A DNA stretch of 64,000 bases from Bacteroidota bacterium (GTDB lineage Bacteria; Bacteroidota; Bacteroidia; B-17B0; Aurantibacillaceae). The stretch spans positions 1 through 64,000 of the forward strand of contig JAAFIQ010000018.1 in the NCBI GenBank assembly GCA_013298715.1, read 5' to 3'. Below, one piece after another: positions 1 through 64,000 of this stretch; positions within the stretch are counted from its first letter, which is position 1, and the number at the start of each line of letters is the position of its first letter. Made by a program: the position numbers and the translations under genes. The notes beneath the pieces were generated by a model. The model did not search any database, had not been told where the DNA came from, and saw nothing but the letters and a program-made list of their open reading frames with translations.

Positions 1-218
1 ATCCCCTTGTCAAAATATAAAGTCCTCCAGGCTTGTATTGTGTTAGGGTCTACGCCTACAATTTTTGCAAGTTTTCTTTTTGATATGCCTTCAACTCCAT
101 GTTTACGAAGCTCTATGAGCATATTAGGCCTTTTGATAATTTGCGCAGGCTTACCTGTTTGAAGCTTTTTAAGCTCTTTTGAGCTTTCTTTAACACTACT
201 AAGTTTTGGTTTTGACAT
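1..218 (-). CDS. IS630-type transposase N-terminal helix-turn-helix (partial)
   Basis: This partial gene starts at ATG 216-218 and runs off the left edge; about 72 residues are visible. After a basic N-terminal tail comes a helix-turn-helix with the motif ISKRKLAKIVGVDPNTIQAW, the DNA-binding fold that opens IS630-family transposases (two helices, a GV turn, then a recognition helix ending in W-R). The DDE catalytic part is outside the window, so activity cannot be judged. It lies between an inverted repeat and the window edge, as expected for a transposase reading inward from an IS end. A stand-alone HTH regulator is the alternative. Confidence 0.65.
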   Translation of the reverse strand, partial: MSKPKLSSVKESSKELKKLQTGKPAQIIKRPNMLIELRKHGVEGISKRKLAKIVGVDPNTIQAWRTLYFDKG

Positions 219-227
219 AAATACATT

Positions 228-286
228 TATAATTTAGTCCAAAAATAAGAAAAAAAATTAAGTTAACAAAATTGGACTAAATTATA
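228..286. repeat. Perfect 15-bp inverted repeat at IS end
   Basis: The arms TATAATTTAGTCCAA (228-242) and TTGGACTAAATTATA (272-286) are exact reverse complements with a 29-bp A-rich spacer. The outer arm is the likely terminal inverted repeat of the IS. The inner arm lies 10 bp upstream of the transposase start and could be a transposase-binding or autoregulatory site. The pair could also form a hairpin in read-through transcripts. Confidence 0.7.
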
Positions 287-519
287 TTTGGATTTGGTAT
301 TATATGTTTGATTAAAAAATCAGAAATATACTTTATAGTATCTTTCCCTTCTGATTTAAGCTCGCATTTTCCTAATTCAAACAAAATCGGCGGTGAAAGA
401 ATGATGTCTCCTACTTTAAAAGTGGTATCATTAAATTTTTTGAAATTACGTGTAACGGTTTGGCTACTTAAAGCTAAATAAAAAGAGGAGAAACAAACTA
501 TAAAAAATAGTTTTTTCAT
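277..519 (-). pseudogene. OmpA-family envelope gene truncated by IS insertion
   Basis: The start is ATG 517-519 (MKKLFFIVCFSSFYLALSSQ), a clean signal peptide; an ATG three codons earlier is less likely. The mature part reaches the first strand and helix of an OmpA-like peptidoglycan-binding domain (ILFELGKCELKSEG, then SDFLIKH). It then stops at a TAG inside the IS terminal repeat, after PNPN. Intact OmpA domains continue from here into the strand and the SHTD peptidoglycan-binding motif, compare the genes at 5853 and 39838. The conserved Asp/Arg residues that bind diaminopimelate are therefore lost and the product should be non-functional. The matching 3' part would lie beyond the IS, outside the window. 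Confidence 0.7.
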
Positions 520-555
520 GTTTTGCAAATAAACTCTGTCTAACTAAGCTTAGCT

Positions 556-1524
556 TTAACTATACTTAATTACCTTCTTATTTGTTTTGTTTTTGTAGTT
601 CCACTCTACCTTCCAGCCGTAGGAACATGAATTAGCTGCTGGGCTTACAGAGTTTCCGCTTTGATCTACAGAGAAGGTTACGTTTAATTTGAATTCCTTG
701 CTATCTACCTTAATCTCCAATGCGCCTTGCGTTGGGGCATTCCAACCACATGTAAGGTTCCATACTATTGGAGTAGTAACCTGACTAGTAAATTTATCGC
801 CATCGCGTGTTGTACCAAAATTTTCTAAATTGCTTAATGATTCTGAACTTCCAATCCCTTCGCCAGTACAAGTTAAAATGCCATTTGGTAAAGTGTATGT
901 AAATTTACGGTTGATATTATACACAGCAGTTTTTCCGTCATCAAATTTTACATTTAAATCGGTGCCAGTAACTGATGATGCTAAACTGCTTTGGGTTTTT
1001 ACTATCAATAATTCCCACCAAGTACCTCCAGTAATATTGGTTAAATTTTGTGTGCCGTTCAACTCCACAGATTTGTTATCTGAAGAGCGGGTAACTTTAT
1101 AGCCTAGGTAGTCAACTTTTAAAACGCAACCAACTTGTTTCCAGCGTTTGCCTGAAGCGTAATCTACTATTGTTAAACGTATAGAACCTTCACGTTTACG
1201 ATTGTTTATTACTGTTCCATCGTAATTTATTTTAATGGTACCTTGGTAAGCGCCAGTTGTATCTACCAAATAACCGGTTGCACTAATTCCTAAGGCCGAT
1301 TGCAACGATGAGGCCGTACTCGAATTTCTACCATGTAGTTTTGAGTTGTTTCCTACCTCTAAATTAATATCGTTAACGGCGGCCTCGTTTTCGGTTATTA
1401 CATTTCTGCTATCAGAAGAAGCCTGACCATCTTCCTCTTTAAACGCTTTACGTTTTTTACATGCTGTAAACAATATTGCTGAACTTAAAAAAGTTGTTGC
1501 AATTAGTAGGGTTAGTTTTTTCAT
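556..1524 (-). CDS. Putative lipoprotein of unknown function
   Basis: A 322-residue protein with a lipoprotein signal peptide: MKKLTLL, a hydrophobic stretch, then the lipobox LFTAC with Cys22 as the acylation site, followed by KKRK. The mature part is low in recognisable motifs and looks like a beta-rich exported protein (repeated IK/VK strands, Ser/Thr/Asn/Gly-rich turns). No family is recognised. It lies 50 bp downstream of the peptidyl-prolyl isomerase gene on the same strand and could be cotranscribed. The cell location, envelope-anchored, is inferred from the lipobox only. Confidence 0.75.
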   Translation of the reverse strand: MKKLTLLIATTFLSSAILFTACKKRKAFKEEDGQASSDSRNVITENEAAVNDINLEVGNNSKLHGRNSSTASSLQSALGISATGYLVDTTGAYQGTIKINYDGTVINNRKREGSIRLTIVDYASGKRWKQVGCVLKVDYLGYKVTRSSDNKSVELNGTQNLTNITGGTWWELLIVKTQSSLASSVTGTDLNVKFDDGKTAVYNINRKFTYTLPNGILTCTGEGIGSSESLSNLENFGTTRDGDKFTSQVTTPIVWNLTCGWNAPTQGALEIKVDSKEFKLNVTFSVDQSGNSVSPAANSCSYGWKVEWNYKNKTNKKVIKYS

Positions 1525-1574
1525 TGGTTTTATTGTGTTAAATTTTAAAATTAGATTAAAATATAAAAAGAAAA

Positions 1575-3674
1575 CTATTTAATTGTATTCAACACGTCAT
1601 CGTTTGTTTTTACCTTGTATTTATTTTTAAGGTATGCAATCCATTCCTTTTCTAGGTAAGATTGGTAGTCTGCGGTAACTATACCACGACACTCTGCAAG
1701 GGTTTTTGGTGATTTAGGCGAAAGCTTATTTACAACTAACACTAACACTTTTTTCTCTTTTTCATCAATTATATCTTTTTCTGCAACGCCTTGTTTCCAA
1801 TTCGCATCTACATTTTTATTTTCGCCTTTTAAGTAAGTTACGTTATCAACTCCTACATTTAATTGCGAGGTTTTATTTATTGTTTCGGTAATTTCTTTTT
1901 CAGATTTGCCAGCTTTTAAAAGTTTACGCAAATCTTTAGCAATTTTTTCGTTTAAACATTTATAGGTTGTAACATCTGCACGCTCATCCCACAAATAATT
2001 ATTTTTGTTTTGGTTATAATAATTTGCTAAACCACTCGAATCTCTAACGGCTTTGCTCCATACTTTTTGATCAGTTAAATCAAATAATAAAATACCATCT
2101 CTATATTCGCGTAATAAATTTCTAAAGTCTGGGTATTTTTTTTCTAATTGAGCATCTTCAAACTCAACAACGCTTTCTTCTAACCAAGTAGCATACATGC
2201 CTTTCATTAGTTCATTAATATCGGTTGGGCTTCTAAATGTAATTTGTTTCTCAAGGTATTTTGCAAAATCGTTTTGTGTAAAGGATTTTCCACCAAGATT
2301 AAAAATTTCTTTGTTTCCTAAAATCTTTGCTCTATCGGCTTTCCAAGTTGCTTTTAAATACGTTGTATCAAGCACCTTGTTTATTTCATCGCGGTTTTTT
2401 AGATTTTCTTTAAAGTTATTCTCTTTTTTAACTCTTGCAATTAAGGCACTACGACCCATTTGGCTGCGGCTATCTCTGCTTATGCGTTGTTTTAATTCAG
2501 ATTTCATTTCATCAAACATTGGCAACGTTTTTAAGCCGGTTCGTTTAATTATGTGCCAACCGTATTGTGTTTCAACTGGTTTGCTATATTCACCATCTTT
2601 AGAAATTGCAAAAGCAGCATCTTCAAATTGTTTTGGTAAACGTCCGCTTTTAAACGGTTGTAATACGCCACCTCTATCTTTGCTTTGGATATCATCGCTA
2701 AATTGTTTCGCAAGGTCTTCAAAACTTTGACCACCTTTTACTTTTTCGTACAATTCATCAATTTTCTTTTTGGCGTTTTCTTTATCTTGTGCTGTAGCGT
2801 CTTTTGTGAAACGAGACATTATGTGAGAAACAGAAATTTCTCCACGCGTAGGGCGTTTGTCGTATACTTTTACAATGTGGTAGCCGTATTTAGTTTTAGT
2901 AATAGGACTAACTTCACCAACCTTTGTTGTGTAAGCTGCGGTTTCAAAGGTGTAAACCATATCAAATGCTGAAAAGTAGCCTAAATCGCCTTTATTATCT
3001 ACAACGCTAGGGTCATCACTTGTTTTAGGAGCAATATCCATAAATTTATCGGTTGCATTTTTATAATATTCAGCTAAGTTTTTTACCGAATTAAATTTAG
3101 CTTTATATAAAGCGCTATCTTTTCCTTTTAAGGTTTTAATTATCTCATCTGTACTTTTTAAAATTTTATCGTAGTTTGCAATTTCTGTTGATGTTGGGAG
3201 TTTGCCCATTATCGCATTTCTTACCAAGTTTAAGCGTGTCCAAGCTTCTAAGGTATCTTTTGGTAGAGCGGTTTCTAAAACTCTAACTAGGATATGACTT
3301 GCTTTGATTTCAGTTTTTAATCTGTCGTAACTTTCAGTTAACAAACTTTCGTTGGTGTTTTTATCTGTTAAGTAAGGCGAAGCCAATTGACGGCGGTATC
3401 CTGCTAATTCAGTTTTAAATGTGTTTAATGTGTCTAACCCTAGACTCTCGGCTTCGAACACTTTGCTTTTAAATAAAGAGAATAAATCAACGTATTCTTT
3501 TACCGATTTGGTTGAGTTTACTACTTCTTTTCCATTGTTTTTGCGGTATACCGCTTCAAATTCTGATTTTGTAATGGCTTTGTCGTTAATTGTCATTACA
3601 GTTGGTTCTTGTGCATTCAGTACACTAACACTTCCTAATAATAAAGCTAATTGAACTAGTTTTTTGTGCTTCAT
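1575..3674 (-). CDS. Periplasmic peptidyl-prolyl cis-trans isomerase, PpiC/SurA type
   Basis: A 699-residue exported folding factor with signal peptide MKHKKLVQLALLLGSVSVLNA. A SurA-like N-terminal chaperone region is followed by two parvulin (rotamase) domains. The first begins near residue 125 (KASHILVRV) and ends with YGYHIVKVYDKRPTRGEI. The second begins at SVSHIMSRF and runs to YGWHIIKRTG (about residues 280-380). The duplicated SHI...YG(Y/W)HI signatures are the typical parvulin strands. The C-terminal third is charged and helical without a named domain. Its expected role is helping outer-membrane and secreted proteins fold, which suits the many secreted proteins in the window. It sits downstream of a thioredoxin-like gene that also acts on exported proteins. 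Confidence 0.9.
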   Translation of the reverse strand: MKHKKLVQLALLLGSVSVLNAQEPTVMTINDKAITKSEFEAVYRKNNGKEVVNSTKSVKEYVDLFSLFKSKVFEAESLGLDTLNTFKTELAGYRRQLASPYLTDKNTNESLLTESYDRLKTEIKASHILVRVLETALPKDTLEAWTRLNLVRNAIMGKLPTSTEIANYDKILKSTDEIIKTLKGKDSALYKAKFNSVKNLAEYYKNATDKFMDIAPKTSDDPSVVDNKGDLGYFSAFDMVYTFETAAYTTKVGEVSPITKTKYGYHIVKVYDKRPTRGEISVSHIMSRFTKDATAQDKENAKKKIDELYEKVKGGQSFEDLAKQFSDDIQSKDRGGVLQPFKSGRLPKQFEDAAFAISKDGEYSKPVETQYGWHIIKRTGLKTLPMFDEMKSELKQRISRDSRSQMGRSALIARVKKENNFKENLKNRDEINKVLDTTYLKATWKADRAKILGNKEIFNLGGKSFTQNDFAKYLEKQITFRSPTDINELMKGMYATWLEESVVEFEDAQLEKKYPDFRNLLREYRDGILLFDLTDQKVWSKAVRDSSGLANYYNQNKNNYLWDERADVTTYKCLNEKIAKDLRKLLKAGKSEKEITETINKTSQLNVGVDNVTYLKGENKNVDANWKQGVAEKDIIDEKEKKVLVLVVNKLSPKSPKTLAECRGIVTADYQSYLEKEWIAYLKNKYKVKTNDDVLNTIK

Positions 3675-3776
3675 AATTTTTTAAAATTTTCGCTAATTTA
3701 TGGGTTATTTGGTTATGTTTTAAAGAAAAAATTGATGTTTATTTTGAAAATTGTTGACTAAAGAAATTACTAAAAA

Positions 3777-4910
3777 CTATTTGGCTTCAAGTAATTCTGC
3801 TAATTTATTTTCCAAATCTTGACCACGAAGATTTTTTCCTACAATGACACCATTTTTATCAACCAAAATATTGGCTGGGATACCAGTAACGTTGTAAATT
3901 TTACCTGCTTCGTTGCCCCAACCTTTAAGGTCGCTTATGTGGGTCCAGGTTAAGTTGTCTTGTTGTACAGCATTAAGCCAAGCTTCTTTATTTTGATCGA
4001 AAGAAACGCCTAGCACTGTAAATCCTTTGCTTTTAAATTTGTTATACGCCGCAACTACATTTGGATTTTCCATACGGCATGGGCGGCACCAACTTGCCCA
4101 AAAATCTACCAACACCATTTTGCCTTTGTAATCGCTTAGTTTAACGGATTTACCATCGGCAGTAGGTTGTGCAAAATCGGTTGCAGGGTAACCAATCATA
4201 GTGCCTCGGATTTTTGCTACACGATCGTTTGCTAATTTAATAAACTTGGTGTTTTCCATGCTTTTATCAATATAACTTAAGCTTTGAATTACGTCTTCAA
4301 ATGGGATGTTAGGATTGTTGAAATCGTTATGAATAATGTAACCACTTATGGCACTTTTAGGATGCGATTTAATAAAATCTTTCATGCCTTGGATGTATTT
4401 ACCATTGAGTCCTTGATATTCTTGCTGAATTTCCATTTGTTTGGAGTTATCGCCACGTTGCTGCGCTGCTTGGAAATCGGCATTCATTTGTTGTTGTTTC
4501 ATAACAAACGAATTAATGATCATGCGGTATTCCATGTAATCTTTTTGAGTTTGACCAGCATTAACATTCGAGTAAACCAAAGAATCTCCGCCTTTTAAGT
4601 TTGCGCTAACAATTACACCATTATCGCAAAAAAACGGGAACAAAGGTTGAGCGGCAACTCCTGGTTGGTTAGAAAACCAATACATATTTGGCTCTGCAGA
4701 TTTTAGTTTAAAAGAAAATTTTCCGTTCGTTATTTTAGCAGAGTCGGTAAAGTCTTTATCGTCCCACTTGTGATTTAGATAAATAAATTTAGTGGTTGGG
4801 TTGGTAATTGTGCCCTCGATAGTAAAGTTAAATTGCTTAACCGTGTTTTTTTGAGCAACTGAAAGCAATGATATTAGGGATAAACTTGGTATTAATATTT
4901 TTTTTAGCAT
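3777..4910 (-). CDS. TlpA/ResA-like thioredoxin with N-terminal DUF4369 domain
   Basis: The start is taken at ATG 4908-4910, which gives signal peptide MLKKILIPSLSLISLLSVAQ and 377 residues; an upstream in-frame ATG would add 23 residues before the signal peptide. Residues 25-130 look like the DUF4369 domain common in Bacteroidota (TIEGTITNPTTKFIYL). A helical linker follows, then an AhpC/TSA-thioredoxin domain with redox motif WASWCRPC (Cys275, Cys278) and a cis-proline segment (TGIPANILVDKNG). It should act as a membrane- or periplasm-located thiol-disulfide oxidoreductase. Which partner it reduces cannot be told. Confidence 0.9.
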   Translation of the reverse strand: MLKKILIPSLSLISLLSVAQKNTVKQFNFTIEGTITNPTTKFIYLNHKWDDKDFTDSAKITNGKFSFKLKSAEPNMYWFSNQPGVAAQPLFPFFCDNGVIVSANLKGGDSLVYSNVNAGQTQKDYMEYRMIINSFVMKQQQMNADFQAAQQRGDNSKQMEIQQEYQGLNGKYIQGMKDFIKSHPKSAISGYIIHNDFNNPNIPFEDVIQSLSYIDKSMENTKFIKLANDRVAKIRGTMIGYPATDFAQPTADGKSVKLSDYKGKMVLVDFWASWCRPCRMENPNVVAAYNKFKSKGFTVLGVSFDQNKEAWLNAVQQDNLTWTHISDLKGWGNEAGKIYNVTGIPANILVDKNGVIVGKNLRGQDLENKLAELLEAK

Positions 4911-5071
4911 AGCTGTTGGTATTACAACAAATATACCAAAAGTGAAGTGAATAAGGGGGAGGTTAAGGATTTTTAACAAAAGATGTTAAGCGATCCAATT
5001 GATACTTAAAAGACGTTTTATAATGCTTCTCCTGAATTAGGAATGCAAATAAGGCTATATATCAAGAAATA

Positions 5072-5764
5072 TCAAGCAAGTACTTTAGATAAAATACTTT
5101 CAAAAATTAATTTGCCATCTACATTGCTTAAGTTAGCATCTGCAGCGCGCTCTGGGTGAGGCATCATGCCAAATACGTTTTTTGTATGGTTGCAAACGCC
5201 TGCAATATTTTCTAATGCGCCATTAGGGTTTGCTGCTTCTGTTATTTCCGCATTTTCATCACAATACCTAAAGAGTATTTGTTGGTTATCGTTTAATTTT
5301 TTAAGTGTATTAGTATCTGCAAAATATTTTCCTTCACCGTGAGCAATAGGAATTTTTAATGCTTGTTTTGGGTTTAAGGCACTTGTTAAAATAGTACTTG
5401 TATTTTCTGCTTTAATAAAAACATTTTTACAAATAAATTTACGGCTATTGTTGTGCAATAAAGCGCCAGGTAACAAACCGCTTTCGCATAAAATTTGAAA
5501 ACCGTTGCAAACGCCAAATACAAAACCACCATTATTAGCATGTGCAATAACACTTTGCATTACAGGCGAAAAACGTGCAATGGCACCACTTCTGAGGTAA
5601 TCGCCATAACTAAAGCCACCAGGTAGAATAATATGTGTGCAATTTTCTAAATCGGTATTTTTGTGCCATAATTTTACGGTGTTTTGCCCCATAATGTTTT
5701 GCAAAACATATACCATATCTTCATCGCAATTAGAGCCAGGAAATACAACTACGCCAAATTTCAT
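5072..5764 (-). CDS. purQ: Phosphoribosylformylglycinamidine synthase, glutaminase subunit
   Basis: A 230-residue class I glutamine amidotransferase with the PurQ signature from its first residues (FGVVVFPGSNCDEDM). The nucleophile elbow FGVCNGFQ holds Cys86, and MPHPERA holds His203 and Glu205 of the triad. It releases ammonia from glutamine for FGAM synthase in the fourth step of de novo purine synthesis, in the cytoplasm. The length is normal for the small PurQ of multi-subunit enzymes, so separate purL and purS genes should exist elsewhere. No other purine gene is in the window. The gene stands alone between envelope operons. Confidence 0.95.
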   Translation of the reverse strand: MKFGVVVFPGSNCDEDMVYVLQNIMGQNTVKLWHKNTDLENCTHIILPGGFSYGDYLRSGAIARFSPVMQSVIAHANNGGFVFGVCNGFQILCESGLLPGALLHNNSRKFICKNVFIKAENTSTILTSALNPKQALKIPIAHGEGKYFADTNTLKKLNDNQQILFRYCDENAEITEAANPNGALENIAGVCNHTKNVFGMMPHPERAADANLSNVDGKLIFESILSKVLA

Positions 5765-5852
5765 AACAAAAAGTTTAAGACCCTAAACATACTAAAAATC
5801 TTATTTTGGTAGAATTGATATTTTGAGGAGTTATTAACTTATAAATTTGGGT

Positions 5853-8543
5853 TCAATTAACAACCGCCTCATTAATCTTAAACTCGGTTCTGCGGTTAAT
5901 TTTGTGTTCTTCGTCGCTGCATTCAACTCCATTTACGCATTTGTTTAATAATTTTGTTTCGCCGTAGCCAACTGCTTTTAAGCGTGTTTTAGCAACGCCT
6001 TTACTTATCAAATAATCAACTGCGGTTTGGGCACGTTTTTTTGAAAGCGCCAAATTAAATGAATCGCTGGCTTTACTATCGGTGTGTGAGCTTAATTCGA
6101 TAATCAATTTTGGGTTACTGTTTAATACGGCAGCAACTTTGTCCATGATAGTAATACCTGTATAATCTAGTTTGTAATCGCCACTTTGGTAATAAATATT
6201 TTCAATGATGGTAAGTTGTTTTTTCTCGTTTTCTTGTTTGTTTTTTAATTCTAAAACTTCTAACCATGGGTCATCTACCACAAATTCTCCTAGCTGTGCT
6301 TTATCGCCATCAAGCAATTTGAATTTGAATTTTCCTTCTCCGTTTTTATCTATTATTTTATAAATTTTACCTTTGTTATTGGCAATGTAAATGCGTTTTA
6401 CATTGGTTAAAGCTGGGTTAGTTTCATCTACTTCAAAAATATAATTTTCGTCGGCTTTTAAATTTTTAAAGTTAAATTTTCCGTTCTCTGCTGTGGTTAC
6501 TTCAATTGGATTTTTTAAATCTTTTTCTTTATAAATTTTAAGTTTTGCGTTTGATATAGGTTTGCGATCTTGGTCGTACATATAACCAAATACGTCCATC
6601 ACTAAATCTTCATCATTCACAGTCATTTCTTGCAATAAATTTTTATCAGAACTTAAAATCTTGAATTTGAATTTATCTTTGCCAGTGTAAAAGGTGCGTA
6701 ACTCTTTCCCGCTTTTATTAGTAAGTGTAACCTTAGTGTTTTCGGGTAAATTAATATCGCTTTCTTCAATTGATATTAAGTAGTTTTGGTCGGACGGAAT
6801 TTTCCTAAATGCAAAAGCACCAAATTCGTTGGTTTTAGTTTCTTCTAGTACATCACCAGCATCGTTAATTAACTTAAGGCGGGTGTTCTTTAAGGCTTTA
6901 CTTGGGTTTTCGCCATACAGCAAGTTCCCAGCCAAGGTTAGGTTATCATCGGTATATAAATCTGGTAAGCCATTAGGGTCTATTGGTAAATTTTTAAAAA
7001 CAAATTTTTTGCCATCCACTTTGTTTGTAACGCGCTGCACAATGCCATTTTTATCAGTCATATAGTAGCGCGCTTTACCTGCAAATTGTGGATCGGTTTC
7101 ATCAATTGCAGCCATGTAATTTTTATCGGCTTCTAAATTCTTAAATTCAAAAAAACCTTTGTTATTGGTTTTTGTACTATCTAAGGGTAAGCCTTTATCC
7201 GTTAATAAAACAACTTTTACATTTTTTGCAGGATTATTCGTATCTTCTGTTAGTAGAACAGTACCATTTAACGTCATTGATTTATCTTGGAACGAGAAGG
7301 AGTAAATGTCATCTTTTCCTTTGCCACCAATTCGATTACTTGAGAAATAGCCCGTGCTATCGTTTAAAAAAGTAATTCCAAAATCATCTGCGTTGCTGTT
7401 TAGGTTTAAGCCTTCATTACGATTTAATAACCAAGTACCCTCAACATTCTTTGCAGAATATATATCTAATCCTCCAAAGCCAGGCAATCCATTAGATGCA
7501 AAGTAAAGCATGCCGTTACTCCTGAATGAAGGGAACATTTCATCGCCACTTGTGTTTATATCCGGACCAAGATTTTTTGGTTTGCTCCAGCCATTTTCTG
7601 TTTTTTGACAAATGTAAAGGTCTTTTCCTCCAAGGCCTCCAGGCATGTTGCTGCAAATTACCAACATTTTTCCATCACTGCTAATTGCTGGGTGTGCCAT
7701 TGAGTAATCATCGCTATTGTGTTCAAATTGGTTTGTGTTGCTCCATGAGCGGCCTTCGCCAGTTGAAACAAAAATCTTAGCTTGTTTAATTGCCCCTTTT
7801 TTTCCTGATAAATTTACACGGGTGAAGTAAAGTGTTTTACCATCGGCACTTAAACAAGCTGGACCATCGTGGTACTCGCTATTAATTTTTTTAGAAAACG
7901 ATTTTGATTTTTTGAGTTCAGTGCCTTTAATTTCTGAACTGTACATATTTAAGAATGGTTCGCCATTAAAATCGTTTACTGTATAATCTACAAAATTAAA
8001 ATCAACTTTTTCGGCCACAAACATTAATTTGTTTTTAAAAACAAACGGAGAAAATTCAGATTTGTCGGTATTAATTTTATCAAGATTTTTTGTTTCGTAT
8101 TCAATAGGTTTTGACTTGTAATAATTTATTTCTTTAGTAAATTTCAGTGCACTTTTTATTTTATTGTCGTTAGGATTTAAGGCAATGTATTTTTGGTAAT
8201 ACTTTATTGCCTCATCATAGTTATTATTCGCCTTTAATACTTGTGCATAGTTATAATTATCTTCAGGATTTACAAACGATTGAATTAGTAAAGCATTTTT
8301 AAAATTAGTTTCGGCAGATTGGTAATTGTTTAACTTAGCCTCTGCGTTGGCAATTTTGCAAAAGGCATTATGTTTTTTATTTTGATCATTTGACTTTGTA
8401 TCTTTTTTGAACGCTTTTATTGCTTTGGTGTAACTTAGTTGTTGGATGTATTTATCTCCTTTATCTATTTGAGCTGATAGATAGGTAGAAAAAACTACTA
8501 ATGCCACTGTTAAAAGGAAACAACTTATTGTTTTAAAATTCAT
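5853..8543 (-). CDS. PorE-like OmpA family protein (TPR, PD40 propeller, CRD repeats)
   Basis: 896 residues with signal peptide ending TYLSAQ. Domain order: TPR repeats (about 25-140), a PD40/WD40-like beta-propeller (about 160-420, with blades such as SADGKTLYFTR, SSDGKMLVICS and FRSNGMLYFAS), three carboxypeptidase-regulatory-like repeats (about 420-740, each with FxFKNL...NY), and a C-terminal OmpA peptidoglycan-binding domain (about 785-896, ELSSHTDSKASDSFN and KINRRTEFKI). The order matches PorE, the T9SS protein that links outer-membrane parts to peptidoglycan, but with extra regulatory-like repeats. It is last in the operon, 26 bp after a PorP/SprF gene, the classic partner arrangement in gliding-type adhesin loci. 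A locus-specific paralogue rather than the core PorE is likely. Confidence 0.88.
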   Translation of the reverse strand: MNFKTISCFLLTVALVVFSTYLSAQIDKGDKYIQQLSYTKAIKAFKKDTKSNDQNKKHNAFCKIANAEAKLNNYQSAETNFKNALLIQSFVNPEDNYNYAQVLKANNNYDEAIKYYQKYIALNPNDNKIKSALKFTKEINYYKSKPIEYETKNLDKINTDKSEFSPFVFKNKLMFVAEKVDFNFVDYTVNDFNGEPFLNMYSSEIKGTELKKSKSFSKKINSEYHDGPACLSADGKTLYFTRVNLSGKKGAIKQAKIFVSTGEGRSWSNTNQFEHNSDDYSMAHPAISSDGKMLVICSNMPGGLGGKDLYICQKTENGWSKPKNLGPDINTSGDEMFPSFRSNGMLYFASNGLPGFGGLDIYSAKNVEGTWLLNRNEGLNLNSNADDFGITFLNDSTGYFSSNRIGGKGKDDIYSFSFQDKSMTLNGTVLLTEDTNNPAKNVKVVLLTDKGLPLDSTKTNNKGFFEFKNLEADKNYMAAIDETDPQFAGKARYYMTDKNGIVQRVTNKVDGKKFVFKNLPIDPNGLPDLYTDDNLTLAGNLLYGENPSKALKNTRLKLINDAGDVLEETKTNEFGAFAFRKIPSDQNYLISIEESDINLPENTKVTLTNKSGKELRTFYTGKDKFKFKILSSDKNLLQEMTVNDEDLVMDVFGYMYDQDRKPISNAKLKIYKEKDLKNPIEVTTAENGKFNFKNLKADENYIFEVDETNPALTNVKRIYIANNKGKIYKIIDKNGEGKFKFKLLDGDKAQLGEFVVDDPWLEVLELKNKQENEKKQLTIIENIYYQSGDYKLDYTGITIMDKVAAVLNSNPKLIIELSSHTDSKASDSFNLALSKKRAQTAVDYLISKGVAKTRLKAVGYGETKLLNKCVNGVECSDEEHKINRRTEFKINEAVVN

Positions 8544-8569
8544 AAAATATTAATGTGAAAAATTGGGGA

Positions 8570-9490
8570 TTATAAAAACCTTGGGTTAATCATTTTTTGT
8601 TTGAGTTTTGCCAAATCAAAGCCTATTATTACCTCATGGCTTGGCCCTAGGCTACGAGCGCTTCTTAAACCACTATCAAAACTATAGCCAACTCTAAAAC
8701 TATTTGTTACATAATATTGAAATAAGAAACCGGGCCCGTAGCCAAGTTTAGCAAATACCCCTAACCAGCATTTTTTATAAATGAAAGCATTAAAGTTAAC
8801 ATCAACAACCATTTTACCCGTATAGGATTTAAGAAGTAAAGTAGGAGCAAAAATGAAATTTTGATTTACTTGCCACGATTTGCCAATTGATAAAAATTGG
8901 TGGGTTCGTAAACGGTAAGTGTATAATGTATTGTTGGCAGTAGTAACTTCAAATAAATTCTTGGCAGCTATGTGGGTGGCGCTAAAACCAACAAAAAACG
9001 AGTTACTTCTAAAAAATATTCCTGAATTTACATCTAACGCATTAGCAACTTGGTTATTCAAATTATTTGAAAAATTTTCGTTTGTTTTAAATTCTAATTT
9101 ATTGTAATTGAACTGAAAACGGTTGTAACCTGCACTAACACCAAGCGATAATTTGTATTTGTTATTTAGTTTCAAAATATAAGCAAAGTTACCATAAGCA
9201 CCAATCATGTTTCGCGGGCCTAACACATCATTTAATAAGGTTAATCCTACACCAATATTTTTTTTGGCAAGCGGAGCATGCACCGAAGCGCAAATTGTTT
9301 GTGGGGCACCACTAAACCCACCAAACTGTTGTCTGGCAGATGCTATAGCGGCAATACCATCCCTTGCGCCTGCATACGCGGGATTAATAACTATTTGGTT
9401 AAATTGATACATGTTGTATTGCGGATCTTGCTGTGCCGAAGCCACAAGACTTGCAGCAAAAATTAAAAGTATAATAAAGTTTTTTGTCAT
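8570..9490 (-). CDS. PorP/SprF family type IX secretion outer-membrane protein
   Basis: 306 residues from ATG 9488-9490 (MTKNFIILLIFAASLVASAQ); a longer reading from 9517 would bury the signal peptide and is rejected. The mature N-terminus QQDPQYNMYQFNQIVINPAY is diagnostic of PorP/SprF: a short DPQ motif, then N-P-A-Y-A-G. Alternating hydrophobic strands ending in GFDLAKLKQK fit a beta-barrel of the outer membrane. SprF-like proteins are needed for secretion or attachment of a specific large adhesin encoded beside them. Here the neighbours are three candidate cargo genes upstream in the operon and a PorE-like anchor downstream. The gap to the upstream stop is 8 bp. Confidence 0.92.
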   Translation of the reverse strand: MTKNFIILLIFAASLVASAQQDPQYNMYQFNQIVINPAYAGARDGIAAIASARQQFGGFSGAPQTICASVHAPLAKKNIGVGLTLLNDVLGPRNMIGAYGNFAYILKLNNKYKLSLGVSAGYNRFQFNYNKLEFKTNENFSNNLNNQVANALDVNSGIFFRSNSFFVGFSATHIAAKNLFEVTTANNTLYTYRLRTHQFLSIGKSWQVNQNFIFAPTLLLKSYTGKMVVDVNFNAFIYKKCWLGVFAKLGYGPGFLFQYYVTNSFRVGYSFDSGLRSARSLGPSHEVIIGFDLAKLKQKMINPRFL

Positions 9491-9498
9491 AATTAGTT

Positions 9499-12132
9499 TT
9501 ACAAAATTTCTACCCAACCTTTGGTAATTTTTTTAGAATTATTAATTTCTACTTCAATAACGTAGTAGTAGGTGCCTTCTACAACATTTCTATCGGCCGG
9601 CCAGGCTCGTTCTTTGTTATCATAATTTTTAAACTCTTTTAAAAGCAAGCCCCATCTATTAAAAATAGAAACTTGATTAGGGTATTTTGAAATATTATCA
9701 ATAATAAATACATCATTTAAACCATCGCCATTAGGGGTAACAACGTTATGGGTTTTAATTTCGCAATTAGTGTCCATTTCAATACTTATAGAACGTGTGT
9801 AACTACAATTATTAGCATCTTCTACAACCGCAAAATAGGTTGTATTCTGAATTGGTTTTACAAAAATTGTTGGTGTAATTTGACTTGTATTCCAAGCAAT
9901 TGAAGCTATATTTTGAATCGAAAGGTTTACAGAGTCACCCTCACAAACTTTATTTGAACTCGCAACTATTTCATTGGTGAATTCTGGAAAAATATTAACA
10001 GTGCTTGTTGCAAAGGTTTTACAACCAAACTGGTTTGATCCTTCAAAAATTAGATTAGTTGCGGTAGAAAAATAATCGTCGTAGTTATTGCTGGCAAGTT
10101 GAGTAGAATTTAAGGAGTAGGTGTTTCCACCATTCAATACAAATTTAGTGAGTCCGTCTTTGCAAGTTGTTGTATTGGTGGGAACTACTGTGATAGAGGG
10201 ATTAGGGTTTACATTCAGAGGAATTACGGCAGTTGTATCGGTACAAGAATTGCTTTCACCAATAACTTTTATTGACGCGTTTAAGGACTGTGGTGTAAAT
10301 GTAATTGCTCCAGAATTGGTAAATGTTTGCGAAGGATTAAAAAGTTGTAAGGTATAAATTGTAGCACCTGCTAGTGTTATTGTTACACTATTAAATAGGC
10401 AAATTGTTTGTGGGCTGTAGCTCACCGATATTGTTGGGCTTGGAGTAACATTAATTTGAACTGTGCGTGTTCTTATACATCCAGAGGTTATTTCGGTTGA
10501 GCTTATTGTGTAGATTGTTGAGGTGGTGGGAAAAATACTTGGCACCGTGGCTGAAGATGTGCTTCCTACTTGGTTACCAGGACTAATAGTATAAGTAAGG
10601 TTTGTACTTGCAGTTGCATTTATTGTAATAGATGTGCCTTGACAAATTGATGTATTTGAAGCAACAGCATTAAAATTTGGACTGGGTAAAAAAGCTGGCG
10701 TAAAACTGTTTAACGAATTAAGGCTGCACGTGTTGGCCGATTCTGCAATAGGCAATGTGTAACTTACTTGGCTATTGATTAAATTATTAGTAGATACTAC
10801 TAATGTGTTTGCGTTAATTGAACTCGGCAACCAAGTTATGCTTCTTGGGTTATAGCTAAAGGTTGTAGCAACAGTATAAGAATTACCTTGACAGATAGAT
10901 GTTGATGGAGTGCCAATAACTGAAAAATTATAACTTCTGTTATACATGATTGCAGGTCCAAAATCAATTGTAGGGTTATTTCCTATTAACAATATGTCGG
11001 GTAGTCCATCACTATTAAAATCTTCAACTAGCGCATGTTTTGGCACATTGCTTATTGTGCTTGTAATAATATTAATAGGATTAGGTGCAACACTATACTG
11101 GGTAGGGGATAATCCGGGATTTATTTTAATAAAACCAGTTACGTTATCCAAGCCGAGAACATCTTTTTTACCATCATTGTTAAAATCCTTATAGAAGCAA
11201 AAACTCCTTACATTATTTGTACCAACGGTAATGTTATTTGCTGTGGTAAAAGTTGGGGCTGAACTCACCAAAATGTTTTGTGGCGTTCCTGCTTGAAAGC
11301 AAAACAAATCGCTTTTTCCATCGTTTGTTACATCTTCTAACAACAGACCAAAAATACTTTGGGTTGTTATGTTTACCGTGCTGTATAATCCAACAAAACT
11401 CGAATTCACGGATGTTTGATGAACTGTAACGATTCCATTGTTCACACTCCCTACAGACACTGCAAATTCTTTTTTACCATCACCAGTTACGTCGCCAGCA
11501 GCATAACTCCATTGACTTACATCGTTTGATAAACCACCACCTAAAATTCCATAAAACCCAGTTCCAGCCTGAACGGTTGAAAAATTTGAAATACATTTTA
11601 TAATTCTCATATTTAAACCAGCAGCATCAAACCCTCTGGTTATAATCTCTTCACTTCCATCATTGTCTAAATCATCTGTTTCAACAAGTCTTAATGTTAA
11701 GTTAGGAAAACTTACTGTATTTGGTACTACAACTTTAACAAAGGTGTTAGAGTTGGAAGGAGTTGTATTATTTAATATGGTTAGAGAATTGTTTGTAATT
11801 GCAACAAGATCCGCATCGCCGTCATTATCCAAATCGCCAGCAGAAAGATCCGTGAAGTTTAAAATTGTAAACGCACTCGCTACTGTAAAAGTTGTTCCTG
11901 TATTGTACAAAATGTTTATTTGATTGGTTAAGTGATTAAAAAAGGCTATGTCCTTTTTACCATCTGTATTAAAATCTCCAACCGCAGCACGTGAGGTTTT
12001 AACTTTTGGTAAACCAAGCGTATCTGGTTTTCCAAAACAAAAGCCATTATTATTGTAAGGTAAACTAAATTGAGCCTTTGATATGAAAGAAAACATAACA
12101 CAGAGAAATAATATTCGAATTACTTTTTTAAT
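9499..12132 (-). CDS. FG-GAP repeat surface protein with B-type T9SS C-terminal domain; ATT start proposed
   Basis: From the proposed start the protein has 877 residues. The first ATG (12094-12096) gives only MFSFISKAQ, too short for a signal peptide. Reading upstream in frame adds KKVIRILFLCVMFSFISKAQ after an ATT codon at 12130-12132, a perfect export signal preceded directly by an in-frame TAA. The N-terminal half has FG-GAP/VCBS-like repeats (GDFNTDGKKDI, GDLDNDGDADL, EDFNSDGLPDI), predicted to form a calcium-binding propeller. Ig-like repeats follow. The C-terminus is a gliding-motility-associated domain (VTPNGDGLNDVF...IFNRWG...YDNK...GTYYYVIE), the B-type T9SS signal. The start lies 4 nt after the upstream stop. 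Confidence 0.85.
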   Translation of the reverse strand: MKKVIRILFLCVMFSFISKAQFSLPYNNNGFCFGKPDTLGLPKVKTSRAAVGDFNTDGKKDIAFFNHLTNQINILYNTGTTFTVASAFTILNFTDLSAGDLDNDGDADLVAITNNSLTILNNTTPSNSNTFVKVVVPNTVSFPNLTLRLVETDDLDNDGSEEIITRGFDAAGLNMRIIKCISNFSTVQAGTGFYGILGGGLSNDVSQWSYAAGDVTGDGKKEFAVSVGSVNNGIVTVHQTSVNSSFVGLYSTVNITTQSIFGLLLEDVTNDGKSDLFCFQAGTPQNILVSSAPTFTTANNITVGTNNVRSFCFYKDFNNDGKKDVLGLDNVTGFIKINPGLSPTQYSVAPNPINIITSTISNVPKHALVEDFNSDGLPDILLIGNNPTIDFGPAIMYNRSYNFSVIGTPSTSICQGNSYTVATTFSYNPRSITWLPSSINANTLVVSTNNLINSQVSYTLPIAESANTCSLNSLNSFTPAFLPSPNFNAVASNTSICQGTSITINATASTNLTYTISPGNQVGSTSSATVPSIFPTTSTIYTISSTEITSGCIRTRTVQINVTPSPTISVSYSPQTICLFNSVTITLAGATIYTLQLFNPSQTFTNSGAITFTPQSLNASIKVIGESNSCTDTTAVIPLNVNPNPSITVVPTNTTTCKDGLTKFVLNGGNTYSLNSTQLASNNYDDYFSTATNLIFEGSNQFGCKTFATSTVNIFPEFTNEIVASSNKVCEGDSVNLSIQNIASIAWNTSQITPTIFVKPIQNTTYFAVVEDANNCSYTRSISIEMDTNCEIKTHNVVTPNGDGLNDVFIIDNISKYPNQVSIFNRWGLLLKEFKNYDNKERAWPADRNVVEGTYYYVIEVEINNSKKITKGWVEIL

Positions 12133-12136
12133 TTAT

Positions 12137-12886
12137 TTAATTTTTTAAAATTTCTATCCAGCCTTTAATTGGCTTGCTTCCGTTTCCTAATTCAATAACA
12201 TAAAAATAGGTAGTGGGTTGCAAATTATCATTAGCAGGTGGCCAAACTTTATCTTTATTGTCATAGCTTATAATTTCTTTTTGTAAAATACCGTATCGGT
12301 TAAAAATACTCACCTTGTTATTTGGAAAATCTTCAATATTATCAATCGTAAAAATATCATTTATACCGTCGCCGTTTAAAGTAATCCCATTATTAATTTT
12401 AATTACACAAGGTCCATTTACATCTTCAATTATTATTGGAGGTTTAGTTAGAATTATTGAATCTCCTGTAGGATTTTTTATAATTACCTTAATTGAGTAT
12501 GTTCCCGCTGTTAAACTGTCAATAGTGGCACAATTCCCCTGCGGGCATGCTGAAGCAGGTGTCCAAATGTAACGCACTGTTTGAGTTGGTAAAATATTAG
12601 TAAGTGAAGTGGAAATATTTCCATCGTTTTTATCACTACAAGTAACATTATTCCAAATAGCAAATAAACTTGGGCCAATTTTTTCGGGTTGTAAAAATCC
12701 TTGGGTAATAGTTATCGAATTAATTCCTACCGTTTCAACAAAAGGTTCTCCAATGTTATCTGTGTAAATAAAATTTGAATTTAAAGTTGCTGTTTGCCCA
12801 GCGCTGTTTAATACACTATTGTTAATGGTTTGTGAATTTAAACATCCAAAACAAAAAAATAAATATGCAATAAAAAAGTTTTTCAT
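12137..12886 (-). CDS. Small secreted protein with B-type T9SS C-terminal domain
   Basis: 249 residues from ATG 12884-12886 (MKNFFIAYLFFCFGCLNSQ, signal peptide); an in-frame TTG three codons earlier is not needed. Residues 20-165 contain a short Ser/Asn-rich region and one Ig-like fold fragment with Cys pairs. The C-terminal 85 residues (TLNGDGINDIFTIDNIEDFP ... IFNRYG ... WIEIL) form the gliding-associated sorting domain and closely resemble the C-terminus of the next gene, so the two genes share an ancestor domain. It lies 1 nt after the adhesin stop and 4 nt before the next gene, so translation is probably coupled. Function beyond secretion is unknown. Confidence 0.85.
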   Translation of the reverse strand: MKNFFIAYLFFCFGCLNSQTINNSVLNSAGQTATLNSNFIYTDNIGEPFVETVGINSITITQGFLQPEKIGPSLFAIWNNVTCSDKNDGNISTSLTNILPTQTVRYIWTPASACPQGNCATIDSLTAGTYSIKVIIKNPTGDSIILTKPPIIIEDVNGPCVIKINNGITLNGDGINDIFTIDNIEDFPNNKVSIFNRYGILQKEIISYDNKDKVWPPANDNLQPTTYFYVIELGNGSKPIKGWIEILKN

Positions 12887-12887
12887 T

Positions 12888-15767
12888 TTATTCAATTACA
12901 AAATAATTGATGATGAAATAATCTGCTGGTGTCCAAGGAATTGCAGAGGCTGTGTTGTTTTTTATTCTTATCCTAAAGAAAGTATTTGTTTGGTCTATTA
13001 CGTAAAACGAATATTTATCGCCATTGGTTGTTTTGATAACCGGGCTTAAAAAAACTGTTGTAGTTGAGCCTGAGTAATTTTTAATGAAAGGCACATTTAT
13101 ATCCACGTACCCTCCAACACTTATACTACTAGTAATTAAGGTATTATCAAAAATAATCGTTCCTCTTACATCCGAATTATTGGTAATTGTAAACGTATTT
13201 CCTGTATTTAAAAATCCGCCTGTGGCAATTACTACTGTGGGAGTTGTCATTGTAGATAAAGAACTAGCTTTTAAATGCGCATCTTCTAATTCAAGTCCAA
13301 TTGCGGCGGTAGCGGTCCCACTTCTTGCTTTAATTGCAGCAGAGGTTGTTATAGAGCTATTATTAACAGAAACTAAGGTTGGTGCCGTATTACTTGGATT
13401 CATGTTTTCAATATAAGCAGCGTTACCTGTTCCCATACTTGTTTTATGAGTGTATAATGAGGCATTGTTTCCTAGGCTTAAAAAGGATGCGGCAAAGCCA
13501 CTTCCAGTAGTGGTAGCAAATAATGTAGCGAAACTATTTCCGGCATTTGTGTTTTCAAAATAGGCGGTACTGCCAGTGCCAGTGCCGAACTTATTTGCGT
13601 AAAGCGAGGCAGCCGATGATGAGTTTACAAATGAACCTGCATAACTTACTGAGGAGCTTGAAACAGCTGATAATGCAGGAGATGCGTTTGAAGCATTATT
13701 ATTTTGAGCATAGATGGCAGAACCTTGTTCACCATTATTTTTTATACCATAAATTGAATTTCCTGCCCCAGTATTTGAACCATAAATACCTGCGGAGTTT
13801 GCACCGCCTGCAACACCGAATACAGCATGTGAATTACTGCCATTTCCATTGGTAATAGCTTGTAAAGCAGGATTATTGTTTGTCGTATTTGTTATATTTG
13901 TTTTAATTCCTGCGCCGGTTCCAAAATGATCAACCAAAAGCCCTTCAAATGAATTTACAGCATTAGTCATTGTTATTACGGCACCTTGACCCGCGCTAAA
14001 TGTTTTCAAAGCAATAAAACTTGGCCCTGAACCTTGATTAATTGCCCTAACTCCACCCACATTGACGTTTGAGGAATTTGCTACACCAAACACACCAGAT
14101 CCTGCCCCAGTATTTACTCCATACACACCAGCGCTTAGCGGGTTAGCTCCATTTGTTCTGCCTATAACACCAGAACCAGTTGAAGATGTAGGAACGGTTG
14201 TAACGTCACCAAAAATTGCAGCGTTTCCATTTGTAGAGATACCATGAACACCATAACCGGCTCCATCATTAGAGCCATAAACCCCTCCAGAATTAGGGTT
14301 TGCAGACGAAGTTCTTCCCCAAATACCGTTACCAGCCCCTGCTGTAGTTAATGTATTTTGACCGTAGATAGCTGCAAAACTTGAGTTTTCAATTACCGTT
14401 AACTTCCCAGCGTTGCTAACCGTACTAATCCCAATAGCAACATAATTTGTATTACTTGCTAAAGAAACAACGCTGTTGGTTTGTACCCAAGGTGATAGAC
14501 TCGTTAAATTTACAGTGTTTGTATTTGGACCAGATTGTAAGGTATTACCTACTAAGCTTAGTAGGGGAACAGTTACATTACTAGGAGTCCAAGTAGCACC
14601 ACTATAAGTTAGCACCTGTCCAGCACTTGGATTAGTATTAGAAATAGGAATGCCTCTAATGGCAACGACCGTGCTATTTGCAATTGGACCAACTACGTCG
14701 TTAGCTAAATTTGGGATAGCAGTAGTTTGAACGGTAAACGAGCCTCCAAGGCTAGATGTTACAAGTGTGCCATTTGGCTGAGAGAATGTTTGAGGCACTA
14801 ATCCTACATTAAAATTAAAACCACTTGATGGAGAAACTGTAAGGTTAGCATTAGAACTGGTGATTGTTGGAGATACCAATGTAATTGTACCACCAAGATT
14901 TGAAGTATATGAATTGAATAGTTGGGTAAAGGTTTGTGAAGGAACACTCACATTAAAAATGTTACCTACAGTTGGTGTTACTTGCGCATTCCCTGTGCCA
15001 GTTAAAATAATATTTGTTCCGGTTGAAGCACTCAAGGTGGTTGGTGTCCATACCCCGCTAACCAGTTGTAAAACTTGACCATTTGTAGGAGTTGTTATTG
15101 AAATAGGAATATTCCTTAAAGCAACTACCGAAGCAGAATTTGAGCTTCCAATTACATCTCCGGTTAAACTTGGGGTAATGACACTTGTTATTGGTGTTCC
15201 TCCAAAATTTAAAGAAAGAATATTACCGGCTGGGGCGAAATTTATGGTAGGAACAGCTACCGAAACCACATAAACGTTGGGTTGAGGATTATTAACTGCT
15301 GCAATACCATTGCCTGTTATGGAAGGAGATGCAGTTGAGGCAAGTGTGTAATTTTTACTTCCAATAGTCAAAACACCTGAACTTAAGTTCGAGTTTACAT
15401 CATTCGCAAAAAAAGCATAAGGTACCGAGTTTAAAGGTTGAGGTGGAAGCGGATTACCGTTAATACTAACAACTAGCGTCATGCCTGAACCATTTTCCCA
15501 GCCAAAATTTGGAAGTGGATTGGATGAACTGCCAATGGTTGTGCTGAACAAACCTAATGAATTAGTGGTTACGGGTTGACCTCCAGAATAAAACTGGTTT
15601 CCGTTTTTATTAATCAAAAAACCTAACGTAATAGATTGGTTGGCCAAAGGATTTCCCGCAGCATCGCGCGCCACGCCTTGGTAATTAATTTGATTCGGCG
15701 ATTGTGCAATCAGGTTTCCACCAAAAAATCCGACTATTAATACAAACCAAATTAGATTTTTACTCAT
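12888..15767 (-). CDS. Secreted tail-fibre-like adhesin, first gene of surface operon
   Basis: 959 residues with signal peptide MSKNLIWFVLIVGFFGGNLI(A). The mature start, NQINYQGVARDAAGNPLANQ, is a widespread N-terminal module of large secreted Bacteroidota proteins; it precedes a stretch ending SVPYAFFAND. The middle is a low-complexity Asn/Ser/Thr/Val-rich array. Residues about 470-790 repeat the pattern G(V/I)YG.N.GAG.(G/S)(V/I)(Y/H)G, as in phage tail-fibre and trimeric adhesin stalks. No B-type sorting domain is visible at the C-terminus, unlike its neighbours. It probably forms a fibrous surface protein served by the PorP-like and PorE-like genes downstream. The exact substrate or surface bound cannot be inferred. 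Confidence 0.75.
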   Translation of the reverse strand: MSKNLIWFVLIVGFFGGNLIAQSPNQINYQGVARDAAGNPLANQSITLGFLINKNGNQFYSGGQPVTTNSLGLFSTTIGSSSNPLPNFGWENGSGMTLVVSINGNPLPPQPLNSVPYAFFANDVNSNLSSGVLTIGSKNYTLASTASPSITGNGIAAVNNPQPNVYVVSVAVPTINFAPAGNILSLNFGGTPITSVITPSLTGDVIGSSNSASVVALRNIPISITTPTNGQVLQLVSGVWTPTTLSASTGTNIILTGTGNAQVTPTVGNIFNVSVPSQTFTQLFNSYTSNLGGTITLVSPTITSSNANLTVSPSSGFNFNVGLVPQTFSQPNGTLVTSSLGGSFTVQTTAIPNLANDVVGPIANSTVVAIRGIPISNTNPSAGQVLTYSGATWTPSNVTVPLLSLVGNTLQSGPNTNTVNLTSLSPWVQTNSVVSLASNTNYVAIGISTVSNAGKLTVIENSSFAAIYGQNTLTTAGAGNGIWGRTSSANPNSGGVYGSNDGAGYGVHGISTNGNAAIFGDVTTVPTSSTGSGVIGRTNGANPLSAGVYGVNTGAGSGVFGVANSSNVNVGGVRAINQGSGPSFIALKTFSAGQGAVITMTNAVNSFEGLLVDHFGTGAGIKTNITNTTNNNPALQAITNGNGSNSHAVFGVAGGANSAGIYGSNTGAGNSIYGIKNNGEQGSAIYAQNNNASNASPALSAVSSSSVSYAGSFVNSSSAASLYANKFGTGTGSTAYFENTNAGNSFATLFATTTGSGFAASFLSLGNNASLYTHKTSMGTGNAAYIENMNPSNTAPTLVSVNNSSITTSAAIKARSGTATAAIGLELEDAHLKASSLSTMTTPTVVIATGGFLNTGNTFTITNNSDVRGTIIFDNTLITSSISVGGYVDINVPFIKNYSGSTTTVFLSPVIKTTNGDKYSFYVIDQTNTFFRIRIKNNTASAIPWTPADYFIINYFVIE

Positions 15768-15978
15768 GTTTTTATGTTTTAAGTAGTTATAATTTTAAGA
15801 ATAAAATATTTAAAAAAAGTTTAATTTAATTAATTCAATAAAAATACATAAAAAAATGTGTTTCACAAAACTAATTCTGAGCAGATTTCTAAATCGTTTT
15901 TTGAAAATCTACATCGATGTAAATAATAATTTAATGTTTTAACCGTGTTAAATTAAGATGAGAATAACCTTTCTTATC

Positions 15979-15986
15979 TATATTTG
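15979..15986 (+). promoter_or_regulatory. Bacteroidota -7 promoter element (TATATTTG)
   Basis: TATATTTG matches the Bacteroidota sigma consensus TAnnTTTG and lies 17 nt before the start at 16004. No clear -33 TTTG is visible. It is in the 236-bp gap between two divergent surface operons (15768-16003), which also holds a small palindrome ACATCGATGT and otherwise only A/T runs. Confidence 0.5.
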
Positions 15987-16003
15987 TCGATTAATAATTT
16001 TTT

Positions 16004-16351
16004 ATGAAACATTTTTATTTTTCATTAATTCTAACCGCCATATCTTTTTTAAAGATTAATTCTCAAACTTCCCAAAATAGTGGCGAACAGATTAAAAACT
16101 ACACTTATATCTTTACAGGGAATATAAATACTGAACAAGTAAAACTGTTAGAAGAAACAATTTCAAAAATTGAATTTGTTACAAGTGCTAAAATAAAATA
16201 CAAACCAGAAAATGGAAATGGTATTGTTTACTTTAAAACCCTTGAAAAAACTTTGGTGCGAGAAGGGGATGCTTTTTTTGAAATTAAAAAAGTAAAAAAT
16301 AAGTTAGAAGAGTTTCATACAACACCAAAAGAATTTAAAATTGAAAATTAA
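16004..16351 (+). CDS. Small exported protein upstream of giant adhesin
   Basis: 115 residues with signal peptide MKHFYFSLILTAISFLKINS(Q). The mature part predicts a beta-alpha-beta-beta-alpha order (YTYIFTGNINTEQVKLLEET, then a TSAKIKYK strand, then VYFKTL) reminiscent of ferredoxin-like folds such as HMA or peptidase-inhibitor domains. It lacks a metal-binding CxxC, and no family is assigned. It lies 17 bp before the 1709-residue adhesin gene and shares its promoter region, so a helper or accessory role for that adhesin is possible but unproven. Confidence 0.75.
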   Translation: MKHFYFSLILTAISFLKINSQTSQNSGEQIKNYTYIFTGNINTEQVKLLEETISKIEFVTSAKIKYKPENGNGIVYFKTLEKTLVREGDAFFEIKKVKNKLEEFHTTPKEFKIEN

Positions 16352-16368
16352 TTATTAAAAAAATTATT

Positions 16369-19300
16369 ATGCTTAAAAATTACTTTGCATTACTTTGCAT
16401 TCTTTTCTCGGGTTACACCTTCTCTCAAGGTGATAATTGTAGCACGGCTTCTGCACTTCCGGTAAATATTGGTTGTAGTTTTACATCTGGCACTTCTCTC
16501 GGGGCAACGCAATCGTTTGCAGGTTGCGCTGGTAACGCCGATGATGATGTTTGGTATTCTTTTGTAGCCACATTAACTTCTCATTCCATTACATTAACCA
16601 GCTCAGTAGGATATGATGGTGTATTTGAAGTATTTTCAGGCAGTTGTGGCAGCTTATCTTCAATTGTTTGTGTGGATAATTTTAATATAGGGATAACCGA
16701 AAGTACAATGTTAACTGGCTTAACCCCAGGGAATACCTATTACATAAGGGTTTACGACTATTTTGCAGGAAGCGGTTCTAACACGTTTAATATTTGTGTT
16801 TCTAGTCCACCAGCAGCACCAGCCAACGATATTTGTACGAATGCAACTTCAGTAACGGTAAATTCAGGTTGTTCTTATATAAATTCAACTTCGTATGGTG
16901 CAACGCAATCAATGGCTGGATGCTCTGGTACGAGTGATGACGACGTGTGGTTTAAATTCACTGCTAACAATTATACTCAAACTATACAAGTAGCGGGTTC
17001 AGCTAATTTTGATGCAGTATTGCAAGTATTAGCGGGTGCTTGCGGGGCTCAGACATCTTTGTATTGCATTGATAATACATTTAGCGGTGGGACAGAAAGT
17101 GTTGTGGCTGTAGGATTAACACCTGGTACAGTTTATTTTATTAGAGTACATGATTATTATTCAACTGGTGGTGGAACTTTTAGTGTATGTGTTAGTGGAA
17201 ACCCAATCTCTTTGGGTTCTCAGCCTAATGATAATCCTTGTAGTGCCACACTGTTACCTCCTGTTACTTCGAATTGTAATTATTTACAATTTAGTAATGT
17301 TGGCGCAACGTCAACCCCAACAACGTTAGTATCTGCCCCTGCAAGTTGTGCAGGTGGTGGCTCCCCTTTTATGGGAGGTTATAATGTAAGCACCGCCGAT
17401 GTTTGGTTTCAAATTACCGTTCCTGCAAGTGGAAATATTTATATTACTCCACAACCAAATTTAGGGAGTGGTTTTATAAGCGATGGCGTAATGGCACTAT
17501 ACAGCGGACCAAATTGTAGCGCTTTAACACAAATTTCTTGTTCAGATGATTACACATTGTATCCTGGAGGTGGAAATGATTTATTACCCTATATTGCTGC
17601 AACAGGGTTGCCAGCTAATAGCATTGTTTATCTGAGGTATTGGGGATTTTCAACGAGTACTGGAAGTTTTGGTATTTGCGTTCAATCTCCTACCAACGAT
17701 AATTGTTCTAACGCTTTAAATATTTGCGATTTGAATGGTTATTCAGGCTCAACTAGCGCGGCATACAGCGCCGATAGACCGTGTAATATGCATGGAAATA
17801 ATGAAACTCTTGCAGGAGTTGATCAACCAAATGGTACAAATACTGGCGGGATATTCGGACAAGGTGGGCCTTGGGGCGTTGGTTCGCCAAGTATTGACGT
17901 GAATATTAATAATAATTCGTGGATTAGATTTACGGCTGCTCTACCTAATGCCTCTTTTAAAATTAATATTGCCAACTGTTGGGTTGGTTCTTATCCTTCT
18001 GGAGGAATACAAATGCAAATTTTTAGTGCGCTATCTGCTTGCTGTAACTTTACGCCTGTAAGCGATTTTAAAGAAGGAAGTTCTACGTTTACGATTAACG
18101 CAAACGGATTAACGGTTGGTGCCAATTACTATTTAATGATTGATGGTTTTGCGGGTGATATATGCAATTACACAATTACCGCACTTTCTGGTGTTTCTTT
18201 TCCAAATATTGCAGCTACGGCCACGGCCATATGTCCTGGTACTAATGTTACTCTTACAGGACCTGCAAGTGCGAGCAGTTACACCTGGTTACCAAGTGGC
18301 TTAAATACAAATACCATTTCAGTTTCGCCAGGAAGTAACATTACCTATACGTTAATTGCAGGTGGTGTATGTGGCTATAAACAAACATTAACGCGCCCTA
18401 TTATTGTGAATCCGCTGCCAAACGTGCTCATAAATTCTGGAAATCCTTTAAGTATTTGCAACACACAAACTATTAATTTAACAGCAAGTGGTGCCTCCAC
18501 CTATACTTGGAATACGGGCTCTAATGCAGCATCTATAAGTGTCAGTCCTTCTGGAAATACAAATTATACAGTAACTGGTACCAGCGCTCAAGGTTGCGTA
18601 AATAGCACCGTTACAACACTTACGGTAAATGCCTTGCCAAATACAACCATCGCGGCAAGTAGCAATACCATTTGTTCGGGAAGCACCGCTACGTTAACAG
18701 CAAGTGGCGCCTCTACTTATACTTGGAATACAGGACCAACAACAGCTACGTTGGGTGTATCGCCTCCATCAGCAACTATTTATACAGTAACTGGCTCAAC
18801 GCCTTTAGGATGTACAAGAACCGCAACGGTGAATGTTGGGGTAAATGGGTTGCCTACCATAAATACTACTTCAGCAAACGTATGTAGTGGAAGTACAGCT
18901 ACGTTAATCGCTAGTGGCGGCGTGAGTTATTTATGGAGTAACTCAACCAACACAAGCACTAACGCAGTTACTCCAACCACAAATACTTTTTATACCGTTG
19001 TTGGAACGGGAACAAATGGTTGTACACGAACAGCCACAGCATCAGTAAACTTAATTGCCTTGCCAAATATTACTGTAAACTCTACAACTCTTTGTAACGC
19101 AAGCACAGCAACGCTTTTAGCTGGAGGCGCAAATACGTACACATGGAATAACAACGCTAATGGCCCTAGTATTTCAGTTACTCCAACAACAACTTCAAAT
19201 TACACAGTTTTAGGCACAGCAGTTACAGGCTGTACAAATGTTGCAGTTGCTACCATCACTGTTTTTCCTCGCCCGTCTTTAAATGCTGCACCAACCTTAT

Positions 19301-21498
19301 CGCCCAGTAATTGCGGTGGTAGCACAGGTTCAATTACTGCGGTAAATGTTACTGGGGTGCCAACATTCACATATGTTTGGACAAACGGAAATAATGTACA
19401 GGTTGGTAATACAGCCAATTTACTTAACCAACCAGCCGGAACTTATAATTTGCAAGTAAAAGATGGCAATAATTGTATTAATAATTTTGGCCCGTATTCA
19501 ATAATTAATCCTGGTGCGCCTTCTGCACCAGCAGCTTTGGCAAGTTCTACAAGTATTTGTTCTGGGGCTGTATTTTCCTTATCGGCTACCTCCCCAGCAA
19601 CCCAGTTTAATTGGAGTGGTCCGAATGGATTTAGTTCAATAAATGCAAATACGGTGATAACAAGCTCTAGCGCAGGAACGCTTGTTTATTCAGTGTTTTC
19701 AACCTCTGCGGGCTGTAGCGGTCCTGCCACCAACGTTACCGTAGTTGTAAATTCATTACCAACGCCTGTGGCTAATGTGGCCTCATCAACATTGTGTGCT
19801 GGAGCAACTATTAATTTATTTTCATCCACATCTTTTTCTTATAATTGGAGTGGGCCTAACGGTTTTCAGTCTGCCGTTCAAAACCCAACAATTACTGGCG
19901 CTGGAACTAACGCATCTGGTATTTATTCTTTAATAGTATCGAGCGCTGCCAGTTGCACAGGAAACACAACTGTAAGCGTTACAGTAAATGGAAACCCAAC
20001 CATAACGGCGTTTGCAACAAATAGCAGTGTATGTACTGGCGCACCAATTGTTTTAAATGCAAGTGGTGGTAATAGTTATAACTGGCAAGGACCTAACGGT
20101 TATTCGGCTAGTGGTGCTTCGGCTACTATTGCTACAAGCAGTACATTAAGTGCAGGAAATTATTCGGTAAATGTTACAAATACTAATGGTTGTAATTCGA
20201 GTACAGTGATAGCAATAAATGTAAATTTATTACCAACGTTTTCATTAGCATTAAATTCTAATAGTGTTTGTACCAATTCGCCAATAATACTAATGGCTGG
20301 TGGACCAGGGGCTTTAACGTATTCTTGGACGGGGCCAAATAGTTATAACGCTACCGGAAGCACACAAACTATAAATCCAGCTAGTAGCGCAAATGCTGGA
20401 AATTATTCAGTAACTGCAACCAACAGCAATAATTGTAAATCATCTGGAAATATTTCTGTTTTTATTTATTCATTAACACCAGTAACGTTGAGTACTTCTA
20501 CGAACGGAACTACAAATTGTACAGGCAATACAATAAATTTATTAAGCAATACCAATGGCAATGGCTATTTGTGGCAAGGTCCAAATAGTTTTACTTCATC
20601 GCTTCAAAACCCAAGCATTCAGAATGCAGTGCTTGCAGCTAGTGGTGTTTATAGTTTAACAGTAACGGATGCAAATAATTGCAAGAATACAAATACATTA
20701 AACCTTACTGTTAATCAAACGCCAAGTTTGGTAAATAGTAATGGTGGTTTAACGTGTGTGGCACAAAACATAATTTTAAGTGCTAACTTTGGTAGCGGTG
20801 CCAATGTTAGTTGGTTTGATGATTTATCGTTAACGGCTCCTCTTCTTGTAAACTCAAATACATTTGTTCCTAACTTTACTAGCTTTGGTACGTACACGTT
20901 TTATGCACAAGGAAATTTAAATGGTTGTACTAGTAGTGTAACTCCAATTGTGGCAAATTACTATAACGTTGTTTCTTCGTTTAATACATCTACCTTAACG
21001 GGTGGAGTTCCTTTATTGGTAAACTTTACAAATACGAGCGTAGGTTTAACTAATTCAAGCGCTATTAATTGGACTTTTGGTGATGGAAATACTTCAAACC
21101 AAGATACACCAAATAATACATTCCAAAATCCTGGAACTTATACCGTGCAATTGATTGTTGATAATGGGCTATGTAAAGATACGAGCGATGTAATTATAGT
21201 TGTAAATGTTGTAAATGTAGAAGTGCCAGAAGTATTTACGCCAAATGGCGATTTATACAACCAAGCGTTTGAAATTAAAGGTTTGCAGTATTTCCCTAAT
21301 AACGAATTGTATATTTATAACCGTTGGGGCAATATTGTTTATAGCATGAAAGGCTATGATAACAAATGGGAAGGTATTCCTAATACCAGTCAAAAAACAG
21401 GAAGTGATAAATTGCCAACTGGAACTTATTATTATTTATTGAAGCTAAATGATGATAAGCAACAGGTTTACAAAGGTTATGTGCAGTTAATGTACTAA
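16369..21498 (+). CDS. Giant Ig-repeat adhesin with B-type T9SS C-terminal domain
   Basis: 1709 residues with signal peptide MLKNYFALLCILFSGYTFSQ. Residues 20-290 hold two tandem beta-sandwich modules with paired Cys (each NDxC...GATQS.AGC...DDDVW(Y/F)), followed by related modules to about 620. Residues about 620-1530 are a long array of Ig-like/PKD repeats with the recurring start (I/V)C.G....L.A.G...Y.W. One PKD domain near 1540-1610 carries TFGDGNTSNQDTPNNTFQ. The last 90 residues (EVFTPNGDLYNQAFEIKGLQ ... IYNRWG ... GTYYYLLKL) form the gliding-associated B-type sorting domain. Such proteins are exported by the T9SS and displayed on the surface like SprB. It forms a two-gene unit with the small gene upstream. 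Confidence 0.9.
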   Translation: MLKNYFALLCILFSGYTFSQGDNCSTASALPVNIGCSFTSGTSLGATQSFAGCAGNADDDVWYSFVATLTSHSITLTSSVGYDGVFEVFSGSCGSLSSIVCVDNFNIGITESTMLTGLTPGNTYYIRVYDYFAGSGSNTFNICVSSPPAAPANDICTNATSVTVNSGCSYINSTSYGATQSMAGCSGTSDDDVWFKFTANNYTQTIQVAGSANFDAVLQVLAGACGAQTSLYCIDNTFSGGTESVVAVGLTPGTVYFIRVHDYYSTGGGTFSVCVSGNPISLGSQPNDNPCSATLLPPVTSNCNYLQFSNVGATSTPTTLVSAPASCAGGGSPFMGGYNVSTADVWFQITVPASGNIYITPQPNLGSGFISDGVMALYSGPNCSALTQISCSDDYTLYPGGGNDLLPYIAATGLPANSIVYLRYWGFSTSTGSFGICVQSPTNDNCSNALNICDLNGYSGSTSAAYSADRPCNMHGNNETLAGVDQPNGTNTGGIFGQGGPWGVGSPSIDVNINNNSWIRFTAALPNASFKINIANCWVGSYPSGGIQMQIFSALSACCNFTPVSDFKEGSSTFTINANGLTVGANYYLMIDGFAGDICNYTITALSGVSFPNIAATATAICPGTNVTLTGPASASSYTWLPSGLNTNTISVSPGSNITYTLIAGGVCGYKQTLTRPIIVNPLPNVLINSGNPLSICNTQTINLTASGASTYTWNTGSNAASISVSPSGNTNYTVTGTSAQGCVNSTVTTLTVNALPNTTIAASSNTICSGSTATLTASGASTYTWNTGPTTATLGVSPPSATIYTVTGSTPLGCTRTATVNVGVNGLPTINTTSANVCSGSTATLIASGGVSYLWSNSTNTSTNAVTPTTNTFYTVVGTGTNGCTRTATASVNLIALPNITVNSTTLCNASTATLLAGGANTYTWNNNANGPSISVTPTTTSNYTVLGTAVTGCTNVAVATITVFPRPSLNAAPTLSPSNCGGSTGSITAVNVTGVPTFTYVWTNGNNVQVGNTANLLNQPAGTYNLQVKDGNNCINNFGPYSIINPGAPSAPAALASSTSICSGAVFSLSATSPATQFNWSGPNGFSSINANTVITSSSAGTLVYSVFSTSAGCSGPATNVTVVVNSLPTPVANVASSTLCAGATINLFSSTSFSYNWSGPNGFQSAVQNPTITGAGTNASGIYSLIVSSAASCTGNTTVSVTVNGNPTITAFATNSSVCTGAPIVLNASGGNSYNWQGPNGYSASGASATIATSSTLSAGNYSVNVTNTNGCNSSTVIAINVNLLPTFSLALNSNSVCTNSPIILMAGGPGALTYSWTGPNSYNATGSTQTINPASSANAGNYSVTATNSNNCKSSGNISVFIYSLTPVTLSTSTNGTTNCTGNTINLLSNTNGNGYLWQGPNSFTSSLQNPSIQNAVLAASGVYSLTVTDANNCKNTNTLNLTVNQTPSLVNSNGGLTCVAQNIILSANFGSGANVSWFDDLSLTAPLLVNSNTFVPNFTSFGTYTFYAQGNLNGCTSSVTPIVANYYNVVSSFNTSTLTGGVPLLVNFTNTSVGLTNSSAINWTFGDGNTSNQDTPNNTFQNPGTYTVQLIVDNGLCKDTSDVIIVVNVVNVEVPEVFTPNGDLYNQAFEIKGLQYFPNNELYIYNRWGNIVYSMKGYDNKWEGIPNTSQKTGSDKLPTGTYYYLLKLNDDKQQVYKGYVQLMY

Positions 21499-21583
21499 CC
21501 GTTCTCAAAGAGTTGTAATTTATTCGTTTACCCCAAAAAAGGAGTTTAATTTGTTCATTTTTTTCAAATTGCAATTATTTTTT

Positions 21584-22419
21584 ATGTTTAAAATACCCAG
21601 CGTCTACTTGCTTTGCTCTATACTAATTTTAAATTCGTGTTCAACAAATACTAACAACAAAAGAATGGAAAATAATGAAACCAAGTTTGCACCGTAGATA
21701 ATATTTTAGAAAATTTAGATCAGGTTGGTCATGTACCAGATATTTACCTAACAAGCTTCAGTAATATACATTATGATTATATTGGAAGTAAGTTAAGCAT
21801 TTATAGCAATAAAAAAAAATGGGCAATTATCTGTGAGGCTTTGGTTTTTAATGGGAACGAACAAAACATTGAAATACATTTATCTTATTTTGGTAATTGC
21901 TTGTTAAATATGAATAGGACTAACAGAAATGGTAAAGAAGGCATTTGGAATGAAAAAAGAATAGAATTAATGAGCGAAGTGAATGTTAATCGGTTAACTT
22001 CAAATACAATTTATATTAATAGGAAGTTTGACAGTGTTGTTATCAATGGTTCAAAATTTAATATATGTTACGATTTATCGGAATATTATAAACTTAATAT
22101 TGATCCTTTGATTTCTAAGAAAAAAGATGAATTTATAGATATTACATCGTATTTAAAATATTTACATGCGCATTATCCTCATTTGTTATTCACAAGTGAG
22201 GAAAGTAAAAAAGAATTTTTAGATGAGGATATTCCAAAACTAATGGAATTGAATGAATGGTATACCGAAGATTGTATGTATAACTGGGATGGAGGATATG
22301 TTGGAACGCTTCCAAGCCAAATTGAAACCTATAAAATGTTAGCTAAAGTAATAGTAACAGGAGATACATCATACTATAAGCCAACTATAAAACCTAACAC
22401 ACATTGGAGTAATTGGTAA
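21584..22419 (+). pseudogene. Lipoprotein (DUF7003-like) gene broken by a single frameshift
   Basis: ATG 21584 opens a lipoprotein signal peptide (MFKIPSVYLLCSILILNSCS) that ends at TAG 21695-21697. The rest of the protein continues at once in another frame from about 21694 (VDNILENLDQV...) to 22419, with no start codon of its own near the junction. Adding one base restores 279 continuous codons. The downstream part (KWAIICEALVFNGN, HLSYFGNCL, and a C-terminal WDGGYVGTLP...) resembles the DUF7003 family of Bacteroidota as I remember it; that call is weak. Either the gene is dead or one base is missing from the assembly. Confidence 0.7.
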
Positions 22420-22455
22420 TATTAAATGTCAAAGGCTCAGGGTTACAAACCCAAT

Positions 22456-22509
22456 TCGCGAACAGTTGCGGAACGGCTTGGCTTTGGAGGCTTGGCGATT
22501 CGTTCGCGA
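22456..22509. repeat. GC-rich intergenic element with inverted repeat
   Basis: The 22433-22512 stretch is far richer in G and C than its surroundings. The arms TCGCGAAC (22456-22463) and GTTCGCGA (22502-22509) are perfect complements around a G-rich centre. It lies between the broken lipoprotein gene and a convergent small gene. It could be a small mobile repeat or a terminator-like structure; no T-run follows on either strand. Confidence 0.4.
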
Positions 22510-22531
22510 TCTTAAACAAATGAAATTAGAT

Positions 22532-22804
22532 CTAAAAATGTTTATTTAAATTATGGTATTCAATTTTAGCCATATATGGGAAGTATGGTAGTGTTTCGAT
22601 TAATTCCTCTGTCCTATTCTCCTCAACATTTTGAAATATTAAAACAGCATCTTTTTTTGTTACCGAAATAACGAAACTCTCCAGAATATTTTCTTGTTTC
22701 CATTGATTGACAAACTCCATTTCTTTTTTTGGTAATTCAGGTGTAGATTTTATCGTTTCTATTCCATTATCTGAAAGTGTAATTAATACTAATATTCTGT
22801 TCAT
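22532..22804 (-). CDS. Small muconolactone-isomerase-like protein
   Basis: 90 residues, starting MNRILVLITLSDNG. The order is beta strand, helix rich in E/K (PKKEMEFVNQWKQENILESF), two strands (VISVTKKDAVLIFQN), helix (EELIETL) and the ending LPYFPYMAKIEYHNL. This matches the short dimeric alpha-beta barrel family around muconolactone delta-isomerase and YciI, in which the LP..P motif near the end is typical. A catabolic pathway is not present nearby, so the true substrate is unknown; many such proteins are uncharacterised. It is monocistronic. Confidence 0.5.
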   Translation of the reverse strand: MNRILVLITLSDNGIETIKSTPELPKKEMEFVNQWKQENILESFVISVTKKDAVLIFQNVEENRTEELIETLPYFPYMAKIEYHNLNKHF

Positions 22805-23130
22805 GTTATTTGGGTTTAAAAATAGTGTATAGAAAGATACAAAAATATTTCATTCTCACTTTGTTCAGTTTTTGAGCTTCTCAGGAACTTTAAAAACCAA
22901 AAATGATTAACTTCCTAGAATTCTAATTATACCAAATATATTTAATATCTAGCCCAATCTTATCGAAAATTGCCAATTCTACTTCGTTCGATATACTCGA
23001 AGTAACTTCCAGCTATGTCAAAGCTACCTAAAACCTCGCTCAACTATCTAAGAGATATTTGCCGTGCCTTGTATAATTGAAAATTTTCTTCAGATTTTTG
23101 GACTATAGATTACAGAATACATTTGGTATT
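22805..23130. other. Intergenic stretch without recognisable gene
   Basis: No open reading frame of useful length and no RNA gene is seen. It contains A/T runs and a short imperfect palindrome around TTCGATATACTCGAA. It leads directly into the dispersed repeat at 23131. Confidence 0.5.
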
Positions 23131-23400
23131 AGAGGTCGCTCAAGAACGCAAATATGTCAATTAATGGGAGATTTGAGGGTTGAATCCCTTATTAAGTAAA
23201 TCCCTTTTTGGGAAATCCTAGCAAATAAAAATAGAGCACAGTTTAACTTTTTGGCTTGATAAAAATTAATCTACATTTTGTTGGCCTTGCTTCATGCAGG
23301 CGGTTCAGTTCAGAGTATTTTTATTCATCCTCATTTAGTTGCACTCGCCCGGCAAAGGCAGGTCAATTCAGTTAATTTTTATACATTTTGAGAGAACCCT
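23131..23400 (-). repeat. Dispersed MITE-like repeat, copy 1
   Basis: This ~270-bp stretch matches the reverse complement of 44445-44724 along its length: CGCTCAAGAACGCAAATATG at one end, TTGATAAAAATTAA in the middle, a diverged GC-rich core containing GGCAGGTC, then CAGTTAATTTTTATACATTT and GAGAGAACCCTA. The ends are imperfect inverted repeats of the type GGGTTCxCTYAAAA and are flanked by TA. No coding capacity is seen. The end carrying AACCCT stops 2 bp before the stop codon of the minus-strand gene at 23403, so read on that strand the repeat begins directly after TAA. Confidence 0.75.
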
Positions 23401-23402
23401 AA

Positions 23403-25510
23403 TTATTGTTTTACAACTTTTAAGACTTGATTCTGATTATGACTTATAACTTTTAAATAATAAACACCATTTGCAAGATTACTTAAATTGATATTAACGG
23501 AATTTTTATCTGAGCTTAAGCTTAAAACTTTTTTACCTGTTAGATCAATCACTTCAAAAGTTTTGTTTAAACCATTTGGTAATTCAATTGTAAATATACC
23601 GTTGGTAGGATTTGGATACGCGTTTAATCCTGAGAGTGCTGTTTTAGTTTTAATAGTTGTGCAAAGGTCAACAATAACAGTTGTAGAGCTTGAACTTGAA
23701 CAGCCAGTTGTAGCGTTTGTATAAGAATACATTGGTATAAACGTGCCTCCGCTAGCGCCAGGAGTAAATACGCCGTTTGATACGTTACTACCTGTAAATA
23801 TACCGCCTACAGGGCTACCTATTAAAGCAACTGTTCCGCTATTAATACAAATAGATGGGCTGGCGGAAGACAAACTTACATTTGGTAAAGGATTTACAAT
23901 AAGGGTTTGCGAATTAGTTCCAGAACAACCGTTAGCCACAGTTCCTGTTGCGGTGTATACTGTTGTTAAGGTTGGAAAAACAACATTAGTCGCTCCATTT
24001 ACGCCATTATTCCATGAATAAGAATTTGCACCACTTACAGATAAAGTAGCAGTTTGACCAGTGCAAATAGGAGAATTATTCGTTACTGTAATTGTAGGTG
24101 CGGCATTTACCAATACACTTGCTGTTGAAGAACCTACACAGTTTACAGAGCTTGTTCCGCTTATAGTATAAACTGTTGTTACTACTGGGGCAACAATGGC
24201 GCTTCCGCCGGTGTAGCTATAACTTACTGCACCATTTGGTAAAAATGTATGAGACAATCCTGCACAAATAGTACCGTTATTAACTGTTATTACGGGTAGT
24301 GGTTTTATTACTACAACTTTTCCAATGGCAGCAGAGTCTTTACAACCATTGGTATTCGTTTTTATCATGTTGTAAACACCCGATGTGCTTACACCTAGAG
24401 CGTTAGTGGTGGCTGAAGGAATAGCAACGCCATTTTGGTACCATTGGCTAGTTCCGCCACCAGCACCTGTTAAGGTAATAGTTGTACCTATACAAGCTGT
24501 TGTGGGCCCACTTATACTAACAATAGGTAATGCATTTTGTATAACCGTTACACCATTAAAAGAACTATCTTTTCCGCAAGTATTATCAGTAAGCATACAA
24601 TTGTATTTACCAACAGTTTTTGCGTAAGTGGATTGCGTAGTTGCGCTTGGTATAGCTACTCCATTTTTATACCATTGGTAGTTAGTACCAGCAACAGCTG
24701 TAAGTTGGGTGCTATCGCCAACACAATAAGCGGGAGTGCCAGTAATGGCTCTCGAACAATTAATTACAGCTAAACCTCTAAGATCATCTGGGGTATTACC
24801 AAAATTTGTTGTCGTGATCTCATTGGTGTTATATTTATTAAACGAGCTATTGATGTTAGAAGTAATAAACGTATTGCCCCAATATTTACAGCGCCAAATG
24901 TTTCGGCAGTGGTATTCGTGGTAATACTTGTTATATTATACGGTGGAAACGATTGAATTTTTTCGAATATTACACTTGTACTATTGCCTGACCAATGGTA
25001 GATAAAATTATCAGAAGGGTTGTAACAAATAATTTCGCCATCGGCACCATTACCCATTGTTTTTAAAAAGGTAGTGCTGGCGTTGGTAGTGTCAATTCTA
25101 TAAAGAGATTCTGGTATATAAGGCGAACCAGCACCATTACCTGTTGCGCCAAACAATGTATCGTTTTTAAAAGTGATTGACGAAAAATTACCACCAGTAC
25201 CAAAGTTACCAACAACAGTAACAGAAGCAGTCGCTAAGTTTAATCTTCCTAATACTCTTCCAGATACTCCTGTAACTTTACAAACTACATAAATTCTGCC
25301 ACTTGTAGGGTGTTTGGTTAAGGCAGTAATACCAGTTACTACAGATCCGCTTATAACAGGGGCAATACGTCGGTGAATGGTGGTAAAAGAAATAGTATCC
25401 ATTACCCAAAGCGAATCTTAAAAAGGGCTAGCACCAATTAAACGTTGAATTGTTTGGGCATTAGTTGCGCCAAAAGAAAATAGTATTAAGAAGAATAAAA
25501 TTTTTTTCAT
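23403..25510 (-). pseudogene. T9SS-secreted Ig-repeat protein with nonsense codon and frameshift
   Basis: ATG 25508-25510 opens a good signal peptide (MKKILFFLILFSFGATNAQT). An in-frame TAA at 25418-25420 interrupts LIGASPF/DSLWVMDTISFT, and the frame then continues unchanged. A second lesion lies at the CCCC run 24877-24880: adding one base joins AVNIG to NTFITSNINSSFNKYN and restores 703 codons. The N-terminal third looks like a propeller-like repeat protein. The rest has Ig-like repeats (CVGDSTQLTAVAGTNYQWYK) and an A-type T9SS sorting domain (YPNPTNGIFTIELPN ... GVYYLKVISHNQNQVLKVVK). Two independent lesions favour a true pseudogene over a single assembly error. Confidence 0.8.
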
Positions 25511-25760
25511 TTGTATAAGGGTTAAATTTGATTACCAAATGTAGTTATAATAAGTAATCAAAAATTTTTTGAAGAAGAATAGTTGGGTTAAATAAATGTT
25601 ATCTGAAAAAAATAGTATATATTTAAATAACGTAGTTTTTTAGGGTTATTTTTTTAATTTTAAAGTTTAGAGTTAAATTTTTCTCGCATTTTGACAGTTA
25701 CCAGATTTACAAGCATGAGGCTTTCAAGCAAGTATTAAAGTTTATGAAAAGAGCTACGCT

Positions 25761-26936
25761 TCAACCAACCACTGCATCAGCTATTTCGTCAAACCTTTGT
25801 TGGCTACCGTGTTTATTTTCTGTAAGTAGTTTGTAATCTGATTTTGATACAAATAAGTCGCTTTCTATTTTATCAAGTTTTCTTGTAATTGCTTTAATTG
25901 CTTCGTTAGATTGGTCTATGCCAACCCATTGTCTGCCGTTTTTTTGTGCTGCTTTTAAAGTAGTTCCTGAACCTGCAAAGCAGTCTAAAACAATACTGTT
26001 TTCGTTTGATGATGTCTTAACGATAATGTCTAATAAGTCAGGATTTTTTTCTGTAGGGTAAACCGGATATTGTGGGTCTTTGAATTCCCATATATCTTGC
26101 ATACGTTTTCCTTCTTGTTCGTCTAAGTATATTTTTTTTCTTGGGTTGCCATTGTCGCTCCATTCTATCAATCCGTCTTTATCCCACTGCTCTAAAATAG
26201 CTACATCACTTCTCCAATGTCTTCCGGGTGGCGGCAAAATACCTTTGAACGCTTTTGAAGTTTTACCATTTTGAGTTTCACCTGGGGCGTGCAAAGGAAT
26301 GGTTGTGTAACGCCTTCCGTCCTTCTCCGTTTTCGGAAACAGTTTTATTTTATCTTCTTCGGTATATGGCGTTTTAGGTTCATTCCAAATCATGTTGTCT
26401 GATTTCGAATAGAATAAAATTAAATCTTTCATATTGCCAAAACCTTTACGTGCAAAATTCTTTGGATTGCATTTAATTCTTGTTATGTCATTTCGGAAAT
26501 TTTCAATTCCAAAAATCTCGTCCATTACAATTTTTACATAATGCCCTATCTTATAATCAATATGTAAATAAATTGAGCCTTTGTCAGATAGCAGCATATT
26601 TAGAAGAACAAGTCGCTCACGAATAAACTCAATAAAGTCAAAACCTTTTAAAGTATCTGTGTAAGCAACTGTTCCATTTGAACTATTGCTGATTGTGCTT
26701 GCTCTGCCATCAGTAATCGTAAAAGTATTATTTGTTGCAAAAGGAGGGTCAATGTATATGAGGTCAATTTTACCTGCAAAATTGTGTTTGGTAATCAGTT
26801 GTTTTAAGGCAACTAAATTATTTGATTGAATAAGCAAATTAGGATTCTCACTTGAATTAATTTGCACTAATTCAGCATCAGGAATACTGTTAAATATTTC
26901 CTTTTCTGTTTTTTTATTTGGAAAATGTAATTGCAT
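25761..26936 (-). CDS. Type II adenine-specific DNA methyltransferase (beta class)
   Basis: 391 residues. The catalytic motif IV IDPPF (Asp63-Phe66) comes first and the SAM-binding motif I DCFAGSGTT (FAGSG 320-324) comes near the C-terminus, so the order is IV-target domain-I, as in beta-class N6-adenine/N4-cytosine methyltransferases. DPPF favours N6-adenine. The middle (about 150-290) is the likely target-recognition region. It follows the endonuclease gene with only 6 bp between them, forming a compact R-M operon in which the nuclease is read first. It should protect host DNA from that enzyme. The recognition sequence cannot be read from the protein. Confidence 0.93.
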   Translation of the reverse strand: MQLHFPNKKTEKEIFNSIPDAELVQINSSENPNLLIQSNNLVALKQLITKHNFAGKIDLIYIDPPFATNNTFTITDGRASTISNSSNGTVAYTDTLKGFDFIEFIRERLVLLNMLLSDKGSIYLHIDYKIGHYVKIVMDEIFGIENFRNDITRIKCNPKNFARKGFGNMKDLILFYSKSDNMIWNEPKTPYTEEDKIKLFPKTEKDGRRYTTIPLHAPGETQNGKTSKAFKGILPPPGRHWRSDVAILEQWDKDGLIEWSDNGNPRKKIYLDEQEGKRMQDIWEFKDPQYPVYPTEKNPDLLDIIVKTSSNENSIVLDCFAGSGTTLKAAQKNGRQWVGIDQSNEAIKAITRKLDKIESDLFVSKSDYKLLTENKHGSQQRFDEIADAVVG

Positions 26937-26942
26937 AGAATT

Positions 26943-27725
26943 TTATATTTGATAAAGAAATTCTCGCAGCACCAAACTGCTCATTATGTTATATTCGCTG
27001 AAATTTGTTGTGATTTCAGTATAGTATCTGCTCTTATCTTTTAACCAAGGAATTCCATCAATTATACCTATGCAAGTTGCGTTTTCAACGGAAGCTGTAA
27101 GTGTCGTAATTACATCTGTAAATGAGTTATTCTGATTACCACCGATTGCAGTAATGAATTTTGTCTCACCTAAAATATATTTACCATTAAATCTTGCGAC
27201 AAAATCTAAACCTTTATCTTTACCATAACCAAGATGTTCTTTAGCAAATCTATTTAATTCAGTATCGCTCCCCTTTAAAATTGCATTATCTATAGTTGAT
27301 GAAAATTCATTTGCAGAAACAGGAAGAATTCCTAAAGATTTTTTGTCAATCCAATGCTTAAACATTGGACCAATCTGTGTATTGGTTTCTTTTGGTTCAG
27401 TAGATTTTTCCCAAAGTTTATCAAATCCCATATCATAAAGTGTCCCTGCTATTCGGTTTATTGTTTGAGGATTTCTATCAACGCTGTCTAAATCAAGTTT
27501 TAAGAAGGCAATGTAACTATCTTTAATTGGGAATTTTTCTAAACGACATAAATGTCTAACTAAAGATGCGTTGTCCTGCTTTTTAAATGCAATTTCTATT
27601 TCCTTCCAAATTTCTTCATCAACTTCTCTAATTCCGTTGGGAATTGTGGGATATACTTGAAAAAGGTCATCTAAGTAAGACCTTTGATTTGCGTAATCAA
27701 CGCTATATTCTATCCATTTATTCAT
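26943..27725 (-). CDS. Type II restriction endonuclease, possibly Tsp45I-like
   Basis: 260 residues. A PD-(D/E)XK nuclease core is visible as GLDFVARFNGKYILGETKF: Asp174 and the Glu187-x-Lys189 pair, preceded by a helical domain (HLCRLEKFPIKDSYIAFL, then NPQTINRIAGTLYDMGFD). The overall pattern, with a C-terminal GIIDGIPWLKD strand and LREFL helix, resembles my recollection of the Tsp45I family; this sub-assignment is tentative. It lies directly upstream of a methyltransferase on the same strand, which strongly supports the restriction role. No controller (C) protein is seen nearby. Confidence 0.82.
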   Translation of the reverse strand: MNKWIEYSVDYANQRSYLDDLFQVYPTIPNGIREVDEEIWKEIEIAFKKQDNASLVRHLCRLEKFPIKDSYIAFLKLDLDSVDRNPQTINRIAGTLYDMGFDKLWEKSTEPKETNTQIGPMFKHWIDKKSLGILPVSANEFSSTIDNAILKGSDTELNRFAKEHLGYGKDKGLDFVARFNGKYILGETKFITAIGGNQNNSFTDVITTLTASVENATCIGIIDGIPWLKDKSRYYTEITTNFSEYNIMSSLVLREFLYQI

Positions 27726-27902
27726 AATTTCAAATTTGAATGAAATCTCGTTTGCGCATTCTGTTTTATGCTCTTTGTGTCCTCTTGAAGCGATTTACGT
27801 TACGTTGTAGTCAATTTAGTAGAATATTAAACCTTTAAACAACTGATAAAAAAGTAACATTTACTTTTAGTTCATTTACGGGTTTTCTCCTAAACCAAAA
27901 TC

Positions 27903-28916
27903 TTAAACCTCCGCCTCTTTGTATTTTTCCATAAAATCCAAAGCTACTTTTACCATTTCTGAACTGCCTAAAAATAAAGGGGTGCGTTGGTGCAGTTCTG
28001 TTATATCTAATTCCATAATGCGCTTGTTTCCATTGCTGGCTATGCCTCCGGCTTGTTCTAAAATAAACGCTAGGGGGTTACACTCATACAACAAACGTAA
28101 TTTGCCTTTTGGTGATTTTGTGGTTGTTGGGTAAATATAAATACCGCCTGTAATTAAATTGCGATGTATATCGGCCACGCCACTGCCAATATAGCGGCTG
28201 CTAAATGGGCGGTTGGTTGCTTTATCTTCTTCTTGACAATATTTAATGTATTTTTTAACGCCAGTAGGGAAGTGTAAATAATTACCTTCGTTTACTGAAT
28301 ATACATTACCGTTTTGCGGGGTACGCATGTTTGGATGTGATAAGCAAAACTCACCTATGCTTGGGTCTAGTGTAAAACCATTAACGCCTTTGCCTGTTGT
28401 GTAAACCAACATACAACTGCTGCCATAAATGATATAACCTGCGGCAACTTGCTCAGTACCACGTTGCATAAAATCGTTAATAGTGCCCGCACCGCTTAAC
28501 GAAGTACGGCGGTAAATAGAAAAAATTGTACCAACGGAAACGTTTACATCAATATTACTCGAACCATCTAATGGGTCCATGGCGACCACGTATTTTGCGT
28601 TTTTCGAAATTTCAGAATCTATAGGAATAATGTCGTCATTTTCTTCGCTTGCAATGGCGCAAACTTCGCCTCCTGCTTTAAAGGCAGCAATAAACTGTTC
28701 ATTGGCAAATACATCAAGTTTTTTTACTTTTTCGCCTTGTACGTTTACTTCGCCGGTTTCGCCAAGTATTTCAACCAAACCTGCTTTACTTACCTCGCGG
28801 TTAACAATTTTACCAGCAATGCCAATATCTCTTAATAAACGCGATAACTCGCCTTTTGCATAAGGAAAATCAGATTGTTTCTCTATAATAAATTGACCTA
28901 ATGTTTTTACTTTCAT
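27903..28916 (-). CDS. fbp: Fructose-1,6-bisphosphatase, class I
   Basis: 337 residues, the usual length for class I FBPase. Metal and substrate motifs are intact: ASEEND (Glu91, Glu92), DPLDGSSN (114-121) and the C-terminal [14 protein letters not shown]. It hydrolyses fructose-1,6-bisphosphate to fructose-6-phosphate in gluconeogenesis, in the cytosol. The gene is monocistronic, about 180 bp from the R-M operon; nothing regulatory is evident in the sequence. Confidence 0.95.
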
Positions 28917-28994
28917 AGTTAGTTATAATAAATTAATTTTTTGAATGGACATAATTCAAAAATAAGGAATGAGTAAAGAAATAGCAAATAAAAC

Positions 28995-29261
28995 TTATGA
29001 AGAAAATTCTTCGCTCAGAAACTCTTTCCAGTTAGAAAGATTTGCAATTACTTGCAATTGACGGTAGTGAAAATGAAATTTCTCTTCATTTTCTTGAGCA
29101 TTAAGTATAGAAAGCCTGTATTTATCAAAATTAGTTAAAGCAAATTTCTCTTCACTCGTCAATCTTACACCGCTAAATTCTTTGTCGCGCAAATCGTTTA
29201 TGCTTACAACAAGGCCTTCAGCTTTTTTGTTTAATAATTTATTTAGTAGTTCAGTTTTCAT
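28995..29261 (-). CDS. Small soluble protein of unknown function
   Basis: 88 residues, highly charged and predicted mostly helical (MKTELLNKLLNKKAEGLVVS, then LTNFDKYRLSILNAQENEEK and a C-terminal NWKEFLSEEF). No signal peptide, Cys or membrane segment is seen and no family is recognised. It lies 78 bp upstream of fbp on the same strand and may be read into it. The ATG start and normal codon use suggest a real gene. Confidence 0.55.
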   Translation of the reverse strand: MKTELLNKLLNKKAEGLVVSINDLRDKEFSGVRLTSEEKFALTNFDKYRLSILNAQENEEKFHFHYRQLQVIANLSNWKEFLSEEFSS

Positions 29262-29330
29262 TTAATGTTGCAAATATAAATTCTAAATTGCACTTTAATT
29301 TGTATTTTAGATAATTGTGCTAACAAACGG

Positions 29331-29930
29331 GTGTTAATTGAGCTAAAACATAGACTATTTTTTTTAATTGTATTTTTTCTATTAGTTTTTGGGATGAAAG
29401 GGCAAAATACTGGGAGTAGGGAGAAGATTTGGGCTTTTTTTCACCCAATTACTGCTATGAAGATGAAAAAAATTTCCAAACGCTGTTACACGGTATACAA
29501 TAATGATTCCTTAAAAGCACGTTTAGATAAATTTGAGAATGGTGGAAAATTAGACGCTTTTAGACATGTTTTTTTTATGGCTAGTTTTGCACAAAAGGTT
29601 GGCGCTAAAAAACTAGATAGGCTAGGAGAGTTGCACGAAAAACACAATTACAAACAATTTTTAAAAGGAGATTTAGAACAGGGTGAATTGCCTGATAGCT
29701 TAAGTTCAGTAATGGATTTATATAATAATACTATTGGAATTGAAATTGGAAGGAATAATAAAAAGTGCAGTTTAAACGAATTAAAATTAATTTGTATTAA
29801 TGCAATTAACAACGGCAAAACTGTTTTTATGAGACGCGATAAAAATGGAAATTACTTGGATTGTAACGGGAGAAAAGTGGAGTTAATAAAGAAATGGAGT
29901 TTGGATAAATGTTTGGTTAGCCAAGATTGA
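29331..29930 (+). CDS. Exported DUF6973-like protein (GTG start)
   Basis: 199 residues from GTG 29331; no ATG precedes the hydrophobic signal (LFFLIVFFLLVFGMKGQ). The central motif GKLDAFRHVFFMASFAQKVG, followed by LGELHEKHNYKQF and LYNNTIGIEIG, matches the DAFRHA...HE...NN..G pattern of DUF6973 as I know it. That domain occurs alone in exported proteins and at the ends of polymorphic toxins. The His-rich pattern suggests a hydrolase-like or metal site but no activity is established. No immunity-like partner is adjacent. Confidence 0.6.
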   Translation: MLIELKHRLFFLIVFFLLVFGMKGQNTGSREKIWAFFHPITAMKMKKISKRCYTVYNNDSLKARLDKFENGGKLDAFRHVFFMASFAQKVGAKKLDRLGELHEKHNYKQFLKGDLEQGELPDSLSSVMDLYNNTIGIEIGRNNKKCSLNELKLICINAINNGKTVFMRRDKNGNYLDCNGRKVELIKKWSLDKCLVSQD

Positions 29931-29979
29931 AGGGCAGTTTGCTAGATGAGAAGATAAATTGGAGAAGTTACCGATTTAT

Positions 29980-30789
29980 TTATTTCTCTGAAAACTTAAA
30001 TGTATTACTCACCTTAACTAATTCATTATCTAAATAAGCCCTAGCACCAAAACCACAAGCCATTGACGAGTTGGCAATTGCATAAACTGTTTTGTTTTTA
30101 AAGGTGAATTTAATTTCGCAAAAATCTTTTCCGTCGCCAATAATATCGGCTTTATAAACGTATTCTTTTCCTTTTTTAATAGCAATTCCGTCGGCATAAG
30201 CCATGTGGTATGTTGGACCACAAATCATTTCTACTGAGAATTTTAAAGAGTCTTTCCCTAGTTTTTTAAAGTTAATGCTGCCTCCATTATAAACTCTTTC
30301 GAGGTTAGGAAAGAATAAATCGCTTATAAAATAACTTGCTGTTTTGTATTCACCTTCAATGTTATCGTTTACGAGTTTATTTTTATCTAACAAAGTAACT
30401 GGTTTTAGTTGTTGTGCAGTTGTGGTGTTCTTAAATTTTAGTAATGCTATTAATGGCTCTTTGTTTTCTGCTTTCCACCATCCTTTTAGCGAATCGCTAT
30501 TTTCTTGTTTTGTTAAATAAAAGGTACCTGTGTTTTTCCCTTTGTAGTATTCATCAATAACATAACAATCCTCAAATAGATCGCCATGTAATTGTAAAAA
30601 ACTTGTTTTACCTGCGTAATTGTATTTTCCATAATAGGTACCAGAATCTTTATTGAATTTAGTAAGTGTAATTTCAATAGGGTATTTTCCTATTTTGCCA
30701 GTAATTTCAATGGGTTTAATTTGGGCATTAATTTTAGGAATTAAGAAATAAAAACAAAGAATGAAATATAATTTTATGAAACGTTGCAT
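29980..30789 (-). CDS. Exported protein of unknown function
   Basis: 269 residues with signal peptide MQRFIKLYFILCFYFLIPKI(NA). The mature part starts IKPIEITGKIGKYPIEITLT and continues with short beta strands (YYGKYNYAG, GTFYLTKQ, GWWKAENK), suggesting one or two small beta-barrel domains, such as those repeated in many Bacteroidota secreted proteins. Four Cys in the second half (FEDCYV, EMICG, FCEIK, MACGFGA) could form disulfides. No family or T9SS sorting domain is recognised. It stands alone, 68 bp from the lipoprotein gene read in the same direction. Confidence 0.7.
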   Translation of the reverse strand: MQRFIKLYFILCFYFLIPKINAQIKPIEITGKIGKYPIEITLTKFNKDSGTYYGKYNYAGKTSFLQLHGDLFEDCYVIDEYYKGKNTGTFYLTKQENSDSLKGWWKAENKEPLIALLKFKNTTTAQQLKPVTLLDKNKLVNDNIEGEYKTASYFISDLFFPNLERVYNGGSINFKKLGKDSLKFSVEMICGPTYHMAYADGIAIKKGKEYVYKADIIGDGKDFCEIKFTFKNKTVYAIANSSMACGFGARAYLDNELVKVSNTFKFSEK

Positions 30790-30857
30790 TTGAAAATTGG
30801 TTTATGATTTATGTAAAAATGGGTTTGCATAATTAAATTAGACGAAAGGATTGGAGG

Positions 30858-31664
30858 TTAATAGACCATTCCATTTCTTAAAGGGTTTTTCAAATCAATC
30901 CAAAAAATGTGTGTGCTTTCGGGCTTTTCTATCATCCCGTTTTTGTTTTCGTCTTTTTTGGCATAAATATACATTATGTCTGATTTTGAGTCGTATTGCG
31001 AATGTTTCACCGAATAGTCTAGTGGAATTATAAGTGTTTTATTAATTGCATTTAAATCAAAATAATACAATCTTCTTAAATCTTTTTTTGTGAGTAATGT
31101 ATCCTTATTTGTATCTTCATCATTCACTGATACTAAATAATAATTTCTTATTGCTGGCACTTTATCAATACTATCTTGTTCTACAGAGGGGTAATAAATA
31201 GTTTTAATTAACGCAGGTTTTTTAAAAAAATAATTTAACTGGTTGTTTAATGTATTATAATGTGCAAGGTTAACTAGGTTATAACCATAACTCAAATCTA
31301 AGCCAGGTAAGTAAAAGTTGTTTTCGTTGTTTGAGTCATACGACCAACTATACAATTCATTTCTAAACGCTGTTGTATTTGAGTTTACCTTTTTAAATTT
31401 ATAAATAGGAAGTAATTTATGCTCTTTAGCTCCTGTAATTATAATTTCACTGGGTTTTGTGTTTAGTTGACTAAATGAGGCACTAACCTGCAAAACGTTA
31501 TTATTGATTGAATCGGTTGTGGAAATAACTTCAGTTGTATCGTTCGTGTCTACGACAATGGCTTCATCTTTCTTAAAGCCGTTATACCTTTTAAACTCAT
31601 CATCTCTTTTGCAAGACAAGCTAAAAAGAATAAGTGTTAAGAAAATTAAAATTTGTTTTTTCAT
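30858..31664 (-). CDS. Putative lipoprotein of unknown function
   Basis: 268 residues with lipoprotein signal MKKQILIFLTLILFSLSCKR (Cys18). The mature protein has an acidic Thr/Asp-rich linker, then a region with YKFKKV, YSWSYDSNNENNFYLPG and, near the C-terminus, MYIYAKKDENKNGMIEKPES, a short EF-hand-like acidic loop, ending with THIFWIDLKNP. It could be a small beta-propeller-like surface lipoprotein. It is read 12 bp after the small membrane gene at 31677, in line with the RloA/RloB genes, but a shared function is doubtful. Confidence 0.7.
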   Translation of the reverse strand: MKKQILIFLTLILFSLSCKRDDEFKRYNGFKKDEAIVVDTNDTTEVISTTDSINNNVLQVSASFSQLNTKPSEIIITGAKEHKLLPIYKFKKVNSNTTAFRNELYSWSYDSNNENNFYLPGLDLSYGYNLVNLAHYNTLNNQLNYFFKKPALIKTIYYPSVEQDSIDKVPAIRNYYLVSVNDEDTNKDTLLTKKDLRRLYYFDLNAINKTLIIPLDYSVKHSQYDSKSDIMYIYAKKDENKNGMIEKPESTHIFWIDLKNPLRNGMVY

Positions 31665-31676
31665 GTATGTTCTTGC

Positions 31677-31970
31677 TTATGGGTGATAATTAAAAGTTGC
31701 AGCGCAACAACCAAAACCAATAATTGGGAGTAACAACATCCAAATTATGTAAAATACACCTGTCATTGTATACTTTGTTGCAAAATGCACAATCATTAAA
31801 ATAAAATTTACACAAGCCAAACCGCAACCTATAAAAAATGAAAAAATGCCACCTTCTGGTACAAGGCATAATAGAAGCATTATTGCAAGAATTGCGCCGT
31901 TTAAAATATTACAAAAACGATTTCGTTTTTTGATTTGTTCAGCGGTTGGTGAGGAATTTTCTGTAGTCAT
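31677..31970 (-). CDS. Small multi-pass membrane protein
   Basis: 97 residues with an N-terminal charged tail (MTTENSSPTAEQIKKRNRF) and three to four hydrophobic segments (ILNGAILAIMLLLCLVP, FFIGCGLACVNFILMIVHFA, VFYIIWMLLLPIIGFGCCAA). No family recognised. It lies 7 bp downstream of the RloB-like gene and may be part of the same transcript. A membrane partner would be unusual for RloA/RloB pairs, so it may be a passenger. Confidence 0.6.
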   Translation of the reverse strand: MTTENSSPTAEQIKKRNRFCNILNGAILAIMLLLCLVPEGGIFSFFIGCGLACVNFILMIVHFATKYTMTGVFYIIWMLLLPIIGFGCCAATFNYHP

Positions 31971-31977
31971 AATTAAA

Positions 31978-32607
31978 CTATTTTTTTTCTCTTAGTTTTT
32001 GTAGAATTAATGGGATGATACTCTTTGCTAATAAGTGCATTTCTGTAGTACCATTATCTGGCTGCATATCTGAGTTTTCAGAATAATTTTTCTCAGAGTT
32101 TATTGTTGCTGTTTCAATTAAGGTTGGATGTTTTCTTGGATCAAAACCGCCTTTTTTAGTTTTATCTAGGTAATCCTTCCAGTTAAAAATTTGTTCTTTT
32201 GGTTTTTGGTCAAAAAAATGATAATACAACCACACTTCAAAACAAGGGTTGCTTTGTGCAACAAGCCAATTTTGATGTTGCTTTACATTTGTTCTTAACT
32301 CATTTATTTTTTTACCCCATTTATCAGTATCAATTACAAACCAAACTTGGTCATCTGTTCTTAATTCTGGAGTTGAGGAGTTGTTTTCTTCTTTAGGAAA
32401 AAAGAAATTACACGCATTTTCGTACAAACCCATTGGAGAGTTTTTACCATCTTCTATTTCAACAATATGAAGATGGATTTGTGAAGCTAAACTATTAAAA
32501 AAATTAAAATAATTAGTCTCTTTGTACTTTCCTTCAGCAAAAATGTAAATTAATCTACTTTCGCGATTACCATCAGGCTTAGTATATAAAGGAATTCGCT
32601 TTATCAT
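31978..32607 (-). CDS. RloB-like Toprim-type nuclease, defence system component
   Basis: 209 residues. The N-terminal FAEGKYKETNYF supplies the Toprim-like Glu25 and Glu30. FVIDTDKWG gives the Asp93-x-Asp95 pair, and QSNPCFEVWLYYHF (118-131) is the RloB hallmark. RloB proteins pair with an RloA-type AAA ATPase; the same pairing occurs in Campylobacter R-M-linked rlo genes and, as I recall, in the lactococcal AbiL abortive-infection system. The ATG abuts the stop codon of the ATPase with no gap, so translation is coupled. The predicted role is the nuclease effector that the ATPase releases or activates on phage infection. Confidence 0.85.
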   Translation of the reverse strand: MIKRIPLYTKPDGNRESRLIYIFAEGKYKETNYFNFFNSLASQIHLHIVEIEDGKNSPMGLYENACNFFFPKEENNSSTPELRTDDQVWFVIDTDKWGKKINELRTNVKQHQNWLVAQSNPCFEVWLYYHFFDQKPKEQIFNWKDYLDKTKKGGFDPRKHPTLIETATINSEKNYSENSDMQPDNGTTEMHLLAKSIIPLILQKLREKK

Positions 32608-33951
32608 TTATTCTTTCCAGCTTAAATCATTTAAATTTCCTAAAAACGGAATTGCGCCATAGCGCCCACTTAAATATCCTTTTCTGATATCAATTGTACT
32701 ATGTTCTTTAAAATCGTTTAAAGTATAAAATTCAGTTGCACCACCTTTATTTTTTTCCGCAAACCAAATCTCATCAGGTCTAAAAATAGTTTGATCAAGA
32801 AGATTAGATTCGTGAGTTGAAAATATTAATTGCCCATTAGTTTCTGTACTCTCAGAAAATCCTTTAACTAATTCTTTGATTAAAGTAGGATGAATACTAC
32901 GCTCAATTTCATCAATGATGAAGGTGCAACCAAATTTAACTATACCCGGCCACAAAGGAATTAATTGCGTTAATCGCTTAGTGCCGTCAGATAATTCAGA
33001 ATATTTAAATTCTACATTTTTATTTTGTTCATCTACTTGTTCAAATTTTAAATTTTTAATATAAGCCTTGCCGTTTTCATTAACAATAGAAATTAGCTCG
33101 CCATCATCACTTACAAAATTATCTAAAACTTTTTTATCTGGATTTTCAACTATTTCTGATTTAATATCATCTATTAATTCTTGATTATCTTTGCCATAAT
33201 AATCTTCAACTGTATGTTTTTCAACTTTAAGTTTTACTATACCTGTATTAAGCGCTGAAATGTATTTTTCTGCGTACTGCTTATAACCTATATGCGTATC
33301 TAAAGAATTTATTATACTATTTAGCATTGTTGAAGGAAACAAAATCCTTAATTTTAATTTAAACCAGTCGTATACAATTCTTACTTCGTCAAAAGCTTGA
33401 TTCGTAATCCCATTTAATAATGTGAATAATAGTTGATTTTGCTTAATTAAATCATTCTCAATTACTGTTTTTAACTCATTGCTATTTTTTTCGAACGCAT
33501 CGTAAAATTGAATTTTTACTTTATTGTTTTTTAATGTTCGGTGATAAATTAAAGATTCAGTTTGTTGTTCGTTTATTTTACTAAAATATTCTTCCGCTAT
33601 AATGCCATTATTAACGGCAACAGAATAAAAATAAACAATTTTGTTTACTTCAAACTCAATTGCTAACTCAGTTGGTTGCGTTATGCATTGTTCTGATAGT
33701 TTAAATTTTTGCCCAGTAAATTGTTTTGGTATTTTACCAGTAAGGAGCATGTTTTGAAGTAAATAAATTGCTTTAATTAAATTTGATTTACCAGAAGCGT
33801 TTGCCCCATAAATGGCAGTTTGTTTTAAAACCTCGATGTTTGAAATTGCATATTTATGATGAGGGAAACGTTTAACATTACCAGGCAACATATTAAATTC
33901 TGTTTCGTCTTTAAACGAAAAAAGGTTTTTTATTTGAAATCGAATAAGCAT
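32608..33951 (-). CDS. RloA-like AAA ATPase (AAA_15/AAA_21), defence system sensor
   Basis: 447 residues. It opens with RFQIKNLFSFKD, typical of ABC/SMC-like ATPases. Walker A is GANASGKS (49-56). Walker B/switch FIIDEIERSIHP has Asp347 and Glu348, followed by the H-motif segment LIFSTHESNLLD. A 200-residue helical insertion lies between them. This is the OLD/AbiLi/RloA architecture without its own Toprim domain, which is supplied by the next gene. Two near-identical palindromes flank its promoter (33956-34043). The pair is a compact two-gene defence unit 4 kb from an R-M system; the genes between are housekeeping or exported, so it is not clearly one island. Confidence 0.88.
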   Translation of the reverse strand: MLIRFQIKNLFSFKDETEFNMLPGNVKRFPHHKYAISNIEVLKQTAIYGANASGKSNLIKAIYLLQNMLLTGKIPKQFTGQKFKLSEQCITQPTELAIEFEVNKIVYFYSVAVNNGIIAEEYFSKINEQQTESLIYHRTLKNNKVKIQFYDAFEKNSNELKTVIENDLIKQNQLLFTLLNGITNQAFDEVRIVYDWFKLKLRILFPSTMLNSIINSLDTHIGYKQYAEKYISALNTGIVKLKVEKHTVEDYYGKDNQELIDDIKSEIVENPDKKVLDNFVSDDGELISIVNENGKAYIKNLKFEQVDEQNKNVEFKYSELSDGTKRLTQLIPLWPGIVKFGCTFIIDEIERSIHPTLIKELVKGFSESTETNGQLIFSTHESNLLDQTIFRPDEIWFAEKNKGGATEFYTLNDFKEHSTIDIRKGYLSGRYGAIPFLGNLNDLSWKE

Positions 33952-33955
33952 GATT

Positions 33956-34043
33956 GCGTGAAATTTTCACGTAAATATATGAATTAATTAGTATTTTGGG
34001 TTTTTTTTTAATAAATTAAATATTTTGCGTGATAAAATCACGC
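33956..34043 (-). promoter_or_regulatory. Twin palindromic operator candidates at RloA/RloB promoter
   Basis: CGTGAAATTTTCACG (33957-33971) lies 5 bp before the ATPase start. GCGTGATAAAATCACGC (34027-34043) lies 55 bp further up. Both share GCGTGA...TCACG with 7-bp arms. On the + strand the second is followed by TTTTTTT, but no + strand gene needs a terminator there, and on the minus strand, where the radical SAM gene ends, no T-run follows. An operator pair for an unlinked repressor fits better. Confidence 0.5.
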
Positions 34044-34048
34044 TTTTT

Positions 34049-35443
34049 TTAAACTATTTTAAGATCTCTTAATTTTTCTAATTGTTTTTCTTTACCGTTT
34101 CTATAAAATAAATTCATGGTTTCAAACGGTATAATTTTATCTTTATGCACAATGTGTACACAGCTTTTTTTGATAGCACGTACATCAAAATTATAAGCGT
34201 CAATAAAATTCATTATTATTATTCTAAACAAATTGTTGTAGCCTAAGTTTGGTGCTTTTACAAATGGTAAGCAACATAAGAGTTCATTCACATCTTCCGT
34301 AATGGCATCAACAGAATTGGCTGTGCTAAACATTTTCAAAACATGTTGGTGCAAACGTTCATCTTGTTCGTAAACAATTGTGTTTTTTGAGTTATCTAAT
34401 AAATCGGCAGGATTGATGTACCGTGTTAGTGGAATCACTTCGTCTTCTAACTTTAAAGCATAGCCCATTACTAAAGCATCTGGATTGCATGGTACTGGTA
34501 TTAAATCATCTGAATTAAAAATGTTTGTTTGTGTTAAAATATCTTGCCTTACTTCTGTTAAGGTGTATCGTTCTTTTGTTGCATCAAATTGTTCATTTCT
34601 TCCTGCTACCTGTGTTGGCTGAAAAGTAACGCCACGCACGCAAGGTTGTTTTAAAGCAAATTCAATTATCTTTCCAATCTCGTGGTTATTAACACCGCGT
34701 TGCAAAGTTACAACAAGTGTAGTAGAAAGATTGTATTTATTTAAGTGCTCAAGCGCCTTAAACCGAATGTCTAATAAATCAGCTCCACGAAGTTTATTCA
34801 AGGCTTTTTCTTCAAAACTATCCCACTGTAGGTAAACTTCAAAATCGGGCATATAACTTGCTAAACGCTTCACAAAATTTTCTTCTTTAGCTATACGTAT
34901 GCCATTGGTATTAAGCATTAAGTGTTTTATGGGACGCTTTTTAGCTTCATCCAAAATCTCAAAAAACTGCGGATGTATAGTTGGTTCGCCACCGCTTAAT
35001 TGTACCACATCAGGTTTTCCTTCGTTTGCCACAATTAAATCCAACATACTTTTTATTTCTTCTAACGTTCTGTGGTTACCAAAATGGGGGCTACTTTCGG
35101 CATAACAAGTTGGGCAAGTTAAATTACATCTATCAGTTACTTCAATTAAAGTGAGGCAAGAATGTTGTTCGTGATCAGGACAAAGGCCGCAATCGTAAGG
35201 GCAACCATAAAGTGTTGGAGTATTAAATTTTAAAGGTATTTCGCTGCGTTTATTATAGTTACGAATGCGTTTATAGTATTCAATATCTGTTGCTATTAAA
35301 ATTTGCTCGTTACCATGCTCAGGACAATTTTTAAGCATGTAAACTTTATTGTTTTCAAAAATAATTTTAGCACTCACTCGTCTTAAGCAAGAGCTACAAA
35401 GGCTAATGGTGTAATCGTAATATATCCAATTTCTTTCAGGCAT
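34049..35443 (-). CDS. Radical SAM enzyme, Tes/MJ0619-like
   Basis: 464 residues from ATG 35441-35443 (MPERNWIYYDYTISLCSSC). This ATG overlaps the upstream stop as ATGCCTGA, so the longer upstream reading is rejected. The radical SAM cluster motif is CNLTCPTCY (Cys106, 110, 113). Just before it lies GCPYDCGLCPDHEQHSC (Cys81, 85, 88, 96), the extra-cluster pattern of the COG1964 group that includes archaeal tetraether synthase and MJ0619. A zinc-like CxxC...C (16, 19, 40) is at the N-terminus. The next motif LSGGEPTIHPQ binds SAM. The tight overlap with an Lgt-like membrane protein suggests chemistry on a lipid or lipid-linked substrate; this is inference. Confidence 0.85.
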   Translation of the reverse strand: MPERNWIYYDYTISLCSSCLRRVSAKIIFENNKVYMLKNCPEHGNEQILIATDIEYYKRIRNYNKRSEIPLKFNTPTLYGCPYDCGLCPDHEQHSCLTLIEVTDRCNLTCPTCYAESSPHFGNHRTLEEIKSMLDLIVANEGKPDVVQLSGGEPTIHPQFFEILDEAKKRPIKHLMLNTNGIRIAKEENFVKRLASYMPDFEVYLQWDSFEEKALNKLRGADLLDIRFKALEHLNKYNLSTTLVVTLQRGVNNHEIGKIIEFALKQPCVRGVTFQPTQVAGRNEQFDATKERYTLTEVRQDILTQTNIFNSDDLIPVPCNPDALVMGYALKLEDEVIPLTRYINPADLLDNSKNTIVYEQDERLHQHVLKMFSTANSVDAITEDVNELLCCLPFVKAPNLGYNNLFRIIIMNFIDAYNFDVRAIKKSCVHIVHKDKIIPFETMNLFYRNGKEKQLEKLRDLKIV

Positions 35444-36206
35444 TTGCTTTAAATAATATTTTAATATTACTAATTGTTTTTGAGTAATACAACAACCCAA
35501 TTAATGCTGTAATTTGCAAGGTGCTTAAACCTAGAATTGTGAAGGTGTTTTCTTTTAGCAATTCAATAAAAAAGCGGTAAAACAAGTAACTAATTAAAAA
35601 TAGTTTGAATTTGCCGCCATCGGCAAGGATGTTTTTTTTATCGAATTTGAAAATTATTACCCGAATAAAAACTAAAAAAAGTAATTCATAAAGTGGAAGT
35701 GGATGTCTGAGGATTCCGTCTCCAAAATTAATACCAGTAAAAAGTTGGGTTTCTTTTCCAATTGTGCCATCACCTAGACCTTCACAAAAACAACCAATTC
35801 GTCCAATAATTAAACCAAGTAGAATAGGGTAGGTCATTAAATCGCCACTTGAAGTTGTAACCCCAATTTTCTTTTTAATAAACTCAACACAAAATAAACC
35901 ACCAACAAAACCTCCTAAAATAGTTTTGTTGCTAAATATATATACCAATTTATTTGGCGCGTTTAATAAGTCGGTAGGATTTTCTAGAACTCCTACGAGC
36001 CTAGAGCCTATGAGCGAACCAAAACAAACTGCTACAAATATTATAAGTCGGTTAGTTGAACTTATTGTATCAACACTTCTTTTCTTTAAAAATAAATAAT
36101 AACGAAATCCTAAAAAAATTCCTAAAATTTCGGTTATTAAATGGGTTGAAATTTCTGTGGAGCCTAAGCGAATATTTATTGGAAAATGGATGGTGGGTTG
36201 AATAAT
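35436..36206 (-). CDS. Lgt-like (prolipoprotein diacylglyceryl transferase family) membrane protein; ATT start proposed
   Basis: About 256 residues, multi-pass. The only standard start (TTG 35948) would remove 86 residues of clear family sequence (HFPINIRLGS, then LITEILGIFLGFRYYLFL, then SLIGSRLVGVLENPTDLL). Upstream only ATT 36204-36206 or ATT 36201-36203 remain, directly after an in-frame TAA. Lgt features are GGFVGGLF, GRIGCFCEGLGDG (the GRxGxFxxG signature) and HPLPLYELLF. The His-Gly-Gly catalytic segment of true Lgt appears as TILGG, so transferase activity on lipoproteins is doubtful. It overlaps the radical SAM gene by 8 bp. The two probably work as a lipid-modifying pair. Confidence 0.8.
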   Translation of the reverse strand: MIQPTIHFPINIRLGSTEISTHLITEILGIFLGFRYYLFLKKRSVDTISSTNRLIIFVAVCFGSLIGSRLVGVLENPTDLLNAPNKLVYIFSNKTILGGFVGGLFCVEFIKKKIGVTTSSGDLMTYPILLGLIIGRIGCFCEGLGDGTIGKETQLFTGINFGDGILRHPLPLYELLFLVFIRVIIFKFDKKNILADGGKFKLFLISYLFYRFFIELLKENTFTILGLSTLQITALIGLLYYSKTISNIKILFKANA

Positions 36207-36297
36207 TTATCCTAAAAGTAAAATTTTATTTGACTAGTTTGTCATCTGCTTGAAAATAATTTATTTGATAATCAATTAGTTATCTAATTTAACTTTT

Positions 36298-36330
36298 TAT
36301 AAATTAGTTTATATTATAAACTAATTTATA
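36298..36330. promoter_or_regulatory. 33-bp perfect palindrome overlapping promoter (operator)
   Basis: TATAAATTAGTTTAT (36298-36312) and ATAAACTAATTTATA (36316-36330) are exact complements separated by ATT. The right arm overlaps the -7 element of the next operon. The last gene of that operon is a winged-helix regulator, so autoregulation through this site is likely. Confidence 0.65.
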
Positions 36331-36334
36331 TTTG
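36327..36334 (+). promoter_or_regulatory. Bacteroidota -7 promoter element (TATATTTG)
   Basis: TATATTTG lies 16 nt before ATG 36351 and shares 4 nt with the palindrome arm, so a protein bound there would block transcription. Confidence 0.55.
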
Positions 36335-36350
36335 TATAAAATTTAATATT

Positions 36351-36542
36351 ATGGAAACAACTAGTAAAAATAAGAATTACGGCAGCTACGTATTTGTTGG
36401 CTGTATGTTTATTGGCGCAGCTATTGGCATGATGGCTGGTAAAACAGAAATAGGTGGCGCCCTTGGAATGGGTATTGGTTTTTTAATTTGGGGGTTAATG
36501 AAGTTTAATACTAATGATGGGTTATGGAAGAAAGAGAAATAG
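36351..36542 (+). CDS. Small membrane protein, first gene of wHTH operon
   Basis: 63 residues. Two hydrophobic helices (YVFVGCMFIGAAIGMMAG and GGALGMGIGFLIWGLMKF) are Gly-rich with GxxxG spacing, favouring tight helix packing. No family is named. It overlaps the next gene by 19 bp, is driven from the palindrome-controlled promoter, and forms an operon with a larger membrane protein and a regulator. This order is common in Bacteroidota. Confidence 0.7.
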   Translation: METTSKNKNYGSYVFVGCMFIGAAIGMMAGKTEIGGALGMGIGFLIWGLMKFNTNDGLWKKEK

Positions 36543-37105
36543 ATGCGAATCAAAGTTTCGAGTTGATTAACAAGATGGTTAACCAAGCTCAGAATAAACT
36601 TACAGAGAATGGATTTTTATTGCTTTTTTGGGGCTGGCTTGTTTTTATAACGGCGCTTGTTTTTTATTGTTTAATCTCAGCTGAATCTTCATACGCATCG
36701 TTAGCTTGGGTTACAATGCCTTTTGGTGGCATATTCACGGCCGTGTATGTAATGAAAAAAAATAAAACAGAAAAAGTAAAATCATTTTCGAATGACTATG
36801 TAGGTTACGTTTCTATTGCGTTTACGATTTCGATGTTTATAGTACTTACTCAAACTAATAAATTGCAACTGAATTGTTACCCAATTATAATATTGCTTTA
36901 CGCAATAATGACTTTTATAATTGGAGGTATTATACGGTTTAAACCGTTAATAATATGCGCGTTGGTGAGTTTTGTGTTGGCTTTTGCGGCATTTTATTTT
37001 GAGTTTAAGGTTCAGATTTTATTAATTGCTCTCTCAGTACTTGTATCTTACATTCTACCAGGACATTTATTAATGAGAAAGTTTAAATCTCAAAGCAATG
37101 TTTAA
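36524..37105 (+). CDS. Multi-pass membrane protein of wHTH operon
   Basis: 193 residues. A soluble N-terminus (EEREIDANQSFELINKMVNQ) is followed by about six transmembrane helices (GFLLLFWGWLVFITALVFYC, TMPFGGIFTAVYVM, YVGYVSIAFTISMFIVL, PIIILLYAIMTFIIGGII, LIICALVSFVLAFAAFYF, ILLIALSVLVSYILPGHL). It is a member of an uncharacterised membrane family that is usually encoded directly before a small winged-helix protein. The ATG lies inside the upstream gene and the stop overlaps the next start (ATGTTTAA). Confidence 0.75.
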   Translation: MEEREIDANQSFELINKMVNQAQNKLTENGFLLLFWGWLVFITALVFYCLISAESSYASLAWVTMPFGGIFTAVYVMKKNKTEKVKSFSNDYVGYVSIAFTISMFIVLTQTNKLQLNCYPIIILLYAIMTFIIGGIIRFKPLIICALVSFVLAFAAFYFEFKVQILLIALSVLVSYILPGHLLMRKFKSQSNV

Positions 37106-37379
37106 AGATTTAGATCCTTTATTACATTCACAATTACGTTTGGCCGTAATTTCAATTTTGGTTAGTGTAAAAGAGGCTGAGTTTACTTATTTAAAAGAAG
37201 AAACTAACGCTACAGCAGGTAATTTGAGCGTACAATTACAAAAACTAAAAGATGCTGAGTATATAGAAATTGAGAAAAAATTTTCTAATAATTATCCTCA
37301 AACACTTTGCAAAATTACCCCAATAGGCACTAAGGCATTTGCGAATTACGTGAAGGCAATTAAACAGTATATTAAGTGA
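37098..37379 (+). CDS. Winged-helix transcriptional regulator (HTH_34 type)
   Basis: 93 residues: LLHSQLRLAVISILVSVKEA, then FTYLKEETNATAGNLSVQLQ (recognition helix), then LKDAEYIEIEKKF and wing YPQTLCKITPIG, ending in a helix. This is the short MarR/ArsR-like HTH_34 fold that binds DNA as a dimer. It is the last gene of a three-gene operon with overlapping ends. The 33-bp palindrome at the operon promoter is the probable binding site, giving negative feedback. The signal sensed, perhaps through the membrane protein, is unknown. Confidence 0.85.
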   Translation: MFKDLDPLLHSQLRLAVISILVSVKEAEFTYLKEETNATAGNLSVQLQKLKDAEYIEIEKKFSNNYPQTLCKITPIGTKAFANYVKAIKQYIK

Positions 37380-37421
37380 TTATTAATTTATTTTCAACTA
37401 TTCCTTAGTTATTATTTTCTT

Positions 37422-37429
37422 TATCTTTG
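37422..37429 (+). promoter_or_regulatory. Bacteroidota -7 promoter element (TATCTTTG)
   Basis: TATCTTTG fits TAnnTTTG and lies 19 nt before ATG 37449, so the deoxyhypusine-synthase-like gene has its own promoter after the wHTH operon. Confidence 0.5.
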
Positions 37430-37448
37430 CCGTTCAAAAAATTTAAAT

Positions 37449-38441
37449 ATGGCAAACGAGTTATTAGCTAACAAAGGTCCGATTTCTAACTTTATAGTAA
37501 ATCATTACAAACATTTTAATGCTGCGGCTTTGGTTGATGCCGCTAAAGGATACGAGACACATTTAACCGAAGGTGGTAAAATGATGGTAACCCTTGCTGG
37601 TGCTATGAGTACTGCTGAATTAGGAAAATCGTTGGCTGAGATGATACGTCAAGGAAAGGTAGACATTATTAGTTGCACAGGTGCAAATTTAGAAGAGGAT
37701 ATTATGAATTTGGTTGCGCACAGCCATTACAAACGTGTGCCAAATTACCGTGATTTAAGTCCTCAAGATGAGTGGGATTTGTTAGAAAATCATTATAATC
37801 GTGTAACAGATACCTGTATACCAGAAGAAGAAGCCTTCCGTCGTTTACAAAAACACATACATAAAATTTGGAAAGATGCAGATACAGCTGGCGAGCGTTA
37901 CTTTCCGCATGAGTACATGTACAAAATTTTAAACAGTGGCGAATTAAAACAATACTACGAAATAGATCCAAAAAATAGCTGGATGCTAGCTGCTGCTGAA
38001 CGTAATTTACCAATTGTTGTGCCAGGTTGGGAAGATAGTACAATGGGAAATATTTTTGCAAGTTACGTTATTAAAGGTGAAATAAAAGCTAGCACCATGA
38101 AAAGTGGTATTGAATACATGGCTTGGCTAGCAGATTGGTACGTGAAGAATAGTGAAGGTAAAGGTGTTGGATTTTTTCAAATTGGTGGAGGTATTGCGGG
38201 CGATTTTCCTATTTGTGTTGTCCCAATGTTGTACCAAGATATGGAAATGGAAAATATTCCTTTTTGGAGCTATTTCTGCCAAATTAGCGATAGTACAACC
38301 TCTTATGGTTCATACTCAGGCGCAGTACCAAACGAAAAAATTACTTGGGGTAAATTAGATATTAATACACCAAAATTTATTGTTGAAAGTGATGCAACCA
38401 TTGTTGCACCATTAATTTTTGCTTGGATATTAGGTTGGTAA
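37449..38441 (+). CDS. Deoxyhypusine-synthase-like enzyme
   Basis: 330 residues in the deoxyhypusine/homospermidine synthase fold: VTLAGAMSTAELGKSLAEMI (NAD-binding region), ISCTGANLEED, VPGWEDSTMGN, and the active-site loop NEKITWGK in which Lys302 matches the lysine that forms the imine intermediate in eukaryotic deoxyhypusine synthase. Bacteria lack eIF5A, so the bacterial members probably use spermidine or other polyamines as acceptor or donor; the product is not known for this one. It is monocistronic with its own promoter and a strong terminator. Confidence 0.9.
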   Translation: MANELLANKGPISNFIVNHYKHFNAAALVDAAKGYETHLTEGGKMMVTLAGAMSTAELGKSLAEMIRQGKVDIISCTGANLEEDIMNLVAHSHYKRVPNYRDLSPQDEWDLLENHYNRVTDTCIPEEEAFRRLQKHIHKIWKDADTAGERYFPHEYMYKILNSGELKQYYEIDPKNSWMLAAAERNLPIVVPGWEDSTMGNIFASYVIKGEIKASTMKSGIEYMAWLADWYVKNSEGKGVGFFQIGGGIAGDFPICVVPMLYQDMEMENIPFWSYFCQISDSTTSYGSYSGAVPNEKITWGKLDINTPKFIVESDATIVAPLIFAWILGW

Positions 38442-38464
38442 AAGCTCATTAGTTTCTCAAAATA

Positions 38465-38497
38465 AAAAAACTTGAACAACATTGTTCAAGTTTTTTT
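38465..38497. terminator. Bidirectional intrinsic terminator
   Basis: CTTGAACAA and TTGTTCAAG form a 9-bp stem (10 bp counting the flanking A-T pair) with a 2-nt loop, A-run on the left and T-run on the right. It ends the + gene at 38441 and the - gene at 38506. Confidence 0.9.
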
Positions 38498-38505
38498 ATT
38501 TGCTT

Positions 38506-39393
38506 CTAATTATTATATGCTGCGGAAAATTCTTTGGCAAAATCTTCTAATTTTATTTTTCCATAAGTTGGTTTGTTTTTCCAATAGTCAGCTTGTAACA
38601 ACCCTTTCCTTAAAGATTTTCCCAATTCCATGTATCCATTTGCAATGGTATCACTTAGTCCGCTTTGCTTCATGCCATTTAAAGCATCAGCATCACTAAA
38701 AACAATCCAAGGTGTATTGGGTTTATTTGCTGCATTGCTTAATACTTCAGCAATTTCAGAACTTGTGCGTTCATCGCTTGCAATGTATTGCACTGAATGA
38801 CCTGTGAAACTTAATTCTAATAAATGATTTTGTGCAACATCTGCAATATCACTTGTATGCACCAATGCAATTTTTTCCTCTCCTCCAAAATTACCACCCA
38901 TTATATTCGCATGTTTAATCATATCTTTCATTCCAAATAAATTGTAATAAAAGTAAGATGGCCTAAGTATTTTAACGTTAATAGTATTTAATTTTTCTAA
39001 CTCTGTTTCTAAATAAGCCAAACCATCTATTGGTCCTGCTCCATTAAGCAAGTGCGCGCCAATGCTACTTAATTGAACAACATGTTTTACATTATTTAAT
39101 TTAATGGCGTTAACATAATTGTGTGCTACTTCTTTTTGATAAGCCATCCAATCTGTTACTGCCCAATTTGGTGGGATCATTAAATAAACGGCATCCGCAT
39201 TTTTAAAACAAGTTTCAATAAAGTGTTTGTCGATTACGCTTCCAATTAAAGCTTTAGCGCCTAAGGCTTCAATTTTAGTTTTGTTTTCGTTGTTGTTGCT
39301 TATAACGCTAACGTTGTGGCTTGCTTTAACCAATGCTTCAATAATAGGTTTGCTAATGTGTCCTATACTTCCTGTAATTACATAATTTTTCAT
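38506..39393 (-). CDS. NmrA-like NAD(P)-binding protein
   Basis: 295 residues of the atypical SDR/NmrA group. The nucleotide loop is TGSIGHISKPIIEAL (a G-x-x-G-x-x-x variant), with AVYLMIPPNW, VVQLSSIGAHLLNGAGPIDG and ILRPSYFYYNL following at the usual spacing. Such proteins act as NAD(P)H sensors or quinone/NADPH reductases. It is divergent from an HxlR regulator with a 74-bp gap. This pairing is common for redox- or electrophile-response genes and suggests control by that regulator. Confidence 0.85.
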   Translation of the reverse strand: MKNYVITGSIGHISKPIIEALVKASHNVSVISNNNENKTKIEALGAKALIGSVIDKHFIETCFKNADAVYLMIPPNWAVTDWMAYQKEVAHNYVNAIKLNNVKHVVQLSSIGAHLLNGAGPIDGLAYLETELEKLNTINVKILRPSYFYYNLFGMKDMIKHANIMGGNFGGEEKIALVHTSDIADVAQNHLLELSFTGHSVQYIASDERTSSEIAEVLSNAANKPNTPWIVFSDADALNGMKQSGLSDTIANGYMELGKSLRKGLLQADYWKNKPTYGKIKLEDFAKEFSAAYNN

Positions 39394-39432
39394 TTTATTT
39401 TTTTTAAAGATTTCGAAACAAAATTAAAATAA

Positions 39433-39457
39433 TACTTACTTTTGTACAAGTACTTAC
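39433..39457. promoter_or_regulatory. HxlR promoter with operator-like repeats
   Basis: TACTTTTG (39437-39444) is a -7 element for the gene at 39468. It is overlapped by direct repeats TACTTAC (39433-39439 and 39451-39457) around the palindrome TTGTACAA (39442-39449). HxlR-type regulators bind such sites between divergent genes. Confidence 0.5.
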
Positions 39458-39467
39458 CAAAAAGTTA

Positions 39468-39836
39468 GTGATGTATAAACAAATTAAAGAAAACTCAACC
39501 AATCAATTTAATAAGCATGGGATACTAACTAAGTGTCCCATAACATTTACTTTAAATAAAATAGGAGGGAGGTGGAAGCCACTTATTTTATACCAACTTA
39601 CAATGAAAACAATGCGTTACGGTGAATTAAAAAAAGCTTTACCCTCTATTACTGAAAAAATGTTGGCACAACATTTAAAAGAATTAGAATTTGATAAATT
39701 AATTGTTCGTAAGGCTCTCCCTGTAATCCCACCAAATGTGAGTTACAGTTTAACTAAGTCAGGGAAGGAGATGCAGAAAGTTTTAGCTGCTATGGCCACA
39801 TGGGGAATTAAGTTTAACAAGCAGGTTATTAAATAA
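39468..39836 (+). CDS. HxlR-family transcriptional regulator
   Basis: 122 residues. The conserved HxlR core is KCPITFTLNKIGGRWKPLIL, then MRYGELKKALPSITEKMLAQ (recognition helix with the S-I-T-x-K-M-L motif), then HLKELEFDKLIVRK and wing VSYSLTKSG. One Cys (in KCPI) precedes the helix as in thiol-sensing members of the family. It probably represses itself and the NmrA-like gene and responds to an electrophile or oxidant. It ends 1 bp from a convergent gene. Confidence 0.92.
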   Translation: MMYKQIKENSTNQFNKHGILTKCPITFTLNKIGGRWKPLILYQLTMKTMRYGELKKALPSITEKMLAQHLKELEFDKLIVRKALPVIPPNVSYSLTKSGKEMQKVLAAMATWGIKFNKQVIK

Positions 39837-39837
39837 A

Positions 39838-41451
39838 CTATTTTTTAATAATACTCGCTTCCACCCGTCTATTTATTGCTCTGGTTTCTTCGTTATTTGA
39901 TTTTACTAATGGTTGTGAGCCTCCAAACCATTTTAATTTTATTTGTTTTGATAAAACATCTTTTGATAAAAGATACTTCTTTACTTTTTTAACGCGTTGC
40001 TTACTAAGTTTTTTATTTGCTTTGCTGTTACCTACATAATCAGTATGTCCACTTAAAAGTATTACTGTAGTTGGATTTTCCTTTAAAAAAGTACTTAACT
40101 TTATTAAGGTAGGATAGGAACCTTCTAATAATACATCTTTTGATAGCTCAAATAAAACGTTTTTAAGTTGTATTGTCTCCCCAACACTGATTTCATTAAA
40201 ATTTAATTCCTGATTAACTGAGCCGTTTTTCGTTTTGTTTTCGTTTTTCTTTTCAGAATTATTTACATTATCGAGCTCTACGTTTTTGTATTCAATTTTA
40301 GAAAGTTTCTTTTTACCTCTAAAAACATAGGGCTCTTTTACCGCACGTAAAAAAATTGTTGTATTCGTACTATCAATTATATCAAGTTTTAAGCTATCAA
40401 ACTCCTTTTTGTAATGTTTACTATTGTAATAATTTTTGTATCTTACTTTAGAGTTCAAATAAGAAATATCAAAAAAATTATACAACCAAACTTGATGCGA
40501 AATTAATTCGTTATCGCACAATTGAGCAATTAAAAGAAAGTTATGTTCAGTATCGCAAACATTGTATTTACTAGGAAATAAAGGTTCTCCTAAGTTGTTA
40601 TAAAAGTTAACTTCGCCATTTAAAAATTTATCATTGTTTCGTAAGTCTTCACTAAAGTTGCAAAAGCGTTTTATTGTCCAACAAAACTGGGCATAATTTT
40701 TTTCGAAATTTTCGTTAACCCATTTGATGTTAGAATAAACAGCTTTAGTAAAAAGTGCTTTATTTGCTAATAAAGTATCGTTTATTGCGCTCAGCTGGAT
40801 AGTTAATTTCCTGTGTTCAGTAGTGTCATTATTTCTTAAATTAAATTGAATTTTATGTGCAAGAGTTGTGCTCCTTTCAGATAATTGTTGTAATCTATTT
40901 ATATCACTTGATATATGCTTCTTATAATATTTATTTTTGTAAGTCGAAACTAAAAGATTGCGAATTTCTTCTTTTGCAACATAAACATTGTCAAAACAAT
41001 CTGCCGCTTCCTCAATTAGCTTAATAGGTTTGCTTTTCTCAATCTTTACTTTATTATTATTTTCAGAATAATACTCAATTAAATACTTATGAGTTAAATA
41101 AATTTTCCCCAACTCTCCTTCAATTTTTTTAAGTTCTGCTAATACTTTATTATGTTCTGCTTGGGTTACGCAGTTATTGTTTTTTTCAATGGCATCAAGC
41201 ATTTCCTTTTTAATAGTATAAAGGTACACTGGTTTTTTGGGCTCTCTAAAACCTTTAAATGTGTTATCATTCTTCAAATAGTTTGCATAATCTATTTTAA
41301 AACGCAAAAAATCTTCGTAAAACAAGTTTAATTCAATTATTAAATCGTTGCAACATCCAACATATCTATTCAGTTGTATTACCGATTCGTTTTGCGCTTG
41401 GATGTTAAAAGCGAACAACAACCACAAAATAATATGTTTAATTTTTTTTAT
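39838..41451 (-). CDS. OmpA-family peptidoglycan-binding protein; ATA start proposed
   Basis: 537 residues if begun at ATA 41449-41451; the first standard start is TTG 41427. The ATA reading gives KKIKHIILWLLFAFNIQAQ after the initiator, a complete signal peptide, whereas TTG leaves only MWLLFAFNIQAQ. The N-terminal 390 residues are helical, Lys/Glu/Asn-rich and unique. The C-terminal domain (LKNVLFELSKDVLLEGSYPT, then LSGHTDYVGNSKANKKLSKQ, then INRRVEAS) is OmpA-like with the Asp and Arg that bind peptidoglycan. The start lies 7 nt after the stop codon of the oxygenase gene, so coupled translation is plausible. Confidence 0.82.
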   Translation of the reverse strand: MKKIKHIILWLLFAFNIQAQNESVIQLNRYVGCCNDLIIELNLFYEDFLRFKIDYANYLKNDNTFKGFREPKKPVYLYTIKKEMLDAIEKNNNCVTQAEHNKVLAELKKIEGELGKIYLTHKYLIEYYSENNNKVKIEKSKPIKLIEEAADCFDNVYVAKEEIRNLLVSTYKNKYYKKHISSDINRLQQLSERSTTLAHKIQFNLRNNDTTEHRKLTIQLSAINDTLLANKALFTKAVYSNIKWVNENFEKNYAQFCWTIKRFCNFSEDLRNNDKFLNGEVNFYNNLGEPLFPSKYNVCDTEHNFLLIAQLCDNELISHQVWLYNFFDISYLNSKVRYKNYYNSKHYKKEFDSLKLDIIDSTNTTIFLRAVKEPYVFRGKKKLSKIEYKNVELDNVNNSEKKNENKTKNGSVNQELNFNEISVGETIQLKNVLFELSKDVLLEGSYPTLIKLSTFLKENPTTVILLSGHTDYVGNSKANKKLSKQRVKKVKKYLLSKDVLSKQIKLKWFGGSQPLVKSNNEETRAINRRVEASIIKK

Positions 41452-41458
41452 TTGAAAT

Positions 41459-42382
41459 TTATATTAAAGCAGGACGCTGTTTTATTTCGTGATAACAAAT
41501 ACAATTTTTAGCGTAGTAATGTAACACCATACTTTTACGCGTTTTGTTTTTATTGGTATGCGGTTCTCCACCATGCATAAGGTTTGCATGCCAAATTAGC
41601 AAATCACCTTTTTTTGCAGTGAATATTTTTTTCTCAATATTGTTTTCTTTTATTTTTTGAGCAAGCATATCCTCGTAGGCAGTATAATCTTTATCGCCTA
41701 TAAAAAATTTATTTCCTACGTTGTCGTAGTCAGGGTTAAGGTAATATGGCAGTTTATGACTTTTAGGATAATAATGGAGTGGCCCATTGTCCAAGTCAAT
41801 ATCTTCTAAAGCAATCCAAACACCAAGCAAACCACCAAGCGGAAAAGTGGTCATGTGCACACTATCAGAATGTGAACGTTGTTGACTACCAGTTAAAAAA
41901 TTAATGCTTTGAAAAAGTACCGCTTCATCATTAATTAAGCAGTTTAACAGCTCACTTAGCTTTTTATCACTTGCTATTGATTTTAAAACTGGAGATAAAT
42001 GAATAGCAAACATTAATTTGTTTTTGTTTACAAATTTTATTTTGTTCGATTCCAGTAATTCATCAATCGCAGCATTTGCAGCATAAACCTCCGTCGAATT
42101 TAGGTAATTATTAATAATTGCAAAACCCTGATCATGAAATTGATTTAAACTTTCTTTCGTTTCAGAATTTGCATTTTTGTATAATTCACATTGTGTTAAC
42201 TCAAAGTTTTTTGATGTACTTTTTAATAAATTAGGGTTTACATTTTTAAAATCAACGCTAGAAACTGACGAGTAATACCTTTTATTTAAGCCAAGTTTTT
42301 TGTACAATGGCACATTATGCATTAATTTTTTTTTATGAAAAAAATTATAAAGTGCATAAGTAAACTTCAGCCTCAAAAACAT
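41459..42382 (-). CDS. Phytanoyl-CoA dioxygenase (PhyH) family protein
   Basis: 307 residues of the Fe(II)/2-oxoglutarate oxygenase fold. The facial triad is His171, Asp173 (RSHSDSVHM) and His270 (ANLMHGGEPH), with Arg282 or Lys283 placed for 2-oxoglutarate. Segments LLGVWIALEDIDLDNGPLHY and KGDLLIWHANL are typical. It hydroxylates a small molecule or lipid that cannot be predicted. Start ATG 42382 is used; an ATG at residue 21 is also possible. It is upstream of the OmpA gene on the same strand with 7 bp between. Confidence 0.88.
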   Translation of the reverse strand: MFLRLKFTYALYNFFHKKKLMHNVPLYKKLGLNKRYYSSVSSVDFKNVNPNLLKSTSKNFELTQCELYKNANSETKESLNQFHDQGFAIINNYLNSTEVYAANAAIDELLESNKIKFVNKNKLMFAIHLSPVLKSIASDKKLSELLNCLINDEAVLFQSINFLTGSQQRSHSDSVHMTTFPLGGLLGVWIALEDIDLDNGPLHYYPKSHKLPYYLNPDYDNVGNKFFIGDKDYTAYEDMLAQKIKENNIEKKIFTAKKGDLLIWHANLMHGGEPHTNKNKTRKSMVLHYYAKNCICYHEIKQRPALI

Positions 42383-42537
42383 ACGCTAAAATAGTAAAAT
42401 TAATGCATTTTAATTTGTTTTATCTTTTTAGTGTAATGCTAAATTATTCTTTATACCATTTAGTGGTTTATTTCCTGTTCATAATTCAAAAATCATAATT
42501 ATAGTTTTAGTATACATTTACACTAAAATTTATTTTT

Positions 42538-44442
42538 ATGGAAATTGTATTAAAGTATTGGTGGGTAATTATTCCCGTTTTATTGTTAGTATTTTACAAG
42601 TTAATCTTTCGTTTATTTGGTATAATTATTATACCTGAAGATAAAATTGGACTTGTAACAAAAAAGTTTGTATTATTTGGTAAATCTGAATTACCTCCTG
42701 GTCGTATAATTGCGCTTGAAGGTGAGGCAGGTTTTCAGGCACAAAGTTTAGCGCCCGGTATTTATTTTTGGAAATGGATTTGGCAATTTGAGATTACGCA
42801 ACAGCCTTTAACCGTAATACCACAAGGTAAAATTGGCTTGTTAGTTGCCAAAGATGGTAATGAGCTAGAGACTGGTAGAATTTTAGCACGTAAAGTTGAG
42901 TGTGATGGTTTTCAAGATGCAGTTGCTTTTTTAACTAAGGGTGGTTGTAAAGGTCGCCAAAGTGCCTATATTACTGCGGGTACTTACAGAATAAATACGT
43001 TTTTATTTGAAGTATTTACCGTTGATATGTTTACTGTAAACGAAAATATGGTTGGTATTGTAACCACTCTAGATGGTTATCCTATTGAAGAAGGAAACAT
43101 TGCTGGTAAAACTGTTGATGGCCATAATAATTTTCAAGATACGGATGCCTTTTTAAGAGCTGGTGGTAACAAAGGTTTACAACCACAAGTAATTTTAGCG
43201 GGTAGTTATTATTTGAATCCTTGGTTTGCGAGTGTTGAGCAAATTAAAATGACTGAAATACCAATTGGTTATGTAGGCGTTGTAATTTCTTATGTTGGTA
43301 ATGAAGGAAAGGATTTAAGTGGAAGCGAATTTAAACACGGCAACATTGTAAGTAAAGGTGAAAAAGGTGTTTGGGCAGAGCCTTTAGGTCCAGGTAAATA
43401 TCCTGTAAATAATTATATTATGCGTGTGGAATTGGTGCCAACAACTAATCTAGTTTTAAATTGGGCTAATGCTCGAAGTGAAGCACATCAATTAGATAAG
43501 CATTTAAGTACAATCACCGTTCGTTCTAAAGATGGTTTTCCTTTTAATTTAGATGTAAGCCAAATAATTCATATTCCTACAACAGAGGCACCTAAGGTGA
43601 TTGCACGATTTGGTAACATGGTAAATTTAGTTGGGCAGGTGCTAGAGCCTACTATTGGCAATTACTTTCGTAACTCGGCGCAAGACAGTGATGTGATTGC
43701 CTTTTTAAGCAGTCGTAAGGAAAGACAAGATGCTGCAAAGAAACGTATTAGTGAAGTATTAGATCAATACAATGTAAATGGTGTTGATACGTTGATTGGT
43801 GATATTGTTCCGCCAGATAGTTTAATGAAAACCTTAACAGATAGAAAAATAGCCGAAGAGCAAAACACTACTTTTGAAACCCAAAAGAAAGCTGAGGTTA
43901 CGCGCCAAGCATTAGAGAAAGAAACCGCAGTAGCTGACATGCAAAAAGAAATAGTAAAAGCAGATCAGGGTGTTTTAATTAGTGAACGTATAGCGGATGC
44001 AGCCGTTAAGAAAGCAACGGGTGAAGCACAAGGCGTAAAGATTAGTAGTAATGCCGAAGCCGATAGATTAAAAGTAATTGCAGCAGCCGAAGCAGAACGT
44101 ACAAAATTAGCTGCTAATGCCGAAGCTGAGAAAATTAAAGCGCTTGCAAACGCAGATGCAGAAAAGATTACAGTAACAGGTAAAGCAGAAGCTGATAAAA
44201 TATTAGCCATTGGTAAATCAAACGCGGAGAGTTACAAGTTAAGTGTTGAAGCTATGGGAGGTGATAACTTTACTAAATTAAAAGTAACTGAGCAAATTGG
44301 TAAAGAGCGTATAAAAATTATACCAGAAGTATTAATTACAGGTGGTGGCGAAGGCCAGAACGGACCAATAAATGGCTTATTAGGCTTACAATTATTAGAT
44401 GGTATAATGGAAAGGAATAAAAAGCAAGAAGGAGAGAAGTAA
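42538..44442 (+). CDS. Flotillin-like SPFH/Band 7 membrane protein
   Basis: 634 residues. One N-terminal transmembrane helix (WWVIIPVLLLVFYKLIFRLF) is followed by basic SPFH-associated repeats (GKIGLLVAKDG, ENMVGIVTTLDGYP, IGYVGVVISYVGNEG), an SPFH domain with PFNLDVSQIIHIP, and a long Ala/Glu/Lys coiled coil of EA(D/E)K repeats (about 440-580). It would assemble into membrane-bound oligomers that organise lipid domains. It is longer than most flotillins because of the N-terminal repeats. It is monocistronic, and a dispersed repeat begins 2 bp after its stop. Confidence 0.88.
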   Translation: MEIVLKYWWVIIPVLLLVFYKLIFRLFGIIIIPEDKIGLVTKKFVLFGKSELPPGRIIALEGEAGFQAQSLAPGIYFWKWIWQFEITQQPLTVIPQGKIGLLVAKDGNELETGRILARKVECDGFQDAVAFLTKGGCKGRQSAYITAGTYRINTFLFEVFTVDMFTVNENMVGIVTTLDGYPIEEGNIAGKTVDGHNNFQDTDAFLRAGGNKGLQPQVILAGSYYLNPWFASVEQIKMTEIPIGYVGVVISYVGNEGKDLSGSEFKHGNIVSKGEKGVWAEPLGPGKYPVNNYIMRVELVPTTNLVLNWANARSEAHQLDKHLSTITVRSKDGFPFNLDVSQIIHIPTTEAPKVIARFGNMVNLVGQVLEPTIGNYFRNSAQDSDVIAFLSSRKERQDAAKKRISEVLDQYNVNGVDTLIGDIVPPDSLMKTLTDRKIAEEQNTTFETQKKAEVTRQALEKETAVADMQKEIVKADQGVLISERIADAAVKKATGEAQGVKISSNAEADRLKVIAAAEAERTKLAANAEAEKIKALANADAEKITVTGKAEADKILAIGKSNAESYKLSVEAMGGDNFTKLKVTEQIGKERIKIIPEVLITGGGEGQNGPINGLLGLQLLDGIMERNKKQEGEK

Positions 44443-44444
44443 CT

Positions 44445-44724
44445 AGGGTTCACTCAAAATGTATAAAAATTAACTGAATCGACCTGCCTACGGCGGGCAC
44501 GGGCAGCGAAGTGAAGATGTATATAAATACTTCGAACTGACCTGCCTGCGGCAAGCAGGGCTAACGATGAGTCAGTTAATTTTTATCAAGCTAAAAACGC
44601 AAAGGAAACTAAATTTTATCTGTAAGGATTTTCCTTAAAAAGTCCAAAAAGGTTTGCACTTAAAAAGAGATTTAACCCTCCGAGCTCTTGTCAATTGGCA
44701 TATTTGCGTTTTTAAGCGAACCCT
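44445..44724 (+). repeat. Dispersed MITE-like repeat, copy 2
   Basis: The ends AGGGTTCACTCAAAA and TTTTAAGCGAACCCT are imperfect inverted repeats flanked by TA/AACT, suggesting a TA target or 4-bp duplication. A perfect 15-bp internal inverted repeat, ATAAAAATTAACTGA (44463-44477) with its complement (44572-44586), encloses a GC-rich core with CCTGCCTGCGGCAAGCAGG. No coding potential is seen. It matches 23131-23400 in reverse orientation. Confidence 0.8.
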
Positions 44725-44787
44725 AACTAGCTCGTGTTTTTTTAGACAAGAAAAGGAATTCTACTAAACATTAAAATTAAGAATTGA

Positions 44788-44916
44788 ATGAAAAAAGTAA
44801 TTTTATTTGGAGTCTCAGGCAATCTTGGAAAAGAAATTGCCAAAGAATTGGTAAATCAAGGTTACAACCTTACAGTTGTTGTAAGGGATGAAAATAATGC
44901 CAGAGCATTATCTTAA
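44788..44916 (+). pseudogene. Remnant of an NAD(P)-binding (SDR/NmrA) gene
   Basis: An ATG opens a 42-residue ORF MKKVILFGVSGNLGKEIAKE...VVVRDENNARALS. The GVSGNLGKEIA loop is a clean Rossmann dinucleotide motif, but a TAA follows at the point where the second strand ends. The remaining 80% of such a protein is not found downstream. The 5' end of the gene has survived a deletion or insertion; it is not expected to work. It may be related to the NmrA-like gene at 38506. Confidence 0.6.
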
Positions 44917-44958
44917 CTAACATCTGGTAGTGTTTAAAAAAGTGTGTAATTATTTCTC

Positions 44959-45948
44959 TTATTGAATCTGGTTTTGCAAAACTTTGTCTGGATTTGCTAA
45001 TACAAAGTTGATTGCAAGTTTGCAGTCCTTAGCCACAGTTTTGTTGAGTTCATTAAACCATATAGGCTGCACCTCATTACGCATATACATATAAAGTGCA
45101 AACAAGTAGCCCCAATCTGCAAACGAAAGATAGCCAAGTGTATTGCTTTGCCAGCTCGTTTGAAACCCGTCGCCTTCTCTTCTAAAAGTCAGAACCATAT
45201 CTGAATTAAATAAACCAAAACCGTAAAAGAGCGGGAGCATATCTGTTAATTCTTCTGAATTCTCGTTCATGCGTCCTTCTCCTAATAATTTTATGTGCGA
45301 AAACTCGTGAGCTATTGTAGCAATTACCCTCTCAACATCCTTATGAATTGTATCGACAAAAGCCACTTTGAACTTGCCATCAATGCCTTTGCCATAATAC
45401 AAACCAGCGCCAGCTGTCTCCCTATTTTCTGAATCTATCGATGATGGATCTACTGGTTTAGCCCCTTCAAAAAACTCAATATCCAATGTTTCTGGGTTAA
45501 TATCCATAACTTTCGCAATTTTATGCGCCAGAGGAATTATTTCTGAAATATCATTTATTTCAATAGGGAAAATAGGATGATCACGTGTTAAAATTGGTTT
45601 ATTTATAATGTCTTTTCCAAATAGTTCTAAAACATAGAGAAAAGCATCGTCGATTGATTGCCGTCTTTCCTCATTAAGCGGTAAGCCTGGGATAAGGAAT
45701 TCTCCTTCAAATTGCATTAAATCTTCTCTAAACATAGTGTCCTTAGTAAATTTAACTCCATCATCAGGGTCTCCATTAACTAACTCGTCTAACTCATCCA
45801 ATTCCAAAGGTTCACCATCCAAATATAGCCTCTCATCTTCTAGGCTATCCCGAAGTTTTGCATTTTGCTTTTTTCTAAGTCTATATTCATATAAAAACCA
45901 AAGCCCTAAAGCTAACACAATACCAGCACTGATACTATATACAGACAT
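44959..45948 (-). CDS. Membrane-anchored metallopeptidase-like protein
   Basis: 329 residues. An N-terminal transmembrane helix (SISAGIVLALGLWFLYEYRL) is followed by an acidic region (EPLELDELDELVNGDPDDGV). A zinc-peptidase motif HEFSH (His214, Glu215, His218) comes next, with EELTD (Glu232, Glu233, Asp236) 14 residues on, a plausible third ligand as in gluzincins. No named family is recognised and the substrate is unknown. The rest is alpha/beta without repeats. It is monocistronic. Confidence 0.7.
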   Translation of the reverse strand: MSVYSISAGIVLALGLWFLYEYRLRKKQNAKLRDSLEDERLYLDGEPLELDELDELVNGDPDDGVKFTKDTMFREDLMQFEGEFLIPGLPLNEERRQSIDDAFLYVLELFGKDIINKPILTRDHPIFPIEINDISEIIPLAHKIAKVMDINPETLDIEFFEGAKPVDPSSIDSENRETAGAGLYYGKGIDGKFKVAFVDTIHKDVERVIATIAHEFSHIKLLGEGRMNENSEELTDMLPLFYGFGLFNSDMVLTFRREGDGFQTSWQSNTLGYLSFADWGYLFALYMYMRNEVQPIWFNELNKTVAKDCKLAINFVLANPDKVLQNQIQ

Positions 45949-46135
45949 TTAACAAATTTATAAATAATATTTAGAAAGTGAGGGTCTGAAAGTTAAGTGC
46001 CAATTATAAAAAGCATAATTTTAGTTACAAACTTATTAACGATAAGGATAAAAGAGTACTATTTAAAAAATTTTAATTGTTTGAATTTTAAAATTAGAAA
46101 TGAGTTTTAAATATTCATCACGTTTAACCACTCAA

Positions 46136-48430
46136 TTATTCTTTCACAATTTTAGAAACTTTTAAATTTACATTTTTAGTATCACTTACTTTAACCAGGT
46201 AGATGCCACTGTTTAATTGTTCAACCGGAATTAACAGCTTACCAGTATTTTGTAAGTTGTTAAAGTTTTGTTTTATTATTTCTTTTCCAGTTAAATCAAA
46301 CAAGGTAATTATTAAATCTTTAGGGCTATTTTCAAAATTATAATTAATCGCACAGGTTTCTTTTACGAAACTTTGTACTGAAACAAGAGAATTAGAAGTG
46401 TTGTTTTTTAAAGACGTAACTATACCTCCGCAAATTCCTACCGATGCAGTGTAAGGCACAGTATTGTATTGTGTGATGGTAATATTAACCGGTAAAGCCG
46501 GATTTAGTGCTTGCGTTAAATTAATAGTTGAAACACTGCTTGATAAAATTGAAGATCCAATTACTTGATTATTTTGGCTGATTGCAGCATAGGTGTTCAG
46601 GCTATATGTGGATGATATGCTGAATGTTGTTGCATTCGCATCAATACAATTATCGTGTGTAGCAACAATGTTTGAAGGCGATGCAGATCTAAAGGTACAG
46701 CTTGGGTCGCCAAACATAACCCATGTTTCCATTACTTCTTTACCAGTTGCGGTAGGGTATTTATCTAGCATACTCATTTGTCCGCAATAAAATAATCCTC
46801 CTAAAGTAAATTTTTTATTATTTGCATATTGGTTTGAAATAATATCGCCAATTTCATCTTGCGTTTGCATAGGTTCAGCCCAAGCCATTAATATACTTGA
46901 ACCACAAGATGCAATTGCGCCTTTAGGGCCTAACGTTCCGCTACCTGACGCTCGAACAAATGCTTCACTAAAGCAAGTCCCGTTAATAAAAGTTCCATTG
47001 TTACAAGCCACTTGTAAGCTAAATGGATATTTACCGTAATTGGTAGCTGCATTAATATTGCTAATTGCGTAGTTACTGGTAGCGCATGAGTTTTGAGAGC
47101 CGTGCCCGCTATACAAAAAAATACCCGCTCCACTGTTTACTGCATTGCTAACAATAGTTGGGTTAGGGTCTCCCGGGGCATCGTTGCCTCCGTGTGTACT
47201 ATCGTAAAATTCGTGGAAATAATTATAACCAGCGCCACTTGTTAATTTGTTACCAATGTTTCTTATATGCACCCAATCCGCTTCGCCATCATCGCCGTAG
47301 CCATAACCTTCGTTAGAGCCTATGCCAATTCCTTTACCCCACCAATTACCAATTGTAGGAGTTTTTTCGTACTCTAACGTACGATTTACCATCGTTGTTA
47401 TTTCATTAACGGTAGTGCCAGAAAATCTTCCAACCATTACTTCCGGGTACCAGTCATTACCAGCCAACATGCCATATTTAGTATCACTCCATTTTGTTTC
47501 ACTACCAGCAGGTCCTGCATTAAAAGCGTTTATTTGTTCGTGGTCGCCAACTAAAAGTACATACAATAAGTTTGGGTTTTGCGAATAATAGGTTTGAATG
47601 TAAGATAAAATACTAGCTTGTGTAGACCCAGTAACGGCAGAACTTACCATTTTTGTTGAAATTCCCTTTTGATTTTTCCAATTCACAAATGCTTGCATAT
47701 TGTTTGTAAATGTTGGATGAGAGATGATTAACATGCTCCCAAATTCGTTTATAGGTGTGTATTGCACGCGGTTTAAACCCTTATTTGCTGAAGTTAAATT
47801 AATAAATTGGTTTTGTAAAAGTTCCGCCTCTTCATTAGAAGTAAATTCAGGATCTTCTAATTTTACTTTACTATTTCGGTTAGTAACATAAGTTATTTTT
47901 GCTACAATTGTTTGGTATACTCTAACAGTATTGCTCACAGGATTTACCTGCACAGGATAAAAACTTATGCTAGCTCCTTTTTGGTGTCTTAAATCGTAAG
48001 AGGAAGTTACTTCGCAAACTGTAGTTGGATAGAATTCGTTTTTTGAATAGGCACTGCCGAAGGTATATGGAACCGAATTTGGATCGATATTACGAGTTAA
48101 ACTTCCTTTTGATGGGGCAACTGCGTAATTTGTAATCTCTTTAAATTGGCTTGAAATTATTTGAATATTAGGTTTTGCATTTGAAGGCAAAGCTATTGAT
48201 ACAGCATTGCGTAATACTTGTGGAAATCCTGCATTTAAAACTGGAACGCAATTTTGGTTATAAAGTTTATTGTAATTAGTGCCGTTTATGTTTACAACTT
48301 GTTGTTTTAATTCGCCAAATGTAAATTCAAGTGTTACTGAATTAGCATCAGATATTAATACTTTAACTCCATCTTTAGCAGTTAAAATTGTTGTGAAAAG
48401 TAATGATACAAGAAGTGAAAGTTTTTTCAT
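46136..48430 (-). CDS. Gingipain-like C25 cysteine protease with A-type T9SS sorting domain
   Basis: 764 residues. Signal peptide MKKLSLLVSLLFTTILTAKD is followed by a propeptide (about 20-225) and a C25 catalytic domain (about 230-610). Catalytic His443 lies in YSGHGSQNSC and Cys476 in LQVACNNGTF. Calcium- and substrate-site segments LVGDHEQ and YPEVMVGRFSG are also typical. A beta-sandwich follows, then the A-type T9SS C-terminal domain (SPKDLIITLFDLTGKEI ... GIYLVKVSDTKNVNLKVSK). The propeptide and catalytic pair are intact, so it should be an active secreted protease. It is monocistronic. Members of C25 outside Porphyromonas include PorU-like sortases, but the sorting domain here argues for cargo. 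Confidence 0.92.
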   Translation of the reverse strand: MKKLSLLVSLLFTTILTAKDGVKVLISDANSVTLEFTFGELKQQVVNINGTNYNKLYNQNCVPVLNAGFPQVLRNAVSIALPSNAKPNIQIISSQFKEITNYAVAPSKGSLTRNIDPNSVPYTFGSAYSKNEFYPTTVCEVTSSYDLRHQKGASISFYPVQVNPVSNTVRVYQTIVAKITYVTNRNSKVKLEDPEFTSNEEAELLQNQFINLTSANKGLNRVQYTPINEFGSMLIISHPTFTNNMQAFVNWKNQKGISTKMVSSAVTGSTQASILSYIQTYYSQNPNLLYVLLVGDHEQINAFNAGPAGSETKWSDTKYGMLAGNDWYPEVMVGRFSGTTVNEITTMVNRTLEYEKTPTIGNWWGKGIGIGSNEGYGYGDDGEADWVHIRNIGNKLTSGAGYNYFHEFYDSTHGGNDAPGDPNPTIVSNAVNSGAGIFLYSGHGSQNSCATSNYAISNINAATNYGKYPFSLQVACNNGTFINGTCFSEAFVRASGSGTLGPKGAIASCGSSILMAWAEPMQTQDEIGDIISNQYANNKKFTLGGLFYCGQMSMLDKYPTATGKEVMETWVMFGDPSCTFRSASPSNIVATHDNCIDANATTFSISSTYSLNTYAAISQNNQVIGSSILSSSVSTINLTQALNPALPVNITITQYNTVPYTASVGICGGIVTSLKNNTSNSLVSVQSFVKETCAINYNFENSPKDLIITLFDLTGKEIIKQNFNNLQNTGKLLIPVEQLNSGIYLVKVSDTKNVNLKVSKIVKE

Positions 48431-48569
48431 AGTGAGAATTTTTTTATAATACTAAGTTAGTGAAATATTATCGAATTCGCAATAGTCCCTTGGGTATATT
48501 TTTAAGCGAAAGGTAATTTAAAGTAAAAAGTGACGTTATTCTTTAAGTGGCTTTAGTGGCTGAAGAATT

Positions 48570-49142
48570 ATGAAGTACTTTTTTTTGATATTGGGAACAA
48601 TCTTCTCAATGAGGTTTTATAGTCAGCTAGGCTCAAAGGAGAGATGGAAACTCCAAGTAGGTCATAGTTCCCTACTATCTTTCGAAAGAATTTCGTGTAT
48701 TAACCTACGCTATGTTTCTCCTCGATTCAAATGGAGTAATTATGAGATGACAGAAGAAGATGAGAAGCAAGCAGAAAAATTTAAAAATGCTCGTTTTATG
48801 TCCGAATTAATTTATTTATACCCAATAAAGGTGTTATGTGTAGGCTTGAATATGCAACATAGGCTGGTTTATAAAAAACATTTTAGCTTAGATTTATATG
48901 GTGGTATAAAAATTTTTGCTGTTGGAAGTGATAAATTTTCAATTAATCATTTTACCAATACCAATGATATTTGGTATCTAAACTTTGGTATTCTCTGCCT
49001 GTTTGATTTAGGCATAATTTCGCCTTATGCTGATTTAAGTGGCGACGGTATTTTTACATTAGGTGCTGAATTTAACCTTCATAAGCTTTATAGAAAAACA
49101 AAGAAAAGGTATAATTTAAATAAGCCTAAAGTTAAATCCTAA
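48570..49142 (+). CDS. Exported outer-membrane-like protein of unknown function
   Basis: 190 residues with signal peptide MKYFFLILGTIFSMRFYSQL. Beta strands with aromatic ends alternate (LRYVSPRFKW, LCVGLNMQHRLVYKKHFSL, YGGIKIFAVG, WYLNFGILCLFDLG, TLGAEFNLHKLY), as in a small outer-membrane barrel. No family recognised. It ends in a basic tail. A relic of the dispersed repeat lies 38 bp past its stop. Confidence 0.65.
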   Translation: MKYFFLILGTIFSMRFYSQLGSKERWKLQVGHSSLLSFERISCINLRYVSPRFKWSNYEMTEEDEKQAEKFKNARFMSELIYLYPIKVLCVGLNMQHRLVYKKHFSLDLYGGIKIFAVGSDKFSINHFTNTNDIWYLNFGILCLFDLGIISPYADLSGDGIFTLGAEFNLHKLYRKTKKRYNLNKPKVKS

Positions 49143-49179
49143 AAATAGAGTTATAGTGGAGAACTGTATTTGATTAAGT

Positions 49180-49197
49180 TGGGTTGACTCAAAATGT
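49180..49197 (+). repeat. Relic end of the dispersed repeat
   Basis: TGGGTTGACTCAAAATGT matches 16 of 18 bases of the end AGGGTTCACTCAAAATGT of the repeat at 44445. Nothing further inward is recognisable, so it would be a decayed or truncated copy. Like the others it lies downstream of a gene in the same orientation. Confidence 0.35.
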
Positions 49198-49270
49198 TTT
49201 TGTGAAGGAATAAAAAGTCAGATTTTGTATTTTTAAACTATAAAATAGCCGAAGCTATTGCTTTTAAATT

Positions 49271-50002
49271 TCAAAAATTTCTATCGCTGTCCCAAATACT
49301 ACTGCTGAAATTTTTTGAGAAAGTAAACGTGTAATAAGCTGTTACCCCAAAGTTAAATATCAGTAAATGAAAAAAAGTTGCAATTCTATACCCGCTCCAA
49401 TAAGGAACGTTTTTTACGTTTAGTGCAATTAACCCGGATGGTAAACACAATGTAATAATTAAAGTAAGTACTAAAAGGGTTATAAACAATGTTTCAAACG
49501 ATCGCAGTGGCCAATTTCTATATTTTCTATCTTTCTTAAAAAGATTACCCCATTGATGTATTAAATAATAATTACCATTTAAAGTTGGAGCAAACATAAC
49601 GCAACATTCATTTTTGGTATTTTTTCCAAAAGCTTCAAGCGGCGCAAGTACTTTAAAACCTTCTAACTCTTTTCCAAATTTGGAATTCAAGTCTTTAATT
49701 TTTAAAATTGCTTCATACGGAAATTCAGCTTTAAAGTGTTGACTTTCAAGAAATCTTAGTCGATAAATTATAGCTAATTCTTTAATTTCGTTTAAGGTGT
49801 ATAAATAATCTTGATCTACCTCATTATCATTTAACTTTTTAAAGGTATCGTTGTATAAAGTTAAATTATCAAGAATTTTTTTGTGCTTAAATAAATCATC
49901 GTTTAAAATTTGTTTGGCTTCTTGTAATAAGCCGTCGGCCACAGTGCGGCGTTTATCTTTTAATTTACTGAGCTCTTGATTAATGTTTATTTTTGAGAAC
50001 AT
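49271..50002 (-). CDS. Membrane protein with N-terminal coiled coil
   Basis: 243 residues. The first 100 are charged and helical (INQELSKLKDKRRTVADGLL, LDNLTLYNDTFKKL). A folded cytoplasmic segment with LNGNYYLIHQWGNLFKKDRK follows, then two transmembrane helices (SFETLFITLLVLTLIITLCL and IATFFHLLIFNFGVTAYYTF). No family recognised. It lies 11 bp downstream of an outer-membrane barrel gene on the same strand, probably an operon of envelope genes. Confidence 0.7.
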   Translation of the reverse strand: MFSKININQELSKLKDKRRTVADGLLQEAKQILNDDLFKHKKILDNLTLYNDTFKKLNDNEVDQDYLYTLNEIKELAIIYRLRFLESQHFKAEFPYEAILKIKDLNSKFGKELEGFKVLAPLEAFGKNTKNECCVMFAPTLNGNYYLIHQWGNLFKKDRKYRNWPLRSFETLFITLLVLTLIITLCLPSGLIALNVKNVPYWSGYRIATFFHLLIFNFGVTAYYTFTFSKNFSSSIWDSDRNF

Positions 50003-50013
50003 AGGTCATTTTT

Positions 50014-50739
50014 TTAGTACGGTATTATAGCAATGCCAACAGTGTAAGGTGTTATGCCACTTGGGCCTCTGCCTTCATTGAAAACTTCGCTGATGTAATA
50101 ACAAGCGGTAAGGCAAATTTGTTCATAGCCAATTCTGAAATTTACGCCATATCTTAAATAATTAACATTTTTGATGTCGTAAATTCTAATTTTTCCATCA
50201 TTATCTCTAATCGATCTAAAATCGTTTACAACATACCCAATTTTACCACCTAAATGTACTTTAAATTGCCTGTCGGTTTTAGTTCTAAATCTAAACTCCA
50301 AAGGAATTTCCAATATTTTTTGTGCAAATCTATTTAGTGTAACTGGCCTATTAAATGGCGTAAGTACTGTATTGAGTTGGGTGGTAATGCTATCTCTTAC
50401 ATAAGCAAAATCAACGTTACTGTGGAAATTATGGCTTAACAATCCTATTCCGTAGCCAAAACTAAACGACGATTTGCCAAAAGGTTTATCAAACATAAAG
50501 GCAAAATTAAAGCCAATGCTTCTCTCGTATTGTGGTTTTACATTTTCGGCAAGTCCCAAAAAACCCGTGTGATTAATTTCTAAAATTAATCTATCATGTG
50601 GATCTGACTTATAGTTTTTTAAATCGTAAATGCCTTTTGTTTTTTTCTTATCGCTTGGTTTTATGCTATCTTTTTTTGTTTGAGAAAAACTGGCTAAGGT
50701 TAAAACCAAGAAAAATATATTTAATGCAAAAGGTTTCAC
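50014..50739 (-). CDS. Outer-membrane beta-barrel protein (OMP_b-brl_2-like)
   Basis: 241 residues with signal peptide MKPFALNIFFLVLTLASFSQ, a Lys/Asp-rich linker, then amphipathic strands (DRLILEINHTGFLG, SIGFNFAFMFDKPF, SFSFGYGIGLLSHNF, ILEIPLEFRFRTKT, FKVHLGGKIGYVVND, LRYGVNFRIGYEQI) ending TVGIAIIPY, where the aromatic C-terminus is usual for barrels. This is the porin-like family of unknown cargo common in Bacteroidota. First gene of a two-gene unit with the membrane protein at 49271. Confidence 0.8.
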   Translation of the reverse strand: MKPFALNIFFLVLTLASFSQTKKDSIKPSDKKKTKGIYDLKNYKSDPHDRLILEINHTGFLGLAENVKPQYERSIGFNFAFMFDKPFGKSSFSFGYGIGLLSHNFHSNVDFAYVRDSITTQLNTVLTPFNRPVTLNRFAQKILEIPLEFRFRTKTDRQFKVHLGGKIGYVVNDFRSIRDNDGKIRIYDIKNVNYLRYGVNFRIGYEQICLTACYYISEVFNEGRGPSGITPYTVGIAIIPY

Positions 50740-50764
50740 AGAAAATCAAATATAAGAAAAAAAT

Positions 50765-50790
50765 AAACGCCACAATAATTTGTGGCGTTT
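50765..50790 (-). terminator. Intrinsic terminator of SPFH-GYF gene
   Basis: AAACGCCACAA and TTGTGGCGTTT form a perfect 11-bp stem with a 4-nt loop. On the minus strand a T-rich run follows (TTTATTTTTTTC). It lies between the stop at 50818 and the next gene's start at 50739. Confidence 0.85.
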
Positions 50791-50817
50791 AGATTTATTG
50801 TTTCTAACTGTTTTTTC

Positions 50818-51915
50818 TTATACAATTGGAGGAGGAGGAGGAATGTGTGTAAACAATGCTAAAAGCTCTGCCTGAGTATCTGCTGCTGCCCAATTTGCCA
50901 TTCCTGCTTTCCAAACTAATGTTGCTTTTGTGAGTTGACCACTTGCTGCCATGGCTTGTAACTGTTGTAAATTAAATGGCCCCGCTTGAGCACCATTTAC
51001 TACAACATGAAATTGAATGGTTGGCGGAGGAGGAGGAACATTACTGTTTTGTTGGTTCATGTTTTGATTATTAAACATGTTGGTCATCATATTACCCATA
51101 CCCATACCAACGCCCATACCAACACCTGCGCCGCCTAAACCTTGATTTCTGGCAGCATCATCAATTGCATTAGCTGTATTAAATTGAGCTAACTTATTCA
51201 TATCAATTACATTTAAGCGTGAGTAATTGAAAATTTCTTTTTTCAATTCTTCTGGCATGCTTACATTTTCAACCAAAAATTTAGTAATGGTTAACCCGTA
51301 TTCTAAGAAATCGGTGTTTAATTTTTCTTGCCCTAATTTTGATAACTCATCTAGGTTTGCTGCAAACTTTTCTATTGGAATATTTCCTTCGCCAACGGCA
51401 TCGCTAAATTTAGATACAATCATAGTTCTTAACTGCTCTGCAACTTCTGTGGTTGAATACGTTTCATTAGTTCCAGCAATTTCTTTAATAAATTTTCCGG
51501 CATCAGTAACTCTAAAAGAGAAATTACCAAAGCTACGTAACTCAATAAAACCAAAGCGCGCATCGCTTAATGTTATAGGGTTTTTTGTTCCCCATTTTTG
51601 ATCAATAAATTGTTTAGTGCTTACATAAAATATATCTACTTTAAACGGACTATCAAAACCATACTTCCAACCTTTAAGTGTAGTTAGAATAGGCATATTT
51701 TGCGTGGTAAGTGTATGCATTCCTGGTAAAAACACATCAGCAATTTGTCCTTCGTTCATAAACACAGCAACTTGGCTTTCTCTTACCGTAAGCTTTGCAC
51801 CTGTTTTTATTTCGTTTTGATAACGTGGAAATTTCCACACGATAGTGTCATTTGTATTATCAACCCATTCAATAATGTCGATAAATTCATTTCTTAGTTT
51901 GTCAAATAATCCCAT
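50818..51915 (-). CDS. SPFH domain protein with C-terminal GYF_2 domain (YdjI-like)
   Basis: 365 residues. The N-terminus MGLFDKLRNEFIDIIEWVDN leads into an SPFH domain of the bacterial YdjI/virion-core type (ESQVAVFMNEGQIADVFLPG, FGNFSFRVTDAGKFIKEIAG). A Gly/Met/Asn-rich linker (GGAGVGMGVGMGMGNMM) and a proline run follow. The final 70 residues are a GYF_2 domain (QAGPFNLQQLQAMAASGQLT, TLVWKAGMANWAAA). No transmembrane helix is seen. In other bacteria such proteins gather at membranes under stress with phage-shock-type partners. It is monocistronic with a clear terminator. Confidence 0.9.
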   Translation of the reverse strand: MGLFDKLRNEFIDIIEWVDNTNDTIVWKFPRYQNEIKTGAKLTVRESQVAVFMNEGQIADVFLPGMHTLTTQNMPILTTLKGWKYGFDSPFKVDIFYVSTKQFIDQKWGTKNPITLSDARFGFIELRSFGNFSFRVTDAGKFIKEIAGTNETYSTTEVAEQLRTMIVSKFSDAVGEGNIPIEKFAANLDELSKLGQEKLNTDFLEYGLTITKFLVENVSMPEELKKEIFNYSRLNVIDMNKLAQFNTANAIDDAARNQGLGGAGVGMGVGMGMGNMMTNMFNNQNMNQQNSNVPPPPPTIQFHVVVNGAQAGPFNLQQLQAMAASGQLTKATLVWKAGMANWAAADTQAELLALFTHIPPPPPIV

Positions 51916-52043
51916 TTTAGTTTTTTTAATGTAGAGTAAATTTAAGAGTTTTTTACAAATAAAAATAAAAACAAAAAATATTAAGAAATTATAACAAAAC
52001 GAGGATTCGTCTTAGAGATAATCGCCTCTAGGTAAAATAGTTT

Positions 52044-52096
52044 GGTCTCGATACGTTTTTGCCTGTGTAATATTTCCAAGCAAAAACTACTCGACC
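52044..52096. repeat. Imperfect inverted repeat upstream of SPFH-GYF gene
   Basis: GGTCTCGATACGTTTTTGC (52044-52062) pairs imperfectly with GCAAAAACTACTCGACC (52080-52096), with GCAAAAAC perfectly matched at the inner end. GC content is above the local level. It lies between the gldM stop and the SPFH gene start and looks like an intergenic palindromic repeat unit. No T-run for termination. Confidence 0.4.
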
Positions 52097-52130
52097 TGAC
52101 TTTTAAATCGGTGAAATTATTGATTTGGTA

Positions 52131-53798
52131 TTACTTCACAACAATTTTTACCATTGGCATGGCTCTTATTCCATCTGGTGCTTGCACAAAAATATCTTCA
52201 ATATAAATTCTATCGCCTTTTTTAAGTTTAGAAATTTCGCTTGATAAAATACCATTTAAATTATTTCCATTAACAGTGCTGCTTCCTGCCATTTTTCCGT
52301 TTTGAAAAATAGAAATTGTAAATTTTGAAACTTTAAACGGCACATTAAAATCAAAACCACTTAAATCAACACCAATACTACCAAGTGTTTTGGCTTCATT
52401 GCTTGTTACTTCTAAAGTTCCAAACACGCTTTTTCCTAATATGCGCATTGGAGGCGTTGGAAATTTTTTAACTCTGAATTTTTTTGGCGCACCCTGTGTT
52501 TTTGTTCTGTTTGCGGTTCTTTCGGCAACAAAAATTTCTGCTTCACCAGCTCCTGTTACTTTTGCTAGGTAGTTACCATTTCCACTATTTGTAAGTGTGA
52601 TGCCACATCCCTTTCCAGTTACTACTAAATTAGTTGGGGCAACTCCTGCAGCGCTTATGCTTATTGGATTATCAACACCAACATACAATACATTCATTTT
52701 ATCAGCACTTACGGCTACAGCGCTATTTGCAACTACGTATTCGTTTTTGTATTCGTAATATTCATACTTACCTAAACCATTTTTAAATTTAATCCAACCG
52801 TGCACTGTTTTATTTCCAGCAACACTGCTTGGTAACGAAATTTTGCCATTACCTTGTTCCATTGGCAAAACAATGGCTCCTGGGGCTAACTTGCCAGTGG
52901 CGGTATCCATATCTCCTAAAATAAACTCCATGTTATCCGGTTTAAATTCAGTACTGGTTGCGCTTAAAAAAACATCGGCAGTAAAGTTGCTCCCGCTTTG
53001 AACATAGTTGCTCACAGGCACTATTCGTGCTTGAAATGAATTAAACTTAATTGCTAGTTTTCCGCTTGCTGCTGCTAAGGTATTTACCATTTCAGCTTCA
53101 ATGTTTCTAATATCGCTTTGTATTTTTGATAGGTTTGTAATTGTTGCTGCCAGAGGCATGTGATAAAAATTTTTAAACTCCCAATTCATTTTTTTTCCTT
53201 CTTTGTCAAAATTGTTGTCGTTTGGTGTAAATAACTTTATGCGCTCCCGTAATATTTTTGCGTCTTGCTCAGGGAGTTTTAATCCTTCTTTACTTTCCAT
53301 GCTTGTAATTAAATCATTCAAATCTTTTGCCAAGCCATTCATTTTTGTTTTTAATTCGTTTGCGCTAAATTGCCCTGTTTTAGCCTCAGTATCCCCATCG
53401 CCTAATAAAAAATAAGTTGGTTTGTCGTAATCATCTAATCTATTCACATTTTTTAATTTCATAGTGTCTGCCCCAACTTTTGCTTCGGTGTACAATTGTA
53501 CTTGTTGTTTTAAAATATCAATATAATCATAAGTTTTTTGTGTTAACTCTGTTACTTTAATTGCTTTTTGGTAGTAAGGTTTAACTTCAGGATGTCCGCT
53601 ACTTTCAGCTTCTTTAAAGGCTTTTAGCGTTAACTTTGTATTGTTTGTAAAATTCCTATTTGTAGTTTCAATGTTTTCGTTAATGGTTACAAAGCCGTTT
53701 AGCACTTCTTTGCTAACATTTAGGGCTAGCAGGCACGTTAGTACTAGGTACATCATACCTATCATTTTTTGGCGAGGGGTTTCTTTTGCATGACTCAT
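52131..53798 (-). CDS. gldM: GldM/PorM type IX secretion motor protein
   Basis: 555 residues, normal for GldM. Conserved N-terminus KETPRQKMIGMMYLVLTCLL with one transmembrane helix, then a helical and Ig-like periplasmic region (FTPNDNNFDKEGKKMNWEFK, TVHGWIKFKNGLG, YEYKNEYVVA, MNVLYVGVDNPI) and ending GIRAMPMVKIVVK. GldM spans the periplasm and, with GldL in the inner membrane, uses the proton gradient to drive T9SS export and gliding. Usually it is encoded as gldK-gldL-gldM-gldN; here neither gldL nor gldN flanks it, so this is either a dispersed core gene or a second GldM. Confidence 0.9.
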   Translation of the reverse strand: MSHAKETPRQKMIGMMYLVLTCLLALNVSKEVLNGFVTINENIETTNRNFTNNTKLTLKAFKEAESSGHPEVKPYYQKAIKVTELTQKTYDYIDILKQQVQLYTEAKVGADTMKLKNVNRLDDYDKPTYFLLGDGDTEAKTGQFSANELKTKMNGLAKDLNDLITSMESKEGLKLPEQDAKILRERIKLFTPNDNNFDKEGKKMNWEFKNFYHMPLAATITNLSKIQSDIRNIEAEMVNTLAAASGKLAIKFNSFQARIVPVSNYVQSGSNFTADVFLSATSTEFKPDNMEFILGDMDTATGKLAPGAIVLPMEQGNGKISLPSSVAGNKTVHGWIKFKNGLGKYEYYEYKNEYVVANSAVAVSADKMNVLYVGVDNPISISAAGVAPTNLVVTGKGCGITLTNSGNGNYLAKVTGAGEAEIFVAERTANRTKTQGAPKKFRVKKFPTPPMRILGKSVFGTLEVTSNEAKTLGSIGVDLSGFDFNVPFKVSKFTISIFQNGKMAGSSTVNGNNLNGILSSEISKLKKGDRIYIEDIFVQAPDGIRAMPMVKIVVK

Positions 53799-53948
53799 AA
53801 TAAAATTATTTAGTGGTTATGCTTTCTATAAATTATTAGTTAAAAAAAGTTACAGACTTTATTTTTTTGAACATGTTGTAACTTTTTTGAATTTCTGCAT
53901 TTCGCTCAATTTTTCACAATGGATTAAAATTTATTTTATCTTTATTTC

Positions 53949-55715
53949 ATGTTAAAGAATTTATTTTGTTTTTCAATTACCATTTGCTGCCTTCAGTTAA
54001 ATGCACAATATGTAATTAAAAAAACCAATTGGAACGATGCGGGCTATAAAGGAAACAAACCAGTTTATAATCAAACAGTAAACATTATGAATTTTGGTGG
54101 TAACAATACAAACTCTGCTGCAAATAATATTGCCTTAAATAATGCAATTGCAGCACTTAACAATAAAGGTGGTGTTGTGTTTTTTCCGAAAGGTGTTTAT
54201 AGTTTTACAGGGCAAGTGAGTGTGGGGCGCGATAGCATAACTTTTAAAGGAGCTGGCTATGATAGTACTCAACTTAGATTTAATTTGAATGGCGTGCTCA
54301 ATAATTGTATAAATGTATTTGGTTCTCAAATTAATGCAGATACCACAAGCTTTGTAAATAGTGGTATTAGAGATAGTTCTTCTGTAAATGTAATTAATAC
54401 ATCAACTTTTACAGTTGGCGATTGGGTGTATTTACAATGCACAGATAACAGTTTTATGGCAAGTAGTTGGGCTTATGGAAGTTTAGGGCAAATACTACAA
54501 ATAAAAAGTATAGTGGGAAATAAAGTAACGTTTAATTCCCCTTTCAGATTTTATTACTCTAAAAGTTTGCAGCCGAAAATAAAAAAACTTATTCCTAAAA
54601 AAGCAATTGGTTTTGAGTGTATGGCAATTAACCGTTTAGATGCTACAACACAGCAAACATCATTAATTACATTTGATAGAGCTGTGCAGTGCTGGGTGCA
54701 TGGGGTAGAGGGAGATTCAACAAATTATGCGCATATTGAGTTAAGTAGGTGTTCAAATATAGATGTTACTAATTCTTATTTTCATCACGCCTTTTCTTAC
54801 GGCGGAAATGGAAGGGCATACGGTATTGCGCTTCAATACAGCTCTAACGAATGTAAAATTGAGAATAATATTTTTCAAAATTTACGTCACAGTGTGTTGT
54901 TTCAGGCCGGTGCTAATGGAAATGTGTGTGGTTACAATTATTCGTTTAATCCATTTTGGTCGCAGTTTCCGTTTCCTAATAATAGTGCTGGAGATATTGT
55001 GTTGCATGGCAATTACCCCTTTTCAAATTTGATTGAAGGCAATATAAATCAAAATACAGTGATTGATAATTCGCACGCAAAAAACGGACCCTTTAATACC
55101 TTTTTGCGAAACAGAAGCGAAAGTTATGGAATACTTATGAATTCAAGTCCTGCAACTGATAGTACTCAGCTCTTAGGTTTTGAAATTACTAATGCTACTT
55201 TAGGTTTGTATACTATTGTAGGCAATGGCAATGTTACTTTTGGAAATAATGTGAATGGCACTTTAAATCCAGCAAATACAAGTAATTTGGTAGATACAAG
55301 TTTGTATTATAATGGTAATAAACGTCCAAATTGTTTTAACGCTAATTTGCATTCTTGGCCAATACTAGGCACACCTCGTCCATACAACGTTGGTTCTAAT
55401 GCCGCTAAAGATAGAGCTATGCTAAATAAATGGGCATCTTGCAATTGCGTTCAGGTAATTACAAATGCAAAAAAAGAGCAGGGTGATTTGAACGTCGTGA
55501 AAATTTCCCCAAACCCTGTGGCTGATAAATTATTAATTAACGCTAAAGAAAAAATTTCGGAAGTTTCTATTTATTCTTTTGACGGAAGATTGATTTTATC
55601 GATTAAAGAAAAAGATATAAAAGAGGTTAATACTGAAAGCTTAACAAGAGGTGTTTATTTAATTGGATTAAAAAGTAAAAATGGTATTGTAACTAAAAAG
55701 TTTGTGAAGGAATAA
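53949..55715 (+). CDS. Secreted right-handed beta-helix protein with A-type T9SS sorting domain
   Basis: 588 residues with signal peptide MLKNLFCFSITICCLQLNAQ. A pectate-lyase/GH28-like superhelix runs from about 40 to 480 (VNIMNFGGNNTNSAANNIAL and GGVVFFPKGVYSFTGQVSVG at its start; coils such as IDVTNSYFHHAFSYGGNGRA and ECKIENNIFQNLRHSVLFQA). A sorting domain follows (KISPNPVADKLLINAKEKIS ... GVYLIGLKSKNGIVTKKFVK). Probably a polysaccharide-binding or -degrading exoprotein. I cannot place catalytic residues with confidence. It is monocistronic. Confidence 0.88.
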   Translation: MLKNLFCFSITICCLQLNAQYVIKKTNWNDAGYKGNKPVYNQTVNIMNFGGNNTNSAANNIALNNAIAALNNKGGVVFFPKGVYSFTGQVSVGRDSITFKGAGYDSTQLRFNLNGVLNNCINVFGSQINADTTSFVNSGIRDSSSVNVINTSTFTVGDWVYLQCTDNSFMASSWAYGSLGQILQIKSIVGNKVTFNSPFRFYYSKSLQPKIKKLIPKKAIGFECMAINRLDATTQQTSLITFDRAVQCWVHGVEGDSTNYAHIELSRCSNIDVTNSYFHHAFSYGGNGRAYGIALQYSSNECKIENNIFQNLRHSVLFQAGANGNVCGYNYSFNPFWSQFPFPNNSAGDIVLHGNYPFSNLIEGNINQNTVIDNSHAKNGPFNTFLRNRSESYGILMNSSPATDSTQLLGFEITNATLGLYTIVGNGNVTFGNNVNGTLNPANTSNLVDTSLYYNGNKRPNCFNANLHSWPILGTPRPYNVGSNAAKDRAMLNKWASCNCVQVITNAKKEQGDLNVVKISPNPVADKLLINAKEKISEVSIYSFDGRLILSIKEKDIKEVNTESLTRGVYLIGLKSKNGIVTKKFVKE

Positions 55716-55729
55716 TTCTAGCTAAGTCG

Positions 55730-56956
55730 TCAGGTTAATTCCTTTACTAAATCTTGCTTTGTGAAAATTCTTACAGGATACAACGCAGCCACAAAACCAA
55801 TGAGCATTATGAGCGAAAAAATCCAAACAAAATCTTGCAATTGCAGTTCTATTGGGTAATATGGCACGACAGAATCATCCCCGTACTTTACTAAATGAAA
55901 TTGAATTTGTAACCAACAAACAAAAAGCCCAAACACTAAACCAATTGCGGCACCTACTGATGTTATCAACATCCCTTCGCGCATAAAGATATTGCGGATG
56001 GTTTGTAAATCAGCACCCAAACTAAATAAGGTTTTAATATCTTTTTTCTTTTCAATAATAAGCATGGTTAAAGCGCCAATAATATTGAAAGTTGCTATAA
56101 TTAGTATAAATGCAAGAATTATAAATGTGGCAAATTTTTCAGTTTCTAAAGTTTTAAATAACACATCGTTTAGTTGGTATCTGTTTTTTACAACAAAATC
56201 TTTCCCAAGTAATTCATTTAATTTTTTTTGAATTTCGCTTTGATTATAACCCTCATTACATTTAATTTCTAAGGCACTTATTTTGCTTGGCTCATCAAAC
56301 AAAGCACGTGCGGTATTTATATTTACAAATGCAAATTGGTAATCTAACTCATCAGTTAGTGTAAAAATACCAGTGGGTGTGCAATAAATTTGATTTAAAT
56401 TATCTTCGGGATTCAAACTGTTATTTTTTCCTTTAATTGGGCTAAAAACCGTTAGTTCAGAGCTAAGCTCACCAACCCCAATTTGTAACTGACTTGCAAT
56501 TCCATTCCCTAAATAAATTGTATTTTTTTTTGAAGTGTCGCTCAAAGTGTAAGTGCCATCGTAAATTGCGCTATCTACTTTTGTAACTAAATTATAATTA
56601 AAGTCAATGCCCTTAATAGAAACCAAAGCTTGTCTATCATTATTTTTTAAAAGAGCTTTATCATTAAGTGTTTTACTTATAAACTTTACACCTTCCATCC
56701 CTTTAATTTTTGCAAGTGTAGATTCTGGCAACTCAAAAAATTTTCCTTTGGCAATTGTTATTTTAAAATCTGGTTCAAAGGCATTATATAGATTGGCTAC
56801 TGTGCTAGTTAGCCCATTCAACGTACTCAGTATAATTATAAGTGCGGCTGCCGTAACTGCAATTGCTGAAATACTAATCCAACTAATAATATTAATGGCA
56901 TTATTACTTTTTTTGGAAATTAAGTAACGTTTGGCTATGTAAAAAGAAAAATTCAG
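55730..56956 (-). CDS. LolC/LolE-like ABC transporter permease (FtsX fold); CTG start proposed
   Basis: 408 residues from CTG 56954-56956. The first usual start (TTG 56821) would delete the N-terminal segment NFSFYIAKRYLISKKSNNAI and the first transmembrane helix (IISWISISAIAVTAAALIII), both hallmarks of the LolC/E family. Upstream codons (TTT, AAG, ATA) precede the homologous region and are out of place, so CTG at the usual initiator position is the best fit, giving (M)NFSFYIAKRY. A large periplasmic domain follows, then three helices ending PVRIFTKQDLVKEL. It starts 4 nt after the stop of rbfA. Expected to act in lipoprotein release; the ATPase is not nearby. Confidence 0.85.
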   Translation of the reverse strand: MNFSFYIAKRYLISKKSNNAINIISWISISAIAVTAAALIIILSTLNGLTSTVANLYNAFEPDFKITIAKGKFFELPESTLAKIKGMEGVKFISKTLNDKALLKNNDRQALVSIKGIDFNYNLVTKVDSAIYDGTYTLSDTSKKNTIYLGNGIASQLQIGVGELSSELTVFSPIKGKNNSLNPEDNLNQIYCTPTGIFTLTDELDYQFAFVNINTARALFDEPSKISALEIKCNEGYNQSEIQKKLNELLGKDFVVKNRYQLNDVLFKTLETEKFATFIILAFILIIATFNIIGALTMLIIEKKKDIKTLFSLGADLQTIRNIFMREGMLITSVGAAIGLVFGLFVCWLQIQFHLVKYGDDSVVPYYPIELQLQDFVWIFSLIMLIGFVAALYPVRIFTKQDLVKELT

Positions 56957-56960
56957 AAAC

Positions 56961-57296
56961 TTATTTTTTTAGCAGTTCTTCAATCTTCATGGCATAATCA
57001 AGCGAGTCGTCTATAAAAAAAGTTAAATCAGGTACAACCCTTACTTGTTTACCAATTAGTAGACCAAGTTTTTTTCGGATTGGCGTTTTATTGGTTTCTA
57101 CCAATTTAAAAATGGCGTCGCGTTTGTTGCCCATAATACTTAAGTAAACTTTTGCATAACCTAAATCGGGGCTTACACGCACCACAGTAACAGTAATAAA
57201 GCCACCACCAAAAAGGTTACGAGCTTCGCTTCTAAAAATTTCGGCTAATTCTTTTTGTATTAATTTGTTTACTTTTTGTTGTCTAACGCTATCCAT
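56961..57296 (-). CDS. rbfA: Ribosome-binding factor A
   Basis: 111 residues of the KH-like RbfA fold: SVRQQKVNKLIQKELAEIFR, VTVVRVSPDLGYAKVYLSIM, then IRKKLGLLIGKQVRVVPDLT and FIDDSLDYAMKIEELLK. All conserved blocks are present. It binds the 30S subunit and helps mature the 5' end of 16S rRNA. The stop TAA lies 4 nt before the proposed CTG start of the LolC/E-like permease, a pairing of rbfA with lolE that recurs in Bacteroidota. Confidence 0.95.
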   Translation of the reverse strand: MDSVRQQKVNKLIQKELAEIFRSEARNLFGGGFITVTVVRVSPDLGYAKVYLSIMGNKRDAIFKLVETNKTPIRKKLGLLIGKQVRVVPDLTFFIDDSLDYAMKIEELLKK

Positions 57297-57366
57297 ACCG
57301 TAAAGGTAAACAGAAATTTTATTTTAACGCCTTACTTGCAGTATCTATTTATTTACTTAATATCTT

Positions 57367-57374
57367 TATATTTG
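57367..57374 (+). promoter_or_regulatory. Bacteroidota -7 promoter element (TATATTTG)
   Basis: TATATTTG ends 14 nt before ATG 57389, in the 92-bp gap divergent to rbfA; it should drive the methyltransferase/exporter pair. Confidence 0.55.
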
Positions 57375-57388
57375 TTTCTTTAATAATT

Positions 57389-58159
57389 ATGAGAATTGAT
57401 AGGGTTTTAAGAAGAAAATTATTTGGATTATTGCATCCTGGAAACAATGTGGAGTGCACCTATTGTGGCAAAACATATAGTGAGTTTATGCCAGAGGGGG
57501 TTAAGTCTCCAGCTTTTATTAAGTATAAAGTTGCTGGTGGTGGCTACAAAAAAAATAATTATTGCCCAAACTGTTACTCTGTTGATAGATCGCGTTTGCT
57601 AAAATTGTTTTTTGAATTAAGAACCAAGGTTTACAATCAAGAAACGAATTTGCTTCACATATCGCCAAATAAAGAAATTGCTAATGCCTTAATAGCGCCA
57701 ACAATTAAACAAACAGTTGGAACTATTGAGCCAGAAATGTATATGGAGTATAAGCCCGTATACATGGATATACAAGATATTAAAGTTGCTGATAATACAT
57801 TTGATGTTGTGGTTTGTTGCCATGTTATAGAACATGTGGATGATGCGCCAAAAGCCATGCGTGAGATACATAGGGTTTTAAAGAAGGGTGGATTTGCAGT
57901 GTTGCAAGTACCTTTGGCAATTAATTTAGATAAAACAATTGAAGATTTAACTCTAAAAACAGATAAAGAACGTAAACTAAAATTCGGCCAAACAGACCAC
58001 GTGCGTTTGTTCGGATTGGATTATTTTGAAAAATTAACCCAAGCAGGTTTTAGAGTGGATAGAGACAATCCGTTTACTAATAAATGGATTGAAGAACGCT
58101 TGCTAAAGCGATATGCCTTAGATCCAATTGAAGACGTAATTGTTTGCCATAAAGATTAA
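57389..58159 (+). CDS. Class I SAM methyltransferase with N-terminal zinc ribbon
   Basis: 256 residues. A four-Cys zinc ribbon (Cys23, Cys26 in VECTYCGKTY and Cys59, Cys62 in NYCPNCYSVDR) is followed by a Methyltransf_11-like domain. The first SAM motif is changed to NLLHISPNKEI, without the GxGxG loop. The later strands are canonical (NTFDVVVCCHVIEHVDDAPK, then EIHRVLKKGGFAVLQVP). The acceptor is unknown. It lies 2 bp before the MsbA-like exporter, so the pair may act on a lipid or glycan exported by it. Confidence 0.85.
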   Translation: MRIDRVLRRKLFGLLHPGNNVECTYCGKTYSEFMPEGVKSPAFIKYKVAGGGYKKNNYCPNCYSVDRSRLLKLFFELRTKVYNQETNLLHISPNKEIANALIAPTIKQTVGTIEPEMYMEYKPVYMDIQDIKVADNTFDVVVCCHVIEHVDDAPKAMREIHRVLKKGGFAVLQVPLAINLDKTIEDLTLKTDKERKLKFGQTDHVRLFGLDYFEKLTQAGFRVDRDNPFTNKWIEERLLKRYALDPIEDVIVCHKD

Positions 58160-58161
58160 TA

Positions 58162-60036
58162 ATGAAATTATTTACTGCCTTTAAATATGTAAAGGGCTAC
58201 GAAAAGTATGCCGTGTTAAATATTATTTTCAATATTTTTTACGCACTTTTTTCTGTTATTTCACTAACATTGGTTTTGCCATTTTTAAATTTATTAGGAA
58301 AATCCAATCAAGATTTAATAGAATTTTCAAGCAAACCAGAGCCTACTTTCTCCATTTCAAAAATTACAAGTTATGTGTTTCAAAAGTTCGATTATGAAGT
58401 TACCCAACTTATTTTTTTTAATGGAACAGATGAGGCTAGTATTAAAACTGGAAAATTAAAAGCACTTCTTTTTATTTGTTTTTTAGTTTTTTTTGCCACG
58501 TTTTTAAAAAACTTGTTTAGGTACTTAGCAATGTTTTTTATTGCTCCAATCCGTATTGGCGTTGTTAACCAGCTTAGGAATAAATTGCACGAAAAAACAT
58601 TACAACTCCCATTAAGTTATTTTAACGACGAAAAGAAAGGAGATTTAATGAGCAGAATTACTAATGATGTTATTGAAATTGAATTTGGAATTATGACCAA
58701 TTTAGAAATTCTTTTTCGTGAGCCACTTACCATTATTCTTTTATTTATATCGCTCATTAGTATTAGTGCAAAACTTACCTTATTAGTTATTGTGTTACTG
58801 CCATTAGCAGCTTTGTTTATTGTATTCTTAAATAAAAGTTTAAAAAAATCATCCTTAAAAAGTAAAACTATTTTAGGTAGTTTGTATGCCTTAATTGAAG
58901 AAACCTTGCATGGAACAAAAGTGATAAAGGCCTTTAGTGGCGAGTTATTTTTACAGAAAAAATTTGAAAACGTAAACAAACAATTTTATAACGAGAGTTT
59001 AAAACTCTATCGTAAAACAGATTTAAATAGCCCTTTAACTGAAACTATTGTAATTTTAATTTTGATGGTGATTTTGTATTTAGGTGGCACCATGGTTGTA
59101 AATGGAACAGATGGGTTAACAAGCGAAACATTCATTATGTATTTTATTGCAGCTTCGCAATTAATTCCCCCAATAAAACAAATTACAGTTGCTTATGGCT
59201 TTGTACAACGTGGTGTGGCAAGCGAAGAGCGCATAAATAAAATTTTATTGGCAGATAATGTGATACACGAATCAGAAAATCCTTTGACAATTCAGAAGTT
59301 TAAAAATTCGGTAGAATATAAAAATGTAAGTTTTAAGTACATTAAAGGCGACGAAGGTTATGTTTTAAAAAACATTAATTTATTGGTTGAAAAAGGAAAA
59401 ACGATAGCGCTTGTAGGTCAAAGTGGTAGCGGAAAAACAACCTTGGCAGATATGCTACCCCGCTTTTATGATTGTGATAATGGCGAAATTTTAATTGACA
59501 ATTTGAATATAAAAAATGCGAGTTTAAAAAGTTTAAGAAATCAAATTGGAGTTGTAACCCAAGAAAGTATTTTGTTTAATGATACGGTGTTTAATAACAT
59601 CGTTTTTGGTTTGCAAAACGTAAGTCTGGCGCAGGTTACCGAGGCTGCAAAAATTGCAAACGCTCACGAGTTTATTGAGAAATTGCCAAATGGTTATGAA
59701 ACCAATATTGGTGATAGAGGAAGTAAATTAAGCGGGGGGCAGAAACAACGCTTAAGCATTGCGCGTGCTATTTTGCGTAACCCTGAAATTTTAATTTTAG
59801 ATGAAGCCACAAGTGCTTTAGATACCGAAAGTGAAAAATTGGTGCAAGAAGCCTTAACCAACTTAATGAAAAACCGCACCAGTATTGTTATAGCGCATCG
59901 CTTAAGTACAATTGCAAATGCCGATGAAATTATTGTAATGCAACAAGGTGAAATTATTGAGCGTGGTACACACCAACAACTTTATAATCAAAATGGTACT
60001 TACAAAAGGTTATGTGAGATGCAGAGTTTTAAGTAG
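58162..60036 (+). CDS. MsbA-like ABC exporter (lipid/multidrug), fused TMD-NBD
   Basis: 624 residues. Six transmembrane helices (about 20-330, including a segment after TDEASIKTGKLKALLFICFL) precede the ATPase domain. Walker A is GQSGSGKT (419-426), Q-loop GVVTQES, signature LSGGQ (523-527), Walker B ILILDEATSALD (Asp547, Glu548), H-loop AHRLST. The architecture is that of homodimeric exporters such as MsbA, which flips lipid A cores. It is the second gene of an operon with a methyltransferase, hinting at a lipid or glycolipid substrate. An N-terminal extension with loop EFSSKPEPTFS is longer than in E. coli MsbA. Confidence 0.93.
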   Translation: MKLFTAFKYVKGYEKYAVLNIIFNIFYALFSVISLTLVLPFLNLLGKSNQDLIEFSSKPEPTFSISKITSYVFQKFDYEVTQLIFFNGTDEASIKTGKLKALLFICFLVFFATFLKNLFRYLAMFFIAPIRIGVVNQLRNKLHEKTLQLPLSYFNDEKKGDLMSRITNDVIEIEFGIMTNLEILFREPLTIILLFISLISISAKLTLLVIVLLPLAALFIVFLNKSLKKSSLKSKTILGSLYALIEETLHGTKVIKAFSGELFLQKKFENVNKQFYNESLKLYRKTDLNSPLTETIVILILMVILYLGGTMVVNGTDGLTSETFIMYFIAASQLIPPIKQITVAYGFVQRGVASEERINKILLADNVIHESENPLTIQKFKNSVEYKNVSFKYIKGDEGYVLKNINLLVEKGKTIALVGQSGSGKTTLADMLPRFYDCDNGEILIDNLNIKNASLKSLRNQIGVVTQESILFNDTVFNNIVFGLQNVSLAQVTEAAKIANAHEFIEKLPNGYETNIGDRGSKLSGGQKQRLSIARAILRNPEILILDEATSALDTESEKLVQEALTNLMKNRTSIVIAHRLSTIANADEIIVMQQGEIIERGTHQQLYNQNGTYKRLCEMQSFK

Positions 60037-60113
60037 GGGAATTACGAATCTTATTTAAATTAATTTATAGTTTATCAATAAAGGTTTATTGTAAAAACGT
60101 ATTCATTAAATTA

Positions 60114-61721
60114 TTATCCTTTGAACTTATACATTTTTTCAGCCATTTTTATAGCCTCATAAAGATTTATGATACCACCGTTTTTACCAAGTTCGCTAAA
60201 TTTTACGAGTTCATCTTTTGTTCCAGGTTTAATTACCTTTTCTTTTTTGAAATCTTTTATACTACTTTTTATTAAAATCTTTTTTATTTGTTGCGGCGTA
60301 AGTTGTGGGTAGTATGATTTTAATACTGCTGCAACACCTGCTGCAACAGGACAAGCCATACTGGTTCCGCTTGCATCTTTATACTCGTTGTTTGGTGTAG
60401 TGCTGTATATATCTACTCCAGGCGAAAAAATATCAACCGTTTTTTTACCATAGTTAGTAAAGTCTGCGGGCATATCAGCACCTGGTTTCCAACTCAGTGC
60501 GCCCACATCCATAAAGTTTGAGGCTGCTTTACCATCTGCATAAATTTTTGATGGGTAATGAATTTCTTTATCAATGTCTAAATGGCTATTTCCTGCGGCG
60601 TGCATTAATAGAACACCTTTGCTCTCGGCGTATTTTACAGCATCATCAACAACCTTTTTATCAGAGCTAAATGCTTTTCCAAAACTCATGTTGATTATTT
60701 TTGCTCCGTTATCTACGGCGTATCTAATAGAGTTTGCAATGTCTTTATCGCGTTCATCGCCTCCGGGTACGCAGCGTATTGCCATAATTTTCACATCCGC
60801 AGCAACGCCATTCATGCCAATGCCGTTGTTACGCGCCGCAGCAATAATACCAGCTACGTGTGTTCCATGAAAACTATTAGGTCCGTTACAATCATTATTC
60901 CCATAAATTCTTTCACTCGAATTTTCGTAGTTGTCGCCAACAATTTTACGAGAATCGAATTCAAGATTTAAGCCGCATTCAACGAGTGTTTTGATTTGGT
61001 CGTAACCTTCGCCAATATTTTTAATTGCCTCATCAAGCGTGGCATCTCCTTTTAGCATCGTAGATGCGATTGCTTTCATTTGTTTCTCTTGTTTGTCAGT
61101 AGCTTCAAATGCGCTAAGTTGTTCTGCTTTCACTGAAGTTACATTTTGTTTTGCCTTAACCTTTGTGTTTAAATTGGTTAAGCCATCTATCATATACTTG
61201 TATTGGTTGTATGCTCCTTCGTATTTATCTTTTTCTTCGGTATATGTTTTTTTTACTTTTTCATAAAGTTCAAATTCTTTTTTATCCTCTTTAGATGTAA
61301 AATCGTTTACCGTTTTCCCATCGTATTTTGGTTTCAATTTTCTCAAAATACGCGTAACTTCAAGGTTATCACCAACTACATTTTTGCCATCTGCACCACC
61401 AATAAAATTCCAACCATGTATGTCGTCAATATATCCATTTTTATCATCATCAATACCATTTCCTGCAATTTCGCCTGAGTTTGTCCACATAACACTTTTT
61501 AAATCTTCGTGGTTATAATCTACGCCACTATCAATTACTCCTACAATAACGGTAGTAGATTGTTTATTTTTTAAGATTTCGTTATAGGCCTTATCGGCGC
61601 TTACACCGTTTACTTTGTCATTTGTGGGGTCGAGGTTAAACCAATTATCGGGGCGTTTGCTTGTTTGTGCATTAGAGATTAAAAATGAAAGGCAAGCAAC
61701 TGTTAAAAGTATTTTTTTCAT
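60114..61721 (-). CDS. Subtilisin-like (S8) serine protease with large catalytic insertion
   Basis: 535 residues with signal peptide MKKILLTVACLSFLISNAQT. The triad is Asp64 (VGVIDSGVDYNHED), His285 (NSFHGTHVAG) and Ser454 (ASGTSMACP), with oxyanion Asn378 (HAAGNSH). Between Asp and His lie 220 residues instead of the usual 30-50. The insert (about 110-275) is Lys/Glu-rich and helical (EELYEKVKKTYTEEKDKYEG-like). No prodomain and no T9SS sorting domain is visible, so it is probably periplasmic or released by an unknown route. Monocistronic. Confidence 0.92.
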   Translation of the reverse strand: MKKILLTVACLSFLISNAQTSKRPDNWFNLDPTNDKVNGVSADKAYNEILKNKQSTTVIVGVIDSGVDYNHEDLKSVMWTNSGEIAGNGIDDDKNGYIDDIHGWNFIGGADGKNVVGDNLEVTRILRKLKPKYDGKTVNDFTSKEDKKEFELYEKVKKTYTEEKDKYEGAYNQYKYMIDGLTNLNTKVKAKQNVTSVKAEQLSAFEATDKQEKQMKAIASTMLKGDATLDEAIKNIGEGYDQIKTLVECGLNLEFDSRKIVGDNYENSSERIYGNNDCNGPNSFHGTHVAGIIAAARNNGIGMNGVAADVKIMAIRCVPGGDERDKDIANSIRYAVDNGAKIINMSFGKAFSSDKKVVDDAVKYAESKGVLLMHAAGNSHLDIDKEIHYPSKIYADGKAASNFMDVGALSWKPGADMPADFTNYGKKTVDIFSPGVDIYSTTPNNEYKDASGTSMACPVAAGVAAVLKSYYPQLTPQQIKKILIKSSIKDFKKEKVIKPGTKDELVKFSELGKNGGIINLYEAIKMAEKMYKFKG

Positions 61722-61855
61722 TATATATTTTATTTAAAACAAATTTTAATAATTATTTTCTTTAAAAAAAACCGCTTAACACAATATTATTTTGGAATAG
61801 TGGTAATTAACTAATATTAGCTTTTAGAACGCTGATAACGCAGATTTTTATGATT

Positions 61856-63451
61856 TTATATTGATTTATTTTTTAATACTCTTTCTATAAATTTCTCGCT
61901 AGGCAACAAACTTTGTTGTATGCGTTTAGCATAGCGTATACTCGCTAAAATTTCTTTTTGTTTTTCATCTACAATTTCTTTTTGCTCCTCAACAATTTGT
62001 TTTTGATGCTCGATTAATTTTTTTTGTTTGTTGGTAACTCTAAAGCGATTTACCATAAATAATGCAAATAAGCCAACTAATGCCAAGCCCCAGTATAGGT
62101 AATTACGCTGTGTTTTTTCTCGTTGTATTTTTATTGTGGTCAATTTTTTTTCTTCAGCAACTCTTACGCTATCTGCAGCAGCTTTTTTTTCGTATTCGTA
62201 TTTTAGTTGAGATTTTATTGAGGCTTTTCGGTTTTCTTGGTTTGAAATACTATCGCGCATTTTAAAATAAAGTTCCGTATAGGTTAGTGCAAGTTTAGGG
62301 TTGTTTTTTTCTTTATAGATGTTGGTTAGGTTTAATGCGGCATTCTGAATATTTTCAGGATAGCCTAACGATTCGCTTATTTGGAGGCTTTTGGTAGAAT
62401 ATTTTAGAGCTTCAGAATAATTTTTTTGCAAATAATAAATTAAACCTAGTTTGTTAAATGCTGATGCAATTCCTTTTTTGTTTTCGAGAACGGTATATTT
62501 ATCGAGGCTAATTTGGTAGTAGTGCAATGCGCTATCCAACTTTTTTTTAGTTAAGTAAATATTTCCGATTTGTAAATTGGTTTGTGCTTGATGTGCTTTA
62601 TTACCTGTGTTTTCAGTAATTTTCAAGCTTTTGTTGTAAAATTCTAAGGCTTGGGTTAAATTTTGTTGTTTTTTGTATATAGATGCAATACTGTTGTATT
62701 GTTGGGCAATTCCATTTTTGTCGCCCATAAGTGTAAATATTTTTAAGCTTTTGGTAAAAAGTTCTAATGCTTTAGCTTCTTGATTTTGGTTTTCATAAAT
62801 TACTCCAATATTGTTTAAAATACTTGCAATTCCTAGCTTATCACCAACTTCTTCTCGCACACTTAAGCATTTATAAAAATACTCTAACGCTTTAGGGAGA
62901 TTTCCCTGGTTGCGATAAACTGCGCCAATATTGTTGTAGCTATATGAAACGCCTTCTTTATCTCCAATTTCCTCTTGTAACGTTGCACTTTTGGTGAAGT
63001 AGGAGAGTGCTATGTTTATCTCGCCATTGTTAAGGTATACAGCTCCAATGTTATTAAAGGTAGTGGTCATATCTTTTTTTTGACCAATCTGTTCTTGAAT
63101 TTTTAGTGCGGTGTTAAAGTTATCAAGTGCATTTTTTGTATCGCCTTTGTTTAAGTAGGTGAAACCGATTTGATTAATTGCGAATGCATAATGCTTTAAA
63201 AAAGTTTTTCTTAATGGATTTTCAGTACCTATGTTTTTTTTAGAAATGGTTAACAATTCATTGGTGTAAGCTTGAGCTCTGTCTTCGGGCAACTTATCTA
63301 TTAATTTGCTCAATAAAGTACACTTTGTAGTATCGTGTTTTACCAACGGTAAAAGTTTTTCTAACGAGTCTATAGTTCTGTCTTGTGCGAGAAATTTACT
63401 GTTAAATGCAATCAAAGATAGTAGGCTTACAATTTTTATAAGGGTTTTCAC
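61856..63451 (-). CDS. TPR sensor-like membrane protein lacking an output domain
   Basis: 531 residues from GTG 63449-63451, overlapping the upstream stop as GTGA. Signal/transmembrane start MKTLIKIVSLLSLIAFNSKF, then at least eight TPR repeats (about 75-390, many with NNIGxxYxNxGExxxA), one transmembrane helix (YLYWGLALVGLFALFMVNRF) and a coiled coil ending EILASIRYAKRIQQSLLP. In Bacteroidota this last motif normally links to a SpoIIE/PP2C phosphatase; here the protein stops 17 residues later (SEKFIERVLKNKSI). The neighbour upstream has the same truncation. Confidence 0.85.
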   Translation of the reverse strand: MKTLIKIVSLLSLIAFNSKFLAQDRTIDSLEKLLPLVKHDTTKCTLLSKLIDKLPEDRAQAYTNELLTISKKNIGTENPLRKTFLKHYAFAINQIGFTYLNKGDTKNALDNFNTALKIQEQIGQKKDMTTTFNNIGAVYLNNGEINIALSYFTKSATLQEEIGDKEGVSYSYNNIGAVYRNQGNLPKALEYFYKCLSVREEVGDKLGIASILNNIGVIYENQNQEAKALELFTKSLKIFTLMGDKNGIAQQYNSIASIYKKQQNLTQALEFYNKSLKITENTGNKAHQAQTNLQIGNIYLTKKKLDSALHYYQISLDKYTVLENKKGIASAFNKLGLIYYLQKNYSEALKYSTKSLQISESLGYPENIQNAALNLTNIYKEKNNPKLALTYTELYFKMRDSISNQENRKASIKSQLKYEYEKKAAADSVRVAEEKKLTTIKIQREKTQRNYLYWGLALVGLFALFMVNRFRVTNKQKKLIEHQKQIVEEQKEIVDEKQKEILASIRYAKRIQQSLLPSEKFIERVLKNKSI

Positions 63452-64000
63452 TTTTGTTTTTTTAAATTTTTTGTAATGTATTTTTCTGTCGGGAGTAAAC
63501 TCTGTTGTAATCGTTTGGCGTAACGTATACTGGCTAAAATCTCATTCTGTTTTTCTTCGAGTTCCTTATTTTGTAGAACTATTTTTTTTGTAGCTTTTGA
63601 ATTTTTTTTAAATGCAAGGATAGAAATTGTAAGACATAGTGAGATAAGGGTAAGTATTATGAATAAAAGATTGTTTTGTTTTTTACTAAATATTATTTGA
63701 TCGTTTTGTTTAGCAAGGGTTGTTTCCTTTAGGTAAAGGTCGTATTTAAAAATACTGTTATCCATTTTTATAACTGAATTTCTGCTCGTAAGTGAGTCGT
63801 TGCAGAGTTTGTGCTTTTCTAAATAGACAAACGCGCTATCGTATATTTTGGTTTTGTAATAAGCATTTGATAGTATTTGTAAGCAGGTATTTTGATTTTG
63901 CAATAAGTTTAATTCTTTTGAAATTGCTAGTGATTTTTTTGCAAAGAATAAGCAGGAATCGTATTTTTTTTCCTCCATGTAAATTTGTGATAATACACCG
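63448..64000 (-). CDS. TPR sensor-like protein, partial at window edge, also lacking output domain
   Basis: The frame continues upstream past 64000 (GVLSQIYMEEKKYDSC reads as a TPR helix pair), so the methionine at 63978 is internal and the gene is partial. Visible are TPR-like repeats, a transmembrane helix (NNLLFIILTLISLCLTISIL) and a coiled coil ending NEILASIRYAKRLQQSLLPT. It stops 12 residues later, where a SpoIIE phosphatase domain would follow in relatives. It is cotranscribed with the next TPR gene (GTGA overlap) and is a clear paralogue of it. Confidence 0.8.
   Translation of the reverse strand, partial: GVLSQIYMEEKKYDSCLFFAKKSLAISKELNLLQNQNTCLQILSNAYYKTKIYDSAFVYLEKHKLCNDSLTSRNSVIKMDNSIFKYDLYLKETTLAKQNDQIIFSKKQNNLLFIILTLISLCLTISILAFKKNSKATKKIVLQNKELEEKQNEILASIRYAKRLQQSLLPTEKYITKNLKKQK

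Follow-up and report, generated by a model that had tools for sequence, protein, structure and literature searches.

A gene for an FG-GAP repeat protein (9499..12132; PF13517) in a Bacteroidota genome raises the question of how translation begins when the reading frame opens without a usual start codon. The gene lies in the window, that is, the whole stretch of 64,000 nucleotides that was analysed, and like every feature given below with start and end positions it is on the reverse strand; its product of 877 residues ends in a CHU_C type IX sorting domain (PF13585, 68.3 bits against a cut-off of 27). An in-frame TAA (12133..12135) bounds the open frame, and ATG, GTG, and TTG are all absent between this TAA and the first in-frame ATG (12094..12096, MFSFISKAQF), an unlikely start that falls within the signal peptide. 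Directly after the TAA stands an ATT (12130..12132), followed by AAA AAA GTA ATT CGA ATA TTA TTT CTC TGT GTT and then the ATG. The upstream gene of the pair also encodes a CHU_C domain (12137..12895; 252 aa counted from a mechanically listed TTG), and its TAA stop (12137..12139) precedes the ATT by 4 nt, a gap that an earlier note had given and that held, with its coordinates, when the sequence was re-read. Downstream, the ATG of a PorP/SprF gene (8570..9490) lies 8 nt past the stop of the FG-GAP gene, with an earlier TTG in the mechanical gene list. Near-cognate codons account for 15% of the codons between stop and first ATG, and one at 12132 is unremarkable in itself; its position is what counts.

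The earlier note took this ATT for the start, called it the only way to a normal signal peptide, and proposed a comparison with the 5′ ends of orthologues. Such a comparison, with one genome per species, fits the ATT at 12132 and supports it well. The relatives were hand-picked by frame length and by neighbouring gene or gene order, identity being low, from a starting list with some match in 60/60 genomes (many in a domain only), and genome G031 was omitted since its contig ends there. Adjacency of the CHU_C and FG-GAP genes is kept across 16 genomes (that of the window and 15 relatives), with the start 1–26 nt after the upstream CHU_C stop and within 12 nt in 13 of them; the upstream-frame check was empty for four of the 16 loci, which have cut ends, and the gaps there were read separately. 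Eleven relatives start with ATG, three with TTG, and one with GTG; ATT is found in the window's genome alone. Signal peptides of the 15 relatives, measured up to [AGS]|Q, span 19–24 residues, a range that among the window's candidates only ATT 12132 fits: it gives 20 residues, whilst a second in-frame ATT (12118..12120) gives 16 and the ATG 8 (both counted by eye on the translation). As judged visually and with a hydrophobicity heuristic, a Sec signal peptide is present only with a start at one or other ATT. The upstream-context score of ATT 12132 is 5.6, compared with a median of 2.1 and an upper quartile of 4.1 for 92 ATG-started signal-peptide genes, 24 of which share its MKK opening. Judged from sequence comparison, the gene very probably begins at ATT and not at ATG, with ATT 12132 clearly the best candidate; the word "only" did not survive, the ATT at 12120 having been overlooked.

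On balance, the ATT at 12132-12130 would probably be used by termination-reinitiation after the upstream CHU_C gene. Ribosomes finishing that gene would stop 4 nt before the ATT, with stop and ATT in one ribosome footprint, and a post-termination ribosome (30S or 70S) could therefore reinitiate on a near-cognate codon that it need not search for, the initiator tRNA reading ATT as methionine. Compared with the upstream CHU_C protein, little FG-GAP protein would be made, and its output would be sensitive to IF3. We infer three things here: decoding of the ATT in the first place, reinitiation by the same ribosome, and the low level. The spacing of 4 nt falls inside the range of about -8 to +10 nt taken to mark translationally coupled (TeRe) pairs, and reinitiation is described as limited to very short distances (PMC10666635). 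Coupled pairs such as trpBA, galT-galK, and M13 gene V-VII likewise have a start a few nucleotides from a stop in a same-strand operon (PMC12548453, PMC2268962, PMC10666635). The junctions described in the accessible text of these sources are ATGA or GTGA ("NTGA") or similar, unlike the ATT here, and ATT starts are named there only as a possible rare exception (PMC10666635).

The strongest support for reinitiation comes from another gene of the window. An FtsX/MacB_PCD permease (55730..56956), which we take to be of lolC type, starts with CTG (56954..56956), 4 nt past the TAA stop (56961..56963) of a gene presumed to be rbfA; the earlier note had listed 56956 among its near-cognate starts, and relatives confirm it. 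The comparison set combined 30 loci listed from a search with matches in 46/46 genomes and 42 loci from a named collection, and the resulting 72 were reduced to 65 distinct loci when seven identical proteins were dropped; at L063 and L179 the start was assigned by hand, the script having picked an internal CTG. CTG is the start in 19 of the 65, and all 19 adjoin the rbfA stop (2–10 nt), as against 18 of the 46 non-CTG loci (Fisher p 2.6e-6, or 3.4e-6 counting any upstream frame). At 27 of 28 loci away from rbfA, no other frame of at least 60 codons ends there. The 18 adjoining loci without CTG start with TTG, GTG, or ATG, and thus a pair can be coupled without a CTG start. Once shared ancestry is taken into account, the trend keeps a single direction but falls short of significance: phylogenetically independent pairs on the lolC tree gave three to five differences in one direction, none in the other, and the rest no difference (p 0.0625–0.25, from fewer than six informative pairs), and pairs taken from the CTG side gave three to four of five (p 0.125–0.25). 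A reading of the CTG as an internal leucine was rejected. In 62/65 loci an NTG stands six codons before an [IV]A.RY motif, and in the other three it is off by at most one codon, albeit NTG was searched 4–10 codons before the motif, which favours finding some NTG though not at a fixed place. TTG and CTG together make up 33% of the leucine codons inside lolC-type genes, and many loci have a frame that opens just one codon upstream of the start position. Because the CTG is shared with other species, near-cognate starts are real in this group, and the lolC case shows that many related species can retain a rare start next to a stop. No match for the lolC region was found in the plasmid collection.

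The earlier note had placed three near-cognate starts 4–7 nt past a stop, and the gaps are indeed 4 nt at 12132, 7 nt at 41451, and 4 nt at 56956. At the second, an ATA (41449..41451) is the likely start of an OmpA-domain gene, 7 nt after the stop of a PhyH gene (41461-41459); in a search of 41 genomes for orthologues, the matches listed outside the window's genome covered only the C-terminal part. At an Lgt-family gene, position 36206, listed by the same note and occupied by an ATT, is probably not the right codon: five relatives (a comparison that includes genome G010) have an ATG or TTG that aligns to the ATC at 36189..36191, which is the likely start. A further candidate, the DUF7003 gene (21679), was set aside as more likely a frame break, and two apparent frame breaks are seen in the window, in this gene and in a Por_Secre_tail gene. 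The wider sample comprised 464 kb and 334 frames (379 kb) from a mechanical gene list that includes some spurious frames. Six near-cognate genes were recognised by heuristics and inspection, an approach by which genes with short extensions and without a signal peptide would be missed. Three of the six have a gap of 0–10 nt; for ATG-first genes the corresponding figure is 31 of 226 (binomial p 0.037, or 0.109 when the range is -8..10 nt). The other three (lgt, a propeller gene at L113, and a RhuM gene at L102) are not stop-adjacent. Termination-reinitiation as the earlier note suggested it is plausible and finds its best support in the 19/19 CTG loci at lolC, whilst the independent pairs and the three starts lacking an adjacent stop count against it. 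For stop-adjacent near-cognate starts it is the likeliest mechanism.

The phylum hardly uses Shine-Dalgarno sequences. An unlikely though still appreciable alternative keeps ATT 12132 as the start and has a free 30S subunit initiate de novo, aided by an A-rich, unstructured leader of the Bacteroidia type, with the nearby stop reflecting operon packing. The high context score at ATT 12132 favours this, as does the folding of the surrounding RNA, which is weaker than in shuffled versions (z +1.43; 190 of 200 fold equally well or better), albeit folding was unremarkable at the three sites examined for it. The genes lgt, L113, L102, and infC, whose near-cognate starts have no stop next to them, point the same way, and Flavobacterium johnsoniae initiates more readily with adenines upstream (PMC6847099). 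Against it stand the confinement of CTG at lolC to loci with an adjacent rbfA stop and the spacing of 1–26 nt kept in 16 genomes. It is improbable that the ATT marks a recent loss of the start codon or a sequencing error, leaving a non-working start in a gene that is dying or mis-sequenced. Its occurrence in a single genome and the frame breaks in the window would fit; however, both domains are retained in an open frame of 877 codons, the lolC CTG recurs in other species, and errors common enough to strike several starts among about 1000 start-codon bases would be expected to disrupt many of the 334 frames as well. Conservation at lolC and the open frames rule out sequencing error as the general cause of near-cognate starts, a verdict that does not extend to the single ATT.

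Two remaining readings shift the start itself. The second ATT would yield MRILFLCVMFSFISKA|Q, with a basic residue and the full hydrophobic stretch, a context score of 3.2 (above the median), and a distance of 16 nt from the stop, inside the relatives' range. Its signal peptide is nonetheless shorter than in any of the 15 relatives, and the common MKK opening would be lost, making this start very doubtful. A CHU_C sorting domain implies prior export by Sec. A start at the ATG, albeit the first in-frame ATG, GTG, or TTG, is scarcely credible for such a protein, which would lack a normal signal peptide, with only eight residues to the cleavage motif and a context score of -1.2.

The IF3 gene, infC starts, and tRNA-Met gave no sign of relaxed initiation machinery. 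The IF3 gene is present in the window's genome (2-169 of 170 positions), and infC of the genus keeps GGAGG with an ATC or ATT start in 15 readable loci, a count that leaves out L120 (a second copy, with ATG) and loci outside the genus; infC was found in 40/41 genomes, and the search motif missed six of the 30 loci examined, including L144, which belongs to the genus. A tRNA-Met with the initiator anticodon stem GGG-CAT-CCC was found, this being the sole form searched and the reversed control pattern also matching twice. IF3 looks normal, and the case looks like known biology newly combined, not a new code. The infC gene itself resembles the FG-GAP gene in having a near-cognate ATN start (AUU/AUC) of a full-length gene, within IF3 autoregulation (PMC5472188), unlike the FG-GAP gene, for which no autoregulation is known. 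It also has GGAGG 4–5 nt upstream, whereas the FG-GAP gene lacks a Shine-Dalgarno sequence and starts 4 nt after a stop. In Streptomyces, the GTC start of the conserved gene sigR keeps output low and is repressed by IF3 (PMC5472188), although sigR has its own RBS. At the TURBS of caliciviruses and influenza B, as proposed here, the positioning of a post-termination ribosome at the start relaxes the identity of the start codon, as reported for calicivirus reinitiation, but that system is eukaryotic and tethered by an RNA motif (PMC5972666).

Bacterial precedents from the same literature cut both ways. Reinitiation on non-AUG codons is reported with mutant initiator tRNAs, and inactivation of RRF leads to random starts at non-canonical codons after the stop (PMC2268962). 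In E. coli, however, reinitiation is not free of proofreading, because IF3 acts there too, an excess lowering reinitiation about threefold, and because the seemingly coupled GUA start of recJ needed IF3 mutations for rescue (PMC2268962); ATT is put at about 0.3% of ATG in this species (Hecht et al., as cited in PMC10666635). Among the matches listed in a search of titles and abstracts, with most subscription journals outside its range, there was no report of a CTG start for lolC or of near-cognate reinitiation starts in Bacteroidota.

Gene finders allowing only ATG, GTG, and TTG would cut away the N-terminus of such proteins, be it a signal peptide or a first transmembrane segment. The conserved CTG, found only beside a stop, provides a natural series of related species for testing relaxed start choice in reinitiation. 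More tentatively, start-codon choice in the genus may be relaxed beside stops, with CTG (lolC, 19 loci) and ATT or ATA (single genes) serving as stable, low-output reinitiation starts that would set the ratio of two proteins in an operon and would revert to TTG or ATG when uncoupled.

In the direction of transcription, the minus strand of the window carries a CHU_C gene (12137-12895), then the FG-GAP/CHU_C secreted-protein gene (9499-12132), and next a PorP/SprF gene. After TAA 12135-12133, the FG-GAP frame reads ATT AAA AAA GTA ATT CGA ATA TTA TTT CTC TGT GTT ATG; its earliest canonical start, ATG 12096, lies within the hydrophobic stretch and leaves a signal peptide of 8 residues (counted through the A, G, or S preceding Q). 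ATT 12132 gives a gap of 4 nt from the upstream stop and a signal peptide of 20 residues, and ATT 12120 gives 16 nt and 16 residues. Relatives were hand-selected from the match listing by frame length and neighbouring gene; the 15 proteins show only distant similarity, and hence, orthology comes mostly from gene order. In these relatives, the upstream neighbour ends alike (GWxE... stop), the next gene starts 1-26 nt beyond that stop, and the signal peptide spans 19-24 residues. A context matrix covering positions -16 to -1, built from the sample's ATG signal-peptide genes, scores ATT 12132 at 5.6, ATT 12120 at 3.2, and ATG 12096 at -1.2, against a median of 2.1 and an upper quartile of 4.1 for 92 ATG signal-peptide genes.

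Because of its gap, the signal-peptide length in relatives, and its context score, ATT 12132 is the best start of the FG-GAP gene. The comparison with relatives supports the codon chosen in the earlier note, albeit its wording that this was the only route to a normal signal peptide is slightly too strong, given the 16 residues from ATT 12120. ATT in this place was found in one genome, that of the window; the relatives carry ATG (11 of 15), TTG (three), or GTG (one). This genome (4.01 Mb in 46 contigs; 33% GC in a 464-kb sample) has a very large type IX cargo gene set, with at least 150 Por_Secre_tail matches (150 of 191 candidates scored).

The FtsX/MacB_PCD permease at 56956, which we take to be lolC-type, was compared across 30 loci from the 46 genomes with a match and 42 named-collection loci, making 65 once identical proteins were removed (two start calls were corrected by hand). 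Start codons are TTG (36), CTG (19), GTG (6), and ATG (4), and the distance from this NTG to a conserved motif is constant in 62 of 65 loci and at most one codon off in the other three. Since 33% of the leucine codons within these genes are TTG or CTG, the fixed NTG reflects a start-codon constraint. CTG 56956 is therefore real and shared with other species, bearing out its earlier listing as a near-cognate start (one other than ATG, GTG, or TTG). The closest named-collection matches of this protein come from metagenome genomes that bear the label Bacteroidetes, Bacteroidia, or Sphingobacteriaceae.

The other two companions fared differently. ATT 36206, placed among the near-cognate starts by the earlier note, is five codons too far upstream for the lgt start and has a poor context score (-2.6), and the mechanical gene list holds no gene end near it. 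Five relatives align instead to ATC CAT TTT CCA at 36191: two with ATG CAT TTT CC and one each with ATG CAG TTC CCC, ATG ACA TTT CCA, and TTG GAC TTC CCT; a sixth is uninformative. Another, weak Lgt-family match lies elsewhere in the genome (C1:8497). At 41451, an OmpA-domain gene reads ATA AAA AAA 7 nt past the stop of a PhyH gene, and from this ATA it has a good signal peptide (heuristic); among the matches listed, none outside this genome covers its N terminus.

The 464-kb sample comprises the window and 20 other stretches, with 334 genes called mechanically (45 in the window). Six of its genes have no canonical start that could be used, four in the window and two outside. This is about 2% of the list (4/45 versus 2/289), which is no fair rate, as the window was picked for these cases. 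A Reg_prop/Y_Y_Y/SpoIIE sensor gene (stretch L113, 10282-13530, minus strand) has CTG or ATT as its sole apparent signal-peptide start and no adjoining upstream stop; three relatives have ATG nearby. A RhuM/Fic-domain gene (stretch L102, 161-1126, minus strand) lacks ATG, GTG, and TTG until codon 33, and its ATA fits the start of relatives, some of which carry ATG. A gap of 0-10 nt to the upstream stop occurs in 3/6 near-cognate genes versus 31/226 ATG-first genes (binomial p 0.037; 0.109 with the range widened to -8 to 10 nt).

The assembly or the strain has its flaws, as is clear from two apparent frame breaks in the window. The DUF7003 gene (PF22535, 6e-48; 21600-22419, plus strand) lacks a canonical start for 53 codons, and a short, lipoprotein-like ORF just upstream in a different frame suggests a break, real or of assembly; 37 relatives searched gave no match. 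A Por_Secre_tail/Ig_7 gene (23403-25402, minus strand), apparently split across two frames that overlap at 24770-24935 near a G run, is probably also broken.

Shine-Dalgarno sequences are hardly used by Bacteroidota. In the 15 readable infC loci of 24 genus genomes with infC (L146 and relatives among L129-L148), GGAGG was seen by eye 4-5 nt upstream of the start codon, which is ATC in 10 and ATT in 5; this is the pattern expected for IF3 autoregulation through a near-cognate start. With this pattern, and with an IF3 in the genome of the window that matches positions 2-169 of 170 and a tRNA-Met whose anticodon stem is of the GGG/CCC form, start-codon proofreading looks normal.

At lolC, the stop of the upstream gene rbfA lies 2-10 nt away in 19/19 CTG loci, including that of the window, and likewise adjoins in 18/46 non-CTG loci (Fisher p 2.6e-6); counting any upstream frame of at least 60 codons changes only locus L175 (19/19 versus 19/46, p 3.4e-6). 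To control for kinship, independent pairs differing in coupling were drawn from a protein tree: among 9 (10 under the wider rule), CTG went with coupling in 3-5 and against it in 0, the remainder showing no difference (p = 0.0625-0.25). Two sister pairs show the pattern, each a coupled CTG locus beside an uncoupled TTG locus (L159 and L161; L055 and L043). The trend is consistent in direction, with too few contrasts.

Reinitiation in E. coli is limited to very short distances (PMC10666635), ribosomes initiate at non-canonical codons past a stop when RRF is inactive (PMC2268962), and start-codon choice is relaxed in calicivirus reinitiation (PMC5972666). Against easy relaxation, IF3 is active in E. 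coli reinitiation too, and a coupled recJ GUA start was rescued only with IF3 mutations (PMC2268962). Termination-reinitiation, as the earlier note suggested, is the likeliest mechanism; some near-cognate starts here are not explained by it. A finishing ribosome would already be positioned over the near-cognate codon. It is inferred that ATT functions at all, that one ribosome serves both genes, and that a low ratio is the purpose.
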